Shown here in pieces: positions 1 to 64,000 of a DNA stretch of 64,000 bases. A program made the translations under genes and the position numbers. Position 1 is the first letter of the stretch, and every line of letters starts with the position of its first letter. The notes under the pieces are model-generated. The model was given only the letters and a program-made list of their open reading frames with translations. It did not search any database and was not told the DNA's origin. The stretch is from assembly GCA_019359315.1 (NCBI GenBank), contig JAHHHO010000020.1, forward strand, positions 1 to 64,000. The letters are read 5' to 3'. Source of the stretch: Myxacorys californica WJT36-NPBG1 (GTDB lineage: Bacteria > Cyanobacteriota > Cyanobacteriia > Leptolyngbyales > Leptolyngbyaceae).

Positions 1-2
1 TC

Positions 3-146
3 TATTTGGTGCATCTGACCCACAACCTGCAATGGCTTCTAAGCGACAGCATAACCAGTCTTTTAATCGTGAATTCACCGTCCTCACTAGCTTTCCAGCT
101 TCTTAGTTTTGTCAGTCAAGCAGGTTGGTTGCGACAAAACCTCTAG
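3..146 (+). CDS. 3-prime tail of an unidentified protein
   Basis: An open frame runs from the window edge to a TAG at 144-146 and gives about 47 residues with a leucine- and serine-rich, protein-like composition ending in GWLRQNL. The start lies outside the window and no family can be named. An imperfect inverted repeat (121-133 with 151-164) straddles the stop and could be the end of the transcript. It could equally be a chance open frame. Confidence 0.25.
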   Translation, partial: YLVHLTHNLQWLLSDSITSLLIVNSPSSLAFQLLSFVSQAGWLRQNL

Positions 147-308
147 TTGACGCAACACAACCTGGATCGACGCGGATGGAGGCTGTGATTGTTCCGAACG
201 TGGCAGAGTGAATTATGAACAGAGGCACTAACAGTTTCTACTTGTGCTCAAATAATGAAGCAGTGTTTGCTGCCGCTCAACTCGGACGTTAGCCTGAAAG
301 GAGGTTGT

Positions 309-1727
309 GTGCTAGATAAGATCGCACAAGCAATCAAATCACTTCAGAATCCAATAGATTGCGCTGAAGTGAACATTTTTATTGCTAAACAGTTCAATCT
401 CATTCATCAACCCGACAGAGCTTTACCGTATATCGAGCAGGCACTACAAGAAATAGCCCTCATTTCAATTGAGGAAAAATTTGTCATCAACGAGTTGAAG
501 TGTAAGATTGCGGAACAACTCGCCAAAGTAGGACTGCAAAACCGCAGCATAGCCATGCTCACTGAAGCCCTTCAGCAAGCTGATGCCTTTGAGAATCCTG
601 AAGATCGCGACTATGCGCTCATCGCTGTTTCGGAGGCTCATGCCGAGATTGGAATGTCGGATCGGGCAATTCAAATTGGATTGATGCTGGACGATGACTA
701 CAAAAGGGTATGGCGGCTATTTGACTCAATTGCTCATATAGCTATCGTTCAGCATTCTCATCATGAACAAATCTTCAACATACTTGCAGTTATAGATGAT
801 AGCCAAGATAAAGATCATTTTTTACTAGAAGTGGCAAACACGTATTTTGCTAGTAATCAACCGGAACGAGCGATCGCGTTAGTCCCTCTGATGACCTATT
901 CCAGCAGTAAAGCAGAAGCTTTAGCAGAAGCCGTCAAGGGACGTAGTGAAACGATCGCACGGGATCAACTTTTAGACTTACTTAACCAAGCTGAAGCCCA
1001 CGCCTTTTTAGAGCAAGACGTAGGCATGAAAGCGCAAGCACTGCGAATGATTGCAAAGCAGCATATTGAGCTAAAACAATTTACCCACGCCCATACCCTT
1101 CTAGAACAAGCAAAACAGTTCGCCGTCTCTTTAAGCGCAACCCATCTTTTAGAGCAAATTCCTCGTGATGTCATACTTGGTGGTATTGCAAGGGCATTTG
1201 GCAAGCTAGCAGAACATAAAGCTGCTACTCAAACCACAGATGCAATGACAGATAAAATGCTTAGTGCATCGGATCTATCTGTCATTGCTCAGAAAGACAG
1301 TGTTCGAGAAAAGCCAGATGGCACCTTGAAAACTCAGACCCTGCAAGAGCTATCTGCTGCCGAAGATGCTCTTGCAGGAGATAATTCTCACTTAGCGGAT
1401 TTGCGACGGGTGATGCTTGCGGAGGCTTGGTCTGCGCTGAAACTATTTGAACGAGTTCAGTCCATTGCAGGGCAAATTAGTGACCCAAATCTCAAGACGC
1501 TAGCCCTGCGATATGCTGGTATCGGAGTTGGTGAGTCCCAGTGCGATAGATTTGAGCGCCTGTCTGCTGCTTGTGAATCTGCAACCAAACAGAGGGATTT
1601 TGATAAAGGAGTGAAGATCTTAATCCAATTGCTTGAGCAAATACCTTCTCTTGATGAAAATTATTTTAGACGCTCCTTTGTGATTCGCGTCGTGAACGCC
1701 TACTTCAACTTATTAGGAAATCTGTAA
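309..1727 (+). CDS. TPR-like helical repeat protein, function unknown
   Basis: The product is almost entirely alpha-helical and contains repeated units of about 35 residues, for example the segments around PDRALPYIEQAL, NRSIAMLTEAL and SDRAIQIGLML, which resemble degenerate tetratricopeptide repeats. Such proteins usually act as protein-binding scaffolds. I prefer the GTG at 309 because a strong ribosome site (AAAGGAGG, 297-304) lies just before it. The upstream in-frame ATG at 255 would add 18 residues and has no such site. There is no signal peptide or catalytic motif, and no partner can be inferred from the neighbours, which face the other way. Confidence 0.65.
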   Translation: MLDKIAQAIKSLQNPIDCAEVNIFIAKQFNLIHQPDRALPYIEQALQEIALISIEEKFVINELKCKIAEQLAKVGLQNRSIAMLTEALQQADAFENPEDRDYALIAVSEAHAEIGMSDRAIQIGLMLDDDYKRVWRLFDSIAHIAIVQHSHHEQIFNILAVIDDSQDKDHFLLEVANTYFASNQPERAIALVPLMTYSSSKAEALAEAVKGRSETIARDQLLDLLNQAEAHAFLEQDVGMKAQALRMIAKQHIELKQFTHAHTLLEQAKQFAVSLSATHLLEQIPRDVILGGIARAFGKLAEHKAATQTTDAMTDKMLSASDLSVIAQKDSVREKPDGTLKTQTLQELSAAEDALAGDNSHLADLRRVMLAEAWSALKLFERVQSIAGQISDPNLKTLALRYAGIGVGESQCDRFERLSAACESATKQRDFDKGVKILIQLLEQIPSLDENYFRRSFVIRVVNAYFNLLGNL

Positions 1728-2102
1728 TTAGTTTCATGATCACTGTTGCCTTTCTCACCCAATGCGATTGCTAAAAAACTACACAGTAGTGCTGTGTTCG
1801 GATGATGGGGATTACCCCTACAGTTGGACAGTGTTCTTGCAAGTAGGGTTGGAAACGGGCAAGTAAATGCGATCGCTCATTCTCTAGTATGCAACACCCA
1901 ATATTTGGGTTATAGTTTTTGGCTATACCTTGGTGTTGTTTGGCAAATTGTGGTATCTCGATCGCATGGTGTGGCTGTATGGGGAGATGAAAGACGTGAA
2001 TGCAGAGTATCAAAGCTGGCTATATTAATTAACGCTGTCGAACAAGCCGCTTGTACCCAACTGTTTAGAGGCTATCTATGAGTTTTCAGGGTTATCCGTA
2101 TG
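1728..2102. other. Gap without a convincing gene
   Basis: About 375 bases between the convergent TPR-like gene and cysC. It holds one HIP1 site and a short dyad around 1786-1802. Open frames exist on both strands (1771-2013 minus, 1824-2081 plus), but they overlap each other, lack ribosome sites and resemble no family. I see no RNA gene or strong terminator. Confidence 0.4.
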
Positions 2103-2711
2103 TCAAATACGCGATTTGCTCTTACCTAAGCTCACCTCAATTGCGTGCATCACTTTGGCTACACTTTCCTCGATCGTTTCCTCTGTAGTAGAGCAAATTA
2201 CCTCTGGATTCAACGGTGGCTCATAGGGGGCATCAATACCCGTAAACTGTTGAAGTTCTCCGGCGCGTGCGCGATAGTAGAGTCCCTTCACATCCCGCTG
2301 CTCGCACACCGCTAGGGGAGCATGAACAAATACTTCGATAAATGCGCCAATCTGCTGCCGCACTTCTTGCCGGGTTGCCCGATAAGGAGAGATTGCCGAA
2401 ACAAGAACAATGACATCATTGCGGGTTAATAAATGGGCAACAAACCCAATCCGGCGAATGTTCTCCTCGCGATCGCATTGGCTAAAGCCTAATCCTTTGG
2501 TCAAGGTTTGGCGCACCAAGTCACCATCTAAATGTTCGACTTTCAATCCCTGCTCAATCAGCTTTTTGTTGACCTGTTGGCTAATGGTCGTTTTGCCTGC
2601 ACCACTCAAGCCCGTAAACCAAACTGTCAGCCCATAGTGCTGATTGGTGAAATGACACTCGATTGGATCTAACTGATCGGTATGTAACTTACCAGACGGA
2701 TGATAAACCAT
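2103..2711 (-). CDS. cysC: Adenylyl-sulfate kinase (APS kinase)
   Basis: It phosphorylates adenosine 5-phosphosulfate to PAPS, the activated sulfate used for assimilation and for sulfotransferases. The 202-residue product is the normal single-domain length. The P-loop GLSGAGKTT is at about residues 35-43, followed by the family segment HLDGDLVRQ and by DREENIRRIG. The nearby upstream gene on the same strand encodes a probable PAPS-dependent sulfotransferase, so donor synthesis and donor use may be co-transcribed. The 68-base gap between them contains a tandem 20-base repeat. Confidence 0.93.
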   Translation of the reverse strand: MVYHPSGKLHTDQLDPIECHFTNQHYGLTVWFTGLSGAGKTTISQQVNKKLIEQGLKVEHLDGDLVRQTLTKGLGFSQCDREENIRRIGFVAHLLTRNDVIVLVSAISPYRATRQEVRQQIGAFIEVFVHAPLAVCEQRDVKGLYYRARAGELQQFTGIDAPYEPPLNPEVICSTTEETIEESVAKVMHAIEVSLGKSKSRI

Positions 2712-2727
2712 ATCTGAAACACCAACT

Positions 2728-2767
2728 GTTTAGTTAAACGGGTGATTGTTTGGTTAAACGGGTGATT
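2728..2767. repeat. Tandem 20-bp duplication between cysC and sulfotransferase
   Basis: Two adjacent copies of GTTTAGTTAAACGGGTGATT (2728-2747 and 2748-2767) differ at one base (A to G in the fifth position). GTTTAGTTAAAC is itself nearly palindromic. It lies in the cysC leader. It may be a recent slippage duplication or a doubled operator. Confidence 0.8.
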
Positions 2768-2779
2768 GAGCACAAAGAA

Positions 2780-3568
2780 TTAGGAGGGTTGCAGGAGAGC
2801 TGCACTTCGGTAATTGAGGTAATCGGCAGAAGAAATGGTACGCGAACATAAACGCTGGAAATAATTATCTACTAGAGCCACATTGGTATCGGTACACGCT
2901 TGATGATGATAGTGAGAACGGTCAACGGCAGCAGCGGCATGAGCGACAGAGCTGAGATCAAGCTTGAACCAACGAGCTAGTTTCTCTGTCTCGTTGTCAG
3001 GATTCGTCATGAGATCCTCGTAGCAGAGATAGTAGACAGGAAAATTGCGTGTAAAGTAGGTTGCCGCCAAGTTGAGCTGTAGCCAGAACCGTAGATGTCT
3101 GTTCGTATCCCATCCCTCCCAGTTATGAAAAAGCGTTTGATTGGATTTGAGAAAACTGGAAGGACGTCTAAACGCAAGAACAACGTTCAGGCTGTAGCCT
3201 GCTGCTGAAAGCACTCGTTGCCAAACAGGAAACGTTAAAGAGAAGCGGGGATCCTTGAGTCCGATCAGGGGTTTGTCGCCCCATTCTTGGATCACTTGTG
3301 TATGCAGATTACGTTCAATAGCCGCAAAGTGAGTGCCCTCGAAGTCGCTCTCCACTGGCAAGAAGAAATCTGTGTATTGATGACCTAAAGCATTAATTAA
3401 TTGGTTGTTGCCGTCGTTCACCCAATTCAGCTCAAAGAAAATTGGATTGTGTCCACCTTGGATAAAGTGTTTGTCAGAGCCAAAGTCAATTCCAAATCTG
3501 GATAGAATATGGCTCGTAACAGATGTGCCGCTCCGTTGCCCTCCTAGAACCAAAAACGCTGTTTTCAT
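2780..3568 (-). CDS. Sulfotransferase family protein
   Basis: It probably transfers a sulfo group from PAPS to an unknown carbohydrate or small-molecule acceptor. The N-terminus carries the 5-phosphosulfate-binding loop GGQRSGTS (residues 9-16) directly after a beta strand, as in the Sulfotransfer_3 type. A later Arg/Ser segment (FRRPSSFLKSN) matches the 3-phosphate-binding region. The 262-residue length is normal. There is no signal peptide, so it is cytoplasmic. Pairing with cysC supports the PAPS link. The acceptor cannot be read from the sequence. Confidence 0.8.
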   Translation of the reverse strand: MKTAFLVLGGQRSGTSVTSHILSRFGIDFGSDKHFIQGGHNPIFFELNWVNDGNNQLINALGHQYTDFFLPVESDFEGTHFAAIERNLHTQVIQEWGDKPLIGLKDPRFSLTFPVWQRVLSAAGYSLNVVLAFRRPSSFLKSNQTLFHNWEGWDTNRHLRFWLQLNLAATYFTRNFPVYYLCYEDLMTNPDNETEKLARWFKLDLSSVAHAAAAVDRSHYHHQACTDTNVALVDNYFQRLCSRTISSADYLNYRSAALLQPS

Positions 3569-3729
3569 GCTGTGACTAAGCTACAGTGTTGTCTCCTCTA
3601 TTACGATTCAGGGTCTGTAGTAGCAACATCATTCTGAGGTATCAATCAAGCCATCTTCAGTTGGGGCAGATGTCAGGCATGGAAGAGGTTTGATCAACAA
3701 TTGAGAATTCAAAAGGCTCAATGCAAAAA

Positions 3730-3755
3730 GGGGCACTCCTATTGCGGAGTGCCCC
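3730..3755 (-). terminator. Rho-independent terminator of ftsH
   Basis: A perfect 10-bp stem GGGGCACTCC / GGAGTGCCCC with a 6-base loop is followed on the minus strand by TTTTT. It lies 24 bases past the ftsH stop. Confidence 0.9.
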
Positions 3756-3779
3756 CGAAGATGTAATTTGATTGGCGAG

Positions 3780-5621
3780 TTATGCGATCGATGCCATTTT
3801 CACATCGCTGTTTGCCAGCAAGTCTTGCAGTTCTTCTGCATCAACCGTTTCCTTCTCAATTAGCATCGCGGCTAACTGTTCTAAAACGTGACGGTTATCG
3901 ATAAGAACCGCTTTTGCACGGCGATAGGCTTCTTCGACTAACGTACTCACTTCTTCATCAATCGTCGCGGCAGTCTCTTCCGAGAAGTCGCGCTCTGAAG
4001 CGATGTCACGTCCCAAGAACATGTTGCCTTGCTGACGACCGAGAGCGACAGGACCCAAGCGATCGCTCATGCCAAAGCGAGTCACCATTTGACGCGCCAC
4101 TCGCGCTACCTGCTGGAGGTCATTGGACGCGCCAGTTGTGACTTCTTCATCCCCGTAGATGATTTCTTCAGCCAGACGACCACCAAGGGCAACCGCCATT
4201 TGGTTTTGCAGATACGAGCGAGAGTACAAGCCCGAATCCATCCGATCTTCGCTCGGCGTGAACCAGGTTAAACCTCCCGCACGACCACGAGGAATGATGC
4301 TGATTTTCTGTACCGGATCGTAATCTGGCATCAGCGCTCCGACTAGAGCGTGACCTGCTTCGTGGTACGCCACTAATTCTTTGCGCTTTTCGCTCATGAC
4401 GCGATCTTTTTTCTCAGGTCCAGCCAAGACGCGATCGATCGCATCATTCACTTCGTCCATCGAGACTTCGGTGAGGTTGCGACGAGCAGCAAGAATCGCG
4501 GCTTCGTTCAGCAAGTTAGCGAGATCAGCACCCGTGAAGCCAGGGGTACGACGGGCAATTCTTTCTAGGTCAATGTCCTTAGAAAGGGTTTTGCCGCGTG
4601 CATGAACGTTCAGAATTTCGAGACGACCTGCATAGTCTGGACGATCGACAACGACTTGTCGGTCAAAGCGACCCGGACGCAGCAGCGCCGCATCTAACAC
4701 ATCAGGACGGTTGGTTGCTGCAATGATAATGATTCCGGTGTTGCCCTCGAAACCATCCATTTCGGTGAGCAACTGGTTAAGGGTTTGCTCCCGCTCATCG
4801 TTACCACCACCAAGACCGGCACCACGCTGACGACCGACTGCATCAATCTCGTCGATAAAGACGATACAAGGTGCGTTAGTTTTAGCTTGCTCAAACAGGT
4901 CGCGCACCCGAGATGCTCCGACCCCAACAAACATTTCAACGAATTCAGAACCCGAAATCGAGAAGAAGGGGACACCTGCTTCACCTGCAACGGCTTTCGC
5001 CAACAAGGTTTTTCCGGTTCCAGGAGGCCCAACCAACAGCACGCCTTTAGGAATTTTTGCACCCACGGCAGTGAAGCGATCGGCGTTCTTCAGGAAGTCT
5101 ACAACTTCGTTAAGTTCTAGTTTCGCTTGGTCAATGCCTGCCACATCGTTAAAGGTGACTTGGGTTTGCGGCTCCATCTGCACTCGCGCTTTGGACTTGC
5201 CAAAGTTCATCGCTTGGCTACCCGGGCCATTCTGGGCACGGCGAAGTAAGAAGAACAGTCCCACCAGCAATAAGACTGGGAAGAACAAGCTGCTTACTGC
5301 TCGAATCCAGAAGTCGTTGCCATCGGTTGTAGGCAAGACCGAAATATCAACATTATTTTTAGTCAGAATGTTAATCAGATCGGGGTCATTGGGGAGGTTG
5401 ACGACGACTTTATTTCCGTCTTGCACCTGCACCAGCGCCTTCGAGCGATCGGCGCTCAAACTGACCTTGTTTACGTTATTGCTTTGCACTTCCTGGATGA
5501 ACTGGCTGTAGCGCCAAGATTCTCGCGTTTGAGGCTGTTTGTCAAAAAACGCGGTCGCCAGTGCAATGACGACGATCGCAAGGAGCGCATATAGCCCAGC
5601 ATTTCTCCACCGTTTATTCAC
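3780..5621 (-). CDS. ftsH: ATP-dependent zinc metalloprotease FtsH (FtsH3 type)
   Basis: Membrane-bound AAA protease that extracts and degrades membrane proteins. There are two membrane segments, about residues 9-26 and 108-127, with the periplasmic or lumenal domain between them. The AAA module has Walker A GPPGTGKT (198-205), Walker B IVFIDEID (253-260) and the pore loop FVGVGAS. The zinc site HEAGH is at 419-423. At 613 residues it is full length. The start [13 protein letters not shown] is what I recall for cyanobacterial FtsH3, the partner subunit shared by FtsH1/3 and FtsH2/3 complexes (the latter in photosystem II repair). The paralogue assignment is from memory of family sequences. 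Confidence 0.95.
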
Positions 5622-5841
5622 CGGGGTCTGTCCTCCTAATGGTTTGGGAACGAGGGGTGTCTCAAAGTTTGATTATGTTAATTAATATTAACGTATCTGA
5701 GAGACAGATGAGGGATGAGCGAAGTCTTTGACCCGCTTCGCGAGGAGGGATGAGGGATGCAAGAAAGGGAAGAAGGGGTCTACCTCAGAGTTTGAGGCGT
5801 TTTTGACTTTAAACGCAAAACTGAGAAGTAGCCTCTTACAT

Positions 5842-6678
5842 TCATCCTTCATCTCTCATCCCTTTCCCAAACATTTCTCGCAATTTCTGAATTCCAAAGT
5901 GTCTTGCATCGTAGGACAGAGTAGTATCGTGGCTCAGAACGGTGTGAATTGGAATGACTTCCACCACGCAGTTCGTGTAGGCGATCGCATCAAATTGTTC
6001 TACAAGCGCGGCATTCCAATGGAGTTCAGTGACTTCTTCATTGTGCCATCTCAGCCCAGCGATGAGCCGCGATCGCAGTAATCCGGGCAAAATCTCGCTC
6101 TCTAGAGGTGGTGTCCACCAGTGCCCGTCTTTCCAGCCCCAAAGATTGCCTGTACTCGTTTCTAGCCACTCGCCTGCAAGATTGGTAAGAATGGCTTCTT
6201 GGGCGCTCGATCGCTCAGCCGCTTGCTTGGCAAGCCAGGGTGCGAGATAGTTTCCGGTTTTATGAGAAGGCAGCGATTGGCTTCGCCAAGCTCCGGTGGA
6301 TCGCGTTATATCTTGAGTTACCAACGCCGTGACGCCATTTGCTTGTCGCTGCATCAGATCGGGCGGCAAGGATCGCCCAGTAATCCATTCTCGCCCGTCT
6401 GGAAACACCGTGATTCTGAGAACGGGATACTGCTGCATCATCCATTCTGCGCCGTGGCGTAGTCGGCTCCAGTCAGGTTGCTGCCAATAGAAGGTTTCAA
6501 TTGTTGTTTTGAGGCGATCGCAGTGTCCTGTCCAATTCGTCAAGGGATGATCTAACGTGCCATACACGCGCATTGTGGTAAACACCGTCGCACCATAGAG
6601 CAGTCCCGGATCTGTTATTGAAAGTTCTATCGTGTCTTTGGCAATTGCCCTGCCGTTGTACCAAGATGCAGTTTCCAT
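5842..6678 (-). CDS. Aminotransferase class IV (PabC/IlvE fold)
   Basis: PLP enzyme of fold type IV. The likely Schiff-base lysine is in the segment SHKTGNYL, and EAILTNLAGEWLETSTGNLW is the typical substrate/PLP loop of 4-amino-4-deoxychorismate lyases and branched-chain or D-amino-acid aminotransferases. The 278-residue length fits PabC-like members, which make p-aminobenzoate for folate. The exact substrate cannot be decided from sequence alone, so no symbol is given. It overlaps no neighbour. The 220-base gap to ftsH contains inverted GATGAGGGATGAG-like repeats. Confidence 0.8.
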   Translation of the reverse strand: METASWYNGRAIAKDTIELSITDPGLLYGATVFTTMRVYGTLDHPLTNWTGHCDRLKTTIETFYWQQPDWSRLRHGAEWMMQQYPVLRITVFPDGREWITGRSLPPDLMQRQANGVTALVTQDITRSTGAWRSQSLPSHKTGNYLAPWLAKQAAERSSAQEAILTNLAGEWLETSTGNLWGWKDGHWWTPPLESEILPGLLRSRLIAGLRWHNEEVTELHWNAALVEQFDAIAYTNCVVEVIPIHTVLSHDTTLSYDARHFGIQKLREMFGKGMRDEG

Positions 6679-6742
6679 CAGGATTTTTCATCCATTCTCA
6701 ACGCTGTAAACTAAACCATACGTCGTTCATTCCCGTTTGAGT

Positions 6743-7747
6743 ATGAGCAAGTCAGGTCAGCACCTCGGCTGGATGAAAAAAGCTGAAACCTTTGTTGGGT
6801 GGAAGCAGTATAAGCAAGCGATCGCGGCGTTTGATAAGGCTATCAAGCTAAAACCTAACTATGTGGAAGCTTGGATGGGCAAGGGTCGGGCGTTGATGGA
6901 TCTAGAGGATCTCGATGCCGCGATCGCAGTGTTCAAAAAAGTGATCAAACTAGAACCCAAAAATTTCGATGCGTGGCTGATGATCTCGATGGCGCTGGAA
7001 GATGCCGAGCGTCCTGAAGAAGCGCTAGCGTGGTTCGACGAGATGGTCACGCAACTGCCAGACAATCCCGGAACCTGGTTCTTTCGGGGGATGCACCTGA
7101 CGCGACAAAATCGCCACGAAGAAGCGTTGGAATCGTTGGACAAAGCGGTTGAGATGAATTCGAATCCGATGGTGTTGATGGCGCGGAGTATTACCTTGCA
7201 GCGCCTCGAGCGCTATGAAGAGGCCCTGTCAGATGTCGATCGAGTGCTAACGATGGGCGATGCCTTTGTTGCATGGCTCGATCGGGCAAAGCTGTTAGAA
7301 AAACTAGGACGGAACGACGAAGCGCTGGAATCCTATGACGAAGCGATTATCAGCGATCGCGGCAACCTGGAACTGTGGCAAGAGAAGATCTTGTTTATGG
7401 AAAAGATCGATCGTCAAGACGAAGCCTTGGAGTTAGTCAATAAGCTGGCAGAAGCCTTACCGGAACGGTGGGATGTGTGGTGGATGTTGGCAGAGGCGTT
7501 GAAGCGACGGGAGCGCTATGACGATGCGATCGCAGCTTACAGTCGTGCCCTCGAACTCGAACCAGAAGAGGCAGAAGTTTTCTATGGGTTAGCAACCTGT
7601 TATGCCACGCAAGGAAATAGCGAACAGGCGATGGGCAATTTACAGAGCGCAATTTCGATATATCCCGATTACCAAGAAACCGCTAAAACAGAGTCAGCTT
7701 TTGACTCACTAAGAAATCTAGGAGAGTTTAAGGCACTGGCCCATTGA
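6743..7747 (+). CDS. Tetratricopeptide repeat protein
   Basis: The protein is built of about eight to nine TPR units of 34 residues, for example YKQAIAAFDKAIKLKPNY, LDAAIAVFKKVIKLEP and YDDAIAAYSRALELEPEE, covering the whole 334 residues. There is no signal peptide or other domain, so it is a cytoplasmic scaffold of unknown partner. I take the ATG at 6743. A TTG two codons earlier is possible but has no better ribosome site. It is transcribed away from the aminotransferase gene and ends in a strong terminator. Confidence 0.88.
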   Translation: MSKSGQHLGWMKKAETFVGWKQYKQAIAAFDKAIKLKPNYVEAWMGKGRALMDLEDLDAAIAVFKKVIKLEPKNFDAWLMISMALEDAERPEEALAWFDEMVTQLPDNPGTWFFRGMHLTRQNRHEEALESLDKAVEMNSNPMVLMARSITLQRLERYEEALSDVDRVLTMGDAFVAWLDRAKLLEKLGRNDEALESYDEAIISDRGNLELWQEKILFMEKIDRQDEALELVNKLAEALPERWDVWWMLAEALKRRERYDDAIAAYSRALELEPEEAEVFYGLATCYATQGNSEQAMGNLQSAISIYPDYQETAKTESAFDSLRNLGEFKALAH

Positions 7748-7797
7748 CATTCAATCACCGCATGTAGTCGCTATCGTGGATCGCGATTAATCAAACC

Positions 7798-7829
7798 GAA
7801 ACCGCGATCGCAGTTACGATCGCGGTTTC
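7798..7829 (+). terminator. Terminator built from HIP1-containing stem
   Basis: Perfect 13-bp stem GAAACCGCGATCG / CGATCGCGGTTTC with the loop CAGTTA, followed by TTTAG. It lies 50 bases after the TPR gene. The stem contains the GCGATCGC core, so HIP1 sequence has been incorporated into a terminator. Confidence 0.8.
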
Positions 7830-7921
7830 TTTAGAGCTATGCTCTGCGCTAATCTCGTGTGAGGGATGAACGCGATCGCGTAAAGATATCTGCTAAAGCA
7901 GATCGCGTTCTGTCTATCCTT

Positions 7922-8500
7922 CTATGAAGCTGAAGCGGCTTGATCCGGTTGATTGGACGCTGTAGTATTCGTTGGCGGCTTGAGAGCAAGCAGCGATCGC
8001 GAGATACCAGAGAACAAAATACTTGCGCCAACTAAGGTTCCAAGTAGCCAAGGGGCATCGGACGGAAACTGAAGCCAAACCAGCGCACCAAGACCCAGCG
8101 TCACGAGGCCATCGACGAGAATCCACGTCCAGTTAGGCTGCGATTTTAGGCGGAATGCCAAGATAATATTGAATGCTCCTTCTGTAAGAAGGAAGCTACC
8201 AAGCAATAGCGTCAGCGTTAGGACGCCAGTCAGCGGTTGGAAAAACAGCGACGCACCTGTTGCAATGTAAAGCGCACCAATCAAAAGCTTCCAAATAAAA
8301 CCCTCTTCACGGGTCTGGAATGCATAAACAATCTTTGTCACACCTGAAGAAAACAGAATTAAAGAAATCCAGGTTTCAACAACTAGCGAAGAAAAAGTAG
8401 GGGCAGCAATTCCTATTACACCGAACACAATTAAAAGCAGACCTGACCAAAATGACGCATGAAATTTATTTGAACCTTTTGGTTCCGTAGCAGCTGTCAT
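7922..8500 (-). CDS. HdeD/DUF308 family membrane protein
   Basis: A 192-residue protein with about six hydrophobic helices in three pairs, such as FWSGLLLIVFGVIGIAAP and WKLLIGALYIATGASLFF, the layout of the HdeD acid-resistance/DUF308 family. It acts in the cytoplasmic membrane. Members are often stress induced, but the biochemical role is unknown. The C-terminal 20 residues are polar and probably disordered. It is a single gene. Confidence 0.8.
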   Translation of the reverse strand: MTAATEPKGSNKFHASFWSGLLLIVFGVIGIAAPTFSSLVVETWISLILFSSGVTKIVYAFQTREEGFIWKLLIGALYIATGASLFFQPLTGVLTLTLLLGSFLLTEGAFNIILAFRLKSQPNWTWILVDGLVTLGLGALVWLQFPSDAPWLLGTLVGASILFSGISRSLLALKPPTNTTASNQPDQAASAS

Positions 8501-8620
8501 AAACGTTTCCTTCTTAAATCAGTACGATATAAGACTAGAAAATCGCTTTAGACCTGAGCAGTTCCTTAGGGTAGAACCTTCTAGGGCCGATAGCCCCGTC
8601 ATGAGAAGGAGATGTTGATG

Positions 8621-9724
8621 CTACTCGTAATCTTGCTCGATTTTGGCAACTCCAGTTTTAGGATAATAAGTCGCTAAAATTTGCAGATAGCTATATCCCT
8701 GCTCTGCCAGATTCAACGCTCCTAATTGGCTCATGCCCTTGCCTTTGAATGCCTCGACCACAATACTGTCAGAGGCCGCATAGAGAGACTCCACAATTCC
8801 GCCCTTATAACTGACAAATTCTCCTGCGGTTTCGTCAACGGCTCGACTCGTGCGATCGTCCTCTCGCTCTGTGCCGCTATAAACCTGGTAGTACTCATCA
8901 GAACCCATTTGATAGAGGCTATTCACAGGCTTGAAATAATAGGTCAAGGCATACGATCGCGCCGCGACTGCCTGAGCTTTCAAAGCTTGAGCATTCCAAC
9001 TCGGTGACACTTCACTCGCGACCACACTATGGAGATAGCGCCGCAGATCAATATAGTTAACCACCCAGACGCGGCTACTTTGAACAGCGAGAACAAACCG
9101 TCCTCGATAGGGTTTGTCGCCTAAATAGAGAATGCCACCGGAGGCAGGCTCAATGACTACAATGCTGGGTAATTGAGCGCTTCCTACCGTTAGCGTATCG
9201 CCGTTAGCTCCAACCGGATAAGCCGTATTAGCAGCGAGTTGCTGGAGCTTTTTGCCTTGCGAATCGGTGATCGTTGCGCCATTAGACGCCGCGATCGCGG
9301 CAGAAGGAACGCCCATTGCGATCGCAACTTGCATCTGAATCAGACTATCTATCGTTCCAGACGATGCGGCATATGCCGCCTTTGACCGAGCATTAATTGC
9401 GGCTTGCTCTTTGGTGTATTTAGACGGATCAACGGGAGTTGACGATGCTTTCTTGGAAGGTTGAGGAGACGTTTTGGCTTGAGGCGCAGCTTGAGGCGTC
9501 GGAGGAAGTGGCAGCGGAGATGGCAGCGACACAGCAGCGGGCGACGGTGAGAAGGTAGGAGCCAAGACAGGAGTGGGTGTCGCTTCAGGATAGCGGTGAT
9601 TGACGTACGCACCCGTTAGCGGAATCAAGCCCAACACTGGCAACAAAAGCCAAGGGCGTTGCTGCAACCATTTGACAATATCTTTTTTGACAATATTTTT
9701 GAGGGTCATCCTATCGTCAGTCAC
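8621..9724 (-). CDS. SpoIID/LytB domain exported protein
   Basis: The N-terminus has a basic segment followed by one membrane helix (WLLLPVLGLIPLTGAYV), then a Pro/Ser/Thr-rich linker of about 70 residues, then a SpoIID-type domain. Recognisable pieces are YIDLRRYLHSVVASEVSPSW, LKAQAVAARSYAL and the late KGKGMSQLGALNLAEQGYSY. SpoIID domains cleave denuded peptidoglycan glycan strands in sporulating bacteria. In cyanobacteria the role is presumably cell-wall remodelling. The usual GHGVGMSQ motif is reduced to FKGKGMSQ, so activity is uncertain. A second in-frame ATG lies five codons downstream (MTLKNIV). Confidence 0.85.
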   Translation of the reverse strand: MTDDRMTLKNIVKKDIVKWLQQRPWLLLPVLGLIPLTGAYVNHRYPEATPTPVLAPTFSPSPAAVSLPSPLPLPPTPQAAPQAKTSPQPSKKASSTPVDPSKYTKEQAAINARSKAAYAASSGTIDSLIQMQVAIAMGVPSAAIAASNGATITDSQGKKLQQLAANTAYPVGANGDTLTVGSAQLPSIVVIEPASGGILYLGDKPYRGRFVLAVQSSRVWVVNYIDLRRYLHSVVASEVSPSWNAQALKAQAVAARSYALTYYFKPVNSLYQMGSDEYYQVYSGTEREDDRTSRAVDETAGEFVSYKGGIVESLYAASDSIVVEAFKGKGMSQLGALNLAEQGYSYLQILATYYPKTGVAKIEQDYE

Positions 9725-9764
9725 TCACCTTTAACGGATTTTACCTATCATGACATGCTATTCG

Positions 9765-10241
9765 CTAGTGTCCTGCACCAGCCGGAAAAACAATAAATCG
9801 CTCTGTCGCCTCAATGCGTTTGCCGTTGTGAAATAGCTCCTCGTGACGGTTGGTGTTGAGCGTCACCGTAACGCTGTGAGGACCTGTCGGCAGCTTGTCT
9901 AAGTAATACCAAGCTCCGTACAGCCGAGTCAGTTTCTTCCCATTCACGTAGAGGTGAGCGTGACCTTCATTCACGCTGCTGGTCTGGTTGACCTGCTCTG
10001 GAGCAAACCTGAAATTCTCTGCCTTGACCTGCACATTCCAGCCTCCCATTGGGTCGGGAGCAACCTTCAAATCAACGGCTGGAACAGCGCTTCCTGTCGG
10101 GATTTCTAGCTTACCGTGGGCATGAGTAGGGGTCGAAGAGTGAGAGGGGTTTGGAGAATGCATCTCATCGGCTTTGGCTCCACTGGAAATTAGGATGCTA
10201 AGAACTGCGCTAATCGCACTGCCAAAAATTCTATGGTTCAT
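9765..10241 (-). CDS. Exported protein of unknown function, possibly copper linked
   Basis: A signal peptide (residues 1-24, cleavage after GAKA) is followed by a His-rich stretch (HSPNPSHSSTPTHAHGK) and a beta-rich domain with GHAHLYVNGKKLTRLYGAW and LPTGPHSVTVTLNTNRHEEL. The domain looks like an immunoglobulin-like or DUF4399-like fold. It lies divergently next to a BlaI/membrane-protease pair related to the copper-responsive PetR/PetP pair of Synechocystis. Together with its His content, this suggests a periplasmic metal-related role, which is inference only. Confidence 0.6.
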   Translation of the reverse strand: MNHRIFGSAISAVLSILISSGAKADEMHSPNPSHSSTPTHAHGKLEIPTGSAVPAVDLKVAPDPMGGWNVQVKAENFRFAPEQVNQTSSVNEGHAHLYVNGKKLTRLYGAWYYLDKLPTGPHSVTVTLNTNRHEELFHNGKRIEATERFIVFPAGAGH

Positions 10242-10409
10242 TACTTGAGTTAAATCGACGGATGACTTCTCTATACTGTCGCTCCTGAATTTTGTTCGCC
10301 AAACGACACTCTGTAGAACTTCTTAAAACGTGTTTATGGCGATCCTTTGGAGCTTGGCAACGCCAATCGCTTTCCTTTACTCTAGAAACAGCTTGTTTTT
10401 ATCATCGCT

Positions 10410-10829
10410 ATGGCTCCTCTTCCCGAACACCGCCCAAAACATCTCTCCCTCGGCCCGCTTGAGGCTGAAATTCTGAACATTATTTGGGAACTCGAAGCGG
10501 TCACTGTGAAAGATGTCCACGATCGCATTTTGAATGATCCCGATCGCGAGTTGGCCTATACGTCGGTGACAACTGTTCTCAATCGCTTGACGGCGAAGGG
10601 ATGGCTGGTGTGCGACAAACAAAATCGCTCCTTTACCTGGAAGGCTCGAATTTCTCAGGCAGAAGCAAGAGCCTTGCACGCCTACGAACAGCTAAACCAG
10701 TTTCTCGCAGTGGGCAATGCCGATGTTGTAGCCGCCTTTGCCGATAGTTTGGATCAAGCCAGCGTCGAACAACTCGACGCGATCGCGCAACGTCTTAAAG
10801 CCGTCCGCCAAGCCAGGGAGGAGAAGTAA
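10410..10829 (+). CDS. BlaI/MecI/CopY family repressor (PetR-like)
   Basis: A 139-residue winged-helix repressor. LSLGPLEAEILNIIWELEAVTVKDVHDRI and the recognition segment AYTSVTTVLNRLTAKGWL are typical of BlaI. The C-terminal helices form the dimerisation and cleavage region. It overlaps by one base (TAATG) with the membrane metalloprotease gene, so the two are translationally coupled. The order repressor-protease matches the Synechocystis slr0240/slr0241 (petR/petP) pair, in which the protease controls the repressor of the plastocyanin/cytochrome c6 switch. Equivalence is inferred from this arrangement. Confidence 0.85.
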   Translation: MAPLPEHRPKHLSLGPLEAEILNIIWELEAVTVKDVHDRILNDPDRELAYTSVTTVLNRLTAKGWLVCDKQNRSFTWKARISQAEARALHAYEQLNQFLAVGNADVVAAFADSLDQASVEQLDAIAQRLKAVRQAREEK

Positions 10830-11671
10830 TGCATCTAGTCTTGTTGATCGTGACGTTAAGTGTTGCCCTCTCCGTTCGCCTGATGTGGAATCCTGTCGCT
10901 GATGGATGGAGCCAGCGATGGAATCGAACGCTGGGAGCGTTTTTGTTTTCGCCGTTGCTGGTTGGAGTAAGCGCGATCGCTATTTTATGGATGGGGCCGA
11001 AAGGACAGATGGTGCGCTGGTGGGAAGGCTGGGGCAGCTATGGCGTCGCGATCGGCTTTTTAGGAATTGGTTTCGTGTTGGCGATTCAATTAGGCAGTGA
11101 CGCCCTGCGATCGGCTCGTCGCGTCCAACAGTTGCCTCAACAAGACCTTGGTGGAACTGCCGCTCGATTGCTGGATCAGTCCGCGCCCTTTGTCGCTCAA
11201 ATCGGCTTTTGGAACCCGGAGTTAGTGATTAGCCAGGGACTACTAGAAACGCTGGAGCCAGGCCATTTAGAAGTTGTCTTGAGACATGAAGAAGCCCACG
11301 CCTATTACCGAGATACGTTCTGGTTCTTTTGGTTAGGCTGGTTGCGTCGGTTAACCGCTTGGTTGCCACAGACTGATGCGCTTTGGCAAGAATTGTTGAT
11401 GCTGCGAGAATTGCGTGCGGATCGGTGGGCAGCACAGCGGGGTGATCCATTACTGTTGGCAGAAGCGCTGCTATCTGTTGTGAGTGCCTCTCAAATGGAG
11501 TCTGACCAACTGTGCGCAGCATTTAGCAGTGCGGTTGTCAAGAACCGTCTAGCTGAGCGGATCGATGCCTTGCTCGATCCCTCAGAACCCCTTCCTGAAA
11601 CCAATTCAGGATCTTGGTTGTGGTTGCTGCTTGTGGTCTTGCCTCTTGCGATCGTACCCTTTCATGCATGA
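10829..11671 (+). CDS. M56-type membrane metalloprotease (BlaR1/PetP-like)
   Basis: A 280-residue membrane protein with N-terminal helices (LVLLIVTLSVALSV, FLFSPLLVGVSAIAILWM, GVAIGFLGIGFVLAI), a cytoplasmic zinc protease segment with HEEAH at about residue 152, a downstream glutamate in ELRADRWA, and a C-terminal membrane helix. It lacks the large extracellular penicillin sensor of BlaR1. The substrate is presumably the repressor encoded immediately upstream. Confidence 0.85.
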   Translation: MHLVLLIVTLSVALSVRLMWNPVADGWSQRWNRTLGAFLFSPLLVGVSAIAILWMGPKGQMVRWWEGWGSYGVAIGFLGIGFVLAIQLGSDALRSARRVQQLPQQDLGGTAARLLDQSAPFVAQIGFWNPELVISQGLLETLEPGHLEVVLRHEEAHAYYRDTFWFFWLGWLRRLTAWLPQTDALWQELLMLRELRADRWAAQRGDPLLLAEALLSVVSASQMESDQLCAAFSSAVVKNRLAERIDALLDPSEPLPETNSGSWLWLLLVVLPLAIVPFHA

Positions 11672-11740
11672 TACGATTTGCCTCAATAACTCGTACTGAG
11701 CCGCACAGACGCGATCGAAAATTATAGAATCAAACTTTTT

Positions 11741-11766
11741 TAGGGATTGGCTTTCGCCAATCCCTA
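11741..11766. terminator. Hairpin between convergent genes
   Basis: Perfect 10-bp stem TAGGGATTGG / CCAATCCCTA with loop CTTTCG, between the converging protease and GlsB genes. The tail after it on the plus strand is only weakly U-rich (TCGAATTTAAT), so termination strength is uncertain. Confidence 0.6.
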
Positions 11767-11785
11767 TCGAATTTAATGGCATTAA

Positions 11786-12049
11786 TTAAACGGAGTGCGT
11801 GACCAAGCCCCATAGGAAAATTGCGACCATTGCACTCAAAATGGCGACAACCAGACCGGGAACGCCGGGTAACGTGTTCAACGCGATCGTGCCTGTAACC
11901 AAAAGCGTGACAACGCTTCCGCCCAAGAATGCACCCACGACACCAAGCAGCATGGTGTTAACGATTCCGCCGCCTTGGTCTCCAGGATAAAGTAGCTTCG
12001 CGATCCCGCCTGCTACGATACCTAAAATTGCCCAAGCAATAATATTCAT
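11786..12049 (-). CDS. GlsB/YeaQ/YmgE family small membrane protein
   Basis: An 87-residue protein with three hydrophobic helices and conserved glycines: IIAWAILGIVAGGIAKLLYPG, NTMLLGVVGAFLGGSVV and VVAILSAMVAIFLWGLV. This is the transglycosylase-associated (Transgly_assoc) family, which is linked to stress responses and is of unknown biochemistry. It is located in the cytoplasmic membrane. No operon partners. Confidence 0.88.
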   Translation of the reverse strand: MNIIAWAILGIVAGGIAKLLYPGDQGGGIVNTMLLGVVGAFLGGSVVTLLVTGTIALNTLPGVPGLVVAILSAMVAIFLWGLVTHSV

Positions 12050-12491
12050 AGTTCAGTCTCCCAGTTTAGTTAGCGATTTGCTCAACTGTGGATAACCTGA
12101 TCGATCAGCCATACAAACTGTGAGCAAGCCTAATTGTCGGTCGTAGTATATAGCTTGGTCTTATTATTTTCAAGCGATAATCAAACTACTGTAATGACTC
12201 CATCTTCTACGTGATAGGTCTAAAATTTTAAGTAGCATTCTTTATATGAATGCGGTGATATTAAACCTACTTTTTTCTGTGCTTCAGATTTCTCTACCTT
12301 CCACCCCATTCCTTTTCTCGGTTGCGTTTTCCGCCCTTTTCTCAGACGGTTTTCCTCCCTAGTTGGTCCCGCTCCCACTCATTAAAGTGAATACATAACT
12401 ACAAAAAAGTTTACGAGTGAGACTCACTCTGAACTCCTTCGTCTGACTCGGCAATTTGCTCAGCAGACATAGCATAGTGGAGAACGCCCCG
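12050..12491. other. Long leader between glsB-like gene and clpC
   Basis: About 440 bases that must hold both divergent promoters. It is pyrimidine-rich on the plus strand from 12280 to 12370. A dyad GAGTGA-GAC-TCACTC lies at 12415-12429, about 60 bases before clpC, and is a possible operator. I see no open frame with a ribosome site and no RNA gene. Confidence 0.4.
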
Positions 12492-14939
12492 ATGTTTGAA
12501 TACTTCACAGACCAAGCGATCGCTACAGTCATGTACGCCCAAGAAGAAGCACGCCGACTGCGGCAAAATTCTGTGGGTACAGAAGCGGTCTTGCTTGGAT
12601 TACTGAAACAAACGGATACGGTAGCGGCGTCGATTCTGAAAGAATTTGGTGTAACGCTCGACATCGCCCGTGCCGAAGTTGAAAAGATTGTAGGTCGAGG
12701 GACTGGATCGACACTAGCGGAACTTCCCTTCACGCCGAAAGGTAAGCAAGTTCTCGAACAGGCGCTTCAAGCGGCTCGTCTTTCAGGAGAGCAATATGTG
12801 CGTCCGCGTCATCTATTAGCGGCATTAGCGCAAGACAATCAAGGGGTTGCAGCCAAGGTGTTGACGACGCTAGGGGTAGATTTAGCCGCCCTGCACGCTC
12901 AAATGATGCAGTCAGCTTCAGAACCTGCTGTGGTTGGTGGTAGTGCTGCTGCTCAGCGCGTTCAACGGATGCCCACGCTGGACGAGTTTGGTACGAATTT
13001 GACTCGAAGGGCATCAGAGGGCAAGCTTGACCCAGTTGTCGGCCGTGCTAAAGAAATTGAGCGTGTGGTGCAAATTCTTGGTCGTCGCTCGAAGAATAAT
13101 CCGGTGTTAGTAGGTGAACCAGGGGTTGGTAAGACTGCGATCGCAGAAGGATTAGCCCAGCGCATTTACGCTCAGGATGTGCCCGATTTGCTCTATGACA
13201 AGCAGGTGATCCAGCTTGATATGGGTAGCTTACTGGCAGGCACTCGCTTCCGAGGCGACTTCGAGGAGCGCATGAAGAACATCCTTGAAGAAGTGCAGCA
13301 GTCCGGCAACGTAATTCTGGTGATCGACGAGATTCATACCCTCGTTGGTGCAGGCGGCAATGAAGGTGGCATGGATGCAGCAAACTTGATGAAGCCTGCA
13401 TTGGCACGCGGAGCGATTCAGTGTCTTGGTGCGACCACGCTCGATGAGTATCGTCAGCACATTGAGCGTGATGCGGCTCTAGAGCGACGATTCCAGCCAG
13501 TAATGGTGGGTGAACCCACAGTCGAAGAGACGATCGAGATTCTGAAAGGACTGCGCGATCGCTACGAGCAACATCACCAGCTCACGATTAGCAATGCAGC
13601 GGTTGAGGCAGCCGCTATTCTGGCCGATCGCTACATTACCGACCGATTCATGCCTGACAAAGCGATCGATTTGATCGACGAAGCAGGCTCTATGGTTCGA
13701 TTAAGAAACACCAATCCTGCGATTAAGGTCTTGAAGAAGCAGTTGCGGCAAGTCACGAAAGACAAGCAAGCGGCGGTGATGGCTCAAGACTTTGACAAAG
13801 CAGGGCAACTCCGCGATCAAGAACTGGCATTAGAAGCTCAGCTTTCGGGTGGTCAAACTCCATCCACCGCCTCTGGCATCACTCCGGTTGTGGGCGAAGA
13901 AGACATCGCGCAAGTGGTTTCGTCTTGGACAGGAGTTCCGGTGAGCAAGCTTACCGAGTCTGAGTCTGCAATGTTGCTGCACTTAGACCAGCGCTTGCAT
14001 CAGCGCGTGATCGGACAGGATGAAGCTGTGGTTGCGGTGGCACGATCGATCAAGCGATCGCGAGTGGGCTTAAGCAATCCGAATCGCCCGATCGCCAGCT
14101 TTATCTTCTCTGGCCCGACTGGAGTGGGTAAGACTGAGCTTGCCAAAGCGCTGGCTGAAGCGGTGTTTGGTTCTGACTCGGCAATGATTCGTCTCGACAT
14201 GTCTGAGTTTATGGAGTCGCACACCGTTTCCAAGCTGATCGGTTCGCCTCCTGGCTACATTGGCTATGACGAAGGCGGTCAGCTAACCGAAGCCGTTCGC
14301 CGCAATCCGTACACGGTGCTGCTCTTCGATGAGATCGAGAAGGCTCACCCTGATGTGTTTAACATGTTGCTGCAATTGCTTGAAGACGGGCGTTTGACCG
14401 ATTCCAAAGGTCGAACTGTTAGCTTCAAAAACACCTTACTAATCATGACCTCGAACTTAGGCTCGAAGGTGATTGAGAAGGGAGGCGCAGGCTTGGGCTT
14501 TGAGATGTCGTCCGAGTCGTCTGAAGCGGTAGCATACAGTCGGATTCGCAATCAGGTGAACGATGAACTGAAGAACTACTTCCGTCCAGAGTTTCTCAAC
14601 CGGATTGACGAGACTATCGTTTTCCATCAGTTGAACCGCGACGAAGTGACGCAGATTGCAGATCTTATGATTGCAGAAGCTGCCCGACGGATTGGAGAGC
14701 AAGGCATTACCTTACAGGTGAGAGATCGCTTCAAAGAGCGGGTCGCGTCCGAAGGGTACAATCCGAGCTACGGAGCGCGTCCGTTGCGTCGTGCGATCGC
14801 TCGTCTACTCGAAGATAGCCTTGCAGAAGCCTTCCTCGCAGGTCGAATCCAAGCTGGAGACACGGCGATCGTTGAGGTGGATGAGGATGGTCAAATCCAA
14901 GTCAGACGCGAGCAGCCCAAAGTCGCAATGACAGTTTAA
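12492..14939 (+). CDS. clpC: Clp protease ATP-binding subunit ClpC (divergent paralogue)
   Basis: An AAA+ unfoldase that feeds ClpP. It has two Clp-N repeats (about residues 1-140), AAA-1 with Walker A GEPGVGKT (208-215), a UVR-type segment ([22 protein letters not shown]), and AAA-2 with GPTGVGKT. The start [22 protein letters not shown] aligns with ordinary ClpC starts, so I use ATG 12492 rather than an in-frame ATG 12 codons upstream. It differs from the canonical cyanobacterial ClpC (MFERFTEKAIKVIML...) throughout the N-domain and in the C-terminal tail ([10 protein letters not shown]), so it is probably a second ClpC. Confidence 0.93.
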
Positions 14940-14970
14940 GTGGCTATTCGATACGACAGATAAGTAAGAC

Positions 14971-15005
14971 AAAGCCGCCCTCTTGAATATCAAGAGGGCG
15001 GCTTT
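14971..15005. terminator. Strong bidirectional terminator after clpC
   Basis: A perfect 16-bp stem (left arm 14971-14986, right arm 14990-15005) with loop ATA. Its outer ends are AAA and TTT, so it can work for both clpC and the convergent gene at 15042. Confidence 0.88.
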
Positions 15006-15041
15006 GCTGTTTAAGCGATCATCAGATTGACGACTGTAATT

Positions 15042-15557
15042 CTATCTGCGACCCAACCACTTTGCTGCGACCGCACCCATCGCCGCACCCACAACAGGAT
15101 TGCTCAGAAACTTCACAAGGACAGGCTGATCGGCTAAGACCTCATGAAAGATATCAGGATGATTGTGATAAGCAAAGCCTGCTAACTTGCCAACATCATC
15201 TGCCGACATCTTACTGCCGTGATGTGATGATAACCCCAGTTGTTGCTCTAAATCTTTCTCGCTCAGCCCCCGTTTTTTGAACTGCTTGAGAAATTCGTGA
15301 GCAACATCATCTCGCTCATTCGGTTTGATTTGAGCGATCGCACGCTGCAATTCAGGTTCCATCTCCGCAGAAGAGACGCGATTGTGGTGAAACGCTCGGC
15401 TAAACAAATTCCGCCGCTCATCCCGAGAAGACCGTTGAGCAAAGTCATCAAAGTTATCATAATTTTCTAAAGAACCAGATTCATCCGGCAGAGATTCTGT
15501 ATTCCCGCCAGCAAGATCGTTCATGATCTGGCGCTTGTACTGATCACTACTAGCCAT
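15042..15557 (-). CDS. Hypothetical protein with glycine-rich hydrophobic C-terminus
   Basis: A 171-residue acidic, soluble-looking protein (DESGSLENYDNFDDFAQR...) with a helical centre and a hydrophobic Gly/Ala end (VVGAAMGAVAAKWLGRR) that may associate with membranes. GLSEKDLEQQLGLSSHHG and KLAGFAYHNHPDIFHEVLADQP suggest a small domain whose name I do not know. A ribosome site (GGAGAAT) precedes the ATG. It may be co-transcribed with the small exported protein upstream (44-base gap). Confidence 0.6.
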   Translation of the reverse strand: MASSDQYKRQIMNDLAGGNTESLPDESGSLENYDNFDDFAQRSSRDERRNLFSRAFHHNRVSSAEMEPELQRAIAQIKPNERDDVAHEFLKQFKKRGLSEKDLEQQLGLSSHHGSKMSADDVGKLAGFAYHNHPDIFHEVLADQPVLVKFLSNPVVGAAMGAVAAKWLGRR

Positions 15558-15600
15558 TGTTTTATTCTCCTAATTTCTACAAACGCTTTAAAACTTATTA

Positions 15601-16038
15601 CTAGCTAGGTTGCTGATACTGAATTTGCTTAGATTGAGTATCATACCGAGCCGTTAGAATCAATTTTTTATCAGGTGCATACACTAATACCGACAGATCT
15701 TGATTCGGGAAGTTCTTATGAAATCCCTGCATCAAAGATTGAGTCAAAGGCTTAACATCGCTAGGGCGAACTTGAGGTGAAATAACAACTCCTAACTTGT
15801 TGTTATCGCGCACATAAGCGTCTTTCAATAATCCTTTAGACGTTTGTACAGCCCAGGTTCCAAAGTCTTGACCTGTGGCAGTATTTCCTCTTGCGATCGA
15901 ACCATAATCGCTGCTAGCAACTGGAGATTTCGTTTGAGGTTCACGAGCAACCGCAGAACTGCACGCTGTCGTAACGGTGAGAATTAGGACCAATGCCAAA
16001 GCCGCTAAAATCCTTCGGCTTCGCTGAAAAAAGCTCAT
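15601..16038 (-). CDS. Small exported protein, possible lipoprotein
   Basis: The N-terminus is a classical signal peptide (RRSRRI-type basic region, then LAALALVLILTVTTACSS). The Cys could be lipidated, but position -3 is Thr rather than Leu, so a type I signal is also possible. The mature part of about 110 residues ends in an alpha/beta segment (DLSVLVYAPDKKLILTARYD). No family is recognised. It precedes the 15042-15557 gene on the same strand. Confidence 0.6.
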   Translation of the reverse strand: MSFFQRSRRILAALALVLILTVTTACSSAVAREPQTKSPVASSDYGSIARGNTATGQDFGTWAVQTSKGLLKDAYVRDNNKLGVVISPQVRPSDVKPLTQSLMQGFHKNFPNQDLSVLVYAPDKKLILTARYDTQSKQIQYQQPS

Positions 16039-16409
16039 AAGCTACCTCCTAAAGACAATGAGTTAAATCACAAAACGAGTTAAACAACAAAACGAGTTGA
16101 ATAACAAAGTTTTAACCAGAAAGGAAAGGTCAATTCGGTGCAATGTTGAGTATAAAATTGCAGCAATTGATACAACTGTGCTTTCTGTTCGAGCATAGGA
16201 AAGCACAGTTTTACGATCATCTCTCAGTAGGAATAAATAACTCTGTTTATTTCTTTTTAAGTAGTTCTATCCAATCAAAAGAGAGACCAAGTTTTGACAC
16301 CCGAAGCGCTAACAAATAAATGGCTTCTTTAACACTAAACATCACAATACTTAATCTACTTTTGTTAAATGTGTTCAACACTTAGAGGTGTCAACTAACA
16401 ACGTTTACA
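16039..16409. other. AT-rich gap without a gene
   Basis: About 370 AT-rich bases between two minus-strand genes. It holds repeated AACAAAACGAGTT-like words (16069-16110) in the leader of the exported protein, and CACAGTT/AACTGTG-type dyads near 16170-16215. No open frame, RNA gene or strong terminator is apparent. Confidence 0.35.
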
Positions 16410-16910
16410 CTATTCGATATGACAGCGCCCTTCTTGCTTACATTCAAGCCGCTGCTGCCGATCAGCAACAACGATCGCAAGACTCGGACGGCGGGTGAGC
16501 GGAAGTCGCCAATCTGCCCAAAGCTCGTAGAGTTTATCCACAATAAAGCCAATTACGGGCAATTTAGTGGCGGCATAGATCCAGCCCATTCCTAAAATGT
16601 CATAAACGCGGCGAAAAACTTCTACATTTTTGACTACTGTTCCGTCTGCAAGCACGGCATGAATTCTTCCCATCGCTGTTTCAAAATCGATTCCACCATT
16701 TGCTTCAGGAGTGTAATCATCGTCTGCAATATCAACAAATTCTACTCGCCCTCGACCCGCATCTCGTTTTCTTAGAAAATTGACTTCTCGCATACATAAG
16801 GGGCATTGTCCGTCATACAGAAGTTTAATTTGCCAAGATGGAACATTGAGCGACTGCCGAGTATCAGAATTGGAAGGTTGAGAAGTTGGGAGCGCCATAT
16901 TGGAAGGCAA
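16410..16910 (-). CDS. DCC family thiol-disulfide oxidoreductase (DUF393)
   Basis: The motif YDGQCPLCMREV after the first beta strand (about residues 32-43) gives the family its DCC name (D-x-x-C-x-x-C). The rest, VEFVDIADDDYTPE and GRIHAVLADGTVVKNVEVFRRVYDILG, fits DUF393 throughout. The proteins have a thioredoxin-like fold and are probably redox-active. The substrate is unknown. The C-terminal QRLECKQEGRCHIE adds two more cysteines, which is unusual. Confidence 0.85.
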   Translation of the reverse strand: MPSNMALPTSQPSNSDTRQSLNVPSWQIKLLYDGQCPLCMREVNFLRKRDAGRGRVEFVDIADDDYTPEANGGIDFETAMGRIHAVLADGTVVKNVEVFRRVYDILGMGWIYAATKLPVIGFIVDKLYELWADWRLPLTRRPSLAIVVADRQQRLECKQEGRCHIE

Positions 16911-17008
16911 CGTTGGACTCTTCTATTGTAAGAAAATGTTAAGTAATAGGTAGAACCGTGAAGACGCGTTTAGCACTCAGCGCAGCTCCGCAGGAATCGC
17001 ACCCATGC

Positions 17009-17833
17009 CTAAATTTTCTTCATTACTTGAACTGCCGAAAAATACTTGGTCTGAATAGTTTCGCCGCATTCTTGCTGTAGCACACTCCTCAGTCCCGCAA
17101 ATAAAGCCGCTTGGTTCTGTGGCTCCAGCGCGATGTAAGGCGACAACGTACTCAAAAGCGCTAAATAATCATCAAGCTCATAAACGATCTCACAGGGCCT
17201 CAGTTCAACTGTTGGCTCACTGAACAAACTAGATGAAATTGCAGCCTCTCCAAACGCGCTAATATTCGATTCGTGCGTTTTTCTGTCCTCATACTTGGCA
17301 AGCGACGGAGCATGAAGCTGATATACCTCTTCTAGGGCTTGGTAAACTTCATAGCTGGGCTGGGGCGGAAAATTCCACAGCAAGATTAGAGACCCATTGT
17401 TTTGCAATGCGGCTGCGGTTTTGGAGTATCGAGTTTCAGCTGAAACCCAGTGCAGCGAGGACGCAGCGAGGATAGCATTAAATCGCTCAGGCTCTAACGT
17501 CCATTCCTCAAACATACAGTTCTGAATCTCGACTTGTGGATACGCTGCACAATTCTGCCCAGCAAATTGACAAGCCTCTTTGCTGGGTTCGAGACAAAGC
17601 ATTGAAAAGCCCAATTGAGCAAATTCGACTGTTGCAATTCCGGGACCGCAGCCGATCTCAAGCAGGGTAGCTGCGGGAGGAAGTTGAGCCAGCTCAACAG
17701 CGCGATCGATAATTTCTCTTGGATAACGGGGGCGCGTTCGATTGTAAGCTTCTGCCGCGCCGCTGTACCAATCTTTTCGTCGCTCTACTGGGTACTCAGC
17801 CGACCAAGGATGAGCGTCTTCAAGCTTTTTCAT
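17009..17833 (-). CDS. SAM-dependent class I methyltransferase
   Basis: A Rossmann-fold methyltransferase. Motif I is LLEIGCGPGIATVEFAQ (about residues 57-73), motif II is LCLEPSKEACQFA, and AILAASSLHWVS is the methyltransferase type 11 motif. The 274-residue length is normal. The N-terminal WYSGAAEAYNRTRPRYP is shared with small-molecule methyltransferases of this type. The substrate cannot be told and neighbours give no pathway. Confidence 0.82.
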   Translation of the reverse strand: MKKLEDAHPWSAEYPVERRKDWYSGAAEAYNRTRPRYPREIIDRAVELAQLPPAATLLEIGCGPGIATVEFAQLGFSMLCLEPSKEACQFAGQNCAAYPQVEIQNCMFEEWTLEPERFNAILAASSLHWVSAETRYSKTAAALQNNGSLILLWNFPPQPSYEVYQALEEVYQLHAPSLAKYEDRKTHESNISAFGEAAISSSLFSEPTVELRPCEIVYELDDYLALLSTLSPYIALEPQNQAALFAGLRSVLQQECGETIQTKYFSAVQVMKKI

Positions 17834-17997
17834 GCCTAACCTATAGAAGATTTAAGCAGATCGTAGGAGATCAGCCACGATTCGGCATCCACCTCAAATT
17901 TGCTTAACCGTTAATCCAAATTTTGCACCCGCCTTAATTAATTGACAATGCACTTAATTAGCAACGCATGAGAGTTGAAGTTGACGCAAGATTGAAG

Positions 17998-19092
17998 TTA
18001 GCCCTTCGAGGCGACCTCAACCGCTTCAACAAATTCATCAAACCACTGCTGATGCGGCATCAATGGTTCTGAACGGTAAGGCGTTTTCGCTGCCAGCTTC
18101 CAGCGTCGCTTTGCGCTGAGGTGAATGTTGTTGTCAAAGAAGTGTTGATCGAACTTCGCGAGGGGATCACCCGGATCAAGCAACTCCCGATGGAGTGTAC
18201 CGGTCAGCTTGAAAATGCCACTAATCTCAGAGTCAAACGCGATCGCATAATTGGGTTTCACGCCTCCTTTTACCAACGTCGGGTTAAACTCTAGTCCTAA
18301 CCCGACCCGATTGGTTTCTTCCATCATCCACTGCAACGCTCCGTCTGATAATCCATGATTGGCGTCGCTACCTCCTCCAACGCAGCCATGAACGCCCGGA
18401 AACCAAACCTGCCGTATGTTGGTCGTCGCACCCTCACTAGGCTGCATTCGAGTCACGTCAAACACCTTCCGACGCTCATCAATCGCGACAGCGTGAAATG
18501 CATGTTGAATCCGTCGATTCAGGCGCGTGTCATGAAACTTGTACTTTGCGTTCAGCCAATTATCAATCGGAAGGAACGGAATCTGATCTGGAACGCCGAG
18601 TTCACCGACGGTATCCCAACAGCCCAGCAGCGTGATCGGGACATTCTCGCCGTAGTCACTACGAAACTGTTTGGCGATCTGATCACTCGGAGCAATTCCG
18701 CGATCGCGGTATATCTCATAAGCTCGCGGAATGTGGCGTATGTTCTGGCGTTTGGGTAATCCAGAGCAGTAGATTAACCCTGCTAAACTCCGAACCGTGT
18801 AGGCTCCTCGGCTATACCCAAACAGATAAATCTCGTCGCCCTCCATGTAGTTGAGAGAGAGAAATCGGTAGGCTTTTTGAATGGTTTGATCAATTCCCCA
18901 GCCGAATGCACCGCCTGTTAGCTTCTCAAAGGGTGAGTCTCCCGTCCCTAAGCCTTCGCTGTAGTAAACCACCTGCGGGACTCCATCTTGAGCGATAGAC
19001 GTGACCGCTTGAGCAATTTTGACGACATTGGTCGGGTAGGGACTAGAGAGTTGCTGCCAAGTTCCATCACAACAAACAACTAGACGTTTCAT
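17998..19092 (-). CDS. DUF2235 alpha/beta hydrolase (Tle1-like)
   Basis: KRLVVCCDGTWQ at the N-terminus and the nucleophile elbow LFGYSRGAYTVRSLAGLI (about residues 105-122) define the DUF2235 family, which includes type VI secretion phospholipase effectors (Tle1). HGCVGGGS and the following conserved aspartate region complete the fold. No secretion-system genes or immunity gene lie nearby and there is no signal peptide, so an intracellular hydrolase of unknown substrate is the cautious reading. Confidence 0.82.
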   Translation of the reverse strand: MKRLVVCCDGTWQQLSSPYPTNVVKIAQAVTSIAQDGVPQVVYYSEGLGTGDSPFEKLTGGAFGWGIDQTIQKAYRFLSLNYMEGDEIYLFGYSRGAYTVRSLAGLIYCSGLPKRQNIRHIPRAYEIYRDRGIAPSDQIAKQFRSDYGENVPITLLGCWDTVGELGVPDQIPFLPIDNWLNAKYKFHDTRLNRRIQHAFHAVAIDERRKVFDVTRMQPSEGATTNIRQVWFPGVHGCVGGGSDANHGLSDGALQWMMEETNRVGLGLEFNPTLVKGGVKPNYAIAFDSEISGIFKLTGTLHRELLDPGDPLAKFDQHFFDNNIHLSAKRRWKLAAKTPYRSEPLMPHQQWFDEFVEAVEVASKG

Positions 19093-19196
19093 ACACGATT
19101 CTCCTCATAGAGCACGACTAGAGGTATCTTTATAAGACCTGTAAAAGCACCTCGCAGATTTTAGACGAGAATGACAAGGTTGAGCCAAAATTTATA

Positions 19197-19308
19197 CCAA
19201 AGTTAGCTGCCAAAGTTAGCTGAACGTTCGATTAATCTCTAATCGTTTCTAGCACAGCCTATCCTTAGTTCACGCTTTGTTCTCATTTCTACACTTGTTC
19301 TCATTTCT
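19197..19308. repeat. Short duplications in the DUF2235-cpdA gap
   Basis: In the 319-base gap 19093-19411, CCAAAGTTAGCTG is perfectly duplicated in tandem (19197-19209, 19210-19222). TTGTTCTCATTTCT occurs twice (19277-19290, 19295-19308). No gene or terminator is seen in the gap. Confidence 0.7.
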
Positions 19309-19411
19309 GCAACCATTGCAGTTCCTAACCTAGATTCATCACTCGCCCAAACTTACTGCTCACATTGGAGGCGCAATCAATTTCACTAAACTTCAGGTCT
19401 TAATTGCTAAA

Positions 19412-20209
19412 TCAGTATCCTGTTGCCGCTAAATCGAGCGCATGAGCATAATGAATGCGTTGCACTCTAGTTGTCCAGGTTCCATTCGGATATAGATTGA
19501 ACACTCGAAATCCCGGCTCCTGATGCCCTAAGGCAAACTCTGTACTTCTGGGTTCAAACTGAATGCAGGTTGAAGGCGTTCCTAAATAAAACACCGATCC
19601 ACGTTGACGCTGAACCTCTTGATGAACATGTCCAAATACCACGAGTTTTACTTGGGGATGGCGATCGATGAGGTCAAAAAAATCTGAAGCATTTTGCAAG
19701 CGGCTGCCATCGATCCAACTAGACTCTACTTCTAGCGGTGGATGATGCATCGAAATTAAGGTTGGAACTTTGGAGCATTGCTGCAACTGTTGCTCTAACC
19801 AATCCAAACTGTTAGGCGACAGCACTCCATGAACACAGCCCGGATCTTGAGAATTGAGCAAAATGAACTGCCATCCGCCCGCCTGAAACGATTTGTCTGC
19901 ACGAAATAGAGGGTGCGTTAGTGATCGCTCCATGTTCTCCAGACAGTCATGATTTCCAGGCAACCAGTAAAGCGGAATTTGCAGCGAACTGAAGCGTTTT
20001 TGAAGATGCTGATACGACGCGGCTGTACCATCTTGCGATAAGTCGCCTGTCAGCAGAAATAGATCAGGCAACGGACTAAGCTGGCGCAGGTGTTGAAGCA
20101 ATGTCTCTAGCGATCGCAGGGTTGAGAAACCGAGGAGATGCTGATCTGTTTCAGCAAATAGATGGGTGTCGCTAACTTGGACGATTTTCAAGGAAGGGGC
20201 ATCAATCAT
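19412..20209 (-). CDS. cpdA: Metallophosphoesterase, CpdA-like
   Basis: The calcineurin-like metal motifs are all present: VSDTHLF (D-x-H), TGDLSQDG (GD), LPGNHDC (GNHD), MHHPP and FGHVHQE (GHxH). Order and 265-residue length match class III cyclic-nucleotide phosphodiesterases (CpdA). These hydrolyse cAMP or related phosphodiesters with a dinuclear Fe/Mn centre. Substrate assignment within the superfamily is uncertain. Single gene. Confidence 0.85.
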   Translation of the reverse strand: MIDAPSLKIVQVSDTHLFAETDQHLLGFSTLRSLETLLQHLRQLSPLPDLFLLTGDLSQDGTAASYQHLQKRFSSLQIPLYWLPGNHDCLENMERSLTHPLFRADKSFQAGGWQFILLNSQDPGCVHGVLSPNSLDWLEQQLQQCSKVPTLISMHHPPLEVESSWIDGSRLQNASDFFDLIDRHPQVKLVVFGHVHQEVQRQRGSVFYLGTPSTCIQFEPRSTEFALGHQEPGFRVFNLYPNGTWTTRVQRIHYAHALDLAATGY

Positions 20210-21227
20210 ACGAGCTGGCCTAGAGCATAGTACAAGGTGGAGTTCTATCCGATAGGTTATTGATGGGCAAACCGTTCTGAAACTAGCTGAAGATACACTT
20301 CATTACTTAGACTTCATCACTTCAAGTGGTGAAATGTGAATTAGAATTAACAGTATTAATTCCAAATTAATACTGTTAATTTATAAAATTGAGTCAAAAG
20401 AGATCAGCGATCTACTCGCGATGTTGCTGTGATCTCAGTCACATTATAGAAATGATTGGTGCTTCGCCAAAGTAGGGATGAGGGCAAGTGTTGATGGAAA
20501 TGCGAGTTCGACAATTCCTGGTAATGGCAGCAGAAGTCAATTTAGCGATCTCTGTTGCATATTATTCTGTAGATCAAACATGTAGAGCTTACTATTATCT
20601 TTAGTAGGGAAATTGAGAGTGCTTAGCGGTTCCCTAACTCACCCACTTAGTCTCAGTGGGTGATAGCACCAGCTTACAAATGATGAATAGCGGTAGGAGC
20701 ATAAAGCTTTAGCTTTTATACAGATTTGATCAGTGCCTTTGTGAGTATCATTGCTCTATAGCTAAAAACCAACGAGGAAGTTGCCTTAGCTACCATTTGG
20801 TCAGCAATAAAGGTAAATTAGTCCACTAACTTGTACTAGTGGATAGACTTCTCAACTTGTAGATAAATTTATCACTTGTAGACAGACCTTAGATGATTTG
20901 ACACGCATTAAACATCGGTTGGAGATGCTAATTTCGCCAGTACTGTTTCATAAATAGCATGAGGCGAGTTGACTAAAGAGCTTCGTAGGTTAAATGTAGA
21001 AATTTAACTTTCTACAGCTTTCTTCATGTCCGTAATATTGTTAAGTTTTGCTGAAAATCAAATCTGTGAAAGGGCACTAAAACAGGGATTCCAGCCAGCC
21101 GTTCTGTAAAGTTCCCGTAGATTTGCTTATTTAATTTTGTCAAAATAAATAAAGATACCGAATTCTACAGTGTGGATTGCTTGGGAGATCTAGTTCAATC
21201 TGTGCAACACACGGTGAGTTCTATCTT
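20210..21227. other. 1-kb gene-free region rich in inverted repeats
   Basis: No convincing open frame in about 1 kb. It contains a perfect 15-bp inverted repeat (20346-20360 / 20366-20380, loop TCCAA), a 9-bp hairpin TCACCCACT/AGTGGGTGA (20639-20647 / 20655-20663), a 7-bp one TCCACTA/TAGTGGA (20822-20828 / 20837-20843) and GTTAAAT/ATTTAAC near 20990. AT-rich on average. It could hold a small RNA or remnant; no known RNA family is recognised. Confidence 0.45.
20346..20380. repeat. Perfect 15-bp AT-rich inverted repeat
   Basis: ATTAACAGTATTAAT / ATTAATACTGTTAAT with a 5-base loop, 137 bases upstream of the cpdA-like start. It is followed by TTATAAAATT on the plus strand. It may be an operator for a dimeric regulator or a weak terminator. 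Confidence 0.7.
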
Positions 21228-21539
21228 ATGAAAATTCAATTAACGACTCAAGACTTAGCCTTGCTTGAAGACCTCCGACTTTATCGTTTGCGCCAACGCT
21301 TCACCAAAAGCCTAGGACTTTGTAGCCTGCATCTCAAAAGCGATACTCTCATCGTTCACTGCCCAGAACCCTGGGTCGTCGATCGCTTGCTCAATGACTT
21401 GGAGCGATTACTTAAAGCCATTTGGATTATTGCTGGCATCAAGTATGTCTCCATCTGCTACGCCGAGGAAGAAATTCATCGTGCTAAAACCCGCTCGATT
21501 CGGCAGCGCAACCTTTCCCAATCGGTCAAGAGTCGCTAG
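21228..21539 (+). CDS. Small conserved-looking protein of unknown function
   Basis: 103 residues starting MKIQLTTQDLALLEDLRLYRL. I prefer ATG 21228 to the ATG at 21177 because the first 17 codons of the longer frame look non-coding. The segment SLHLKSDTLIVHCPEPWVVDRLLNDLERLL followed by IWIIAGIKYVSICYAEEEI suggests a small alpha/beta fold of the type that follows DnaA- or DUF721-like helices, but I do not recognise the family. The C-terminus is basic. It precedes thiD by 60 bases and may share its transcript. Confidence 0.65.
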   Translation: MKIQLTTQDLALLEDLRLYRLRQRFTKSLGLCSLHLKSDTLIVHCPEPWVVDRLLNDLERLLKAIWIIAGIKYVSICYAEEEIHRAKTRSIRQRNLSQSVKSR

Positions 21540-21599
21540 CTTACAGGAATGGGCATAGCAGCCTAGGATGAGGATAGACCACCTTTAAACCGCGATGCT

Positions 21600-22424
21600 A
21601 TGACTTCGACTAGTCTTTCTTCAATTCCGGTTGCCCTCACAATCGCAGGGTCTGATAGCGGTGGAGGTGCAGGAATTCAGGCAGATCTACGCACGTTCGC
21701 CTTTCACTTAGTGCATGGAACCAGTGCAATTACTTGCATTACGGCTCAAAATACGGTGAGTGTGACCCGCGTTGATGCGATTCCAGCGGCTTCTGTTGTA
21801 GCGCAGATGCAGGCAGTGACCACTGATATCGGTGTGCAGGCAGCGAAAACAGGAATGCTGCTCAATGAAGAAATTATTGCGGCGGTCGCTCAACAACTCT
21901 CCTCTCATCCGATTCCAAACTTAGTCGTCGATCCGGTGATGGTATCGCGAACAGGCGCACTGTTAATTGATGACGCCGCGATCGCAGCCCTGAAAGCACA
22001 ACTGCTTCCTCTAGCGACGATTTTGACCCCCAACCGCTACGAAGCTCAAATTCTATCGGGTCTAGACATTTCAACATTAGACGATATGCGTCTCGCCGCA
22101 GAGTGCATCCACCAGCTAGGCAGCAAAGCCGTTTTAATCAAAGGTGGCGGCATGAGTGGTGCATTGCGCGGGGTAGATGTTTGGTTTGACGGGGTTCATC
22201 AGCACACCCTAACGACACAAATCGTAGACACAACGAATACTCACGGAACGGGTTGCACACTGGCAGCTGCGATCGCGGCAAATCTTGCGCTCGGAAAGGA
22301 TTTGCTGAGCGCGACCAAACAGGCAAAAGACTACGTGACGACTGCCCTTCGCTATTCTCTCTCCATTGGCAAGGGTCAAGGTCCTGTCGGACATTTCTTT
22401 CCACTTTTACAGAACCAGAGTTAA
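21600..22424 (+). CDS. thiD: Hydroxymethylpyrimidine/phosphomethylpyrimidine kinase
   Basis: Thiamine synthesis: two successive phosphorylations of HMP to HMP-PP. The N-terminal ALTIAGSDSGGGAGIQADL is the substrate-binding signature. VVDPVMVSRTGALLIDD and the C-terminal THGTGCTLAAAIAANLALG (anion hole and catalytic Asp/Cys region, ribokinase-like fold) confirm ThiD. 274 residues, full length. No other thiamine genes are adjacent. Confidence 0.95.
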   Translation: MTSTSLSSIPVALTIAGSDSGGGAGIQADLRTFAFHLVHGTSAITCITAQNTVSVTRVDAIPAASVVAQMQAVTTDIGVQAAKTGMLLNEEIIAAVAQQLSSHPIPNLVVDPVMVSRTGALLIDDAAIAALKAQLLPLATILTPNRYEAQILSGLDISTLDDMRLAAECIHQLGSKAVLIKGGGMSGALRGVDVWFDGVHQHTLTTQIVDTTNTHGTGCTLAAAIAANLALGKDLLSATKQAKDYVTTALRYSLSIGKGQGPVGHFFPLLQNQS

Positions 22425-22816
22425 CTCTACTTTATTTGGTGCGTATTTTTTTAGCTCAATCATTAAAGCGTGAGCGGGAATTGGGAAGCTTTCAAGAGCT
22501 TTGTAGAGAATGACTCCGGATTAAAGAGTATATAAAGATAAAGCTCATCAAATAGTCAGTTCCTCCGTGTAATTGCTAGGATTCCACACATAGATGGATT
22601 CTCTATACGACGCCTGATCGAACCGATACTTCCAAGTTTCCGGATTTTTTCGACAGGCGTAAACTTCTGCTGACTTAGCTAAATGTACCTTGAGGGGCAT
22701 AAATCGGCGGCGCGCCGTTGATCTCACCTCTCCATAGAAGCTGAGTGATATAATTTCCGCAACTATACCGATTCAGACTGTCCCACAAACCCTTAGCGAG
22801 AAAGAGGAGACTGCTC
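22425..22816. promoter_or_regulatory. metK leader with extended -10 promoter
   Basis: A 390-base gap. TGATATAAT (22746-22754) is a good extended -10 about 60 bases before metK. The ribosome site AAAGAGGAGA (22801-22810) is six bases before the TTG start. GC palindrome CGGCGCGCCG lies near 22710. I looked for a SAM riboswitch fold and did not find one. Confidence 0.5.
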
Positions 22817-24073
22817 TTGTCCCGTCGATATTTCTTCACTTCCGAATCTGTCACTGAAGGTCATCCTGATAAAATTTGCGATCAGATCTCTGACACCATT
22901 TTAGATGCCCTCCTCACCCAAGATCCCGCTAGTCGGGTTGCGGCTGAAGTGGTTGTCAACACTGGTTTAGTGCTGATTACAGGTGAAATCACCTCAAAGG
23001 CGCAGGTTAATTACATTGAGTTAGCACGTCAAAAGATTGCAGAAATTGGCTACACTGGCGCAGAAAATGGGTTTTCGTCCAATAGCTGCGCGGTTTTGGT
23101 GGCGCTAGATGCTCAATCGCCTGACATTGCTCAAGGAGTAGACACCGCTCAAGAAAGCCGCGAACAGCTCAGCCAAGAAGCCTTGGATGCGATCGGAGCG
23201 GGCGACCAAGGCATCATGTTTGGCTTTGCCTGCAACGAGACGCCTGAATTCATGCCGTTGCCGATTTGCTTAGCACACCGCGTTTCTCGCAGGCTGACCA
23301 CTGTGCGCAAGACCGGTCAGTTACCTTATCTGCGTCCCGATGGCAAAACCCAAGTGACAATCGCCTACGAAGACGATCGCCCTGTAGGAATCGATACGAT
23401 CTTAATTTCGACGCAGCACACGGCAGCGATCGGAGACATTTCTGATGAAGCGGCTGTGCAAGCCAAGATTCAGGAAGACCTGTGGGAATTGGTTGTTCAA
23501 CCCTGCTTTGCTGATCTTGACATCCACCCTGATGAAAACACGCGCTTTTTGGTTAACCCAACGGGCAAGTTTGTGATCGGCGGACCTCAGGGCGATTCGG
23601 GTTTAACGGGTCGAAAGATCATTATTGATACTTACGGCGGCTACTCTCGTCATGGAGGCGGCGCGTTTTCGGGCAAAGACCCCACAAAAGTCGATCGCAG
23701 TGCAGCCTATGCCGCGCGGCATGTGGCGAAGAACATTGTAGCGGCTGGCTTGGCAGATAAGTGCGAAGTGCAGTTGAGCTATGCGATCGGGGTCGCACGT
23801 CCAGTCAGCATCATGATCGAAACCTTTGGCACAGGCAAGATCAGCGATGAGCGCTTACTTGAATTGGTCAAAGAAAATTTCGAGTTGCGTCCTGCTGGGA
23901 TCATTCAGACCTTTGGGTTGAGAAACGTGCCTAGTGAGCGAGGCGGACGTTTCTATCAGGATGTCGCAGCCTACGGTCACTTCGGACGCCCAGATCTAGA
24001 CCTCCCTTGGGAACAGACGGACAAAGCAACGCTTCTTAAGGAAGCAGCGCTCTCGGTGTCAGCAGTAGGTTAA
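22817..24073 (+). CDS. metK: S-adenosylmethionine synthetase
   Basis: Makes SAM from methionine and ATP. Family signatures are [32 protein letters not shown] (ATP-binding hexapeptide) and [16 protein letters not shown]. Length 418 is normal. The start is TTG at 22817: the codon before [14 protein letters not shown] is TTG, well placed after AAAGAGGAGA, and no ATG or GTG fits. A strong terminator follows. metH is 9 kb away on the other strand, so methyl-cycle genes are not clustered. Confidence 0.97.
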
Positions 24074-24145
24074 GTCAGCAGACTTGATGCGGATGAGACT
24101 GCTGAAGCAAACCATTTCGCGCTAGCTGTGGACATCTAATCGGAC

Positions 24146-24186
24146 TAGAAATCCCTTGTGAGATTTTTTCTCACAAGGGATTTCTA
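24146..24186 (+). terminator. Terminator of metK
   Basis: An 18-bp stem (24146-24163 / 24169-24186) with loop TTTTT and a downstream TTTTTA. It lies 73 bases after metK and 78 bases before the next gene. Confidence 0.9.
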
Positions 24187-24263
24187 TTTTTACGCTCGAA
24201 CTCAGCAATCTCTCTCTTAAAGGGGACGATAGCGATCGCGTAGACCTTTTACTCTGTGATGCG

Positions 24264-25403
24264 ATGAAAAACTGCACAGAGATGACTCTCATTGAGCGCA
24301 TTGCACTCAAGGATAAAAGCAGCGTGACCGACAATCAACTTCTTTTGGCTCAGCAGAATCGTTCTGCTTTGGAGCGCTGTAATCTACAATTACGGCGGAT
24401 AGCTGTTGTTAGAGCATTACCAGGACTAGGAGATTTTTTGTGTGCGATCCCTGCTCTTAGGGCATTGCGAAAGGCGTTTCCTCAGGCCTACATTGCCCTG
24501 ATTGGGCTACCCGTAGCGCGGAGTTGGGCAGAGCGGTTTGAAGCATATATTGATGAGTTTGTCGAGCTTCCAGGGTATCCCGGACTGCCAGAGCAAGAGG
24601 TAGATGCTGAACGGCTAGAGAAATTTTTAGCAGAGATGCGCTCCGGCAGAGCGTTGCAAGGCGAATCACAACCGTTCGATTTAGCCCTCCAAATGCATGG
24701 AAGCGGTGTGATCACAAATTCACTCACTTTGGAGTTAGGAGCCGCACAATCCGCCGGATTTTACTTAATGGGGCACTTGTGTCCTGATCCAGCGTTCTTT
24801 TTGCCTTACGAAGAATCTGAGTCAGAAATTCGCCGATATTTGCGCCTTCTCGAATTCTTAGGCATTCCTGCTTCAGACGAGAGGCTTGAGTTTCCACTCA
24901 AGCCCTGCGATCGCGCGGCGCTCACCGAGATCGAAGCAAAGTACGAGTTGCGCGACAACTATGTCTGTATCCACGCAGGCGCGAGTGTGCCGTCTCGATG
25001 CTGGCAGGGATCGCAGTTTGCGGCAGTGGGGGATGCCATCGCACAACTGGGATATTCAGTAGTGTTAACGGGATCAGCGGCGGAGCGAGAATTAGCGAGT
25101 GCGATCGCTCAAACAATGCAAGCTCCAGCATTGAATTTAGCCGGACAAACAAGTTTAGGCGCGTTAGCCGCACTGCTGAGTCAGGCAAAACTGCTGATTT
25201 GCAACGATACGGGTGTTTCTCATTTAGGAGCCGCTGTTAGCGTTCCTAGCGTCGTGATCTTTAGTGCGTCTGATCCCCGGCGCTGGGCACCACTCGATCA
25301 AACGCGGCATCGATCGCTGTCGCAGCCGTCCGGCGTGAGTGTGGCATGCGTGTTAGAGCAAGTTCGCGATCTGCTACATCAGGAGTCGATTTATGTTGCA
25401 TGA
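24264..25403 (+). CDS. Glycosyltransferase family 9 (heptosyltransferase-like)
   Basis: GT-B fold of the ADP-heptose:LPS heptosyltransferase family. The N-domain shows AVVRALPGLGDFLCAIPALRALRKAFP, and the C-domain shows YVCIHAGASVPSRCW, LAGQTSLGALAALLSQAKLLICNDTGVSHLGAA and VVIFSASDPRRWAP. The first gene of a probable operon reaching 30919: it overlaps the next gene by 11 bases. The acceptor is presumably a surface glycan. The N-terminal 35 residues before the first strand are extra; internal starts are possible. Confidence 0.88.
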   Translation: MKNCTEMTLIERIALKDKSSVTDNQLLLAQQNRSALERCNLQLRRIAVVRALPGLGDFLCAIPALRALRKAFPQAYIALIGLPVARSWAERFEAYIDEFVELPGYPGLPEQEVDAERLEKFLAEMRSGRALQGESQPFDLALQMHGSGVITNSLTLELGAAQSAGFYLMGHLCPDPAFFLPYEESESEIRRYLRLLEFLGIPASDERLEFPLKPCDRAALTEIEAKYELRDNYVCIHAGASVPSRCWQGSQFAAVGDAIAQLGYSVVLTGSAAERELASAIAQTMQAPALNLAGQTSLGALAALLSQAKLLICNDTGVSHLGAAVSVPSVVIFSASDPRRWAPLDQTRHRSLSQPSGVSVACVLEQVRDLLHQESIYVA

Positions 25404-25884
25404 AGAGTGGACGACCGTACAAAGAATTCTGGTGATTCAAGCAGGGGCAAGGGGTGACGTAGCAGAACCAGGCGCTGCGATCTGGAGCTTGGTAGAGCCA
25501 ATCGCGCGGCTACAGCAAGCTGCTCCCCAAGCAAACATTGTGCTACTCTGCGCGCCTACAGCAAGTCAGACAGCGTTGGCTTTACCGGATGTTGCGGAAA
25601 TTCTCATTCATCCTGCGGCGTCAGAGCAGGAGTTATCTGATTCGACTAAAGCGTTGGACTTAGTAGATGTGCTGCGATCAGAGAATTTTGATGTTGCCAT
25701 TGTTTTTTCTGATGGTCAAACGTCTCCTCATCCATTCGCCTATGTGTGTTACCTCGCAGGAATTCCGATCCGGATTGGGCAGTCGCAAGAGTTTGGAGGA
25801 GGAGTCTTAACCGATTGGGTGAAGCAAAGAGATGCGGCTGATCATCCTATTGAATTGCTCAATGCAATTGGAATAGGAGCATGA
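25393..25884 (+). CDS. Half-length GT9-like protein (N-domain only)
   Basis: The 163 residues correspond to the N-terminal Rossmann half of a GT9 enzyme: MLHEEWTTVQRILVIQAGARGDVAEPGAAIWSL, then NIVLLCAPTASQTALALPDV and YVCYLAGIPIRIGQSQEFGGGVLTDWV. The nucleotide-sugar-binding C-domain is absent and the frame stops cleanly, overlapping the next start (ATGA). The usual RLDNIGD motif is degraded to AGARGDV. It is either a decayed transferase or a non-catalytic helper of the full-length GT9 just upstream. No frameshift is visible at its end. Confidence 0.7.
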   Translation: MLHEEWTTVQRILVIQAGARGDVAEPGAAIWSLVEPIARLQQAAPQANIVLLCAPTASQTALALPDVAEILIHPAASEQELSDSTKALDLVDVLRSENFDVAIVFSDGQTSPHPFAYVCYLAGIPIRIGQSQEFGGGVLTDWVKQRDAADHPIELLNAIGIGA

Positions 25885-27125
25885 GTAAGGAGGTGGCATC
25901 GGTAGAATTTAAGCGAGTTGCAAAAGCAGTGACGCAACGCGTGCAGGAATTGTTGGGTGTGCAAGCATTTGTCATTGATGATCCGGCGATTCTGACCTGC
26001 TCTGATCGTGAGTGTGCCGATGTACCCTCGTATCATTCTGCCTTGCGAATTCCTTTTCACGTGGATCAGCAATCGGGAGAAATCGTCATTCCCAATTTGG
26101 TCACATCCGAGTTAATTTCGCCTCGTCTAGCACGGGTGTTAGTGGAGCTAGTAATTAGTCAAGCAACTGCGATCGCACGATTGCCCAATCAGCATGACCT
26201 CAAAAACAAATTTATTCATGATTTGTTGAGAAGCTCCTGTCAGGAAGAAACGGAAGTTCTGCGAGAGGCGCAGATTTTAGGACTCGACTTTTCGCGTCCG
26301 CGAGCCGTGATTCTGATCGATGCTGCCGATTATCTTCTACCCTCTCCCTCCGATACTCCACAAACATTGGATTTTCAGGCTCAACAGCGTGTTCAATTCA
26401 TTATCGGTAGCATTGTAAATTTCTTTCACCTACCGAGCGATACCATTTGTGCTTACATTGGAGGTAGTGAAATAGCCGTCTTGAAAGCAAGTAGCACTCA
26501 GGATTTAGAGGCGTGGACAGACCAGAAAGATTTGACCGGAAACCCATCTTGGGCAAACCTTGCGGCTCTGAAGCGGGCTAGTTCGGCGCTGTTAGAGCGG
26601 CTCCGCTCTGACACAAGTGCTAATTTGAGTGTTGGCATCGGGCGATATCATCCCGGTATTCGGGGATTGGCGCGATCGTATCAGGATGCGCGGGCGGCGT
26701 TATCACTAGGGCATCATTTCTCGGGCCAAAATCAGGTTTATTGTTTAGATGATTTGGGCGTTGCTGCCTTTGTTGGAATTGCAGACGAAGCGACAAAAAT
26801 TGATTTAGCAAAACATCTTTTAAGTCCCTTAGATCAAGATCCTGAATTGATCGACACGCTACGCATCTTTTTCGATGAAAACTGTTATCCATCTTCTACC
26901 GCCAGTCGGCTTTCAATCCATCGCAATACCCTAAGTTATCGACTTGATAAAATTACATCCCTCACAGGGCTGAATCCTCGCCAATTTGATGCTGCAATTC
27001 AAATTCGCTTGGCCTTGTTGCTGCGATCACTCTCGCCTGATTATGACTCATTGGGCAAATGCACAAACCTAGAATCCATAAAATCGCGACATGTTAGGCA
27101 AATGCCCAATGCAATTTGCAGCTAA
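25881..27125 (+). CDS. PucR/CdaR-type transcriptional regulator
   Basis: The C-terminal DNA-binding domain is clear: FFDENCYPSSTASRLSIHRNTLSYRLDKITSLTGLNPRQFDAAIQIRLAL is the PucR C-terminal HTH (HTH_30). It is preceded by a GGDEF-like domain typical of CdaR (LSVGIGRYHPGIRGLARSYQDARAALSLG). The N-terminal about 110 residues resemble the sugar-diacid recognition module. 414 residues is normal. It starts inside the previous gene, so this regulator is part of a glycosyltransferase operon, an unusual setting that suggests sugar-acid or glycan control. Confidence 0.82.
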   Translation: MSKEVASVEFKRVAKAVTQRVQELLGVQAFVIDDPAILTCSDRECADVPSYHSALRIPFHVDQQSGEIVIPNLVTSELISPRLARVLVELVISQATAIARLPNQHDLKNKFIHDLLRSSCQEETEVLREAQILGLDFSRPRAVILIDAADYLLPSPSDTPQTLDFQAQQRVQFIIGSIVNFFHLPSDTICAYIGGSEIAVLKASSTQDLEAWTDQKDLTGNPSWANLAALKRASSALLERLRSDTSANLSVGIGRYHPGIRGLARSYQDARAALSLGHHFSGQNQVYCLDDLGVAAFVGIADEATKIDLAKHLLSPLDQDPELIDTLRIFFDENCYPSSTASRLSIHRNTLSYRLDKITSLTGLNPRQFDAAIQIRLALLLRSLSPDYDSLGKCTNLESIKSRHVRQMPNAICS

Positions 27126-27275
27126 ATTTTGCACGATAAATATAGATCAAACTTACTTATTAACGCACTTGATTTGAGACGATTTATTTCTCTGCAATGG
27201 AGGAAGTTCTCAATAGAGAAAGTTCTCAACCTTCAATTAGTTGTGCAAACTCGCTACTATAGGAACTCTTAATTC

Positions 27276-28262
27276 ATGAAGCCCCTGAGGATTCTGACTT
27301 GGCATGTTCATGGGAGTTATCTCTACTATTTGGTGCAGTCGCCCCATCAGTTTTTCTTACCCGTTAAGCCTGGTTATCCTGAAGGCTATGGTGGGAAATT
27401 GGGCGGCTTTGCTTGGGGCGATAATGTGCATAATGTGTCTGCTGAAGACGTTCAAAATTTGGAGTTTGACTGCATTCTATTTCAGTCGCAGAAGAACTAT
27501 CTCACGGATCAATACGAGATTCTTTCAGAGCAGCAGCGTCAGTTACCACGCATCTATTTAGAACACGATCCGCCTCGCGATCGCCCGACCGACACAGATC
27601 ACATTGTTAATGATCCCAACGTTCTATTAGTCCATGTGACTCACTTTAATCAATTGATGTGGAATAGTGGACAAACGCCAACCCGTGTAATCGAGCATGG
27701 TGTGATTGTTCCAGAGCAGGTTCATTATTCGGGCGATCTAGATCGCGGTGTTGTTGTGGTAAACGGGCTAAAATCTCGTGGGCGGCGACTAGGAGCGGAT
27801 GTGTTTGAGCAGGTGCGATCGCACGTTCCGTTAGATTTAGTTGGAATGCAGTCGGAAACGCTGAATGGATTAGGTGAGATCTCACACGAAGCGTTACCTC
27901 AATTTATGGTGCAGTATCGATTCTTTTTCAATCCAATTCGCTATACCAGTTTAGGACTCGCCATTTGTGAAGCGATGATGCTCGGAATGCCAATTGTGGG
28001 ATTGGCGACAACAGAATTAGCAACAGTGATTGAAAATGGAGTGTCAGGCTACGTCGATACGAATGTCGATCGCTTAATTGAAGCAATGCGATCGCTAATC
28101 AACAATCCGAAAGAAGCGGCGCATCTCAGTCAGGGCGCTCGTCGCACTGCTCAAGAACGGTTTCATATCGAGCGTTTTACCCGCGATTGGAATGCGGCGT
28201 TTGCCTGCGTTACGGATACGCCGAGTCCTTATTCTACCGCTCTCGTAGGAGGCAAGATCTGA
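27276..28262 (+). CDS. Glycosyltransferase, GT-B fold (GT4-like)
   Basis: The C-terminal part has the retaining GT-B pattern: RFFFNPIRYTSLGLAICEAMMLGMPIVGLATTELATVIENG with the conserved ExxxxxxxE pair replaced by a similar segment. The N-domain (LRILTWHVHGSYLYYL, LPRIYLEHDPPRDRPTDT) matches a cyanobacterial glycosyltransferase group I have seen next to ADP-heptose genes. 328 residues. It ends in an ATGA overlap with the next glycosyltransferase, so the two are coupled. Confidence 0.8.
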   Translation: MKPLRILTWHVHGSYLYYLVQSPHQFFLPVKPGYPEGYGGKLGGFAWGDNVHNVSAEDVQNLEFDCILFQSQKNYLTDQYEILSEQQRQLPRIYLEHDPPRDRPTDTDHIVNDPNVLLVHVTHFNQLMWNSGQTPTRVIEHGVIVPEQVHYSGDLDRGVVVVNGLKSRGRRLGADVFEQVRSHVPLDLVGMQSETLNGLGEISHEALPQFMVQYRFFFNPIRYTSLGLAICEAMMLGMPIVGLATTELATVIENGVSGYVDTNVDRLIEAMRSLINNPKEAAHLSQGARRTAQERFHIERFTRDWNAAFACVTDTPSPYSTALVGGKI

Positions 28263-30181
28263 TGAAACGCATTGCTCTCATTAGTGAACACGCATCACCC
28301 TTTGGCGTGCTTGGCGGCGTCGATAGCGGCGGACAAAATGTGTACGTGGGTCAAATTGCTAAGCATTTAGCCCAGCGAGGGTACGAAGTTGATATTTTTA
28401 CACGCTGCGATCGCGCCCTGCTGCCAGAGGTGGCGCAGTGGATTGAAGGCGTTCGACTGATTCATGTTCCAGCAGGGCCCGCAACCGAAGTTCGCAAAGA
28501 AGATTTGTTGCCCTACATGGCAACCTTTACGAAGTACGTCCTTAAATTCTGTCAATCAGTTCACTATGATCTGATCCATGCAAATTTTTGGATGTCGGGA
28601 TTGGTTGCTGCTGAGATTAAGCGTAAATTAAACATTCCTTTTGTCATTACCTTTCATGCGTTAGGGCGAGTCCGTCGATTTCATCAAGGAACTGCCGATG
28701 ACTTTCCCGATGAGCGATTTGAGATTGAAGATCAACTCGTGCAAGCCGCCGATCGCATCATTGCCGAATGCCCACAGGATGAAGCGGATCTGATTCAGCT
28801 TTACAATGCTGATCCCCACAAAATTACGATTATTCCCTGCGGTTTCGATCCGACGGAGTTTTGGTGTCTTGACAAAGCCCTAGCTCGCGCGGCGTTGGGC
28901 ATTCTGCCCGATGAACGAATTGTGCTGCAACTGGGTCGGATGGTTCCTCGCAAAGGGGTTGATACAGCGATCGGGGGGTTTGCTCAATTTTGTCAAACAT
29001 CATCGACTCCAGCCCGATTAATCGTGGTTGGCGGCGAGGAACATGATGCTGATCCAAGAATTGCGAAAGAGGTCAACCGATTAGCAGCAATCGCGGATCA
29101 CCGTGGAATTCGCGATCGCGTTCAGTTTGTGGGACGAAAAGGGCGAGAAGTCCTCCGCTATTACTACAGCGCGGCAGATGTATTCATCACGACGCCTTGG
29201 TACGAGCCGTTTGGGATTACGCCCCTCGAAGCGATGGCGTGTGGAACGCCTGTGATCGGCTCGAACGTCGGTGGAATCAAATTCTCAGTGGTGGATGGCG
29301 AAACCGGATATTTAGTGCCGCCCAATCAACCCGACGCGATCGCGCACCGTCTCACTCATCTCTACGATCATCCGAACCTGTTAGCCACGTTAAGTCGTCA
29401 AGCCGTTACACGAGCAAAGGAGCATTTCACCTGGCAACGTGTAACGGATGCCATTGCAACGCTGTATCGATCTGTTTTAATTAGTAGCGCACCCACACAA
29501 GATGCCCTTACAGTGATTGATCAGGGATTCACCAAAGCTATAGACTCGTTGCACACCGCACAACACTCATTACAATCTGAAATTATTGAAGCGGCAACGC
29601 TAGTGAAAGATTGTTTTGCTCAAGGCGGCAAGGTTTTAATCTGCGGCAATGGAGGCAGCGCGGCAGATGCTCAACACTGCGCGGCTGAGTTTGTCGGGCG
29701 ATTCAAGCTCGAAAATCGTCCGGGACTACCTGCGATCGCGCTCACCGCAGACAGCGCTATCCTCACGGCTTGGTCAAACGATGTCGGGTTCGACCAAGTG
29801 TTTGCCCGTCAAGTCGAAGCCTTAGCCCAACCGCCCGATGTGCTGATTGGAATTAGCACCAGCGGACGATCGAAGAATTTGATTCGAGCCTTTGAGGTAG
29901 CGCGCGATCGCAACATTCGCTGTCTTGGCATCTTGGGCGGCGATGGCGGTACGGCGCGATCGCGCTGCGATCTGTCGATTGTTGTTCCGGCCACCGATGC
30001 CCAACACGTCCAGGAAGTGCAGATGGTTGTCATTCATCTGCTCTGTGAACTGGTCGAAGCATGGATCATGGCAGGACAAACAGAATCCTTGACCCAAGAG
30101 CGTCAAGAGACGAAAGGACAGCGCTCAACTGGAAACCGCAGAACGCGGAAGCTTAAACTTCCGCTTACCGTGAATTACTAA
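28262..30181 (+). CDS. Fusion: GT4 glycosyltransferase + GmhA-like SIS domain
   Basis: Residues 1 to about 410 are a GT4 enzyme: HASPFGVLGGVDSGGQNVYV, HANFWMSGLVAAEI, LQLGRMVPRKGVDTAI and the acid pair PWYEPFGITPLEAMACGTPVIGS. Residues about 415-610 are a SIS domain of the phosphoheptose isomerase (GmhA) type with ICGNGGSAADAQHCAAEF, LTADSAILTAWSND and GISTSGRS. GmhA converts sedoheptulose 7-phosphate to heptose 7-phosphate. The last 30 residues are polar; a hairpin GCGGAAG-CTTAAA-CTTCCGC (30145-30164) is embedded in their codons. Start ATG 28262 follows AGGAGG. A two-domain heptose-making and sugar-adding protein is inferred. Confidence 0.87.
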   Translation: MKRIALISEHASPFGVLGGVDSGGQNVYVGQIAKHLAQRGYEVDIFTRCDRALLPEVAQWIEGVRLIHVPAGPATEVRKEDLLPYMATFTKYVLKFCQSVHYDLIHANFWMSGLVAAEIKRKLNIPFVITFHALGRVRRFHQGTADDFPDERFEIEDQLVQAADRIIAECPQDEADLIQLYNADPHKITIIPCGFDPTEFWCLDKALARAALGILPDERIVLQLGRMVPRKGVDTAIGGFAQFCQTSSTPARLIVVGGEEHDADPRIAKEVNRLAAIADHRGIRDRVQFVGRKGREVLRYYYSAADVFITTPWYEPFGITPLEAMACGTPVIGSNVGGIKFSVVDGETGYLVPPNQPDAIAHRLTHLYDHPNLLATLSRQAVTRAKEHFTWQRVTDAIATLYRSVLISSAPTQDALTVIDQGFTKAIDSLHTAQHSLQSEIIEAATLVKDCFAQGGKVLICGNGGSAADAQHCAAEFVGRFKLENRPGLPAIALTADSAILTAWSNDVGFDQVFARQVEALAQPPDVLIGISTSGRSKNLIRAFEVARDRNIRCLGILGGDGGTARSRCDLSIVVPATDAQHVQEVQMVVIHLLCELVEAWIMAGQTESLTQERQETKGQRSTGNRRTRKLKLPLTVNY

Positions 30182-30193
30182 TAGGAGTGAGTT

Positions 30194-30919
30194 ATGACTG
30201 ATTTAGCTGGAAAAGTTGCGCTGGTAACGGGGGGCGCTCAGGGCTTAGGGGAAGCCATTTGTCGGGCTTTGGCAGCCGCTGGAGTCATTGTTTTAGTGGC
30301 AGATATGCGCGAAGAACTAGCGGAAAAAGTTGCTTCAGAAATTGGGTCTGAAGGGGGTAAAGCGATCGCGCTTCGCTTAGATGTTAGAGATGAAGACCAA
30401 ATTCTATCCAGTGTTGCACAAGCCATTGAACAATACGGTCATCTAGACATTCTCATTAACAATGCTGGAACTGACCTCACGGTTCCGATTGAAGAACTCG
30501 GCATTGATGACTGGGATCGTGTTTTATCGGTCAACTTACGTGCGCCGTTTATTCTTTCAAAAGCAGTCATTCCTCACATGAAAGAACGACAAACCGGGCA
30601 CATTGTGAATGTCGCTTCGACGGCTTCAAAACGGACGTGGGCGAATGCTAGCGCCTATCACGCCAGTAAATGGGGACTGGTTGGATTTAGCCACGCTCTG
30701 CACGTCGAGGCGCGTCCTCACAAGGTTAAGGTAACAGCTGTGATTGCAGGCGGTATGCAAACGCCGTTTATTTTAGATCGTTTTCCCGATACCCCGTTAG
30801 AGAAGCTTCAAGATCCTAAAAATGTTGCAGATACCATTCGCTACATTTTGACTCAGCCTCCCGAAACGGTAATTCCCGAAGTAATGGTGATTCCGATGCA
30901 AGAGTCATCTTGGCCTTAA
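30194..30919 (+). CDS. Short-chain dehydrogenase/reductase
   Basis: A classical SDR with the cofactor motif TGGAQGLG (residues 12-19), NNAG at about 89-92, catalytic Ser in NVASTASKRTW and YHASK (Tyr-x-x-x-Lys). Asp38-type residue in VADMRE favours NAD. 241 residues. Twelve bases after the GT4-SIS fusion and probably the last gene of the operon. It may oxidise or epimerise a nucleotide sugar, but the substrate is unknown. Confidence 0.88.
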   Translation: MTDLAGKVALVTGGAQGLGEAICRALAAAGVIVLVADMREELAEKVASEIGSEGGKAIALRLDVRDEDQILSSVAQAIEQYGHLDILINNAGTDLTVPIEELGIDDWDRVLSVNLRAPFILSKAVIPHMKERQTGHIVNVASTASKRTWANASAYHASKWGLVGFSHALHVEARPHKVKVTAVIAGGMQTPFILDRFPDTPLEKLQDPKNVADTIRYILTQPPETVIPEVMVIPMQESSWP

Positions 30920-30946
30920 TTCCATTTTGTCTTAATCACTGTGTTA

Positions 30947-31016
30947 GCAACAGATTTGATAACGGATGCAGCGGATGAATTGAATCATCTGTTACATCTG
31001 CTACCAAATCCGTTGC
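30947..31016. repeat. Long imperfect palindrome (AACGGAT family)
   Basis: Arms 30947-30978 and 30985-31016 pair over 32 positions with three mismatches and several G-U pairs, loop ATTGAA. It contains AACGGATGCAGCGGATGA, a word shared with hairpins at 40391 and 46341. It follows the glycan operon and may end it. A tandem 13-bp duplication TTTGGTTATTACA follows (31020-31045). Confidence 0.65.
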
Positions 31017-31049
31017 CAATTTGGTTATTACATTTGGTTATTACAGTGG

Positions 31050-31190
31050 GTGCAATCTTTGAACTTAGTTCCTTTCAAACTTCATCGCTTTGCGATCGAA
31101 ATTAACTTGCCCTCACTGAAACTGCTGATCTTAATTGCTGTTGCGATACTGATGATGAGCCTGTTGATGCCGCTCGTTAGGCTCGATTAG
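31050..31190 (+). other. Short hydrophobic open frame, possible permease fragment
   Basis: GTG at 31050 opens 46 codons ending in LKLLILIAVAILMMSLLMPLVRLD, a basic segment followed by one membrane helix. The shape resembles the start of an iron-siderophore (FecCD) permease. It stops after the first helix and there is no clear ribosome site. It could be a gene remnant, a small membrane protein or chance. Confidence 0.25.
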
Positions 31191-31258
31191 TGCCAAACGC
31201 TATTCAGACGGAACCGCATCTCGCTATTCTAGAAGGGTGAACTGATAGACGAATCGAC

Positions 31259-31528
31259 ATGTTTCAAGTGATTAGCCGCGACGTTCGCCAAGAGTTTGAA
31301 CGGTGGACTGACGCTCTCAATGCTGCAAAAGCACTAATCCCCAACTGCAAATGGTTTCAGGAAATTCGCATTGTTGAAGACCGGAATGTAGTTTGGGTGT
31401 ACACGCGATCGCACAAATACCCGCAGTTTGTGGGAGCCGGAACCTACAATCGTTTAGCCCGCCGATTTGTGCTAGAGACGCTCGAAGAACCGACTGAAGC
31501 GCCTGAGCCTGAGGAACCTTCTAGTTAA
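31259..31528 (+). CDS. Small hypothetical protein, cyanobacterial type
   Basis: 89 residues: MFQVISRDVRQEFERWTDALNAAKALIP, a basic central strand region VVWVYTRSHKYPQFVGAGTYNRLARRFVLE, and an acidic Pro/Glu tail. No domain name can be given. The composition and clean isolated frame support a real gene. 31 bases upstream of a GNAT gene on the same strand. Confidence 0.6.
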   Translation: MFQVISRDVRQEFERWTDALNAAKALIPNCKWFQEIRIVEDRNVVWVYTRSHKYPQFVGAGTYNRLARRFVLETLEEPTEAPEPEEPSS

Positions 31529-31559
31529 AATACGTAAGGATACATAAGTCAGGATTAGT

Positions 31560-32105
31560 ATGTTCAGTTGCCCAGTCGATCAAGGCGTTGTTCTAAAGCT
31601 GCTTCAGCCCCATCATAGCGAAGCGCTATTTGCAGTCATCGATCAAAATCGCCAGCATCTTCAAACGTGGATGCCTTGGGTTGATAATAGTCAATCTTCA
31701 GAGGATACGCGCAAGTTTATTGAATTATCCCTCCAGCTTTTAGCTGAGGCAAAGGGACTTGCGTGTGGAATTTGGTTTGACGATACTGTAATCGGCAGCA
31801 TTGGCTTAACCATTGACAAAATGAATCGCTGGGGCGAAATTGGTTACTGGCTGTCGCCCAATCATCAGGGTAAGGGAGTGATGACGAAATCCTGTCGCTG
31901 CATGATGGCGTATGCATTTGAGGAGCTGAAGCTAAACCGTTTGGTGATTCAGGCGGCAGTCGAAAATCATCGAAGTCGCGCGATCGCAGAGCGGTTGGGT
32001 TTTGTGCAAGAGGGAATTGCACGACAATCGGTTTGGGCGCGCGATCGCTATCTCGATCTCGTTACCTACAGTCTGCTTGCTGAGGAGTGGAAACAGATGT
32101 CTTGA
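31560..32105 (+). CDS. GNAT acetyltransferase, RimJ/RimL type
   Basis: The 181-residue product matches ribosomal-protein-serine/alanine acetyltransferases: LLQPHHSEALFAVIDQNRQHLQTWMPW at the N-terminus, IGSIGLTIDKMNRWGEIGYWLSPNHQGKGVMTKSC (acetyl-CoA loop QGKG) and AVENHRSRAIAERLGFVQEGIAR. It acetylates an N-terminal or small-molecule amine; the target is unknown. Confidence 0.88.
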   Translation: MFSCPVDQGVVLKLLQPHHSEALFAVIDQNRQHLQTWMPWVDNSQSSEDTRKFIELSLQLLAEAKGLACGIWFDDTVIGSIGLTIDKMNRWGEIGYWLSPNHQGKGVMTKSCRCMMAYAFEELKLNRLVIQAAVENHRSRAIAERLGFVQEGIARQSVWARDRYLDLVTYSLLAEEWKQMS

Positions 32106-32116
32106 ATCCAAGCTGC

Positions 32117-32746
32117 TCAACGTCCCACTGCAAAGACGTGATCTGCTAGAAGATTCAACTCTGGAAACACAGAGGAGAGTAAGCGCTCTGTTCCTCGAAA
32201 CTGCTGCCCCTGGTAAACGCCATTTATTAAATGATTAATCGTAATCACGGGTTGCTTTGGCGAACCAATATAGCGTTTACCACCAAGACCCAAATAATCA
32301 ACAATCCAGTACTCCAAAATTCCTAGTGCTTCGTAATCCTCAACTTTTCGAGCATAATCATTTTGCCAGTTGGTGCTAACAACCTCAACAACCAGCTTGA
32401 CGGAACTTCCCAGCGTAATGACAGGTTCATTCCTCCAGAGCGGTTCGTTGACTAAGGCCGATTGATCTAAAACCACAACATCCGGTCGAAATGCTGAATT
32501 CTGGGCAAGAGATTTAATCAAGCACTTCATTGGGATGAACCAATTCAGGGTTGAGCGATCGATCGCGACATTCAGTTTACGGTTGATCAGTCCTGTGACT
32601 TGTTCATGAAGTCCCGTCGATTCCAAATCGATTAGCTCTCCATCAATCAACTCGTAGCGGTAACTCTGCTCCTCAGCAGAACCGCCGTCAAAATATTGGG
32701 CGACAAATGCCTCATAACTCAATGTTGTTGCATTAGCTGAAACCAT
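32117..32746 (-). CDS. Uma2 family (DUF820) endonuclease-like protein
   Basis: PD-(D/E)xK-like fold of the Uma2 family, numerous in cyanobacteria: YELIDGELIDLESTGLHEQVTGLINRKL, RPDVVVLD and VKLVVEVVSTNWQNDYARKVEDYEALGILEYWIVDY (catalytic D/E-x-K pattern VVEVVS...K). Role unknown, often linked to mobile DNA. I choose ATG 32746 (MVSANATT) because the longer frame, starting at 32785, runs through an inverted repeat that looks regulatory. Neither start has a good ribosome site. Confidence 0.8.
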   Translation of the reverse strand: MVSANATTLSYEAFVAQYFDGGSAEEQSYRYELIDGELIDLESTGLHEQVTGLINRKLNVAIDRSTLNWFIPMKCLIKSLAQNSAFRPDVVVLDQSALVNEPLWRNEPVITLGSSVKLVVEVVSTNWQNDYARKVEDYEALGILEYWIVDYLGLGGKRYIGSPKQPVITINHLINGVYQGQQFRGTERLLSSVFPELNLLADHVFAVGR

Positions 32747-32764
32747 AATGAAGCCTGTTGGTAG

Positions 32765-32806
32765 GAGAGTGAACACAGTCTTCATTCTCCACTTGTGTTC
32801 ACTCTC
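32765..32806. promoter_or_regulatory. 13-bp inverted repeat upstream of the Uma2 gene
   Basis: GAGAGTGAACACA (32765-32777) and TGTGTTCACTCTC (32794-32806) are perfect arms around a 16-base spacer, 19 bases before the preferred start. It is a candidate operator. It could instead terminate metH-side transcripts, but no T-run follows. Confidence 0.55.
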
Positions 32807-32826
32807 TCATTTTAGTGAAGGTTAAC

Positions 32827-35800
32827 TTAAGCGCTAAAGTATTTTGCAACTGAGTGATAAACAATCAGTGCCGTTGTCGATTGTTCTGGATGAAGCTGTT
32901 CACTCTCGTCCATCGTCATTCCAATCCGCTCTGTTTCAAGCAACTCCAACTGCTTGAACTGATCGCTAACCGTCGGACACGCCGGATAGCCAAAGCTATA
33001 GCGCGACCCTTGATAGCGCTGCGCTAGCATATCGCGAATATTATCAGGTTCTTGGTCGCCAAAGCCCAACTCGCGACGAATCCGGGCGTGAGACCACTCG
33101 GCTAGGGCTTCCGCCATTTGTACCGCCATCCCGTGGAAGTAGAGGTACTCTGTGTAGTTATTCGCTTTAAATAACTCTTGAGCGACTTCTGTCGCGATAT
33201 GTCCCATCGTCACCGCTTGCATGGGGAACACATCAAATTGGTTTTGCTCAATCGGGCGGAAGAAGTCGGCAATGCACAAGCGACGCATCGATTTCTGACG
33301 TGGGAAGTTCCATGTTACCACCGGAGTAGCCGTTTTTGGCGTCAGACCGTTCTCGATGACAACCGGATCGTAAACGTGAACAGAGTTACCTTCTGCAACG
33401 CAAGGGAAATAGCCATAAATGAGCTGCGGATGTAATAGCGCTTCAGATTGAATTCGGTTCTTCCAACGCTCCAGAACTGGGTATACCTTTTCAGCAAGGA
33501 ACGCATCATAGTCTTCGCGAGATTGCTCTTTTGGTTTGCGGAACTGCCACTGTCCAGCAATTAGGGCTTGCAGATCGAGATACCAGAAGAGTTCCTCCAG
33601 AGAAAGGTCTTCGGGGGTGAGAATTTTGGTTCCCCAGAAGGGCGGAGTAGGACGATCGATGTTGACCTCAACCGCTTCCGAACGGCGTGTGTCAACGACT
33701 TCCGGTTCAGACGGTTTCTCTTCAGGAGCATCGCCATTTAGTTGACGTTCTGCTTCTGCGATCGCGTTCCGTCCTTTCTGGTTATACTTCGCGTAGCCTT
33801 CTAAAAATCCTTCTTGATCTTTCCACTTGCCGTCTGATTTGGCGGGCATAAGGCGATCCATAAAGGTCAAATCTGCAAACGCATCTCTGCCATAAATCAC
33901 TTGCCCTTCGTAAGCATTTTGGCAATCTTCGTAAACAAATTTAGGAGTAAGCGCTGCGCCTCCCAAAATCACGGGAACCGAAATTCCACGCTCATTAAAA
34001 ATCTCCAGGTTCTCCTTCATGAATGCTGTAGATTTCACGAGTAATCCACTCATGGCAATGCAATCAGGCTGATGCTCGTTGTAAGCATCAATGATTTTAT
34101 CAACAGGTTGTTTGATACCTAAGTTAATGACTTTGTATCCATTATTGGTGAGAATAATGTCAACCAAATTCTTACCAATATCGTGAACATCGCCTTTAAC
34201 AGTCGCGATCAAAAACTTACCTTTACCGCTATCACTCCCTTCTGTCTTCTCCATGAGCGGTTCGAGAAAGGCAACCGCAGACTTCATGGTTTCTGCTGAC
34301 TGCAGCACAAACGGCAATTGCATTTGCCCTGAACCAAACAGTTCGCCCACAACCTTCATGCCGTCGAGCAAAAACGTATTGATGATGGTTAGAGGTGGAT
34401 ATTGTTCCAACGCAATCTTCAACGCATCTTCTAGGCCAATGCGTTCGCCATCGATAATGTGTTGCTTCAGGCGTTCTTCAACGGGTAAATCAGCGAGAGA
34501 ACTGCTGGAGCGAGCATCCTTTGCGCTAACTCCTTCAAACAGTTTTGTCAGTTCTGTCAACGGATCGTAAACGCAAATATCGCCGTCAAATTCGCGACGA
34601 TCGTAGATCAAGTCCGTACACACTTTTTGGTGTTGCGGATCAATTTTTGAGAGCGGCAAGATTTTAGCGGCAGATACGATCGCGCCATCCATTCCGACTA
34701 ACGTTGCTTCGTGGAGAAACATCGAGTTCAGCGTAATGCGGGCGGCGGGACTGAGACCAAAAGAAACGTTGGAGACGCCCAACATAAAATGCACTCCGGG
34801 CAAGCTTTCACGAATCATTTTGATCGATTCGATCGTTGCCTTGGCGTTCTCGCGGTCTTCCTCAATTCCCGTAGAAATCGGCAGCGCTAATGTGTCAAAG
34901 AAAATTTCGTGAGGCGGAATGCCATACTCTAGAGCATCGCGATAGGCTCGTTGGGCAATCTGGAATTTCCTCTGGGCCGTTCGCGCCATGCCCTCTTCAT
35001 CGATTGTCCCAACAACGATGCCTGCGCCATATTCTTTGGCAAGTTCCAACACTTTGAAGAAACGCTCGTCGCCGTCCTCGTAATTCGTCGAGTTGAGGAT
35101 GCATTTGCCGCCTGCAACTTTCAAACCCGCTTCCATTTTTGTCCACTCGGTCGAGTCAAGCATGAGTGGCAGCGTAATGTTGGTAACAAGCCGCGATACC
35201 AGTTCTTTCATATCGCGTTCGCCGTCACGCCCGACATAATCGACGTTGACATCCAGCACGTGAGCGCCTTCTTTGACTTGAGATTTGGCGATCGCAATCA
35301 GCCCATCCCAATCATCCACGTTCAGAAGTTCTCTCACTTTCTTGGAGCCACTTGCATTCAACCGCTCGCCCACAATTAGAAACGAGTTATCTTGCTCATA
35401 GGGTTGTGCGGTGTAAATCGAAGCAGCAGAAGGCGTGTAGCCTAGCGGAGGGCGAATTATTGTTGGATCTGCTGTGGCAACTTTTGCGCGAATTGGTCGT
35501 TCCTTTGGCTTCATCGTGCTGGCAAGCTCTGCCAACGCTTGAATATGCGATGGACGAGTCCCGCAGCATCCCCCGATTACCTGGACGCCCCAATCTTCGA
35601 CAAACTTATGTAATGCCATTTGAAGCTCGGTGGCAGTGAGTTTGTAGTGCGCATGACCGCCAACGTTTTCGGGCAAGCCTGCGTTAGGAATGCAGGAAAC
35701 CACAAATGGCGCATTGTCGGTGAGATATTTGATGTGTTCTGCCATGCGATCGGGGCCTGTCGCACAGTTCAGACCCAAAATATCGATCGGGTATGGCTCC

Positions 35801-36447
35801 AGAATCGCCAATACACCGCTAATGTCGGTTCCGACTAGCATCGTGCCCTGGACTTCCATCGTCACGGATACCATGAGCGGACGCCGCTCACCCTTCTTCT
35901 CGAATACCGCTTCCACCGCATTCAGCGCCGCTTTGATTTGCAGAACATCTTGACAGGTTTCAATGATGAAGAGATCGACGCCTCCATCAAACAAACCTTC
36001 TGCCTGAATGGTGAAAGCGTCTTTGAGGCTGTCATAGGTGATGTGTCCTAGGGTCGGAAGCTTGGTTCCAGGACCGATGGAACCTGCTACAAACCGGGGC
36101 TTCTCTGGCGTTGAGAATTCAGCCGTACATTTCTTGGCAAGTTCGGCAGCGCGTTTGCTGAGGTCATAGGCCATGTCCTGCAAGCCGTATTCTGCTAAGA
36201 CCAACGGACTGCTGCCAAACGTGTCAGTTTCGATGACATCTGCGCCTGCTGCTAAAAAGTCCCGGTGAACTTTTGCGATCGCGTCCGGTTTGGTATGAAT
36301 CAAATATTCATTACAGCCTTCGTACTCTGCGCCGCCAAAGTCATCCGCCGTTAGGTTTTGCGACTGAATGTTGGTTCCCATTGCGCCATCAAACACGATG
36401 ACGGGACGATCGGGACTGTGGAGACGTTGTAAGAAGGAACTGTTCAT
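32827..36447 (-). CDS. metH: Cobalamin-dependent methionine synthase
   Basis: All four modules are present in 1206 residues. These are homocysteine methyltransferase (1-310, zinc Cys in GLNC 228 and GGCCGT 293-294), pterin-binding (about 350-610, [13 protein letters not shown] and DVNVDYVG), cobalamin cap and binding (650-890, axial His755 in GDVHDIGKN), and AdoMet activation (920-1195, [11 protein letters not shown]). It methylates homocysteine from methyltetrahydrofolate. Full length and intact. Confidence 0.97.
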
Positions 36448-36876
36448 AGGGCGTTTGGCGATAGGGAGGTTACGGATCTTCTAATAAACGTTAGATTAAT
36501 TTTTATTGTGCTGAATCCGCGAAAGTACGAAAAGCAGCCACTGTGACAATTCACGGTAGCTACATACAACTTTTGCACATCTAATTTTTTTTTGCAGGTT
36601 TTGCTTTCCGAACTTGGCTACTCGTGGACTGGATCGAAGACGATCGTGTAGGCGTAGTCGGGTGTTAAGCGATTTAGAACTTTGAGAGGTTCTTCGGCAT
36701 AGCTGCGACTGCGGCATCTCGCGTTGCAATCAACTAATGATGACTTCTGAAGCTTGCTCTAAAATTTGCAATCCATAAAAATACCAAACAAGCCTCAACT
36801 TGAAACACGCTTATTCACAAATCAAATCTCAACTTGAAGCATGATTATCATGGAGAAGTGTTCCTAGCTTCTCCCT
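36448..36876. other. Divergent gap between metH and a DUF433 gene
   Basis: About 430 AT-rich bases. It must contain both promoters. CACTTCTCCATG-like and CTTGAAACACG/CTTGAAGCATG repeats lie near 36800-36843. A plus-strand GCCACTGTGA word (36537-36546) recalls the cobalamin riboswitch core but lacks its other boxes and points away from metH. No gene seen. Confidence 0.35.
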
Positions 36877-37125
36877 ATGCCCGAAAATATCCAGAGTCCC
36901 ATGAATTACCAAGGAATTATCACGATCGAGCCAGGTAAGCGCGGGGGCAAACCTTGCATTCGAGGAATGCGAATGACCGTATATGATGTGCTGTCCTACC
37001 TTGCTTCAGGCATGACATATCAGGAGATACTAGAAGACTTTCCTTATTTGACTCAAGACGATATCTTGGCTTGCTTGAGCTACGCTGCTGAACGAGAACG
37101 GCAAACGCTAATTGTCCAGTCATGA
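36877..37125 (+). CDS. DUF433 antitoxin-like protein
   Basis: DUF433 signature: GKRGGKPCIRGMRMTVYDVLSYLASGMTYQEILEDFPYLTQDDILACLSYAAER. This is a helix-turn-helix-like fold that in cyanobacteria is usually paired with a DUF5615 PIN-like toxin. Here the ATGA overlap leads straight into such a toxin gene, which is broken. Start ATG 36877; ATG 36901 is also possible. Confidence 0.88.
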   Translation: MPENIQSPMNYQGIITIEPGKRGGKPCIRGMRMTVYDVLSYLASGMTYQEILEDFPYLTQDDILACLSYAAERERQTLIVQS

Positions 37126-37451
37126 GGCTTTTGTTTGATCAAAATCTATCGCCTCTATTAGTGCATCAGCTTGCAGATTTGTATCCAGGTTCAAAGCATG
37201 TCTATCAAGTTGGGCTTGACCAAGGCAACGATGACATTCTATGGACTTACGCCCAATAGAACGAGTTCATGATTGTAACTAGAGATGCTGATTTTAATGA
37301 GTTGAGTTTGGTGCGCGGCTTTCCACCAAAAGTTGTATAGATTCGTCGCGGGAATTGTTCGAGAGCGATTGAAGCGATTCTGCGATCGCACCTCGAGGAC
37401 ATTAAAACATTAAACGAAGCATCGAATCTGGGAGTTTTGATGCTGTTTTGA
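37122..37451 (+). pseudogene. DUF5615 PIN-like toxin with two in-frame amber codons
   Basis: The frame overlapping the DUF433 stop reads MRLLFDQNLSPLLVHQLADL, with the catalytic DQNLS start of DUF5615. After the first TAG (37257-37259) it continues as NEFMIVTRDADFNELSL, and after the second TAG (37338-37340) as IRRGNCSRAIEAILRSHL to a TGA at 37449. Both interruptions are single-base changes, one at a position usually polar and one where the family has Trp (VVWIRRGN). No frameshift is needed. TAG is an ordinary stop elsewhere in the window, so the toxin is most likely inactivated. Confidence 0.88.
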
Positions 37452-37612
37452 AGTGATTATTTTTGAAGAAAAGCCGTGATCGCACTAACGTTAGCGATCG
37501 CAGTGACAGCTCAAAGAAGACTGTGATCCTTCGGAGCTTGCGTAGCAATCGTAATTATTCCACTCACGGATCTACGCTGGTAAACTAAACCTAACAAGAC
37601 GTGAGAATACTT

Positions 37613-37786
37613 ATGAGCGGATCAATCGAGTGGACACCTGAAGCAGAAGCAAAACTAAAAGAAATTCCGTTTTTTGTCCGTCCGGCGGCACGTAAAAAAA
37701 TTGAGAAGTTTGCTCAAGAAACCGGAGCTAGCCAAATCACTGTCGAGATTTACGACCAGGCAAAACAAAAGTTTGGCAACTCGTAA
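37613..37786 (+). CDS. PCP_red domain small protein
   Basis: 57 residues, MSGSIEWTPEAEAKLKEIPFF then VRPAARKKIEKFAQETGASQITVEIYDQAK. This is the small domain found at the C-terminus of the ChlB/BchB subunit of dark protochlorophyllide reductase, here standing alone. It may bind a tetrapyrrole or partner protein; function unknown. I use ATG 37613 rather than the GTG four codons upstream. Confidence 0.8.
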   Translation: MSGSIEWTPEAEAKLKEIPFFVRPAARKKIEKFAQETGASQITVEIYDQAKQKFGNS

Positions 37787-37802
37787 ATCTCTCCATTAAG
37801 TG

Positions 37803-38195
37803 CTATCTGATCCAACAGACTGAATTGCCATATTTGTAAGTTTGCCAGCACGACAAAGCAGATGCTCCGTTGTCTCGAAGTCGCTTTGCTTCATCCGATG
37901 GCAACCGCCTCAGTGTTTTACGATCGCGGGCATAACTAAATGCTTTGTTGCCATCTAGCGAAAGCTCATCGTTCTCCCACGCTAGACGCGTGACGACTCT
38001 ATCTTGCCAAGTGAGCGCTGCCCCTCCTGCACCCGTTCCCCAGCCCGCCACATGAGTGCAGGTCTGCTTAAGTTCTACTCGGTCACCTCTGAAGAAATAA
38101 CACGGCACAGATTTTTCAGGAAGTGATCCTGCGATCGCAGGCAATGTAGCTAGAAATGAAAAGCCAAGAGGTAACAAAACTAGAAGATTTTTCAC
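37803..38195 (-). CDS. Exported cysteine-containing small protein
   Basis: A signal peptide (LLVLLPLGFSFLATLPAIAG, cleavage near residue 23) is followed by a mature domain of about 107 residues with four cysteines (VPCYFF, KQTCTHV, LSCWQT, SVCWIR). Two disulfides are likely. Beta-rich. No family recognised. Convergent with the PCP_red gene with a 16-base gap. Confidence 0.7.
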   Translation of the reverse strand: MKNLLVLLPLGFSFLATLPAIAGSLPEKSVPCYFFRGDRVELKQTCTHVAGWGTGAGGAALTWQDRVVTRLAWENDELSLDGNKAFSYARDRKTLRRLPSDEAKRLRDNGASALSCWQTYKYGNSVCWIR

Positions 38196-38384
38196 GGCGG
38201 TTGACGAAATTCAGGATGTTCTAATGAGTGCTACGCTGCCTAAAAAGAAACTTCCGGATTTGCGCGATCGTTTAGAAAATTAAGGCTCTACTTCATTTCG
38301 TTAAATTACTTTTGTTTCATTTGGAACTCTCATTCACCTCAGATTTAGCATAGAAATCTAAAGTGATTCTGGGCGAATGGATTT

Positions 38385-38876
38385 ATGAATCAACTAGACA
38401 ATCTTTCACAGGGCTTACAAACCCTTCGAGGAGAAGCCATCAATGCGCTTGGCATTCCTAGCCAAGCTGTAGAACAACTGAGTAATGCCGTTGTCACTCG
38501 CTCTCAGATTGCTGCTACCTCTGCCCTCCAAAATTGGTTAGACGTTCATCCGATCGCGGCTTGGATGCTGCATCATCCGGTCTGGGCACTGGGACTCGTG
38601 GGGTTGATCATCGTGCTGATGTTTGGGTTGCTGGGTGCGATCGGGCGTCTGACCGAAAATCTGTGGCTCTCGCTCTTACAAACCCCGATCAAATTGAGTC
38701 AGTGGCTCTTTAGAAAAAGCCCCCGGATGATCAAATCCTTGTTTGCAGCGCAACGCCGACAGCCCGACCCGCAGCAGCAGCTTCTAGAAGCTGTCCAGCA
38801 GCTAGAGATCCTCAGAAAAGAACAAGACAAAGTGCTAGAGCAGATTAAAAGCTTGCTTCCTAAATCAGTCTCCTAA
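38385..38876 (+). CDS. Single-span membrane protein with C-terminal coiled coil
   Basis: 163 residues. A polar N-domain is followed by a membrane helix (WALGLVGLIIVLMFGLLGAIG, about 66-86), an amphipathic basic region and a coiled coil (QQQLLEAVQQLEILRKEQDKVLEQIKSLL). No known family. It precedes the thioredoxin-reductase gene by 134 bases. Confidence 0.65.
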   Translation: MNQLDNLSQGLQTLRGEAINALGIPSQAVEQLSNAVVTRSQIAATSALQNWLDVHPIAAWMLHHPVWALGLVGLIIVLMFGLLGAIGRLTENLWLSLLQTPIKLSQWLFRKSPRMIKSLFAAQRRQPDPQQQLLEAVQQLEILRKEQDKVLEQIKSLLPKSVS

Positions 38877-39010
38877 TCAAAATCGGCGTTCTCATTCATC
38901 GTGACTCGCCCCTTGTAGACCTAAGTCGAATCATAGGACCTTAACATTTTGCATTGATCGTGCTCCTTGCGCTATACTACTCGTAGTCGTTATGAGTTCA
39001 TATAAGTCTT

Positions 39011-40375
39011 ATGGAGAATTCAACCGTAGAAAATTTAGTAATCATTGGTTCTGGTCCGGCGGGCTACACGGCGGCAATTTATGCAGCGCGTGCAAATTTG
39101 AAGCCTGTGGTATTTGAAGGCTTTCAGGCAGGAGGGCTTCCGGGCGGTCAGCTAATGACGACAACTGAGGTTGAGAACTTTCCAGGCTTTCCTCAAGGCA
39201 TCACTGGACCGCAACTGATGGATCAAATGAAGGCTCAGGCAGAACGGTGGGGAGCCGAGCTTTATACCGAAGATGTGACCTTTGTCGATTTTAGCCAACG
39301 TCCGTTTACGATTCGGTCAGACGATCGCGAAGTCAAGGCACACAGCGTCGTGATTGCCACAGGTGCAACTGCCAAGCGACTCGGATTGCCCGATGAAGCC
39401 AACTTCTGGAGCCGAGGCATTTCTGCTTGCGCAATTTGCGACGGTGCAACGCCACTCTTCCGGGGTGCGCCGTTGGTGATTATTGGTGGTGGCGACACAG
39501 CAGCAGAAGAAGCGCTGTATCTCACCAAGTACGGCGATCGCGTCAATATGCTCATCCGAGGTGACAAACTGCGTGCCAGTAAAGCGATGCAAGATCGCGT
39601 CTTAAACAATCCAAAGATCACGGTTCACCGGAACACCGAAGCTGTTGATGTGGTTGGCGGTACTGAACACATGACAGGTGTGAAAGTTAGAAATCGTCAG
39701 ACTGGCGAAGAGAGCGTGATCGAGGCGAAAGGGTTGTTCTATGCGATCGGGCACACGCCAAATACGTCTCTGTTCAAAGGTCAGCTTGAGCTAGATGACG
39801 TAGGTTACATCGTCACCAAGCCCGGATCAGTTGAGACCAATATCGAAGGCGTCTTCGCAGCAGGCGACGTACAGGATCACGAATTCCGTCAAGCGATCAC
39901 GGCGGCCGGCACAGGGTGTATGGCGGCGATGTTGGCAGAGCGCTGGTTGTCGTTCAATGGCTTGGCCCAAGAGTTCCACCAAACTCAAGCGGAAGCGGCG
40001 AACGAAGAGAAGACAGCTCACAAGGCAGAAGAGTTCTCTACAGAAGTCGATCCAGAACAAACGAAGCATGTGGGCGGTTACGCCTTGCGCAAGCTCTACC
40101 ATGAAAGCGATCGCTTGATCATAGTTAAGTATGTCTCTCCGAGTTGCGGCCCATGCCACACGCTGAAGCCAATTCTTAACAAAGTAGTGGATGAGTTTGA
40201 CGGCAAGATTCACTTTGTCGAGATTGACATTGAGGAAGATCCGGATATTGCAGAATCAGCAGGCATTTCGGGAACTCCGACGATCCAGTTCTTTAAGCAC
40301 AAAGATAAGGTTGCGGAAGTCAAAGGAGTGAAGCAAAAGAGTCAGTATCGCGAGTTGATCCAAAGCCATTTGTAA
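39011..40375 (+). CDS. ntrC: NADPH-thioredoxin reductase C (NTRC): TrxR-Trx fusion
   Basis: Residues 1 to about 315 are a flavin thioredoxin reductase: FAD site GSGPAGY (13-19), redox pair CAIC (140-143), NADPH site [10 protein letters not shown]. The C-terminal thioredoxin domain has SCGPCH (active Cys 379 and 382) and cis-Pro GTPT. Fusion and length 454 are those of NTRC of oxygenic phototrophs, which reduces 2-Cys peroxiredoxins with NADPH. The symbol here means the reductase, not the nitrogen regulator. It ends in a strong terminator. Confidence 0.93.
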
Positions 40376-40396
40376 GGGCAATAGATTAAATAACGG

Positions 40397-40433
40397 ATAG
40401 CGGATGAGTAGACTTGAGGTACTCATCCGCTAT
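40397..40433 (+). terminator. Terminator of the NTRC gene
   Basis: A 14-bp stem (40397-40410 / 40420-40433), loop GACTTGAGG, then TTTTT. It shares AACGGAT-AGC-GGATGA with hairpins at 30947 and 46341. Confidence 0.9.
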
Positions 40434-40491
40434 TTTTTGATGGGTTGCAAACCAGGATTTATGATGATGAGCGAACTGTTTGCCTTGTCTT

Positions 40492-41364
40492 ATGACTTCG
40501 ATTCGTCTGCCCCGGTTGTCTCGTGGTGTCGAACGCCCGTCGCTCTCGCGCCAAATGATGCGAATTGGCGCGGCGATCACGATCGCGTTTATTGCGATCG
40601 CGCTTCTCGCTCCCCTGTTTCAAGCGATCGGATGGCTGCAAAATCCTACCGAATTTCTTGACAATCCGCCTCACCAAGCGCCTTCTCTGGCTCATTGGTT
40701 TGGCACCAGCAGTCTCGGTTACGATGTCTTCTCTCGCACACTGTTTGGCACGCAAGCAGCGCTTCAGGTCGTCTTGTTGGCAACAGGACTCAGTCTGATC
40801 ATTGGCGTTCCGCTAGGGATGCTCAGCGGCTATCTGGGCGGCAAGCTCGACCGGATTCTAATTTTCTTTATGGATACGATTTACACGCTACCGGGACTAC
40901 TGCTGTCGGTGACGCTGGCGTTTGTAGTCGGGCGAGGGGTTTTCAATGCCGCGATCGCGCTCAGCATTGCCTATGTTCCTCAGTACTATCGGGTCGTTCG
41001 TAATCAAACGGTCAGCGTCAAAACAGAACTGTTCATCGAAGCGGCGCAAGCGATGGGGGCGTCTACCTGGCGCGTTCTCTCTCGCTATCTGTTTTTGAAC
41101 GTGATTCAAAGTGTCCCAGTTTTGTTTACGCTGAACGCGGCAGATGCTGTGCTAACTCTGGGCGGACTTGGATTTTTGGGATTGGGATTGCCGGACGAAG
41201 TGCCGGAATGGGGACATGACCTCAATCAAGCCTTGGACGCGCTCTCCACGGGCGGAATTTGGTGGACAGCCGTTTTTCCGGGATTAGCCATGACCCTGAT
41301 GGTGATCGGACTCTCCTTGTTTGGCGAAGGATTGAACGAACTGACCGAGCGCAAAACTCGTTAA
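40492..41364 (+). CDS. ABC transporter permease, DppC/OppC type
   Basis: 290 residues with six membrane spans. AAITIAFIAIALLAPLFQAIG is the first, and HWFGTSSLGYDVFSRTLFGTQAAL is the signature that precedes the permease core. The coupling loop is EAAQAMGASTWRVLSRYLFLNV. It resembles peptide/nickel uptake permeases, but no partner permease, ATPase or binding protein is adjacent, so subunits are scattered. I prefer ATG 40492 to TTG 40480. It overlaps the convergent DUF3067 gene by four bases. Confidence 0.87.
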   Translation: MTSIRLPRLSRGVERPSLSRQMMRIGAAITIAFIAIALLAPLFQAIGWLQNPTEFLDNPPHQAPSLAHWFGTSSLGYDVFSRTLFGTQAALQVVLLATGLSLIIGVPLGMLSGYLGGKLDRILIFFMDTIYTLPGLLLSVTLAFVVGRGVFNAAIALSIAYVPQYYRVVRNQTVSVKTELFIEAAQAMGASTWRVLSRYLFLNVIQSVPVLFTLNAADAVLTLGGLGFLGLGLPDEVPEWGHDLNQALDALSTGGIWWTAVFPGLAMTLMVIGLSLFGEGLNELTERKTR

Positions 41365-41678
41365 AACTCCTCTAATAGCCATTCCGACGCGCGATCGCCC
41401 AGATCAATCGGAATATTCACCGCTTTTCCGAGCCGAGGCTTTTCGCGCGTCGTTTCAATGAAGGTTTGCACTTGCGCGATCGCATTCCAAGCCGCTAAAT
41501 AGCTTGTCACTTGATCAAGATGATCTAGATATTCCGATTCAGTCAGCGGAAACGAGCGTTGCTCCTGATAGCGCCACATCACTTGCACAAACAGTTTGCC
41601 CATCGCGCGGCGCACCTGAATGTCGTAGGAAAACCCCCACTTGTTAATCAAAAGTTGGCGTAGGTCTTGTCCGGTCAT
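41361..41678 (-). CDS. DUF3067 family protein
   Basis: 105 residues: MTGQDLRQLLINKWGFSYDIQVRR, GKLFVQVMWRYQEQRSFPL and YLDHLDQVTSYLAAWNAI are the DUF3067 pattern, conserved in oxygenic phototrophs and often located beside petC, as here. The function is unknown; position suggests a link to cytochrome b6f or its assembly. Divergent from petC. Confidence 0.85.
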   Translation of the reverse strand: MTGQDLRQLLINKWGFSYDIQVRRAMGKLFVQVMWRYQEQRSFPLTESEYLDHLDQVTSYLAAWNAIAQVQTFIETTREKPRLGKAVNIPIDLGDRASEWLLEEF

Positions 41679-41949
41679 GGCACGTTAGCACGTAAAAATC
41701 TTTAACATTTCGTATTAAATTTCGGCTGCGCCGCTTAGCTATGATGCTAGTGTCAAGAAATGTAATAATACATCTAAGAAAAACTACAAATTGGCTGTTC
41801 TAAAGGCTTTTCAGCGCTTTGCTTTAGATAAAAAGTTTAGAGATCGCCGTTGTAGTACCCCAAGTAACTAGATCTAAACACAGAGCTTTGACAAAAGTTC
41901 TGCGCTTAAATCTTTTTTCACTCCGTTCCGCAATCCCTAGAGAGTAGTC

Positions 41950-42492
41950 ATGGCTCAACTTACTGGACCCGCAGATGATGTACCCAATATGGGTCGTCGC
42001 CAATTCATGAACTTCCTGATGTTCGGCTCCGAGGCACTAGTAGCGGCTGGAGCCTTGTATCCGGTAATCAAATATTTTATTCCGCCTTCGTCAGGTGGAG
42101 GTTCCGCAGGCGTCACAGCAAAAGATGCCCTCGGTAATGATATTTTAGTCAGCGAGTATCTCGCCAGCCACCCCGCCGGAGATCGTTCGCTCGCGCAAGG
42201 GCTAAAGGGCGATCCGACCTACATTGTGGTGGAGGCAGATCAAGCGATCGCGAGCTATGGCATCAACGCGGTGTGTACTCACCTCGGGTGTGTCGTGCCC
42301 TGGAACGCCAGCGAAAACAAATTCATGTGCCCTTGCCACGGTTCCCAGTATGACAACACCGGAAAAGTGGTGCGCGGTCCGGCCCCGCTCTCGCTGGCGC
42401 TCGCTCACGCTGAGGTTGTGGATAACAAAATCAGCTTTACCCCTTGGGAAGAAACGGACTTCCGCACAGGCGAAGATCCGTGGTGGACTTAA
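41950..42492 (+). CDS. petC: Cytochrome b6f Rieske iron-sulfur protein
   Basis: 180 residues. The membrane anchor ([25 protein letters not shown]) is followed by a Gly-rich hinge SSGGGSAG. The [2Fe-2S] ligands are in CTHLGC (109-114) and CPCHGS (127-132). It carries electrons from plastoquinol to cytochrome f in the thylakoid lumen. petA follows in the same operon 58 bases later, the standard petCA arrangement. Confidence 0.97.
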
Positions 42493-42550
42493 TCACACCC
42501 TTTCAACCGTTCTGCCTTTATTTATTCCGAGCGAGAGTAATTTGCTAGAG

Positions 42551-43507
42551 ATGAGAACAAACCTGATTAAATTGACAAAGCGGGTCGGAATTGCCTTGGC
42601 AGCCGTCGCGATCTTACTGTCGGGGAGCTTGGCTTTGCCGCGATCGGCAGCCGCTTATCCGATTTTTGCTCAACAGCAGTACGAAAATCCCCGTGAGGCC
42701 ACGGGTCGGATTGCCTGTGCGAACTGTCACTTAGGCGCAAAACCCACGGAGGTCGAAGTGCCTCAGTCGGTTCTACCCGACACCGTGTTTGAAGCGGTCG
42801 TTAAAATTCCATTGGATACCAGCGTTCAGCAAGTTCAGGGAGATGGCAGCAAAGGCCCGCTCAACGTTGGCGCACTGCTGATGTTACCGGAGGGATTCCA
42901 GTTAGCGCCTGAAGAGCGCCTGCCTGAGGAAATGCGAGAGAAACTAGCTGAGCTATTCATTCAGCCCTACAGCGAAGCGCATCCAAACTGGCTCGTAGTT
43001 GGTCCTGTTCCGGGCGAGCAGTATCAAGAGATTGGCTTCCCGATTCTGTCTCCCGATCCAAACACCGATCGCTCATTGCACTTTGGGAAGTACTCGGTTC
43101 ACGTCGGTGGAAACCGGGGCCGTGGACAGGTCTATCCGACTGGTGAGAAGAGCAATAACGCGGTATTCAATGCGTCTGCTGCTGGAACGATTTCGGCGAT
43201 CGCGAAAGGCGACGATGGGGGTTACACGGTCAGCATCAACTCTGACAAGGGCGTTGTCGAAGACACAATCCCGCCTGGCCCTGAGCTAATCGTGGCTCAA
43301 GGTGATGAAGTCAAGGCAGGCGATGCGCTGACCAACAACCCCAACGTCGGTGGTTTTGGTCAAATCGATGCTGAAATTGTGTTGCAAAATCCGAGCCGCA
43401 TTAAGGGTCTGCTGGCGTTCTTTGCGATCGTCACCATCACTCAAATCATGTTGGTACTGAAGAAGAAGCAAGTCGAGCGCGTCCAAGCCGCCGAAATGAA
43501 TTTCTAA
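42551..43507 (+). CDS. petA: Apocytochrome f
   Basis: 318 residues. The signal sequence ends at RSAAA (31-35), so Tyr36, the axial heme ligand, is the mature N-terminus (YPIFAQ). Heme c attaches at CANCH (56-60). The lumenal domain ([15 protein letters not shown]) precedes the C-terminal anchor [22 protein letters not shown] long open frame extends upstream into petC in another phase, but the ATG at 42551 is the true start by homology. Confidence 0.97.
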
Positions 43508-43531
43508 ACCTTCTTAAGTTTCTTTTGTGTA

Positions 43532-43559
43532 GGGTTGGGCGAACGTCCAGCCCTTTTTT
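43532..43559 (+). terminator. Terminator of petCA
   Basis: Stem GGGTTGG / CCAGCCC (one G-U pair) with an 8-base loop, then TTTTTT. It is 25 bases after petA. Confidence 0.85.
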
Positions 43560-43636
43560 GTGGCATATGATAGTATTTCTGGTCCGATAAAATGAAGTAG
43601 TGATGTAAGGTCAGTAGTTCTTCAAAGAGAAAAGTC

Positions 43637-43852
43637 ATGTTGGATGAAGCAACGCTCGAACGTCGGTTAGCAACTCTTGAGCAAGAGGTCGCTGACCTTA
43701 AACACAAGTCCGAGCATAACTTTGCCTCTGGCACTTGGCTCGAGAAACTCGTTGGATCAATTTCTGATGAATCTGCTTTTCTTGAAGCTTTGGAATATGG
43801 GCGCTCTTTCCGCCAAGCTGACAAACCAACCGATGATGATGGACAAGCGTGA
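43637..43852 (+). CDS. Antitoxin-like small protein (VapB position)
   Basis: 71 residues: an N-terminal coiled coil (LERRLATLEQEVADLKHKSE) then FLEALEYGRSFRQAD near the acidic end. No ribbon-helix-helix motif is visible. The position immediately upstream of a PIN toxin, with overlapping stop and start (GTGA), marks it as the antitoxin. The coiled-coil antitoxin type is common for cyanobacterial VapC-like toxins. Confidence 0.75.
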   Translation: MLDEATLERRLATLEQEVADLKHKSEHNFASGTWLEKLVGSISDESAFLEALEYGRSFRQADKPTDDDGQA

Positions 43853-44301
43853 GATTTTTGCTCGACACTGACCACATCAGTTTTCTACAGCGAGGTTCAG
43901 GCTCAGAATTCACAAACCTAACCGCTCGAATTGCTCAACACTCACCCGCAGACTTTGCTTTGTCCGTTGTCAGTTTTCATGAGCAAGTCCTTGGTGCTCA
44001 TAGCTTTATCAATTGTGCTCGTACACCTGCTGATGTAATTGGCGGATACACACTGCTGCTGGAAACCCTTCAAGGCTTTTCAACGGCTCCTGTTCTAGCG
44101 TTTGATGAGGCAGCAATCGTGCTCTTTAACGAGCTACGAGTACACAGAGTTCGTGTATCAACAATGGATTTGAGAATTGCCGCAATTCGCCTTGCGAAGC
44201 TCCGAAGGATCGCTCTTTCGCAAAACTTAGTCCTTCTCACCCGGAACTTAAGAGATTTTGAAAGAGTGCCAGGATTAGTGACAAAGGATTGGACGATTTA
44301 G
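43849..44301 (+). CDS. vapC: PIN domain toxin, VapC family
   Basis: 150 residues starting from GTG 43849. The PIN acidic residues are Asp6/Asp8 in FLLDTDHIS, a Glu in SVVSFHEQVLG, and Asp in STMDLRIAAIRL and TRNLRDFERVPGL. Such toxins are Mg-dependent RNases that inhibit translation. Overlap with the upstream antitoxin and a convergent 4-base overlap with the next gene give a very compact arrangement. Confidence 0.87.
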   Translation: MRFLLDTDHISFLQRGSGSEFTNLTARIAQHSPADFALSVVSFHEQVLGAHSFINCARTPADVIGGYTLLLETLQGFSTAPVLAFDEAAIVLFNELRVHRVRVSTMDLRIAAIRLAKLRRIALSQNLVLLTRNLRDFERVPGLVTKDWTI

Positions 44302-44732
44302 AGCTTTTCCGCATACTGCTTGAGTTCCCATGCCATGCGGCGCATTCCCTTTTGCTCATCTTGACGAATAAAGGGAACAAAAAATTTGCTGAGTGCTCCA
44401 GAAAACGTTTCCTGATAAATGAATTGGCTGCGATCGCGATCTAGATCTTGGAGCTGCCAAATATACTCGTGCCGAAATCCTGGAATCGACGACCTCCACT
44501 TGAGACACGCCTCTGGCTGCACCAGCGTCACAACCGGACGAAACTGAATTTCCTCTTCACCCGGAACTCGCAGTAGCGAAAGCGAGATTTCCCGTCCGGG
44601 AGCAATTGTTTGATGAGGATTGCAGTCGTACAGGAAGGTGTTCCAATATTTCCATTTCTCTTTCTGAAGCAAAATTTGCCAAACCCGCGATCGCGGAGCA
44701 TTGATGTCGATTTCGGTGTAAAGACTTGGCAT
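44298..44732 (-). CDS. SRPBCC (START-like) domain protein
   Basis: 144 residues starting SLYTEIDINAPRSRVWQILL, the typical first strand and helix of polyketide cyclase/START-like SRPBCC domains. WQLQDLDRDRSQFIYQETFSGAL lies further on. The fold holds a hydrophobic ligand in a deep pocket. Ligand unknown. Confidence 0.82.
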   Translation of the reverse strand: MPSLYTEIDINAPRSRVWQILLQKEKWKYWNTFLYDCNPHQTIAPGREISLSLLRVPGEEEIQFRPVVTLVQPEACLKWRSSIPGFRHEYIWQLQDLDRDRSQFIYQETFSGALSKFFVPFIRQDEQKGMRRMAWELKQYAEKL

Positions 44733-44930
44733 AAATTCGTGTGTCTGAGTACAGTTCTCTCAAATTGAATTCCCTAAAATAAGTCGCGGCAACTAGTTTG
44801 ATATTGAACGATATTTTTGTAAATTCTTCCAAGGACGAACTAGAATTCATCTCAGAATTGTTGAGAAGTTTTAACACTCGTTCGCAATTTTCCCGTAAAA
44901 TCGAGACCTCGGAATTCAACGTGCAAGTTT

Positions 44931-46322
44931 ATGGCAGCCCTCACCCCCAACTCTAGTTTTAGTCTGACAATTCGCTTCCAGGTTCCCAACCGTCCTGGGA
45001 TGCTGTCGAGCGTGATTCAGGCGATTTCGTCGCAAGGCGGCAACATGGGACAAATCGACTTGATTGAGCAGACGCGAGACATCTCCATGAGAGATGTTAC
45101 CGTCGATGCTGCCAGTACAGAACATGCAGAAACGATTGTACAAGCGGTGAAAGCGCTACCTGACATTAAGGTGTTGGATATTTACGATCGCACCTTCACG
45201 CTGCACAAAGGCGGAAAAATTAGCGTTCACAGCAAAATTCCGCTGAGAGGACAAGCTGATCTGGCAATGGCCTATACGCCAGGTGTAGGTCGGATTTGCC
45301 GCGCGATCGCAGACGAGCCAGAGCGGGTGTACGAACTGACGATCAAGCACAACACCATTGCGATCGTCACGGATGGTAGTGCTGTTCTGGGAATGGGCAA
45401 TCTTGGAGCCGAAGCCTCAATGCCTGTGATGGAAGGCAAAGCAATGTTGTTCAAAGAGTTTGGCGGATTGGATGCCTTTCCAATTTGTTTGGCAACTCAA
45501 AGTACCGATGAAATTGTCGAAACGGTGAAACGGATTGCGCCTGTGTTTGGCGGCGTCAACTTAGAAGATATTGCCGCGCCGCGCTGTTTTGAAATCGAAG
45601 AACGGCTGCAACGAGAACTCAACATTCCAGTCTTTCACGACGACCAACACGGAACCGCGATCGTTACGCTTGCCGCTCTCACCAATGCGCTAAAACTCGT
45701 TGAGAAGTCGATTTTTGACGCCCGAATTGTGATCAACGGGGCGGGGGCAGCCGGAGTTGCGATCGCCAAGCTGCTGCAAAAAGATGGTGCCGCCAGCATT
45801 ATCATGTGCGATTCCAGAGGCATTCTCTCGAAGAGCCGCACCGATTTAAACCCTCAAAAGCTCGCGTTTGCAATTGAACAAAGCGGCACGCTTGCCGATG
45901 CAATGCGAGGAGCAGATGTTTTCCTTGGCGTCAGCGCTCCGGGTGTAGTGACGTCCGAAATGGTGCGATCGATGGCAGCCGCTCCGATTGTATTTGCGAT
46001 GGCAAACCCAATTCCTGAGATTCAGCCCGAATACGTGCGCGATGATGTCGCAGTCATGGCAACCGGGCGGAGCGACTATCCCAATCAGATCAACAATGTG
46101 CTGGCATTCCCCGGCATCTTCCGAGGAGCATTAGACTGCCGAGCGTCTACCTTAACCACGAATATGTATTTGCAGGCAGCGTTAGCGATCGCGTCTCTCG
46201 TCACCCCCGACGAATTAACCCATGAACACATTATCCCATCGGTGTTTGATGGACGGGTTGCAACAGCAGTGGCAGCAGCAGTTCAGAGAGCGGCACGTGA
46301 AGATGGGGTCGCACACGCGTAG
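44931..46322 (+). CDS. NAD(P)-dependent malic enzyme with ACT domain
   Basis: Oxidative decarboxylation of malate to pyruvate. An N-terminal ACT domain (about residues 10-85, TIRFQVPNRPGMLSSVIQAI) probably senses a regulatory metabolite. It is followed by the malic domain (KIPLRGQADLAMAYTPGVG, VTDGSAVLGMGNLGAEASMPVMEGK with catalytic Lys) and the NAD domain (VINGAGAAGVAIAKLL). HDDQHGTAIV is the metal/substrate motif. 463 residues, complete. Confidence 0.95.
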   Translation: MAALTPNSSFSLTIRFQVPNRPGMLSSVIQAISSQGGNMGQIDLIEQTRDISMRDVTVDAASTEHAETIVQAVKALPDIKVLDIYDRTFTLHKGGKISVHSKIPLRGQADLAMAYTPGVGRICRAIADEPERVYELTIKHNTIAIVTDGSAVLGMGNLGAEASMPVMEGKAMLFKEFGGLDAFPICLATQSTDEIVETVKRIAPVFGGVNLEDIAAPRCFEIEERLQRELNIPVFHDDQHGTAIVTLAALTNALKLVEKSIFDARIVINGAGAAGVAIAKLLQKDGAASIIMCDSRGILSKSRTDLNPQKLAFAIEQSGTLADAMRGADVFLGVSAPGVVTSEMVRSMAAAPIVFAMANPIPEIQPEYVRDDVAVMATGRSDYPNQINNVLAFPGIFRGALDCRASTLTTNMYLQAALAIASLVTPDELTHEHIIPSVFDGRVATAVAAAVQRAAREDGVAHA

Positions 46323-46340
46323 AAATCAGATAGACCAAGT

Positions 46341-46388
46341 GGCAACGGATAGCATGATTGGGTTGATATCAACGCTTCATCCGTTGCC
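46341..46388. terminator. Bidirectional hairpin between malic enzyme and PG-binding gene
   Basis: GGCAACGGAT (46341-46350) pairs with ATCCGTTGCC (46379-46388). The 28-base loop contains the small palindrome GGTTGATATCAAC. It lies between convergent genes. Same AACGGAT word as the hairpins at 30961 and 40392. Confidence 0.7.
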
Positions 46389-46395
46389 TCTGCCC

Positions 46396-47310
46396 TTACC
46401 TACTTACTCTTCGCGCCTCTGCATCAATGCGGCTCCGCAGGGCGAGCGTTGCTGCACCATTGACCGGCAAGCCGTATCTGCTCTGGAACTCCCGCACCGC
46501 CGCTTGAGTTTGAGCATCGTAGAACTGAGTAATGGGCAAATTACTTCGCAGAACAATTCTGAGACTATTTCTCAGATTTCTGACCAAGGTTGCCATAATT
46601 TCCTGAGTGCGCTGATCGGGCCGTCCAGTTGGCGGCAAATTATAGAGAGACTGAATATCTTGAATCGCTCGAACCACAGAAACGTCAGTTAGGGGCTGTT
46701 GCGGATTCACGTCATAGCCAAACCCTAGCAGCAGCGATCGCAGTTGTCCTTCAGTGTAAATTCCCAGCGATGAATTTGAAGAACCACTCGACGGACTGCC
46801 CGACGAACCTGGTTGACCCGGACGAGGTAGCGCATCGTTCAGAATGTCATTGATGCGCTGGCGAGTTTCTAGCGTTGCTGTTCCTGTGGCAGGTAGCTTA
46901 TTTTGCTGCTGAAACAACCGCACCGCCGCCTCAGTCTGCCGTCCATAAAATTGACTTCCTGGAAGCGGAACTTCTAATTTCACCACTCGGTTGAGATCGG
47001 TTTGTAGTTTTTTCATCAGATCTGCCGCTAGATCTTGCGTCGGTGGATTCAGCGTTCCATCCACTGGCAGGCGATATTGCACCTGAAAATCTCGAATCGC
47101 TTGCTGCACGGACGGACTCGAAAAGGGCATCGTTAGCGGGACAGGATAGCCCAGACCATTTAATACAGAAATAAACTGATCTGGCGTATAGTCTTGAGTC
47201 CGCGCTGCCCAAGCAATTTGATGAATCGTGATCGGCTCCGCCAAGCTCCAAAGGAGCGCACCCCCTAGCAGCGCCGTTACAGCATTTGTTCTTCCGTTCC
47301 ACATACTCAC
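46396..47310 (-). CDS. Exported peptidoglycan-binding protein (two PG_binding_1 regions)
   Basis: A membrane-targeting N-terminus ([20 protein letters not shown]) is followed by repeated PG_binding_1-like units: [38 protein letters not shown], then after a Gly/Ser/Pro linker [19 protein letters not shown] and [18 protein letters not shown]. It thus has two pairs, the typical cyanobacterial layout. No catalytic domain. Wall-binding protein of the periplasm. Confidence 0.88.
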
Positions 47311-47398
47311 ACTCTTGTTATTGCTCGAATTGGTCGATGTACTCCCAGATTCATTTTGCGGGATTACTGTAAAAATAGGCGCTTCCTTCTATGCTTTC

Positions 47399-47965
47399 AT
47401 GACTTATTCTCTAAGAATTGCTGATATTCCCGAAAGCGAACGACCCCGCGAGCGACTGATCGCTCAAGGTGCAAAAACTCTCTCTACGGCTGAGCTAATT
47501 GCAATTTTACTGGGAACGGGTCAAGGACCTGGAAAACTTTCGGCAGTAGGGTTGGGGCAATACATTTTGCAAGAATTAAGTCAGCATCAGCGCGATCCGT
47601 TGGGGGTGTTGCGCGATGTCAATATCCAAGAATTAACGAAAGTTCCGGGCGTTGGGCCAGCAAAAGCAACGACAATTTTGGCAGCGATCGAGCTTGGCAA
47701 ACGAGTCTATCAATCGCGTCCACCCGAAAAAACGGTGATTGACGATCCACAAGTTGCCGCTGCTGCTCTCAGTGGTGAATTGATGTGGCAAGCTCAAGAA
47801 CGGTTTGCGGTGCTGTTACTCGATGTGAAAAACAAGCTGATTGGGACGCAGGTAATTACGATCGGTACAGCAACCGAAACTCTGGCACATCCCAGAGAGA
47901 TCTTTCGAGAAATCATTCGCCAAGGTGCAACACGAGCCGTTGTAGAATCCAGAAGCAAACACTAA
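47399..47965 (+). pseudogene. radC: radC interrupted before its HNHPSG motif
   Basis: The N-terminal part is a normal Rad[21 protein letters not shown], the helix-hairpin-helix [15 protein letters not shown], then the JAB/MPN start [49 protein letters not shown]. In intact relatives HNHPSG and the metal ligands follow at once. Here the frame runs into ESRSKH and a TAA at 47963. About 45 C-terminal residues with the whole metal site are missing. A serine recombinase lies right behind, so the gene has been split by insertion; the rest should lie beyond the window. Confidence 0.9.
47936..47950. other. Candidate left attachment junction (attL) in radC
   Basis: RadC-type coding sequence ends within GCCGTTGTAG (47936-47945), and element sequence begins after it. 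The crossover dinucleotide cannot be fixed without the empty site or the right junction. Confidence 0.55.
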
Positions 47966-48021
47966 AAATATATTTTTTATATCCCATTACCCTCTAAGAG
48001 ATAGAGAAGAGTGCAAAAACC

Positions 48022-48123
48022 CGTCATAACCGTCATTAACAAGGGTTTCAGCCGTCATAAGTCCGTCACAAGTCCATCACTGCTTCCATCACTATTCGTC
48101 ATTCTTCGTCATTCTGTCCGTCA
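48022..48123 (+). repeat. Helically phased CGTCA repeat array
   Basis: Seven CGTCA copies (starting 48022, 48031, 48053, 48064, 48097, 48107, 48119) and two CATCA variants (48075, 48087) lie in one orientation with steps of 9, 22, 11, 11, 12, 10, 10 and 12 bases, close to one DNA turn. The array ends three bases before the recombinase ATG, so it lies in its promoter/leader. Probable protein-binding site. Confidence 0.75.
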
Positions 48124-48125
48124 CT

Positions 48126-49559
48126 ATGAATCAGCTACCCGATACTGATGGATACTGCCGTGTTTCGACTTTGAAACAAATCACGCACGGGCACGGACTA
48201 GAACGATACAAAGAGGATCTAGAAGATTGTGGCATTCCTCGCGATCGCATCTTCAGCGATGTTGAATCTGGTTCGCGTGACGATCGCGAGGGATATAACA
48301 CCGTCCTAGAGCGCGTGAGGCAAGGAATCACTAAGAAAGTCATAGTCCCCTGCTTCGATCGCTTCACCCGCTCTACGCTGCACTGGGAGCAAGTGATGGA
48401 AGAGTTTGCGCTATATGAAGCTGAACTGCATTTCACTTCTGGCGGTGCGATCGATTTCATCACGCCTGACGGCAGAAAAGCGGCACGCCAACAAGCGGTA
48501 GACGCAGCATGGTGGCGAGAGAAAAACCAATATGCTGCTAAGCAAGGCTGGGCACGCCGCCGCCGCAAAAAGAAAGCGTCTAGTCCACCGTTTGGCTACA
48601 AAGTTGAAAACGATGTGTATGTCGTGAACCGAGATGTTTACCCACCTCAGCCAGACAAGACTTACTTCGACGTTGCTCGCGAAATTATCGAAACCTACCT
48701 TACGGAGGGGAGTATTCGGAACACATGCCATTTGATGATTCAACGCTATGGAGTGGAGCGCTACGGATCTGGGTGGTGGGAGGACTTCCCGCGCGATCGC
48801 ATGAAGTTAGATAAATGGTTAAAAAGTCCAACTGTTCGCGGTCATCTTGCCTACTTTGGGAACCGCGGCAAGCCCCAAGAAATTGCTCAATACAACAACC
48901 ATGAGGCGATCATCGATTCGGACGAAGCACAAAGAATAGATCAGCTGCTCAAAATGAGGGCATCTGGTATCAGTCCATCCTCTGCCGTGCAATACCCCCT
49001 CAGTGGCTTAATTTATTGTCAGTGCGGCGCTAAAACCTCAATTAGCGGCAGAAAGCACCGTAGGCGCTATTACTGCGATGATATCTATGCTCCGGCAGGT
49101 TCGCGAACCTGCACTTTGAAAGGCGGATTGCTATCGGTTGATGCTGAGCAGTTTGCGATCGCGGCAATTTGCCAACGGGCAGCCCAAGAAATCGCCACTC
49201 GAATCGAGCGATCGCAAACACCAACCGTTTCTCAGGACACTCCAGAGTTATTAGCATTACGTCGCAAATTGGCAATGCTAGGCGACGATCCGGATTTTGC
49301 TGCCGCAATCCCTGGCATTCAGCAAAAGATTATAGATTTAGAAGCAAAACAGCGATCCGAATCGACTAGTCAGATCCAACGCAGAGAAGATCTCGTCAAC
49401 GTTGGGTCTGATCCTGAATTCTTTTCAAGTTTGTCGGTTGAAAAACGACGGTTTATCTACACCCAACTTATAAACCGTGTCGTCAAGGCAGGCGACACGG
49501 TTCTATTCGTAGAGTTTCTAGGCGACTTGGGAACTGTCCGATTTGACGATCGCGAGTAA
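48126..49559 (+). CDS. Large serine recombinase, XisF type
   Basis: 477 residues. The resolvase domain starts GYCRVSTLKQ with nucleophile Ser14, and the conserved Arg region is in CFDRFTRSTLHWEQ. A recombinase domain (about 150-280) is followed by a zinc ribbon (Cys298, Cys300, Cys317, Cys329) and a coiled-coil-like C-terminus. The closest relatives I recall are the fdxN-element excisases (XisF) of heterocystous cyanobacteria. It sits at the left end, next to the radC junction, reading into the element. No XisH or XisI genes are recognisable in the window. Confidence 0.92.
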   Translation: MNQLPDTDGYCRVSTLKQITHGHGLERYKEDLEDCGIPRDRIFSDVESGSRDDREGYNTVLERVRQGITKKVIVPCFDRFTRSTLHWEQVMEEFALYEAELHFTSGGAIDFITPDGRKAARQQAVDAAWWREKNQYAAKQGWARRRRKKKASSPPFGYKVENDVYVVNRDVYPPQPDKTYFDVAREIIETYLTEGSIRNTCHLMIQRYGVERYGSGWWEDFPRDRMKLDKWLKSPTVRGHLAYFGNRGKPQEIAQYNNHEAIIDSDEAQRIDQLLKMRASGISPSSAVQYPLSGLIYCQCGAKTSISGRKHRRRYYCDDIYAPAGSRTCTLKGGLLSVDAEQFAIAAICQRAAQEIATRIERSQTPTVSQDTPELLALRRKLAMLGDDPDFAAAIPGIQQKIIDLEAKQRSESTSQIQRREDLVNVGSDPEFFSSLSVEKRRFIYTQLINRVVKAGDTVLFVEFLGDLGTVRFDDRE

Positions 49560-49703
49560 CCGAACCACTTCAGAACTCGGAACCACATTGTTTGACTTTG
49601 CAAGGCGTTCTAGTTCAGCGATCGCGTCTGCCTGCCGTTGCTTCATCTGCTTCCATTGCGCCATGTCTTGCGAGATCGATTGCCAGGTTACAGGCTTACT
49701 CAT
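49518..49703 (-). CDS. Small helical protein at end of replication operon
   Basis: 61 residues (SQDMAQWKQMKQRQADAIAELERLAKSNN), one long helix. It starts in an ATGA overlap with the primase-helicase stop, which argues that it is real and co-translated. Its 3-prime end overlaps the recombinase gene by 42 bases on the opposite strand. It could be a recombination directionality factor or replication accessory, but that is only positional inference. Confidence 0.6.
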   Translation of the reverse strand: MSKPVTWQSISQDMAQWKQMKQRQADAIAELERLAKSNNVVPSSEVVRLLAIVKSDSSQVA

Positions 49704-52700
49704 GCCCGTCGCCTCCCCTCAGCGAAGTTCAGAACTTTTTTCTCATCACAAGAAAGTCTGTGGATCGCTTCAATTCGATCTGTGTCTGTTACTTCACTAA
49801 ACACCGCCGATACAACCTCCTCAATGCAATTTGTTGCAATCCCTTCACGGATAATTTCAACTACATCGCTGACGACTTCTTCGTTGAAGTCGGACTCGGG
49901 TTTCCCTGTTATTGGTCGCGGGATGCCAACATCATCGCTAGTACGAAACCTGAGTCCGACAAAGTGAGCACCCTTGCTATCCCTCTCTTTCTTTGCCTCA
50001 GCATGTCCAAGCTGCCCAACACAAAGGTCACTAAGCAGTCGACTAAAGCGTTGTAAGCTGACTGGCTTTGTCCCTACAGCGTTGCTGTAAGCGATGTAGC
50101 TAGGATAGAGGAGGGTTTCGCTCCCCTCCCAATAAGTACGGGTCGTCCTTGTCGCTCCATCGTCAGGGCTCTCCGAAAATGTGTACTTGACCGCATTTCC
50201 AACATAAGTCTTACTGTCAGCATCAAAAACACAACGACTATCTAGCCACGCAGCCAAAGGATTTGATTCTACGATTGACTCCAATCGCGACGCGTTCAAG
50301 CTCGGAACTGAAACGTCCGTGTTCTTGATTAAATCGAACATTTGCTGATCAGGCATGTCCAACACCCAATTAACGAGTCCTGGAAGAAATTCCGCAAACT
50401 CACCACTTACCCCATTGCGTCCGATGCTAATTAGATCTCGCTGCAACTCTTTCGCGATTTGATTTTCAAATGGAATACTCAACCTTCTGCGGGTAAAACC
50501 AGTTGTATAGTCAGCAGATTGGATCGGCTCGTTGCAGGCGATCAATACCATCGCGTTTGGCATAAAGCCTTCTGATTTCTGCTGAATCCTTTTCTCTTCG
50601 AGGCGCAGAGCATCCTGTCCCGTAAGAGCTTTTAGTATCGATACGCTACCCCCGTAGCGCTCTGAGTCGGTGATGACCACAAGCCGTTTTCCATAAATCC
50701 CAGCCGTCTCAAAACGATTGCCTTCAAGCTGCTTGAGTTCAGTCACGAAGCAATTTCTGAATCCTATCAACGCTTGTGCGAGTCGGATATAAGTAGATTT
50801 TCCCGTCCCCCCTTTACCAACACACTCGATGAATCTTTGCAAATCGGCACGTCCACAAAGAATCGCTTTCAGATAGGCTCTCAGTAATTCGACGATTTTT
50901 TCGTCTCCATTTTGACTTTCGCGCAACCAATCAATAATCGGTTCGCACGTCGCGCCAGGAACGTAACTGTAAGGTAGTTGCCAGGTCAAGCGATGGTCGG
51001 GGGAATGATTTGAGAACTCTCTTGTTGAAAGACGAAGAATTCCGTTTTGGAACGGCAAAAGATCCGAATCCAGTTCCTTGCTCCAATTCCTGCAAGCTAA
51101 AGAGCTAGACATTAAGCTGTAGACAGACTTGACGTAATCAGCGCTGTATTCGCAGTCCAACCCGTTAGAATTCAATTCATCTTTAATCAACTGCTCAACA
51201 AACTCTCTAGATTCAGACGACCATACGCCTTGAGTCTCGGTCCCATAACGATAAAAGCAAGTGCGATCGGGGTTCCACGAAAGAGTTTTCTGATAGAACT
51301 GCGACAAAACGCTGTCAACAACCCCAGCTTTAGGTGTTATTGGTTTTCCAGTTTTGTTGTCAAATTCGATCGGGATATAAGGGCGACTTTCCGACTTCGC
51401 CTCTTGCTGCCTGCGTTCCTGCTCAGCCTCCCTCTCTTGTTGCGCCTGCTTTGCTTGCTGTTTACGGCGATCGTAATCCGCCTGCTCTTTGAATTGCTTC
51501 AACAACCTGTTTAGCGGCTGCCTTCCTAATCCAGGAATCTCGCTAAGTTTGGCAATTAACAACCTTGCTTCAAGGTCATCGATTTTCGTAGCTGCAATCT
51601 CAATCAGGATTTTGGCGATCGCGGTTATATCTTTGCCATCGGTTGGGACGCATCGATCCGCCGCCAATATCAAAATCCTGTTCCAAGGCAAAGATAACGC
51701 TTCTTCTAGTTCAATTGCTAATCCAAGGGATTTCAATTTGGCGATCACGCCTTGCAGTTCTTGGTCACTACCACTAGAGGGAGGCTTGTCGCTTGTAGAT
51801 GACTTTTCACTTGAACCAGCATCACGATCGCGATGCTGCTTGGCTTTGTTGCGATACGCATCTCGCGTCCATTGCGGAAAAGTCCACCCAAACTCATCCT
51901 TTGCCGTGTTAATCAGGCTTCCGATCTTCCACGTCCCCTTGGAGGAACGAACCACCTGAGCGACATTCCATCCGCATTGTCTCGACGGAGAATGGCTCTC
52001 CATCATGCTGATTGCGGCGGCTTCTCCATAGTGATTCTTCAAGCAAGCAGCAATTTTGCGGTAAAGCTGGTAACTATTACCACCCTTAGATCGCGGCGGA
52101 ATGAAGCTCAGAATCTCATTAACAAGGCGAGTAGTAATCTCTTCATCGTGTTCGCTGTCGCCTTTCTCAGCCATTTGCTTGAGCCATGCAGCGCGATCGC
52201 GTTCGATTCGCTGATCTAAATCTGGGTCATTTAGTGCAATAGCTGGATCAACGGTTGTATTGCCATTTTTCTGCTTGTTACGTTGCGTAACCCATTGACT
52301 CCAGCGGTTATCGCTCAAACCGTTCGGGAATGCTCCGGTGGCATCTAAACGTGCCTCAAAATCATTCGGTGAGTAAATCTCGTCAGAAACAAATTCAACC
52401 GTGATTTCTTTTGGTTCAAGAAGCCCGAAGTCGTCTGATTTGCGCCGAGGAATCCCAGCAAGCCTCATCGCCCTAGCCGGATTCACGATGTTGTGATCCG
52501 CAGACTGGAGAATGCAAAGCTTACGAGAGAGCCGCCGCCAATCAGTCTGACTAACCCCTTCACTCAGCCGGAAATAAACGTGAAGAGATTTGCCGCCTGT
52601 AAATACAACAACACAAGGAACCAGACCAGTGTTGGCTTTTAGCCGCTCCAAGGCTTCCCATTGCTCATTCAGTGGCAGATCATCAATCTCGTAGAAAACG

Positions 52701-53119
52701 AGGTCGGTAGTTTTGATGTGAGCGTTTGAGATGCCGCCAGAGGGCTTGTTGGGATAGAAGTAGACCGTTGCTCCTTCGCTTCCTAGCTGTCGGAAGTGAT
52801 CGAAGTTGTATGTCTCTCCTGAGGGCTTCCAAATGGAATTCCCGTCTTTGTCTTCGCCCTTCCATTGGCATTTCTGAACGGAGATTCCGTCAACAGTTAC
52901 TTTTCCCATGAAGACGTAGTTGACAGGCGTTTCCCCATCCTGCTTCATCGCCCACCAGTCAGGCTTGAGAGATGCTTCATGGTCAAAAGACACCTTGATA
53001 CAAATCTCACTGTCGGAAACAAAACCTAAATGCTGTAGTTGAATTTTGCCGACAGTAGCGGGGTCGCTTGATTCGAGAGTTTGAGCGTCATTAAGTGCTT
53101 GAGTTGCGGCCATATTCAT
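49700..53119 (-). CDS. PrimPol - D5/P4-type primase-helicase replication protein
   Basis: 1139 residues. An archaeo-eukaryotic primase-like region spans about 120-235 (DLVFYEIDDLP, FTGGKSLHVYFRL, ARAMRLAGIPR). A PriCT-type helical domain follows (325-410), then a charged coiled coil (550-580). The D5_N region (600-760) precedes a superfamily-3 helicase with Walker A GKGGTGKST (768-776), KRLVVITDSE (Walker B) and LIACNEP (sensor). Such proteins initiate and unwind plasmid or phage-satellite origins. It is coupled to both neighbours by overlapping stops and starts. Confidence 0.88.
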   Translation of the reverse strand: MNMAATQALNDAQTLESSDPATVGKIQLQHLGFVSDSEICIKVSFDHEASLKPDWWAMKQDGETPVNYVFMGKVTVDGISVQKCQWKGEDKDGNSIWKPSGETYNFDHFRQLGSEGATVYFYPNKPSGGISNAHIKTTDLVFYEIDDLPLNEQWEALERLKANTGLVPCVVVFTGGKSLHVYFRLSEGVSQTDWRRLSRKLCILQSADHNIVNPARAMRLAGIPRRKSDDFGLLEPKEITVEFVSDEIYSPNDFEARLDATGAFPNGLSDNRWSQWVTQRNKQKNGNTTVDPAIALNDPDLDQRIERDRAAWLKQMAEKGDSEHDEEITTRLVNEILSFIPPRSKGGNSYQLYRKIAACLKNHYGEAAAISMMESHSPSRQCGWNVAQVVRSSKGTWKIGSLINTAKDEFGWTFPQWTRDAYRNKAKQHRDRDAGSSEKSSTSDKPPSSGSDQELQGVIAKLKSLGLAIELEEALSLPWNRILILAADRCVPTDGKDITAIAKILIEIAATKIDDLEARLLIAKLSEIPGLGRQPLNRLLKQFKEQADYDRRKQQAKQAQQEREAEQERRQQEAKSESRPYIPIEFDNKTGKPITPKAGVVDSVLSQFYQKTLSWNPDRTCFYRYGTETQGVWSSESREFVEQLIKDELNSNGLDCEYSADYVKSVYSLMSSSLACRNWSKELDSDLLPFQNGILRLSTREFSNHSPDHRLTWQLPYSYVPGATCEPIIDWLRESQNGDEKIVELLRAYLKAILCGRADLQRFIECVGKGGTGKSTYIRLAQALIGFRNCFVTELKQLEGNRFETAGIYGKRLVVITDSERYGGSVSILKALTGQDALRLEEKRIQQKSEGFMPNAMVLIACNEPIQSADYTTGFTRRRLSIPFENQIAKELQRDLISIGRNGVSGEFAEFLPGLVNWVLDMPDQQMFDLIKNTDVSVPSLNASRLESIVESNPLAAWLDSRCVFDADSKTYVGNAVKYTFSESPDDGATRTTRTYWEGSETLLYPSYIAYSNAVGTKPVSLQRFSRLLSDLCVGQLGHAEAKKERDSKGAHFVGLRFRTSDDVGIPRPITGKPESDFNEEVVSDVVEIIREGIATNCIEEVVSAVFSEVTDTDRIEAIHRLSCDEKKVLNFAEGRRRA

Positions 53120-53409
53120 AGCACACCCCCATCCACCACTCGCTCGATCGCCGAATAAATCGCCTCTGGATCGCGCTTTCGTCCAATCAGTCCGATCGCT
53201 CGATAAGCCTCATCTCTCGTTAACTGGATGCCTGCGGACCAATCGCTGTGCCGGATGTAGTAGCGATCGACTGCAAGTGCGAGGCGTTCAGGAACACGAT
53301 CGACAATCAAATCTGGGTTCGGCTCTGTGAAGATCCCTAACTGGTCGCCTTCTGTGTAGGTGCTAGAGTTTCTAGTGCAATTAGTTGTGAATAAAGGAGA
53401 GTAGTTCAT
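53116..53409 (-). CDS. Hypothetical protein in replication operon
   Basis: 97 residues; the second half (VPERLALAVDRYYIRHSDWSAGIQLTRDEAYRAIGLIGRKRDPEAIYSAIERVV) is helical and may be a small DNA-binding or primase-accessory domain. ATGA overlap with the primase-helicase, and TAATG overlap with the upstream gene. Not recognised. Confidence 0.6.
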   Translation of the reverse strand: MNYSPLFTTNCTRNSSTYTEGDQLGIFTEPNPDLIVDRVPERLALAVDRYYIRHSDWSAGIQLTRDEAYRAIGLIGRKRDPEAIYSAIERVVDGGVL

Positions 53410-53642
53410 TAAAACTCACCTCTTTTCAATTCATTGACGCGGTCTTGAAAGTCGAGTTCTAGATCCTGTTGTCGGCTTCGTTCGGGCGTCCATCGCTGCT
53501 TTGTGCGCTCTACACACCTAATTTCCCTAAATCTACGGTAAGCGTGTCGGGTTTTCGTGTTATGCTTGAGAAGCAGAAAAGCTTGATTGGGTTGCCTTTT
53601 TTCGACTACCCTAAGGTGCGGGTAGAAACCAAAATTTTCCAT
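53409..53642 (-). CDS. Small basic protein, first gene of replication operon
   Basis: 77 residues, strongly basic (KTRHAYRRFREIRCVERTKQRWTPERSRQQ). It overlaps the next gene at TAATG. No family recognised; a nucleic-acid-binding role is possible from charge alone. Confidence 0.5.
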   Translation of the reverse strand: MENFGFYPHLRVVEKRQPNQAFLLLKHNTKTRHAYRRFREIRCVERTKQRWTPERSRQQDLELDFQDRVNELKRGEF

Positions 53643-53676
53643 TTTGTTCGCTCGTTAACTGAATTAATTTGACTAG

Positions 53677-53703
53677 GGCTCCTGCCAGGGAGCCTTATTT
53701 TTT
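53677..53703 (+). terminator. Plus-strand terminator facing the replication operon
   Basis: GGCTCC-TGCCAG-GGAGCC followed by TTATTTTTTG on the plus strand, directly upstream of the minus-strand operon. No plus-strand gene precedes it, so it could end an antisense RNA covering the start of the operon. Confidence 0.65.
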
Positions 53704-53924
53704 GCCTTTTGGTGAGACTCAAAAAGAGAACTACAGACCCCATATCTGGGGGCAATAATCGCTAGAGGAACGATCATCTCGAAACACAAAAAGCTAAACT
53801 TAGTCTCATGCCTGTCTCATTTTCAGGATAATTGCATTTTTTGCTAATTTCGCAGAAAGATTTTTTTCGCCGTATCCCTTGCGGCATGAGTTTTCTGGCT
53901 ACGACAAAATAAAAGGCTTTTTGC

Positions 53925-54776
53925 CTATTGTTCCGCTTTCTTCTTTCTGCCTTGCCGACTGGTTACAAAACGACCAGCAACCGACTGCTCTAAGCGAAAA
54001 TTATTTTCGATTTTGAAGGCTGTGAGTCTCTCCCTCGCCCTAACCATTCGGTTGTAGTATTTCTTGCGAAACACGTCGTTGCGCTCCGCAAGCTGGATCG
54101 CGCGATCAGTAAATGCCGCTGTTACCGGGAAGGAATCGCGATCAAAAGGGTTGCTTAGCGCCAACAACGCTCTGTTCTGACTTTGCATCAGTTTACGTAT
54201 GGATACCGCCGTTTCCGTTTTGGACTTATCAGGTTTCAACAGGATCGCAGAATCGAAAGTCAGCACGTCCTCAAGAAATAGAATCTTGAATAAGTCAAAC
54301 TTTGACACAGACAAAATTCCAGGCGGGAAATCGAGTTGCTTCAGAAGCTCGATCGTTGCTAACCAAAAGTCAGCATTTGCCTCTACCAATGACTTGATAT
54401 CTCTAGGAATTGAAACAGGCTTGTGTTTTGAATTCCAATCTTTCTGGATGATGCGCATTAACACAAAACGCTTAAGTGCCATCAGTCCGATTAACTGTGG
54501 TGGAGCGCCAGAAAAAGAAAAGATCGAATGTTCTACTGCATCAAGCTGCAAGAGCGTTTCCTCCCACTCAATCGTCTCAGGAAGTTCAATATAAGAGTGA
54601 CCAACAATATCAATCCGCATATTGTTAGACGTTGCCAAACTCGCCCCATCGCTTACGCTCGGAAGTAGCGCTCTTACAAGCGGGCGATATTTACTCGCGT
54701 TCTGCTGCCCTGCCAACTGCCCCACATTCGGGGTAGAGGTCTCGATTGCCCGTTCAATGTTGGATTTAGCGCTCAT
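53925..54776 (-). CDS. Hypothetical protein behind a ribbon-helix-helix gene
   Basis: 283 residues, mostly helical, with AIETSTPNVGQLAGQQNAS at the N-terminus and a basic C-terminus (TSRQGRKKKAEQ). No known domain. Ribosome site GGAGATG precedes the ATG and it lies 31 bases after a ribbon-helix-helix gene on the same strand, a plausible two-gene operon. Confidence 0.65.
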   Translation of the reverse strand: MSAKSNIERAIETSTPNVGQLAGQQNASKYRPLVRALLPSVSDGASLATSNNMRIDIVGHSYIELPETIEWEETLLQLDAVEHSIFSFSGAPPQLIGLMALKRFVLMRIIQKDWNSKHKPVSIPRDIKSLVEANADFWLATIELLKQLDFPPGILSVSKFDLFKILFLEDVLTFDSAILLKPDKSKTETAVSIRKLMQSQNRALLALSNPFDRDSFPVTAAFTDRAIQLAERNDVFRKKYYNRMVRARERLTAFKIENNFRLEQSVAGRFVTSRQGRKKKAEQ

Positions 54777-54807
54777 AATTCATCTCCTTCCGGTTCGGAG
54801 GCGCGAT

Positions 54808-54987
54808 CTATTGAGAGCGGAGAGAAACGACAAATTGACGTAGCAATGCCGATCGACTAGTGCCGCGTTCACGTGCTAACCGATTAAGCAGTTGTCTGTC
54901 TAATGGTGTGACGCGCATGGAGATATACACATCTAGTGTCTCTTCACGAGAGACAGCCTTGTTCAAGAAAAGCTCTTTACTATCCAT
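54808..54987 (-). CDS. Ribbon-helix-helix (CopG/Arc-type) DNA-binding protein
   Basis: 59 residues, too short for many gene callers. The core DVYISMRVTPLDRQLLNRLA then RERGTSRSALLRQFVVSL is a beta strand plus two helices of the ribbon-helix-helix fold. Upstream on its own side lie the palindrome TACAGCTGTA (54997-55006) and a doubled 16-bp palindrome, possible operators. With the next gene it may be a regulator/partner or an antitoxin-like pair. Confidence 0.78.
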   Translation of the reverse strand: MDSKELFLNKAVSREETLDVYISMRVTPLDRQLLNRLARERGTSRSALLRQFVVSLRSQ

Positions 54988-54996
54988 AGCGTTAAG

Positions 54997-55213
54997 TACA
55001 GCTGTATTGATACGAGGTTATTGTGACACATCTTCAACGAAAGTCAACCTCAAGCGATCGCTTGAAATCCTTACCCTGTCTGGGTTTCTGCTGCTTATAG
55101 TTGTAAGCAGCTTATGATTAGGATTACTAGCTGAATCTCTCTCTGTGAAGAGGTTCCAGCCGTTCCGCGCTTAGCAAGATCGCGTTCATTTCTTCATTCA
55201 AGCGATCGCTTGA
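54997..55213. promoter_or_regulatory. Palindromes upstream of the ribbon-helix-helix gene
   Basis: TACAGCTGTA (54997-55006) lies 10 bases upstream of the start. TCAAGCGATCGCTTGA occurs twice (55050-55065 and 55198-55213), an exact HIP1 core with identical extended arms. A third hairpin TTGTTTGTG/CACAAACAA lies at 55229-55255. Confidence 0.45.
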
Positions 55214-55315
55214 GTTTGACTTTTGCATTTGTTTGTGCTTCAAGTTCACAAACAATATCTATCTTTAGAGGTAGAAGCGTTATTGGGCGCGATCGTCCGG
55301 CTTCTTGGGAACCCT

Positions 55316-55621
55316 TCAAGACCGCAGATGCCTTGGCGGAATATTGTCAGCGAACTTGAGTCCTTTTGGCGCGATCGCCAAACCATACTGGAGCTCCCCA
55401 CCTGCAAAGAATTGCATTGTCTTGAGGTGGGAGAATTGTTGCGCGATCTCTCGATTTAATTCAAGCAGGTTTCTAGCCTGCGCTGCATCTTTGCAAAAAA
55501 TGAGCAGAGTGCGATCAATAACCGAGATACTTTCAACATCTCTAAGCACGGAAACAGTATTTTTGCGACGACGCTTCGGCGCGATCGCACAGTTGCTTGA
55601 ACGCAGGTTGAGGATTAACAT
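55316..55621 (-). CDS. Hypothetical protein of plasmid type
   Basis: 101 residues: basic N-terminus (CAIAPKRRRKN), then ESISVIDRTLLIFCKDAAQARNLLELNREIAQQFSHL, which looks like a small strand-helix nucleic-acid-binding module. It lies downstream of the small-protein operon on the same strand. A plus-strand frame (55223-55459) overlaps it; I favour the minus strand because the pattern ISVxDRTLxIFC is protein-like and familiar from cyanobacterial plasmids. Confidence 0.5.
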   Translation of the reverse strand: MLILNLRSSNCAIAPKRRRKNTVSVLRDVESISVIDRTLLIFCKDAAQARNLLELNREIAQQFSHLKTMQFFAGGELQYGLAIAPKGLKFADNIPPRHLRS

Positions 55622-55646
55622 TGGGATAGTTTAATAAATTTGTTTG

Positions 55647-55679
55647 GCGCATTCCTGTTACAGCAGGAATGCGCTTTTT
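55647..55679 (+). terminator. Plus-strand terminator
   Basis: Perfect 11-bp stem GCGCATTCCTG / CAGGAATGCGC, loop TTACAG, then TTTTT. The T-run is on the plus strand although the nearest confident genes are on the minus strand. Confidence 0.7.
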
Positions 55680-55743
55680 GCTGCGAAGGGAACACTGCAA
55701 AGTTTGCACGAGTAGGGACTGTTAGCGAATCCTGGGAGGGTTC

Positions 55744-55965
55744 TTACTGCGGAGCCTCTTCATTCCGCTTCACGCTATCAGAAGGGCGATCGCCATCAGA
55801 TTTCGCTTTCTTTTTCGAGCGACGCTTATCAGTCTTTTGTTCTTCAGATTCTTGTTGACGAGGGGCAGATTCTAAAGATTGAGCTTCGAGCCTAGCGTAA
55901 TAGATATCAATTTCTCTGTCGAAGTCTTCCCAGAAAGCGTCATTCATATCCCTGAACCGTCCCAT
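55744..55965 (-). CDS. Small charged protein, end of the DWLQV operon
   Basis: 73 residues: MNDAFWEDFDREIDIYYARLEAQ then a Lys/Glu/Ser-rich disordered tail. Alternative start at the second Met (55947). It overlaps the preceding 37-codon frame by 22 bases. Not recognised. Confidence 0.5.
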   Translation of the reverse strand: MGRFRDMNDAFWEDFDREIDIYYARLEAQSLESAPRQQESEEQKTDKRRSKKKAKSDGDRPSDSVKRNEEAPQ

Positions 55966-56057
55966 GTTTCTAGGTTGTCAAAGTCTGGATGGATGGCGCG
56001 GGCAGATGCATCTTCCATTCGGTGTTTTTCTTGTTGCTCATTTTGATGCTTGGGCAT
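55944..56057 (-). CDS. Degenerate member of the DWLQV small-protein family
   Basis: 37 residues starting MPKHQNEQQEKHRMEDASARA. The start and the MEDASARA segment align with MSKKQNDEPPK...MKDVTARA of the family, but DWLQV is missing. It may be a decayed fifth copy. Confidence 0.35.
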   Translation of the reverse strand: MPKHQNEQQEKHRMEDASARAIHPDFDNLETWDGSGI

Positions 56058-56089
56058 CTTAGACTGTAGCGATCTCTTTACTGACTCCC

Positions 56090-56260
56090 CTAATGATCAT
56101 CCTTATCATTGCCACTAGATTCGCGCTCCTTCTCCTTGGCTTGAGCGGCTTCGGCTTCTAATCTTTTACGCTCGTCTCTGCAAGCATCTTTCAGCACTTG
56201 TAGCCAGTCTGTAGGCTCAGCTTCGCTCTCTTTAGGCTTGCTGTTTTTCTTGTTGCTCAT
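56090..56260 (-). CDS. DWLQV family small protein, copy 4
   Basis: 56 residues: MSNKKNSKPKESEAEPTDWLQVLKDA, then a charged helix rich in Lys, Arg, Glu and Ala, ending DKDDH. It shares the PxDWLQV(L/M)xD core with three upstream genes. The gene is too small for common callers; conservation among copies supports it. Confidence 0.65.
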   Translation of the reverse strand: MSNKKNSKPKESEAEPTDWLQVLKDACRDERKRLEAEAAQAKEKERESSGNDKDDH

Positions 56261-56319
56261 TTTTTCTATTGATGATTGCTTACTTTATTAGTGAGAGATT
56301 TTGAACCGTAGCGATCGCT

Positions 56320-56472
56320 TTACTTGCTTCCCTGGTGATCACCTTCATCATTAGATGTCCGCTCTTTTCCAGCTTGAGCCTCTAGTTTTTTCTGATGACG
56401 AATGGCAACATCTTCCAAAACTTGCAGCCAATCTCTAGATGGATCGTGTTTATCGCTTTGTCTCTTAGTCAT
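56320..56472 (-). CDS. DWLQV family small protein, copy 3
   Basis: 50 residues: MTKRQSDKHDPSRDWLQVLE, then a charged helix (RHQKKLEAQAGKERTS). It starts in an ATGA overlap with the preceding copy. The start region TTAGTCATGG-GATT is shared with copy 1 at the DNA level. Confidence 0.68.
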   Translation of the reverse strand: MTKRQSDKHDPSRDWLQVLEDVAIRHQKKLEAQAGKERTSNDEGDHQGSK

Positions 56473-56690
56473 GGGGATTCAACCTCTTCTGCCACATTGG
56501 TTGGATTGGATGCGCGATCGATCTGCTGATCGTATCTACGCTGCCATTCTTCGGAAGTTGGTTCTCTGCCTGTCCGTCGCTTGAATGTTTCGGCATCTTG
56601 TTCACCTTTGACAAAACTGGCGCGAGCAGTCACATCTTTCATAACTTGCAGCCAGTCCTTGGGCGGTTCGTCGTTTTGCTTCTTGCTCAT
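56469..56690 (-). CDS. DWLQV family small protein, copy 2
   Basis: 73 residues: MSKKQNDEPPKDWLQVMKDV, then TARASFVKGEQDAETFKRRTGREPTSEEWQRRYDQQ, a longer helical C-terminus than the other copies. It overlaps copy 3. Confidence 0.7.
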   Translation of the reverse strand: MSKKQNDEPPKDWLQVMKDVTARASFVKGEQDAETFKRRTGREPTSEEWQRRYDQQIDRASNPTNVAEEVESP

Positions 56691-56748
56691 TTTTCTCGTT
56701 GCTCATTTTTAATTTGATGGCGGGAGATTTTGAACCATAGCGATCGCT

Positions 56749-56904
56749 TTACTTATTCCTTTGGCGATCATCCTCGTCATCACTAGAGGAGCGCTTTTCC
56801 TTCTCCGATTGCTCTCTTAGTTTTTCGCGAGCAATTATGTCTTCCATAACTTGTAACCAGTCTTTAGGCGGCTCTTGTTTTTCGCTCTGTTGCTTCTTAG
56901 TCAT
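56749..56904 (-). CDS. DWLQV family small protein, copy 1
   Basis: 51 residues: MTKKQQSEKQEPPKDWLQVM then EDIIAREKLREQSEKEKRSS and a very acidic end. It starts inside the stop of the XRE gene (ATGA), so it is translated with the regulator. No known family. Confidence 0.72.
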   Translation of the reverse strand: MTKKQQSEKQEPPKDWLQVMEDIIAREKLREQSEKEKRSSSDDEDDRQRNK

Positions 56905-57134
56905 GGCGATTTAGCCTCAATTCTTTGCGCCGCAGGAATCCATTCAATGATTTCTCCTGGCTGGATTTCGTAGGCTGTACAAATCTTGTCCAACACATCA
57001 GCATTGGGAATTCTGTCGGAGTTGTTCACCAGGTCGTAAGCAGTACTTTGGGCAACGCCTACGTCCTTCCGAAAGCGATACACGCTGATACCGCGTTTCT
57101 CTATAAATGCCTTGATTGTGTTCTTCACTGTCAT
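56901..57134 (-). CDS. XRE-family helix-turn-helix regulator
   Basis: 77 residues with the lambda-repressor fold: AFIEKRGISVYRFRKDVGVAQSTAYDLVNN, then RIPNADVLDKICTAYEIQPGEIIEWI. First gene of a minus-strand operon that continues through the DWLQV genes. It is divergent from parM; the repeats between them are likely its operator, the partition site, or both. Confidence 0.88.
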   Translation of the reverse strand: MTVKNTIKAFIEKRGISVYRFRKDVGVAQSTAYDLVNNSDRIPNADVLDKICTAYEIQPGEIIEWIPAAQRIEAKSP

Positions 57135-57161
57135 GCCCCCAATTTACATTTGTTTTGCATG

Positions 57162-57250
57162 AGTCGATATTACTCATTTATGAGTAGTACGACAAGTCGA
57201 TATTACTTATCTTTCGTTGCATTGTTTATCAGAAATCAGTATTACTCAAC
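57162..57250. repeat. Iterated repeat between XRE and parM (candidate parC/operator)
   Basis: AGTCGATATTACTCAT (57162-57177) and AGTCGATATTACTTAT (57195-57210) are direct copies 33 bases apart. ATCAGTATTACTCAAC (57235-57250) is a third, weaker copy. An inverted ATGAGTAGTAC (57180-57190) adds a dyad to the first. A cluster like this upstream of a ParM gene is typical of a plasmid centromere. Confidence 0.65.
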
Positions 57251-57395
57251 TATAGACACTACCGATTTGTCGGACTATATTGAGGGTATCGAAGCGAAAC
57301 GGCAGATTCAACCGCAAAGGGCAATCACAGCCATACCTGGCACGTTTCGCCAAACTGCTTACAACTCAATCCCTACAACTGTTTGAGAGTTAAAA

Positions 57396-58424
57396 ATGAA
57401 CATTGCAGCCGAAAAAGCATCTCCTGCCATTAGCCAGTCATGCCGATTCATGCCAATTGGGGCAGATATCGGCAACGGGGCATTGAAACTCGTTTCGTCC
57501 ACTGGTGAAACTCGCCTAGAGTCTTACGTTTACTATCTTCCAAGCCGTTCCACAGATGCCCCAAAAGGCTATGTAGAGTACCTCTCAGGTACTCGCGAAG
57601 ACTTAGCGAGTAAGCAATGGATGACCGGAGTGAACGCCTATTACTCCAGTCCTTCTGCAATTCGTCGTGTGACGGACTCCAAAGCGGGCAAAGTCGAATT
57701 AGGGTTGCAGTTGCTTCTAGGGGCACTGTCCGAGCAGCATGCTCGCGATCACTGGGAGCTAGGCGTCGTGGTTAGCGTTCACGATGGGAAAGCACTGGGC
57801 AATGGAATCAAGCAGGCGCTAGAAGGAATTCACCTGGTCAGAATGCAGGGCAGGCAATCTCAAGTGACCATCAAAGTTTTGCAAGTTCTAGAGGAAGGCA
57901 CGGGTGCGATCGTTCACTACAAGAACAAGGTCGATACCACTAATGCCATTCTGTATGACCTTGGCAACGGAACGCTGATCGTTTCCAGTTTCAACGGCTT
58001 GCAGTTAACCAGCCGCAACTACTCGCAGAATGGCGGCGTTGAAAAGTTGATTGATGCGATCGCGACGAACGAGCAGGTCAGAACCAAGTTACTGAAGCAA
58101 GGTCAACCTCACCTCATCCGCCGTGGCATTGAAGATCGGACGTTTCGCTATGGCACTCAGTATGCGGATTGGTCGTTTGCAGAGGCTTACAAAGCGGAGC
58201 TACCCCGATGGGTGAACGAAGTCTTAGCCCCAATGGTTCGGCCCACGGAAGACCGTAAAGAGGCGGCGACAGCATTGATTGCCGTCGGAGGAGGCGCTTG
58301 CTTGCCGGGGATTGCCACGCTTCTGTCGAAGCGCGATATCAGTGTCTTGGATGAGCCACAGTGGGCTAACGCTCGCGGATTGTATGCCGTCGCCATTCGG
58401 AAAACGGCACAGGTGGAGGGTTGA
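57396..58424 (+). CDS. parM: ParM/StbA-like actin, plasmid segregation
   Basis: 342 residues with the actin-fold ATPase motifs: phosphate-1 IGADIGNGALK (21-31), phosphate-2 LYDLGNGTLIVSS and adenosine AVGGGACLPGI. Filaments of such proteins push plasmid copies apart. An internal start at Met19 would begin directly at the first motif, so the N-terminal 18 residues are uncertain. The adjacent small gene is the probable ParR adaptor. Confidence 0.85.
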   Translation: MNIAAEKASPAISQSCRFMPIGADIGNGALKLVSSTGETRLESYVYYLPSRSTDAPKGYVEYLSGTREDLASKQWMTGVNAYYSSPSAIRRVTDSKAGKVELGLQLLLGALSEQHARDHWELGVVVSVHDGKALGNGIKQALEGIHLVRMQGRQSQVTIKVLQVLEEGTGAIVHYKNKVDTTNAILYDLGNGTLIVSSFNGLQLTSRNYSQNGGVEKLIDAIATNEQVRTKLLKQGQPHLIRRGIEDRTFRYGTQYADWSFAEAYKAELPRWVNEVLAPMVRPTEDRKEAATALIAVGGGACLPGIATLLSKRDISVLDEPQWANARGLYAVAIRKTAQVEG

Positions 58425-58427
58425 TCG

Positions 58428-58640
58428 ATGCGCGTCACAATTGCAAAAAACCATCACGAGAAAGTGACTCAATTAGCCTCTGAGCTTGGCAGTGCCGACG
58501 ATCCGAAAGTTGCAGTTAATTTCATCATCAATCTGTGGGCGCAAGGGCAATTAGGAGTACCAAAACCCCGGACAAGTCAACAGCCAACGCTATCGGTACA
58601 AGAGGACGAATTCGCCGCGATCGCGGATTGGTCGGAATAG
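58428..58640 (+). CDS. Small ParR-like partner of ParM
   Basis: 70 residues: MRVTIAKNHHEKVTQLASELG, then DPKVAVNFIINLWAQGQLG and an acidic C-terminus ending DEFAAIADWSE. The short strand plus two helices would fit a ribbon-helix-helix ParR. It starts three bases after the ParM stop. Assignment relies on position and shape. Confidence 0.6.
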   Translation: MRVTIAKNHHEKVTQLASELGSADDPKVAVNFIINLWAQGQLGVPKPRTSQQPTLSVQEDEFAAIADWSE

Positions 58641-58665
58641 CTCACCCATTTTGGAAAATCATCTA

Positions 58666-58977
58666 ATGCCGAAAACCTATGACGCGATCGTTGCGTTCTA
58701 CGGGAAAGCCTGGAAGACGCTCCCCTTGTTCAATTTGGCGATGGTTTGCGGCAATGTATCAACGAGCATTGCAACCGGTTCACCGATTGAGCTTTCCCAC
58801 TTTGATGGGTATATGAACCGCAAAAAACAGATTCAGCCGGACGATCGACTTGATGCCGCTAACGCTCTCTGCGAACTGTCGCAAGCTTTGCTCGATCGGG
58901 CTGAAAACATGCCACAAGACCAATTAGCGGAACTCGATCGTCAGCAAAAAATGATTCATGGAGCAATGAACGACTGA
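58666..58977 (+). CDS. Hypothetical protein in the plus-strand operon
   Basis: 103 residues from ATG 58666 (MPKTYDAIVAFYGKAWKTLP); a TTG five codons upstream is less likely. Helical, NALCELSQALLDRAENMPQDQLAELDRQQ. No family recognised. Confidence 0.55.
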   Translation: MPKTYDAIVAFYGKAWKTLPLFNLAMVCGNVSTSIATGSPIELSHFDGYMNRKKQIQPDDRLDAANALCELSQALLDRAENMPQDQLAELDRQQKMIHGAMND

Positions 58978-59080
58978 TAAATCGCCACCCTAGTTACGCG
59001 AAAGCCAGCCCCCGACTCTCACATCTGAAGCTGGCTCTATCCCACAAACAACCACTAAATCATTCGAGGATTCTTTAATT

Positions 59081-59422
59081 ATGCGGCTTTCAACCGATAA
59101 ACTACAGCCCGCCCGCTTCCAGGTGGAGCGCAAAACCTTCGACGCCTTTCACGAGTCTCTTCAGACGAAACACCGATGGAACCGCAGACTGACCCAACTG
59201 GTAGGCGTTCTAGGTGTCGTGGTGCTGGCAAGAGCAATTGTCTGGTTTGCCTGGGTTCCGTTGCCAACTCCGCCTAACACCTCACCCACCGTAGACCGTC
59301 CTCCGATCGCGAACCCGAACGGAACGAGGCAGTTGGACTTCAGCGCCGATCCCAACAATCCACCAAAGGGGTGTGCAGGGTGTTCTGGTAGTGGGACTCG
59401 GCTACTCGGAGGGCAGCAGTGA
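59081..59422 (+). CDS. Small membrane protein with CxxC
   Basis: 113 residues: a basic N-domain, one membrane helix (LVGVLGVVVLARAIVWFAW, about 41-59), a Pro-rich stretch and a GCAGCSGSG motif near the C-terminus. It overlaps the next start (TGATG). Unknown function; part of the membrane operon. Confidence 0.6.
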   Translation: MRLSTDKLQPARFQVERKTFDAFHESLQTKHRWNRRLTQLVGVLGVVVLARAIVWFAWVPLPTPPNTSPTVDRPPIANPNGTRQLDFSADPNNPPKGCAGCSGSGTRLLGGQQ

Positions 59423-59790
59423 TGGCGTACATCTACTTGCTTCACTTTGAGAAGCAAATCCATCCCGCTCACCCCTGTCAGCACTACATTGGCGCTACGA
59501 ACTGTCTCTCAGAGCGCATTGAGAACCATCTCACCGGAATGTCAAGAGTTGCCCTGATTAATGCGGCTCATCACCGCCGCATCAAATTCTCGGTGGTGCG
59601 AGTGTGGCAAGGCAACTGGCAGCTAGAGAAGCACTTTAAGCGGCTCAAGAACGGGCGTAAGTTCTGCCCTACTTGCAACCCGTTGAAGCAATGGGATTTG
59701 TACCGTCTGAACTCTGCAATCAAGGTTCCCGAACTAACCGGACTGCGGCTTAAGGAGAAGTTGCTGTTTCCGGTTGGAGGACAGAACTAA
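59422..59790 (+). CDS. GIY-YIG-like endonuclease
   Basis: 122 residues. YIYLLHFEKQI is the GIY position, HYIGATNCLSERIENHLTG the YIG position with the conserved Arg, and an Asn/Glu region follows (NWQLEKHFKRLKNGRKFCPTC). It fits the GIY-YIG nuclease fold (about 100 residues). A CPTC pair may bind zinc. Role may be recombination or defence. Start ATG 59422. Confidence 0.7.
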   Translation: MAYIYLLHFEKQIHPAHPCQHYIGATNCLSERIENHLTGMSRVALINAAHHRRIKFSVVRVWQGNWQLEKHFKRLKNGRKFCPTCNPLKQWDLYRLNSAIKVPELTGLRLKEKLLFPVGGQN

Positions 59791-60266
59791 TGTCGAACAT
59801 TTTCTCAAACCGCATTGTTTGTCTCTGGGAAGAAGGCAAGGAGAGACCCGAAATCCTGGCAGACATCGAACGCTACTTCGGCGCTCAGCACTGCGGTTTA
59901 GCCGAACAGATTCTCGACAAGCTTGAAGAAAAATTCACTCAATACCAGGAACAGGAAATGTCTAAGTCACTTGGATACTTTGGCGCGAATTACGAGAACC
60001 CCGCGATCGCGCAGTTTGCACAACAGTTTGAGCAAGGAAACAACGACTGTTCCTTGTCTCATGTCGATCAGGCTGCCGTGTGTGCGGTGCTTTCTTGCTA
60101 CGGTTTCGATGCTCAGTCAGGACAGAACGCAGGATTCTGGCAATGTGTCGAGTCCGCGCTAGGGGATTACGGGGAAGAAGGCAGCGAGTTGCATCAAGCG
60201 ATTAACGCTCTATCTGCGATCAAACCGGATGACGTGTGGGCTGTGATTTCGTGGCTAGTGCAGTGA
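59790..60266 (+). CDS. Hypothetical protein
   Basis: 158 residues, acidic, helical: RPEILADIERYFGAQHCGLAEQILDKLEEKF, then ALGDYGEEGSELHQAINALSAIKPDDVWAVISWL. It overlaps the upstream gene by one base and the next at TGATG, so the genes are translationally coupled. No family recognised. Confidence 0.6.
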   Translation: MSNIFSNRIVCLWEEGKERPEILADIERYFGAQHCGLAEQILDKLEEKFTQYQEQEMSKSLGYFGANYENPAIAQFAQQFEQGNNDCSLSHVDQAAVCAVLSCYGFDAQSGQNAGFWQCVESALGDYGEEGSELHQAINALSAIKPDDVWAVISWLVQ

Positions 60267-60517
60267 TGACCACCGAGGAAGTATTGCAACTCTCCACGCC
60301 AGAAAGGGCCATCTTTGCGATCGACTTGATGAATGAACTGTTCGAGCTTGAAGACTGCTACTCGGCTCTGAATTTTTCCCGGTTCATGAATTCTGTCACT
60401 GAGGAGGTTTCGACAGAGTTCGAGTGTCAGACTTGCACGGACAAATTAACGCTTGAGCAAAAGCGTGATCGACTAACCAAACTGCTTTCTTCACTGCATT
60501 TCGACGCTCATAGTTAA
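60266..60517 (+). CDS. Hypothetical protein
   Basis: 83 residues from ATG 60266 (MTTEEVLQLSTPERAIFAIDLMNELFELEDC). Two cysteines in ECQTC. A longer frame upstream exists, but the overlapped TGATG fits a coupled start. Unknown. Confidence 0.55.
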   Translation: MTTEEVLQLSTPERAIFAIDLMNELFELEDCYSALNFSRFMNSVTEEVSTEFECQTCTDKLTLEQKRDRLTKLLSSLHFDAHS

Positions 60518-60530
60518 GGAGGTTTCAACA

Positions 60531-61040
60531 ATGCTGACGAATCGACAGAAACGGCAATTACAACGTAACAAAGTAAACATCGGAATCGGAATTGTTGCCC
60601 TCATTGCAACCGTGGCATCGATTCCAAACATGGCTCAGAACGCCCAACAGATGGGAACGTTGCGAGAAAAGATGAATGCTCAAACGGCTGAGCAGATGGA
60701 CATTCTAGCTTCTGAGGATGACAAGACAGAGAAAGAAAAGATTGCCGATGCCCGATATGAGCGAGGTTGCATTTTTGTGGTGGCGCTTTCGGATAAAACC
60801 AAGCTTGCCAACATTCAAGAAGGGCGACCCGTTCTAGACGGTGTGACTAAGTTTCCTCTAGCGGCTGGATCCGTTGTCTGTGATGACTCTGGCAATACTG
60901 CCGAGATTATCAAGGGAAAGCCTCCAACGGCGTCAAAGCTGGCTTTCACAGGCAATCAGGAGATTGTTCAGAAGGCACTCGATCGCGCTCGTGGCAACGG
61001 CTTGAAGCGGTCTAACTCTCACCAATCCACCCAGAACTAA
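60531..61040 (+). CDS. Membrane-anchored hypothetical protein
   Basis: 169 residues. An N-terminal membrane helix (IGIGIVALIATVASIPNMA) is followed by a coiled-coil region (QNAQQMGTLREKMNAQTAEQMDIL) and a small beta domain (RGCIFVVALSDKTK, AAGSVVCDDSGNTAEII). The ribosome site AAGGAGG precedes the start. Function unknown; may face the outside. Confidence 0.65.
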   Translation: MLTNRQKRQLQRNKVNIGIGIVALIATVASIPNMAQNAQQMGTLREKMNAQTAEQMDILASEDDKTEKEKIADARYERGCIFVVALSDKTKLANIQEGRPVLDGVTKFPLAAGSVVCDDSGNTAEIIKGKPPTASKLAFTGNQEIVQKALDRARGNGLKRSNSHQSTQN

Positions 61041-61056
61041 CGAAGGAGCTTCTCAC

Positions 61057-61818
61057 ATGGGATTACGTGGAAATTCAACCTCAACCAAATCTCAAGCCCA
61101 GTCCACCGGATGGACTGCTCACAATCAACCTTCACCCGGTAGCGACTACTACGGCCATTCAGAAGGGAAGGCAACGATTCAGATTTTCCTTAAAGGGTTG
61201 TACGTGCTGGCAATTTGCGCTGGGCTTTACTTTGCCTATCTCAACATCAATCCGTATGTTCAGATTGTGAGAGGGCTGCTTGCCCAAACTGACCTTGGAG
61301 GCTTTGGGCAGTTTATCGCCCGGATTCCCCTAGTCGGAGCCGTAGCAGGCGCGCTCGGAGAGTCCTCGACCTGGATCTTTGGGTTCGTGTTGTGGGGATT
61401 GCTGCAAGCGATCGAACTGTTCCCGCTTGTGGTAGGCAAGGATAAAGCCTTGATGCGGACAGCTTTAGAGGCTCATGACACGTCCCACAAGTTCAGAGTG
61501 AATGAGAAAGATGATCCGGTTGCTGCCAGTCTCAAGGTTGCCTACAACAAGCTACCGCTTGGCATTCTGCGAAACATGGGAAAGTTCCGCATCGCCGCTT
61601 ACATCATTGACCTGATCATTTGCTTCACGGTCTATCCACCTTGTGATGGTGGGTTTCTCAAGTTCTTGCTTTACCTATCCACAGGCGCTTTCAGTCGCTT
61701 GAACTGGTCAAACATTGTCCTCTCGGTGGTCACCCTGTTCGCGGTTGAAATCATTGTGGAACTACTATTCGGGATTGGAGCGCTGATCTTCTACTATCGC
61801 AAGTCACGCCAAAGCTAA
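61057..61818 (+). CDS. Polytopic membrane protein of unknown function
   Basis: 253 residues: a polar N-terminus (about 40), then helices at FLKGLYVLAICAGLYFAYLNI, WIFGFVLWGLLQAIELFPLVV, a hydrophobic segment around IAAYIIDLIICFTV and VLSVVTLFAVEIIVELLFGIGALIFYY. Probably four spans. It precedes the ATPase gene and could be its membrane partner. Confidence 0.68.
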   Translation: MGLRGNSTSTKSQAQSTGWTAHNQPSPGSDYYGHSEGKATIQIFLKGLYVLAICAGLYFAYLNINPYVQIVRGLLAQTDLGGFGQFIARIPLVGAVAGALGESSTWIFGFVLWGLLQAIELFPLVVGKDKALMRTALEAHDTSHKFRVNEKDDPVAASLKVAYNKLPLGILRNMGKFRIAAYIIDLIICFTVYPPCDGGFLKFLLYLSTGAFSRLNWSNIVLSVVTLFAVEIIVELLFGIGALIFYYRKSRQS

Positions 61819-61829
61819 TCAATCACAAA

Positions 61830-61852
61830 GGGCAGTGCTTTCGACACTGCCC
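61830..61852 (+). terminator. Hairpin between membrane protein and ATPase genes
   Basis: GGGCAGTG-CTTTCGA-CACTGCCC, 8-bp stem, without a strong T-run. It may be an attenuator or mRNA-stability element rather than a full terminator. Confidence 0.5.
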
Positions 61853-61899
61853 ATACCCCTTTCATCCGTTGTAGCCAGACTCTGAGGCTTAGATAAATC

Positions 61900-63456
61900 A
61901 TGTCAAGTTTCTCGATTGAACGTCAACACAAAGCCCCGATCGAGTGGAAAGAGACCGCTTGGAAGTCGGTAGACAAAGACTCCTACATGATCGACACTGC
62001 GATCGCGTTGTTTGCGGGTCTAGGGGTCAGCGCGATCGCGTCTCCGATTGCAGGAGGTGCGATCGCAGCTTTCATGATCAAACGCATCTTCGACAAAGAG
62101 AATCAGAAAATCAAGGCTCAAGACTGCATCCGTGAGTATGGGTTGGTTGCACCGTTTCTGAATGGGGATGAGTTTCTGAACTTTGCATCGCAAGCGGGAT
62201 CGGATGCTGTCATTGCTGAATTGCAGTTCGCCCATGAGCGGGGATTAAATCTCAGTGATGCTGCATGGGATTACCTCGACGGGTACAACGAATTGATGGC
62301 ACTCCCACAGGCAGAGCGGGAAGGATGGGCCGTCATGCCCGCTCTGCCTGATGAGCCAGCTAAAGCAATCGGTGAGCCAACAAGACTAGGCGCGGTTGCA
62401 GTGCAGGCATCACCCGTCGAGAAATGCACCACTGCATTTGAGGCGTTGCTTGCAAGTCCATTCACGAGTCGCGCCATCTTCGGCGCACAGAGAACCGGGA
62501 AATCTTACCTTGCTGCCTGTGCATCATTGGAATTAGCGAAACGCGGAATCAGTGTCTTTCACATCAATCTGATGAGCTATGGCGATGAGGATTCCCAGTA
62601 CTGGCAACATGCAAAGCGATCGGTACGGTGTGATTTGCCGTCGCTGTCTGTGCGAGATGGAGTGCCATTCATAAAGCAAGCAATGGAGGTTCTCAAGGCA
62701 TTCATCGATACCCCAAACAGCTTGTTAATCGTTGATGAGTGGGCTTACATTGGCGCAACCGCCACGCCGCATCGAGATTCCCTCGAACCGCTTCTGAATG
62801 CTCTAGCCAGCCAGATTGCGAGTCTCAGCAGTGCAGGCATCAAACGGCAACGAGGACTCTGGGTGATTGCGCCTGAGTTCGTAGCGGGTGGACTCGTGCC
62901 CAATGGCAAGACGGCTAAAAAGCTGCAACTGGTCTACGCCACGATTCACCCAGATCGCACGCTCGATTGGAACGGGAATCATATCGGGTTTAGTGGCGAA
63001 TTGTTTGATCAGGTGAAGAACAACTTTCCGATCGATCTACCTGCATCGCTGATGGAATTGCCGAACTGCGATCGCATCGTTTACATCAATCGGGAATGGA
63101 TGCCCGTAGGAGAGTTGCCTTCACTCCCAAAGTGGGTTGAAGCTCAGCCGACCGTGCCGACCGATCCACGGGCACAACTTGAGAAAGCTTGGGTATCGTT
63201 CGACGATTCAGGGCATGAAGCGATCGCGCCTGCTGTTGAGACTGACCCTGCAATCGAACTGATCCAGAATGAGCCAAATGAGGAAAAGCGAGAAGCTTTA
63301 ATGATTGGCTATCAATGGGCAAAAGGACGGATTACAGACGGGAAAGAAGTCTCTCGTGAAGCATTCTTGAATCGCGCTAAGAACGAGCGCAAGTGTGAGC
63401 ATCTTAGAGAGAAGCGTAATGAAATTTGGAACGAGCTAGAAGCGTTGATTAGTTAA
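61900..63456 (+). CDS. Membrane-anchored P-loop ATPase (HerA/FtsK/VirD4-like)
   Basis: 518 residues. A hydrophobic Gly/Ala hairpin (about 31-60, AIALFAGLGVSAIASPIAGG) anchors it. Walker A is FGAQRTGKSYLAA (Lys201), Walker B SLLIVDEWAYIG (275-286). The C-terminal part is a helical accessory domain (EKREALMIGYQWAKGRITDG). The layout recalls DNA-pumping or coupling ATPases, but the sequence between motifs does not match any family I can name. Last gene before the repeat array. Confidence 0.7.
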   Translation: MSSFSIERQHKAPIEWKETAWKSVDKDSYMIDTAIALFAGLGVSAIASPIAGGAIAAFMIKRIFDKENQKIKAQDCIREYGLVAPFLNGDEFLNFASQAGSDAVIAELQFAHERGLNLSDAAWDYLDGYNELMALPQAEREGWAVMPALPDEPAKAIGEPTRLGAVAVQASPVEKCTTAFEALLASPFTSRAIFGAQRTGKSYLAACASLELAKRGISVFHINLMSYGDEDSQYWQHAKRSVRCDLPSLSVRDGVPFIKQAMEVLKAFIDTPNSLLIVDEWAYIGATATPHRDSLEPLLNALASQIASLSSAGIKRQRGLWVIAPEFVAGGLVPNGKTAKKLQLVYATIHPDRTLDWNGNHIGFSGELFDQVKNNFPIDLPASLMELPNCDRIVYINREWMPVGELPSLPKWVEAQPTVPTDPRAQLEKAWVSFDDSGHEAIAPAVETDPAIELIQNEPNEEKREALMIGYQWAKGRITDGKEVSREAFLNRAKNERKCEHLREKRNEIWNELEALIS

Positions 63457-63485
63457 CATTAAATTGCTCTGTGGCATTCGGTAGC

Positions 63486-63597
63486 GTAACGGGTAACGTG
63501 ACGACAGATGAGGGAAGTAACGCTCGGTAACAACGTTAATGCGACGTTACAGCGTTACATTACTGACGTTACTGGTAACGTTACCGGAAAGCGTTAC
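63486..63597. repeat. GTAACG/CGTTAC iteron-like array, candidate origin
   Basis: Four GTAACG (63486, 63493, 63517, 63575) and five CGTTAC (63545, 63553, 63567, 63579, 63592), nine perfect hexamers in 112 bases. Forward copies lie to the left and reverse copies to the right, with the 12-bp palindrome GGTAACGTTACC (63574-63585) on the right side. An AT-rich stretch (63600-63700) follows. It resembles plasmid iterons or a partition/initiator binding site. Confidence 0.75.
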
Positions 63598-63685
63598 TGT
63601 AGTCGTTTGAGAATTAGAATCCTCTATAAAACTTCCCTCAAACTATTAGGAAATAATCATAAAGCGGCTTAAAATATGATTAGAA

Positions 63686-63961
63686 ATGAGACAATTATTG
63701 AGCGGTATAATGCTCAACAAGCCAACTGTCAAATTGCTGCAAGAACTTAAAGCCAAATTGCACAAAGTAGCGATCGCGGTCTGCTTTTCCTCGCTGAAAT
63801 TACAAGGCTTTGTCGAAGGGGTTGATTACGCGATTGATTCAGAAGGGAGGGCTTGTTTCACCCCAAAAGCCTATTTGTTTCTTGGTCAATTGCTCGACCC
63901 TGAAATCCTGCGGCAGATGCAGGCTGAGTACCAGTTCAAGTTTCTCCGCTCAACCAAATAA
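63686..63961 (+). CDS. Small hypothetical protein after the repeat array
   Basis: 91 residues (or 83 from ATG 63710, MLNKPTVKLLQEL). A helical protein with VEGVDYAIDSEGRACFTPKAYLFLGQLLDPEIL, the pattern of small regulator-like proteins that carry a short wing. A TATAAT (63706-63711) overlaps the second ATG. Neither start has a clear ribosome site. Not recognised. Confidence 0.5.
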   Translation: MRQLLSGIMLNKPTVKLLQELKAKLHKVAIAVCFSSLKLQGFVEGVDYAIDSEGRACFTPKAYLFLGQLLDPEILRQMQAEYQFKFLRSTK

Positions 63962-63972
63962 GAGTTAGAAAA

Positions 63973-64000
63973 ATGCAATCAATTCATCGCCATGGTTTCG
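63973..64000 (+). CDS. Possible start of another gene, cut by the window end
   Basis: ATG at 63973, 11 bases after the previous stop, opens MQSIHRHGF to the edge. Too little sequence to identify. Confidence 0.25.

Follow-up and report, generated by a model that had tools for sequence, protein, structure and literature searches.

Genes of the array and the mobile element

On the minus strand of the window, i.e., of the whole stretch of 64,000 nucleotides that was analyzed, an XRE regulator gene is followed by four small genes in tandem, which encode proteins of 51 aa (g1, 56749..56904), 73 aa (g2, 56469..56690), 50 aa (g3, 56320..56472) and 56 aa (g4, 56090..56260). These frames are present where an earlier note on this DNA had placed them, and they are mutually homologous, with the pairs listed at E-values from 3e-11 to 7e-6 in an all-against-all BLASTP comparison of 261 small ORFs of the surrounding element. 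Apart from the antisense of FG-GAP repeats, no other tandem family of small ORFs was found on the element in this comparison. A 659-aa FG-GAP/RTX repeat protein with a cadherin-like domain is encoded on the element as well (L013 9887-11866).

The residues invariant in all four proteins are the initial methionine, the motif D-W-L-Q-V, an aspartate three residues after the valine and one aspartate in the tail. The longer motif PPKDWLQV, which had been described as shared by all copies, is exact in g1 and g2 only, whereas g3 has PSR and g4 EPT. Likewise, the overlap by ATGA that had been assigned to the genes in general applies to XRE/g1 and g2/g3, whereas g1/g2 and g3/g4 are separated by a conserved spacer (minus strand, 56691..56753 and 56261..56324, respectively). 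Downstream of g4, a decayed third spacer and the relic of a fifth copy occupy 55944..56089 (minus strand), with a homologous start ATGAGCAACAAGAAAAACA at 56041. The array is followed by g6 (55744..55965, minus strand), a coding-like gene for a charged protein of 73 aa, which lies outside the DWLQV profile; it was considered as a diverged sixth copy and ruled out by the protein profile. The default minimum gene length of Prodigal is 90 bases, and the small genes with their 50-73 codons do not fall below it as had been proposed.

The regulator gene (56901..57134, minus strand) encodes 77 aa with an HTH_26 domain (Pfam, E 1.4e-14), and its stop codon overlaps the start of g1. Three operator-like palindromes of the type ATGAGTAATATCGACTCAT are located in the XRE/ParM-like promoter region (57159-57177, 57192-57210 and 57231-57249, minus strand), and the XRE gene at the head of the operon, as given in the earlier note, was confirmed. 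The palindromes are imperfect; four matches to this type occur in the window, compared to 0.17 expected. All three are conserved in the congener G001, two of them being more symmetric there, and they are likely to represent XRE operators.

On the opposite strand, the partition locus that had been reported next to the array was recovered. It comprises a ParM/ALP-like actin gene (57396..58424, plus strand; ALP_N E 6.9e-8, ParM model 30.8 bits and thus below the cut-off) and a 70-aa gene in the parR position (58428..58640, plus strand). The locus therefore has the components of a ParM-type partition system, namely an actin-like ATPase that is preceded by repeats and followed by a small partner gene. 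Homologs of the ParM-like gene with 54-63% identity are found in related elements, and related ParM-like genes are also present at two further loci of the host (C58 with 55% and C62 with 38% identity). Homologs of the 70-aa gene are 31-36% identical, occur at several loci and follow the ParM-like gene there; the fold of the encoded protein was not recognized by Pfam.

The array is part of an integrated chromosomal element of about 30.7 kb in radC. The left half of radC (47228..47937, plus strand) ends directly before the element, which extends from position 47938 of the window to C124:78648 (L013 14648), where the right half of radC begins; this contig (C124, 88 kb) is chromosomal. When compared with the uninterrupted radC of G001, the left and right halves have 2 bp (GC) in common, which fits the large serine recombinase encoded at 48126..49559 (plus strand; Resolvase E 2.6e-19, Recombinase E 5.3e-7), and the integration site is empty in the congener. 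The plasmid location assumed by the earlier note was rejected, since radC is interrupted by the element. In the literature searched, no paper on radC-integrating serine recombinase elements of cyanobacteria was found.

The element further encodes a D5_N/DUF5906 primase-helicase (49700..53119, minus strand), and the neighbours of the array are the XRE gene, the other copies, g6, an RHH-like gene and the primase region. A small Cys-containing protein of 84 aa is encoded at C124:66189-66443 (L013 2189-2443). A homolog of it lies directly upstream of the ParM-like gene in the related element of genome G036, and a similar-looking protein is located near an XRE gene in G033 (L060).

Coding capacity and growth of the array

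The coding capacity of g1-g4 and purifying selection on their shared core are evident from codon usage and from the substitutions between the copies. The mean codon score per gene ranges from 0.078 to 0.138, and none of 217 spurious ORFs reaches the score of any of the four (99th percentile 0.036). Between the copies, dN in the shared core is 0.19-0.60, whereas dS is about 1.4 or higher and partly saturated; the exact dN/dS ratios should not be relied on, because the pairs are not independent and near-saturated dS values are imprecise. In an ungapped block of 16 codons, fewer amino acid changes were observed than would result if these base changes were distributed at random, with P 0.005-0.02 for five pairs out of six and 0.09 for g3/g4. 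Hence, both analyses proposed in the earlier note, dN/dS among the copies and a comparison of codon statistics with non-coding sequence, speak for genuine genes.

These data also bear on the idea of a non-functional, decaying DNA repeat, in which the frames are open merely by chance. One copy is already a relic, as would be expected in this case, but a core conserved despite near-saturated dS, coding-like codon use and a chance of only 0.013-0.039 per copy that a frame stays open at 35-45% divergence make it the least likely of the explanations considered here.

The array most likely grew in place by tandem duplication directly behind the XRE gene, judging from its junctions. The XRE/g1 and g2/g3 junctions are identical in 21 of 24 bases (GAGGCTAAATCGCCATGACTAAGA and GAGGTTGAATCCCCATGACTAAGA), which was reached by none of 300 shuffles and indicates a duplicated unit whose beginning lay within the 3′ end of the XRE gene. 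With such a unit start, the array has most likely arisen at its present location. The start type (A-type), the upstream junction and the acidic tail are common to g1 and g3. The other start type is found in g2 and g4, of which g4 combines it with a tail and spacer of the g1/g3 type, while the C-terminal part of g2 is longer and unrelated. This mixing of starts, tails and spacer shows that units recombined, and the tails of the copies differ through both recombination and new sequence. Taken together, homology, junctions and selection argue for a true tandem duplication with retained coding function, as had been supposed.

The reported duplication of the spacers was confirmed as well, with 30 of 31 bases identical before the intact genes g2 and g4. 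The conserved 30-mers (56724-56753 and 56295-56324) have a single mismatch to each other and include a HIP1 site (GCGATCGC); no further site was found in the 6-Mb genome with up to three mismatches. The spacer before the relic, in contrast, differs at 7 of 30 bases as counted from the sequence. As the spacers are nearly identical, far more so than the near-saturated synonymous sites in the neighbouring genes, their conservation suggests either a functional signal tied to the intact genes or gene conversion. Neither a structured RNA in the spacers (z 0.1 to 0.6) nor, by a consensus scan, an internal promoter on the array strand was detected.

With regard to the degenerate fifth copy, the DNA relic was verified by a perfect match of 22 bases to the start of g4, which was not reached in 300 shuffles. 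The 37-aa frame (55944-56057) that had been taken for this copy is, however, not the homologous frame, and its match to the protein profile is no better than that of shuffled sequences.

Distribution and age of the array

Apart from the array itself, no homologs of the DWLQV proteins were found in 42 genomes of the order, in a class sample of 390 genomes, in 72,556 plasmids and 50,697 phages (tblastn) or in the viral contigs of IMG/VR, in collections that may omit records very near to the window's own genome and with searches that could miss diverged relatives lacking the motif. The plasmid family of such proteins envisaged by the earlier note was thus not recovered in these searches. The motif DWLQV[ML][EK]D was matched once in 84,980 species, inside a longer frame of Gimesia, and no match of g1-g4 above noise was obtained with Pfam, PHROGs, PADLOC or NCBIfam.

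Several weak candidates were discarded. At class level, the matches either fall within frames of 250-999 aa or run antisense to other genes; the best of them, obtained in a single genome out of 390 (G155, N-terminus of a frame with 693 aa, E 1e-4), does not rise above chance. A PDB profile match to the E1 component of pyruvate dehydrogenase (E 0.15) reflects a similar N-capped helix with DWLQ and is not significant, and the RiPP precursor HaaA (E 0.096) was rejected, as no radical-SAM enzyme was recognized among the element proteins scanned. The array is real, selected and an orphan.

The array is missing from the nearest relatives of both the element and the XRE/ParM region. It therefore represents an accessory cassette carried by the mobile element in radC and is dispensable for partition, as far as can be judged from these comparisons. 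A sister element in radC of G036 (C10, about 28.9-64.4 kb) with a 60% identical recombinase and a 63% identical ParM-like gene contains an RHH-like gene and a 52-aa gene in the slot of the array. In G001, the XRE gene is retained (L059 587-820, G001:C66; 95% identity, dS 0.31, dN 0.02) without the array. The homology stops precisely at the ATGA marking the start of g1, and the ParM-like gene next to the XRE gene is truncated, so the array has probably been lost in G001. The copies are far more divergent than this XRE pair, so that the array should predate the divergence of these two XRE genes, provided that it was not acquired from elsewhere. Homologs of the XRE gene on plasmids of Nostoc and other cyanobacteria are followed by unrelated small genes or by none.

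Possible functions and comparison with known systems

The structure of g1 and g2 was modelled with AlphaFold2. The predictions are of low confidence (pTM 0.29-0.35) with an input of four sequences only, and they comprise a single helix from W16 onward for g1 (core pLDDT 79-87, pTM 0.35) and two helices for g2. In the simplest reading of these models, each protein would begin with a basic, disordered head, continue with an N-capped helix for docking and end in a charged tail.

The best mechanism, to which we assign a probability of roughly one in three, is that of small helical proteins repressed by the XRE regulator, which dock on one partner via the helix start DWLQV and act as antirepressors or inhibitors. 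The regulator would bind the three palindromes of the shared promoter and thereby repress the operon that it heads, small genes included; the divergent ParM-like gene may be repressed as well. Once repression is lifted, several similar small proteins would be produced together. The helix starting at D-W-L-Q-V would dock on one common protein partner and inhibit or redirect it, while the differing tails may tune affinity or reach, and the presence of several copies would raise dosage and supply some variants. As a partner, a regulatory protein of the element itself or of a co-resident element would be the most likely kind, corresponding to an antirepressor or inter-element inhibitor, followed by a host defence protein. 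In its most specific form, the proposal reads that the tandem copies on this radC element form a new family of small helical inhibitors controlled by an XRE autorepressor, which use their shared DWLQV docking helix to disarm a protein of regulation or defence, with the copies providing dosage and variant tails; this form as a whole is rather unlikely.

Roles in anti-defence, partition control or as antitoxins were ranked behind the antirepressor or inhibitor cassette. An anti-defence cassette, in which the small proteins inhibit a host defence such as CRISPR-Cas and the XRE is an Aca-like autorepressor, appears unlikely. A mobile element with orphan small proteins next to an HTH regulator corresponds to the guilt-by-association pattern by which anti-CRISPRs are searched for (PMC11065993), and Cas1 genes are present at several places in the host. 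On the other hand, no PADLOC, PHROGs or Pfam match was obtained, selection on the core is purifying rather than diversifying, and related XRE genes stand beside unrelated downstream genes, so that the XRE gene by itself is no specific marker. Modulation of the ParM-like system or the primase, either of the element itself or of co-resident related elements, seems less likely still: the array is flanked by the partition promoter and the replication genes, and the ParM-like loci on C58 and C62 are possible targets or competitors, but sister elements with 55-63% identical ParM-like genes do without an array.

Antitoxins, which the earlier note had listed among the possible roles, would be tandem copies directed against an orphan or distant toxin, and this role is highly improbable. 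Small charged proteins in an XRE-headed operon on a mobile element would suit such a role, and the element also carries a Fic-domain gene at a distance of about 20 kb from the array (L013 13098-14246, PADLOC SoFic model, E 2.8e-127). Against this stands that no toxin gene adjoins the array or is paired with any copy, that no toxin family, which a type II toxin-antitoxin system would include, was recognized among the scanned neighbours of the array, and that the small proteins match no toxin-antitoxin family.

Many orphan small genes reside on mobile elements, and their reality is hard to show. In this case, paralogs within one array reveal that the genes are coding and selected even though no homolog is available from outside, and they point to DWLQV as a conserved contact motif that can be used as a bait. 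The identity of the partner would tell whether tandem amplification serves antirepression, inter-element competition or anti-defence.

Among known systems, Aca-acr loci share with this locus the orphan small proteins and a candidate HTH autorepressor on a mobile element. They differ in that g1-g4 are not homologous to known members, having no match to a defence or phage family in PADLOC, PHROGs, NCBIfam or Pfam, and represent tandem paralogs of a single family. SinR/SinI likewise combines an XRE regulator with a small helical protein, and a [DE]-W helix start is common to both. However, SinI had no match at E-values up to 10, g1 and SinI gave no BLASTP alignment and no Pfam match was obtained, and an interaction domain of the SinR type, to which SinI could bind, would not fit into the 77 aa of this XRE, so that the SinI reading was rejected. 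The XRE regulators of cyanobacterial plasmids (e.g., pCENA543a, NZ_CP023280) are mostly 43-55% identical and, on pCENA543a, divergent from parM, but the DWLQV array is missing there and the downstream small genes are unrelated or absent.

The antirepressor or inhibitor cassette fits best because of the analogy with the TF-smORF modules, some with an XRE regulator, that plasmid-like phages carry near par and in which the small protein inactivates the phage cI repressor (PMC10432266). Among the scanned proteins of the element, no cI-like repressor was recognized. The smORF of the published modules is single, counter-oriented and activated by the TF (PMC10432266), whereas the array consists of four tandem copies that are co-oriented with the XRE gene, overlap its stop codon and sit in its operon, which speaks against this reading. 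Still, the TF-smORF modules have a common logic rather than a common sequence (PMC10432266), and the likeness to the array is of this kind: a regulator gene adjoins orphan genes of about 50 codons near a par locus, on an integrated mobile element with partition and primase genes.
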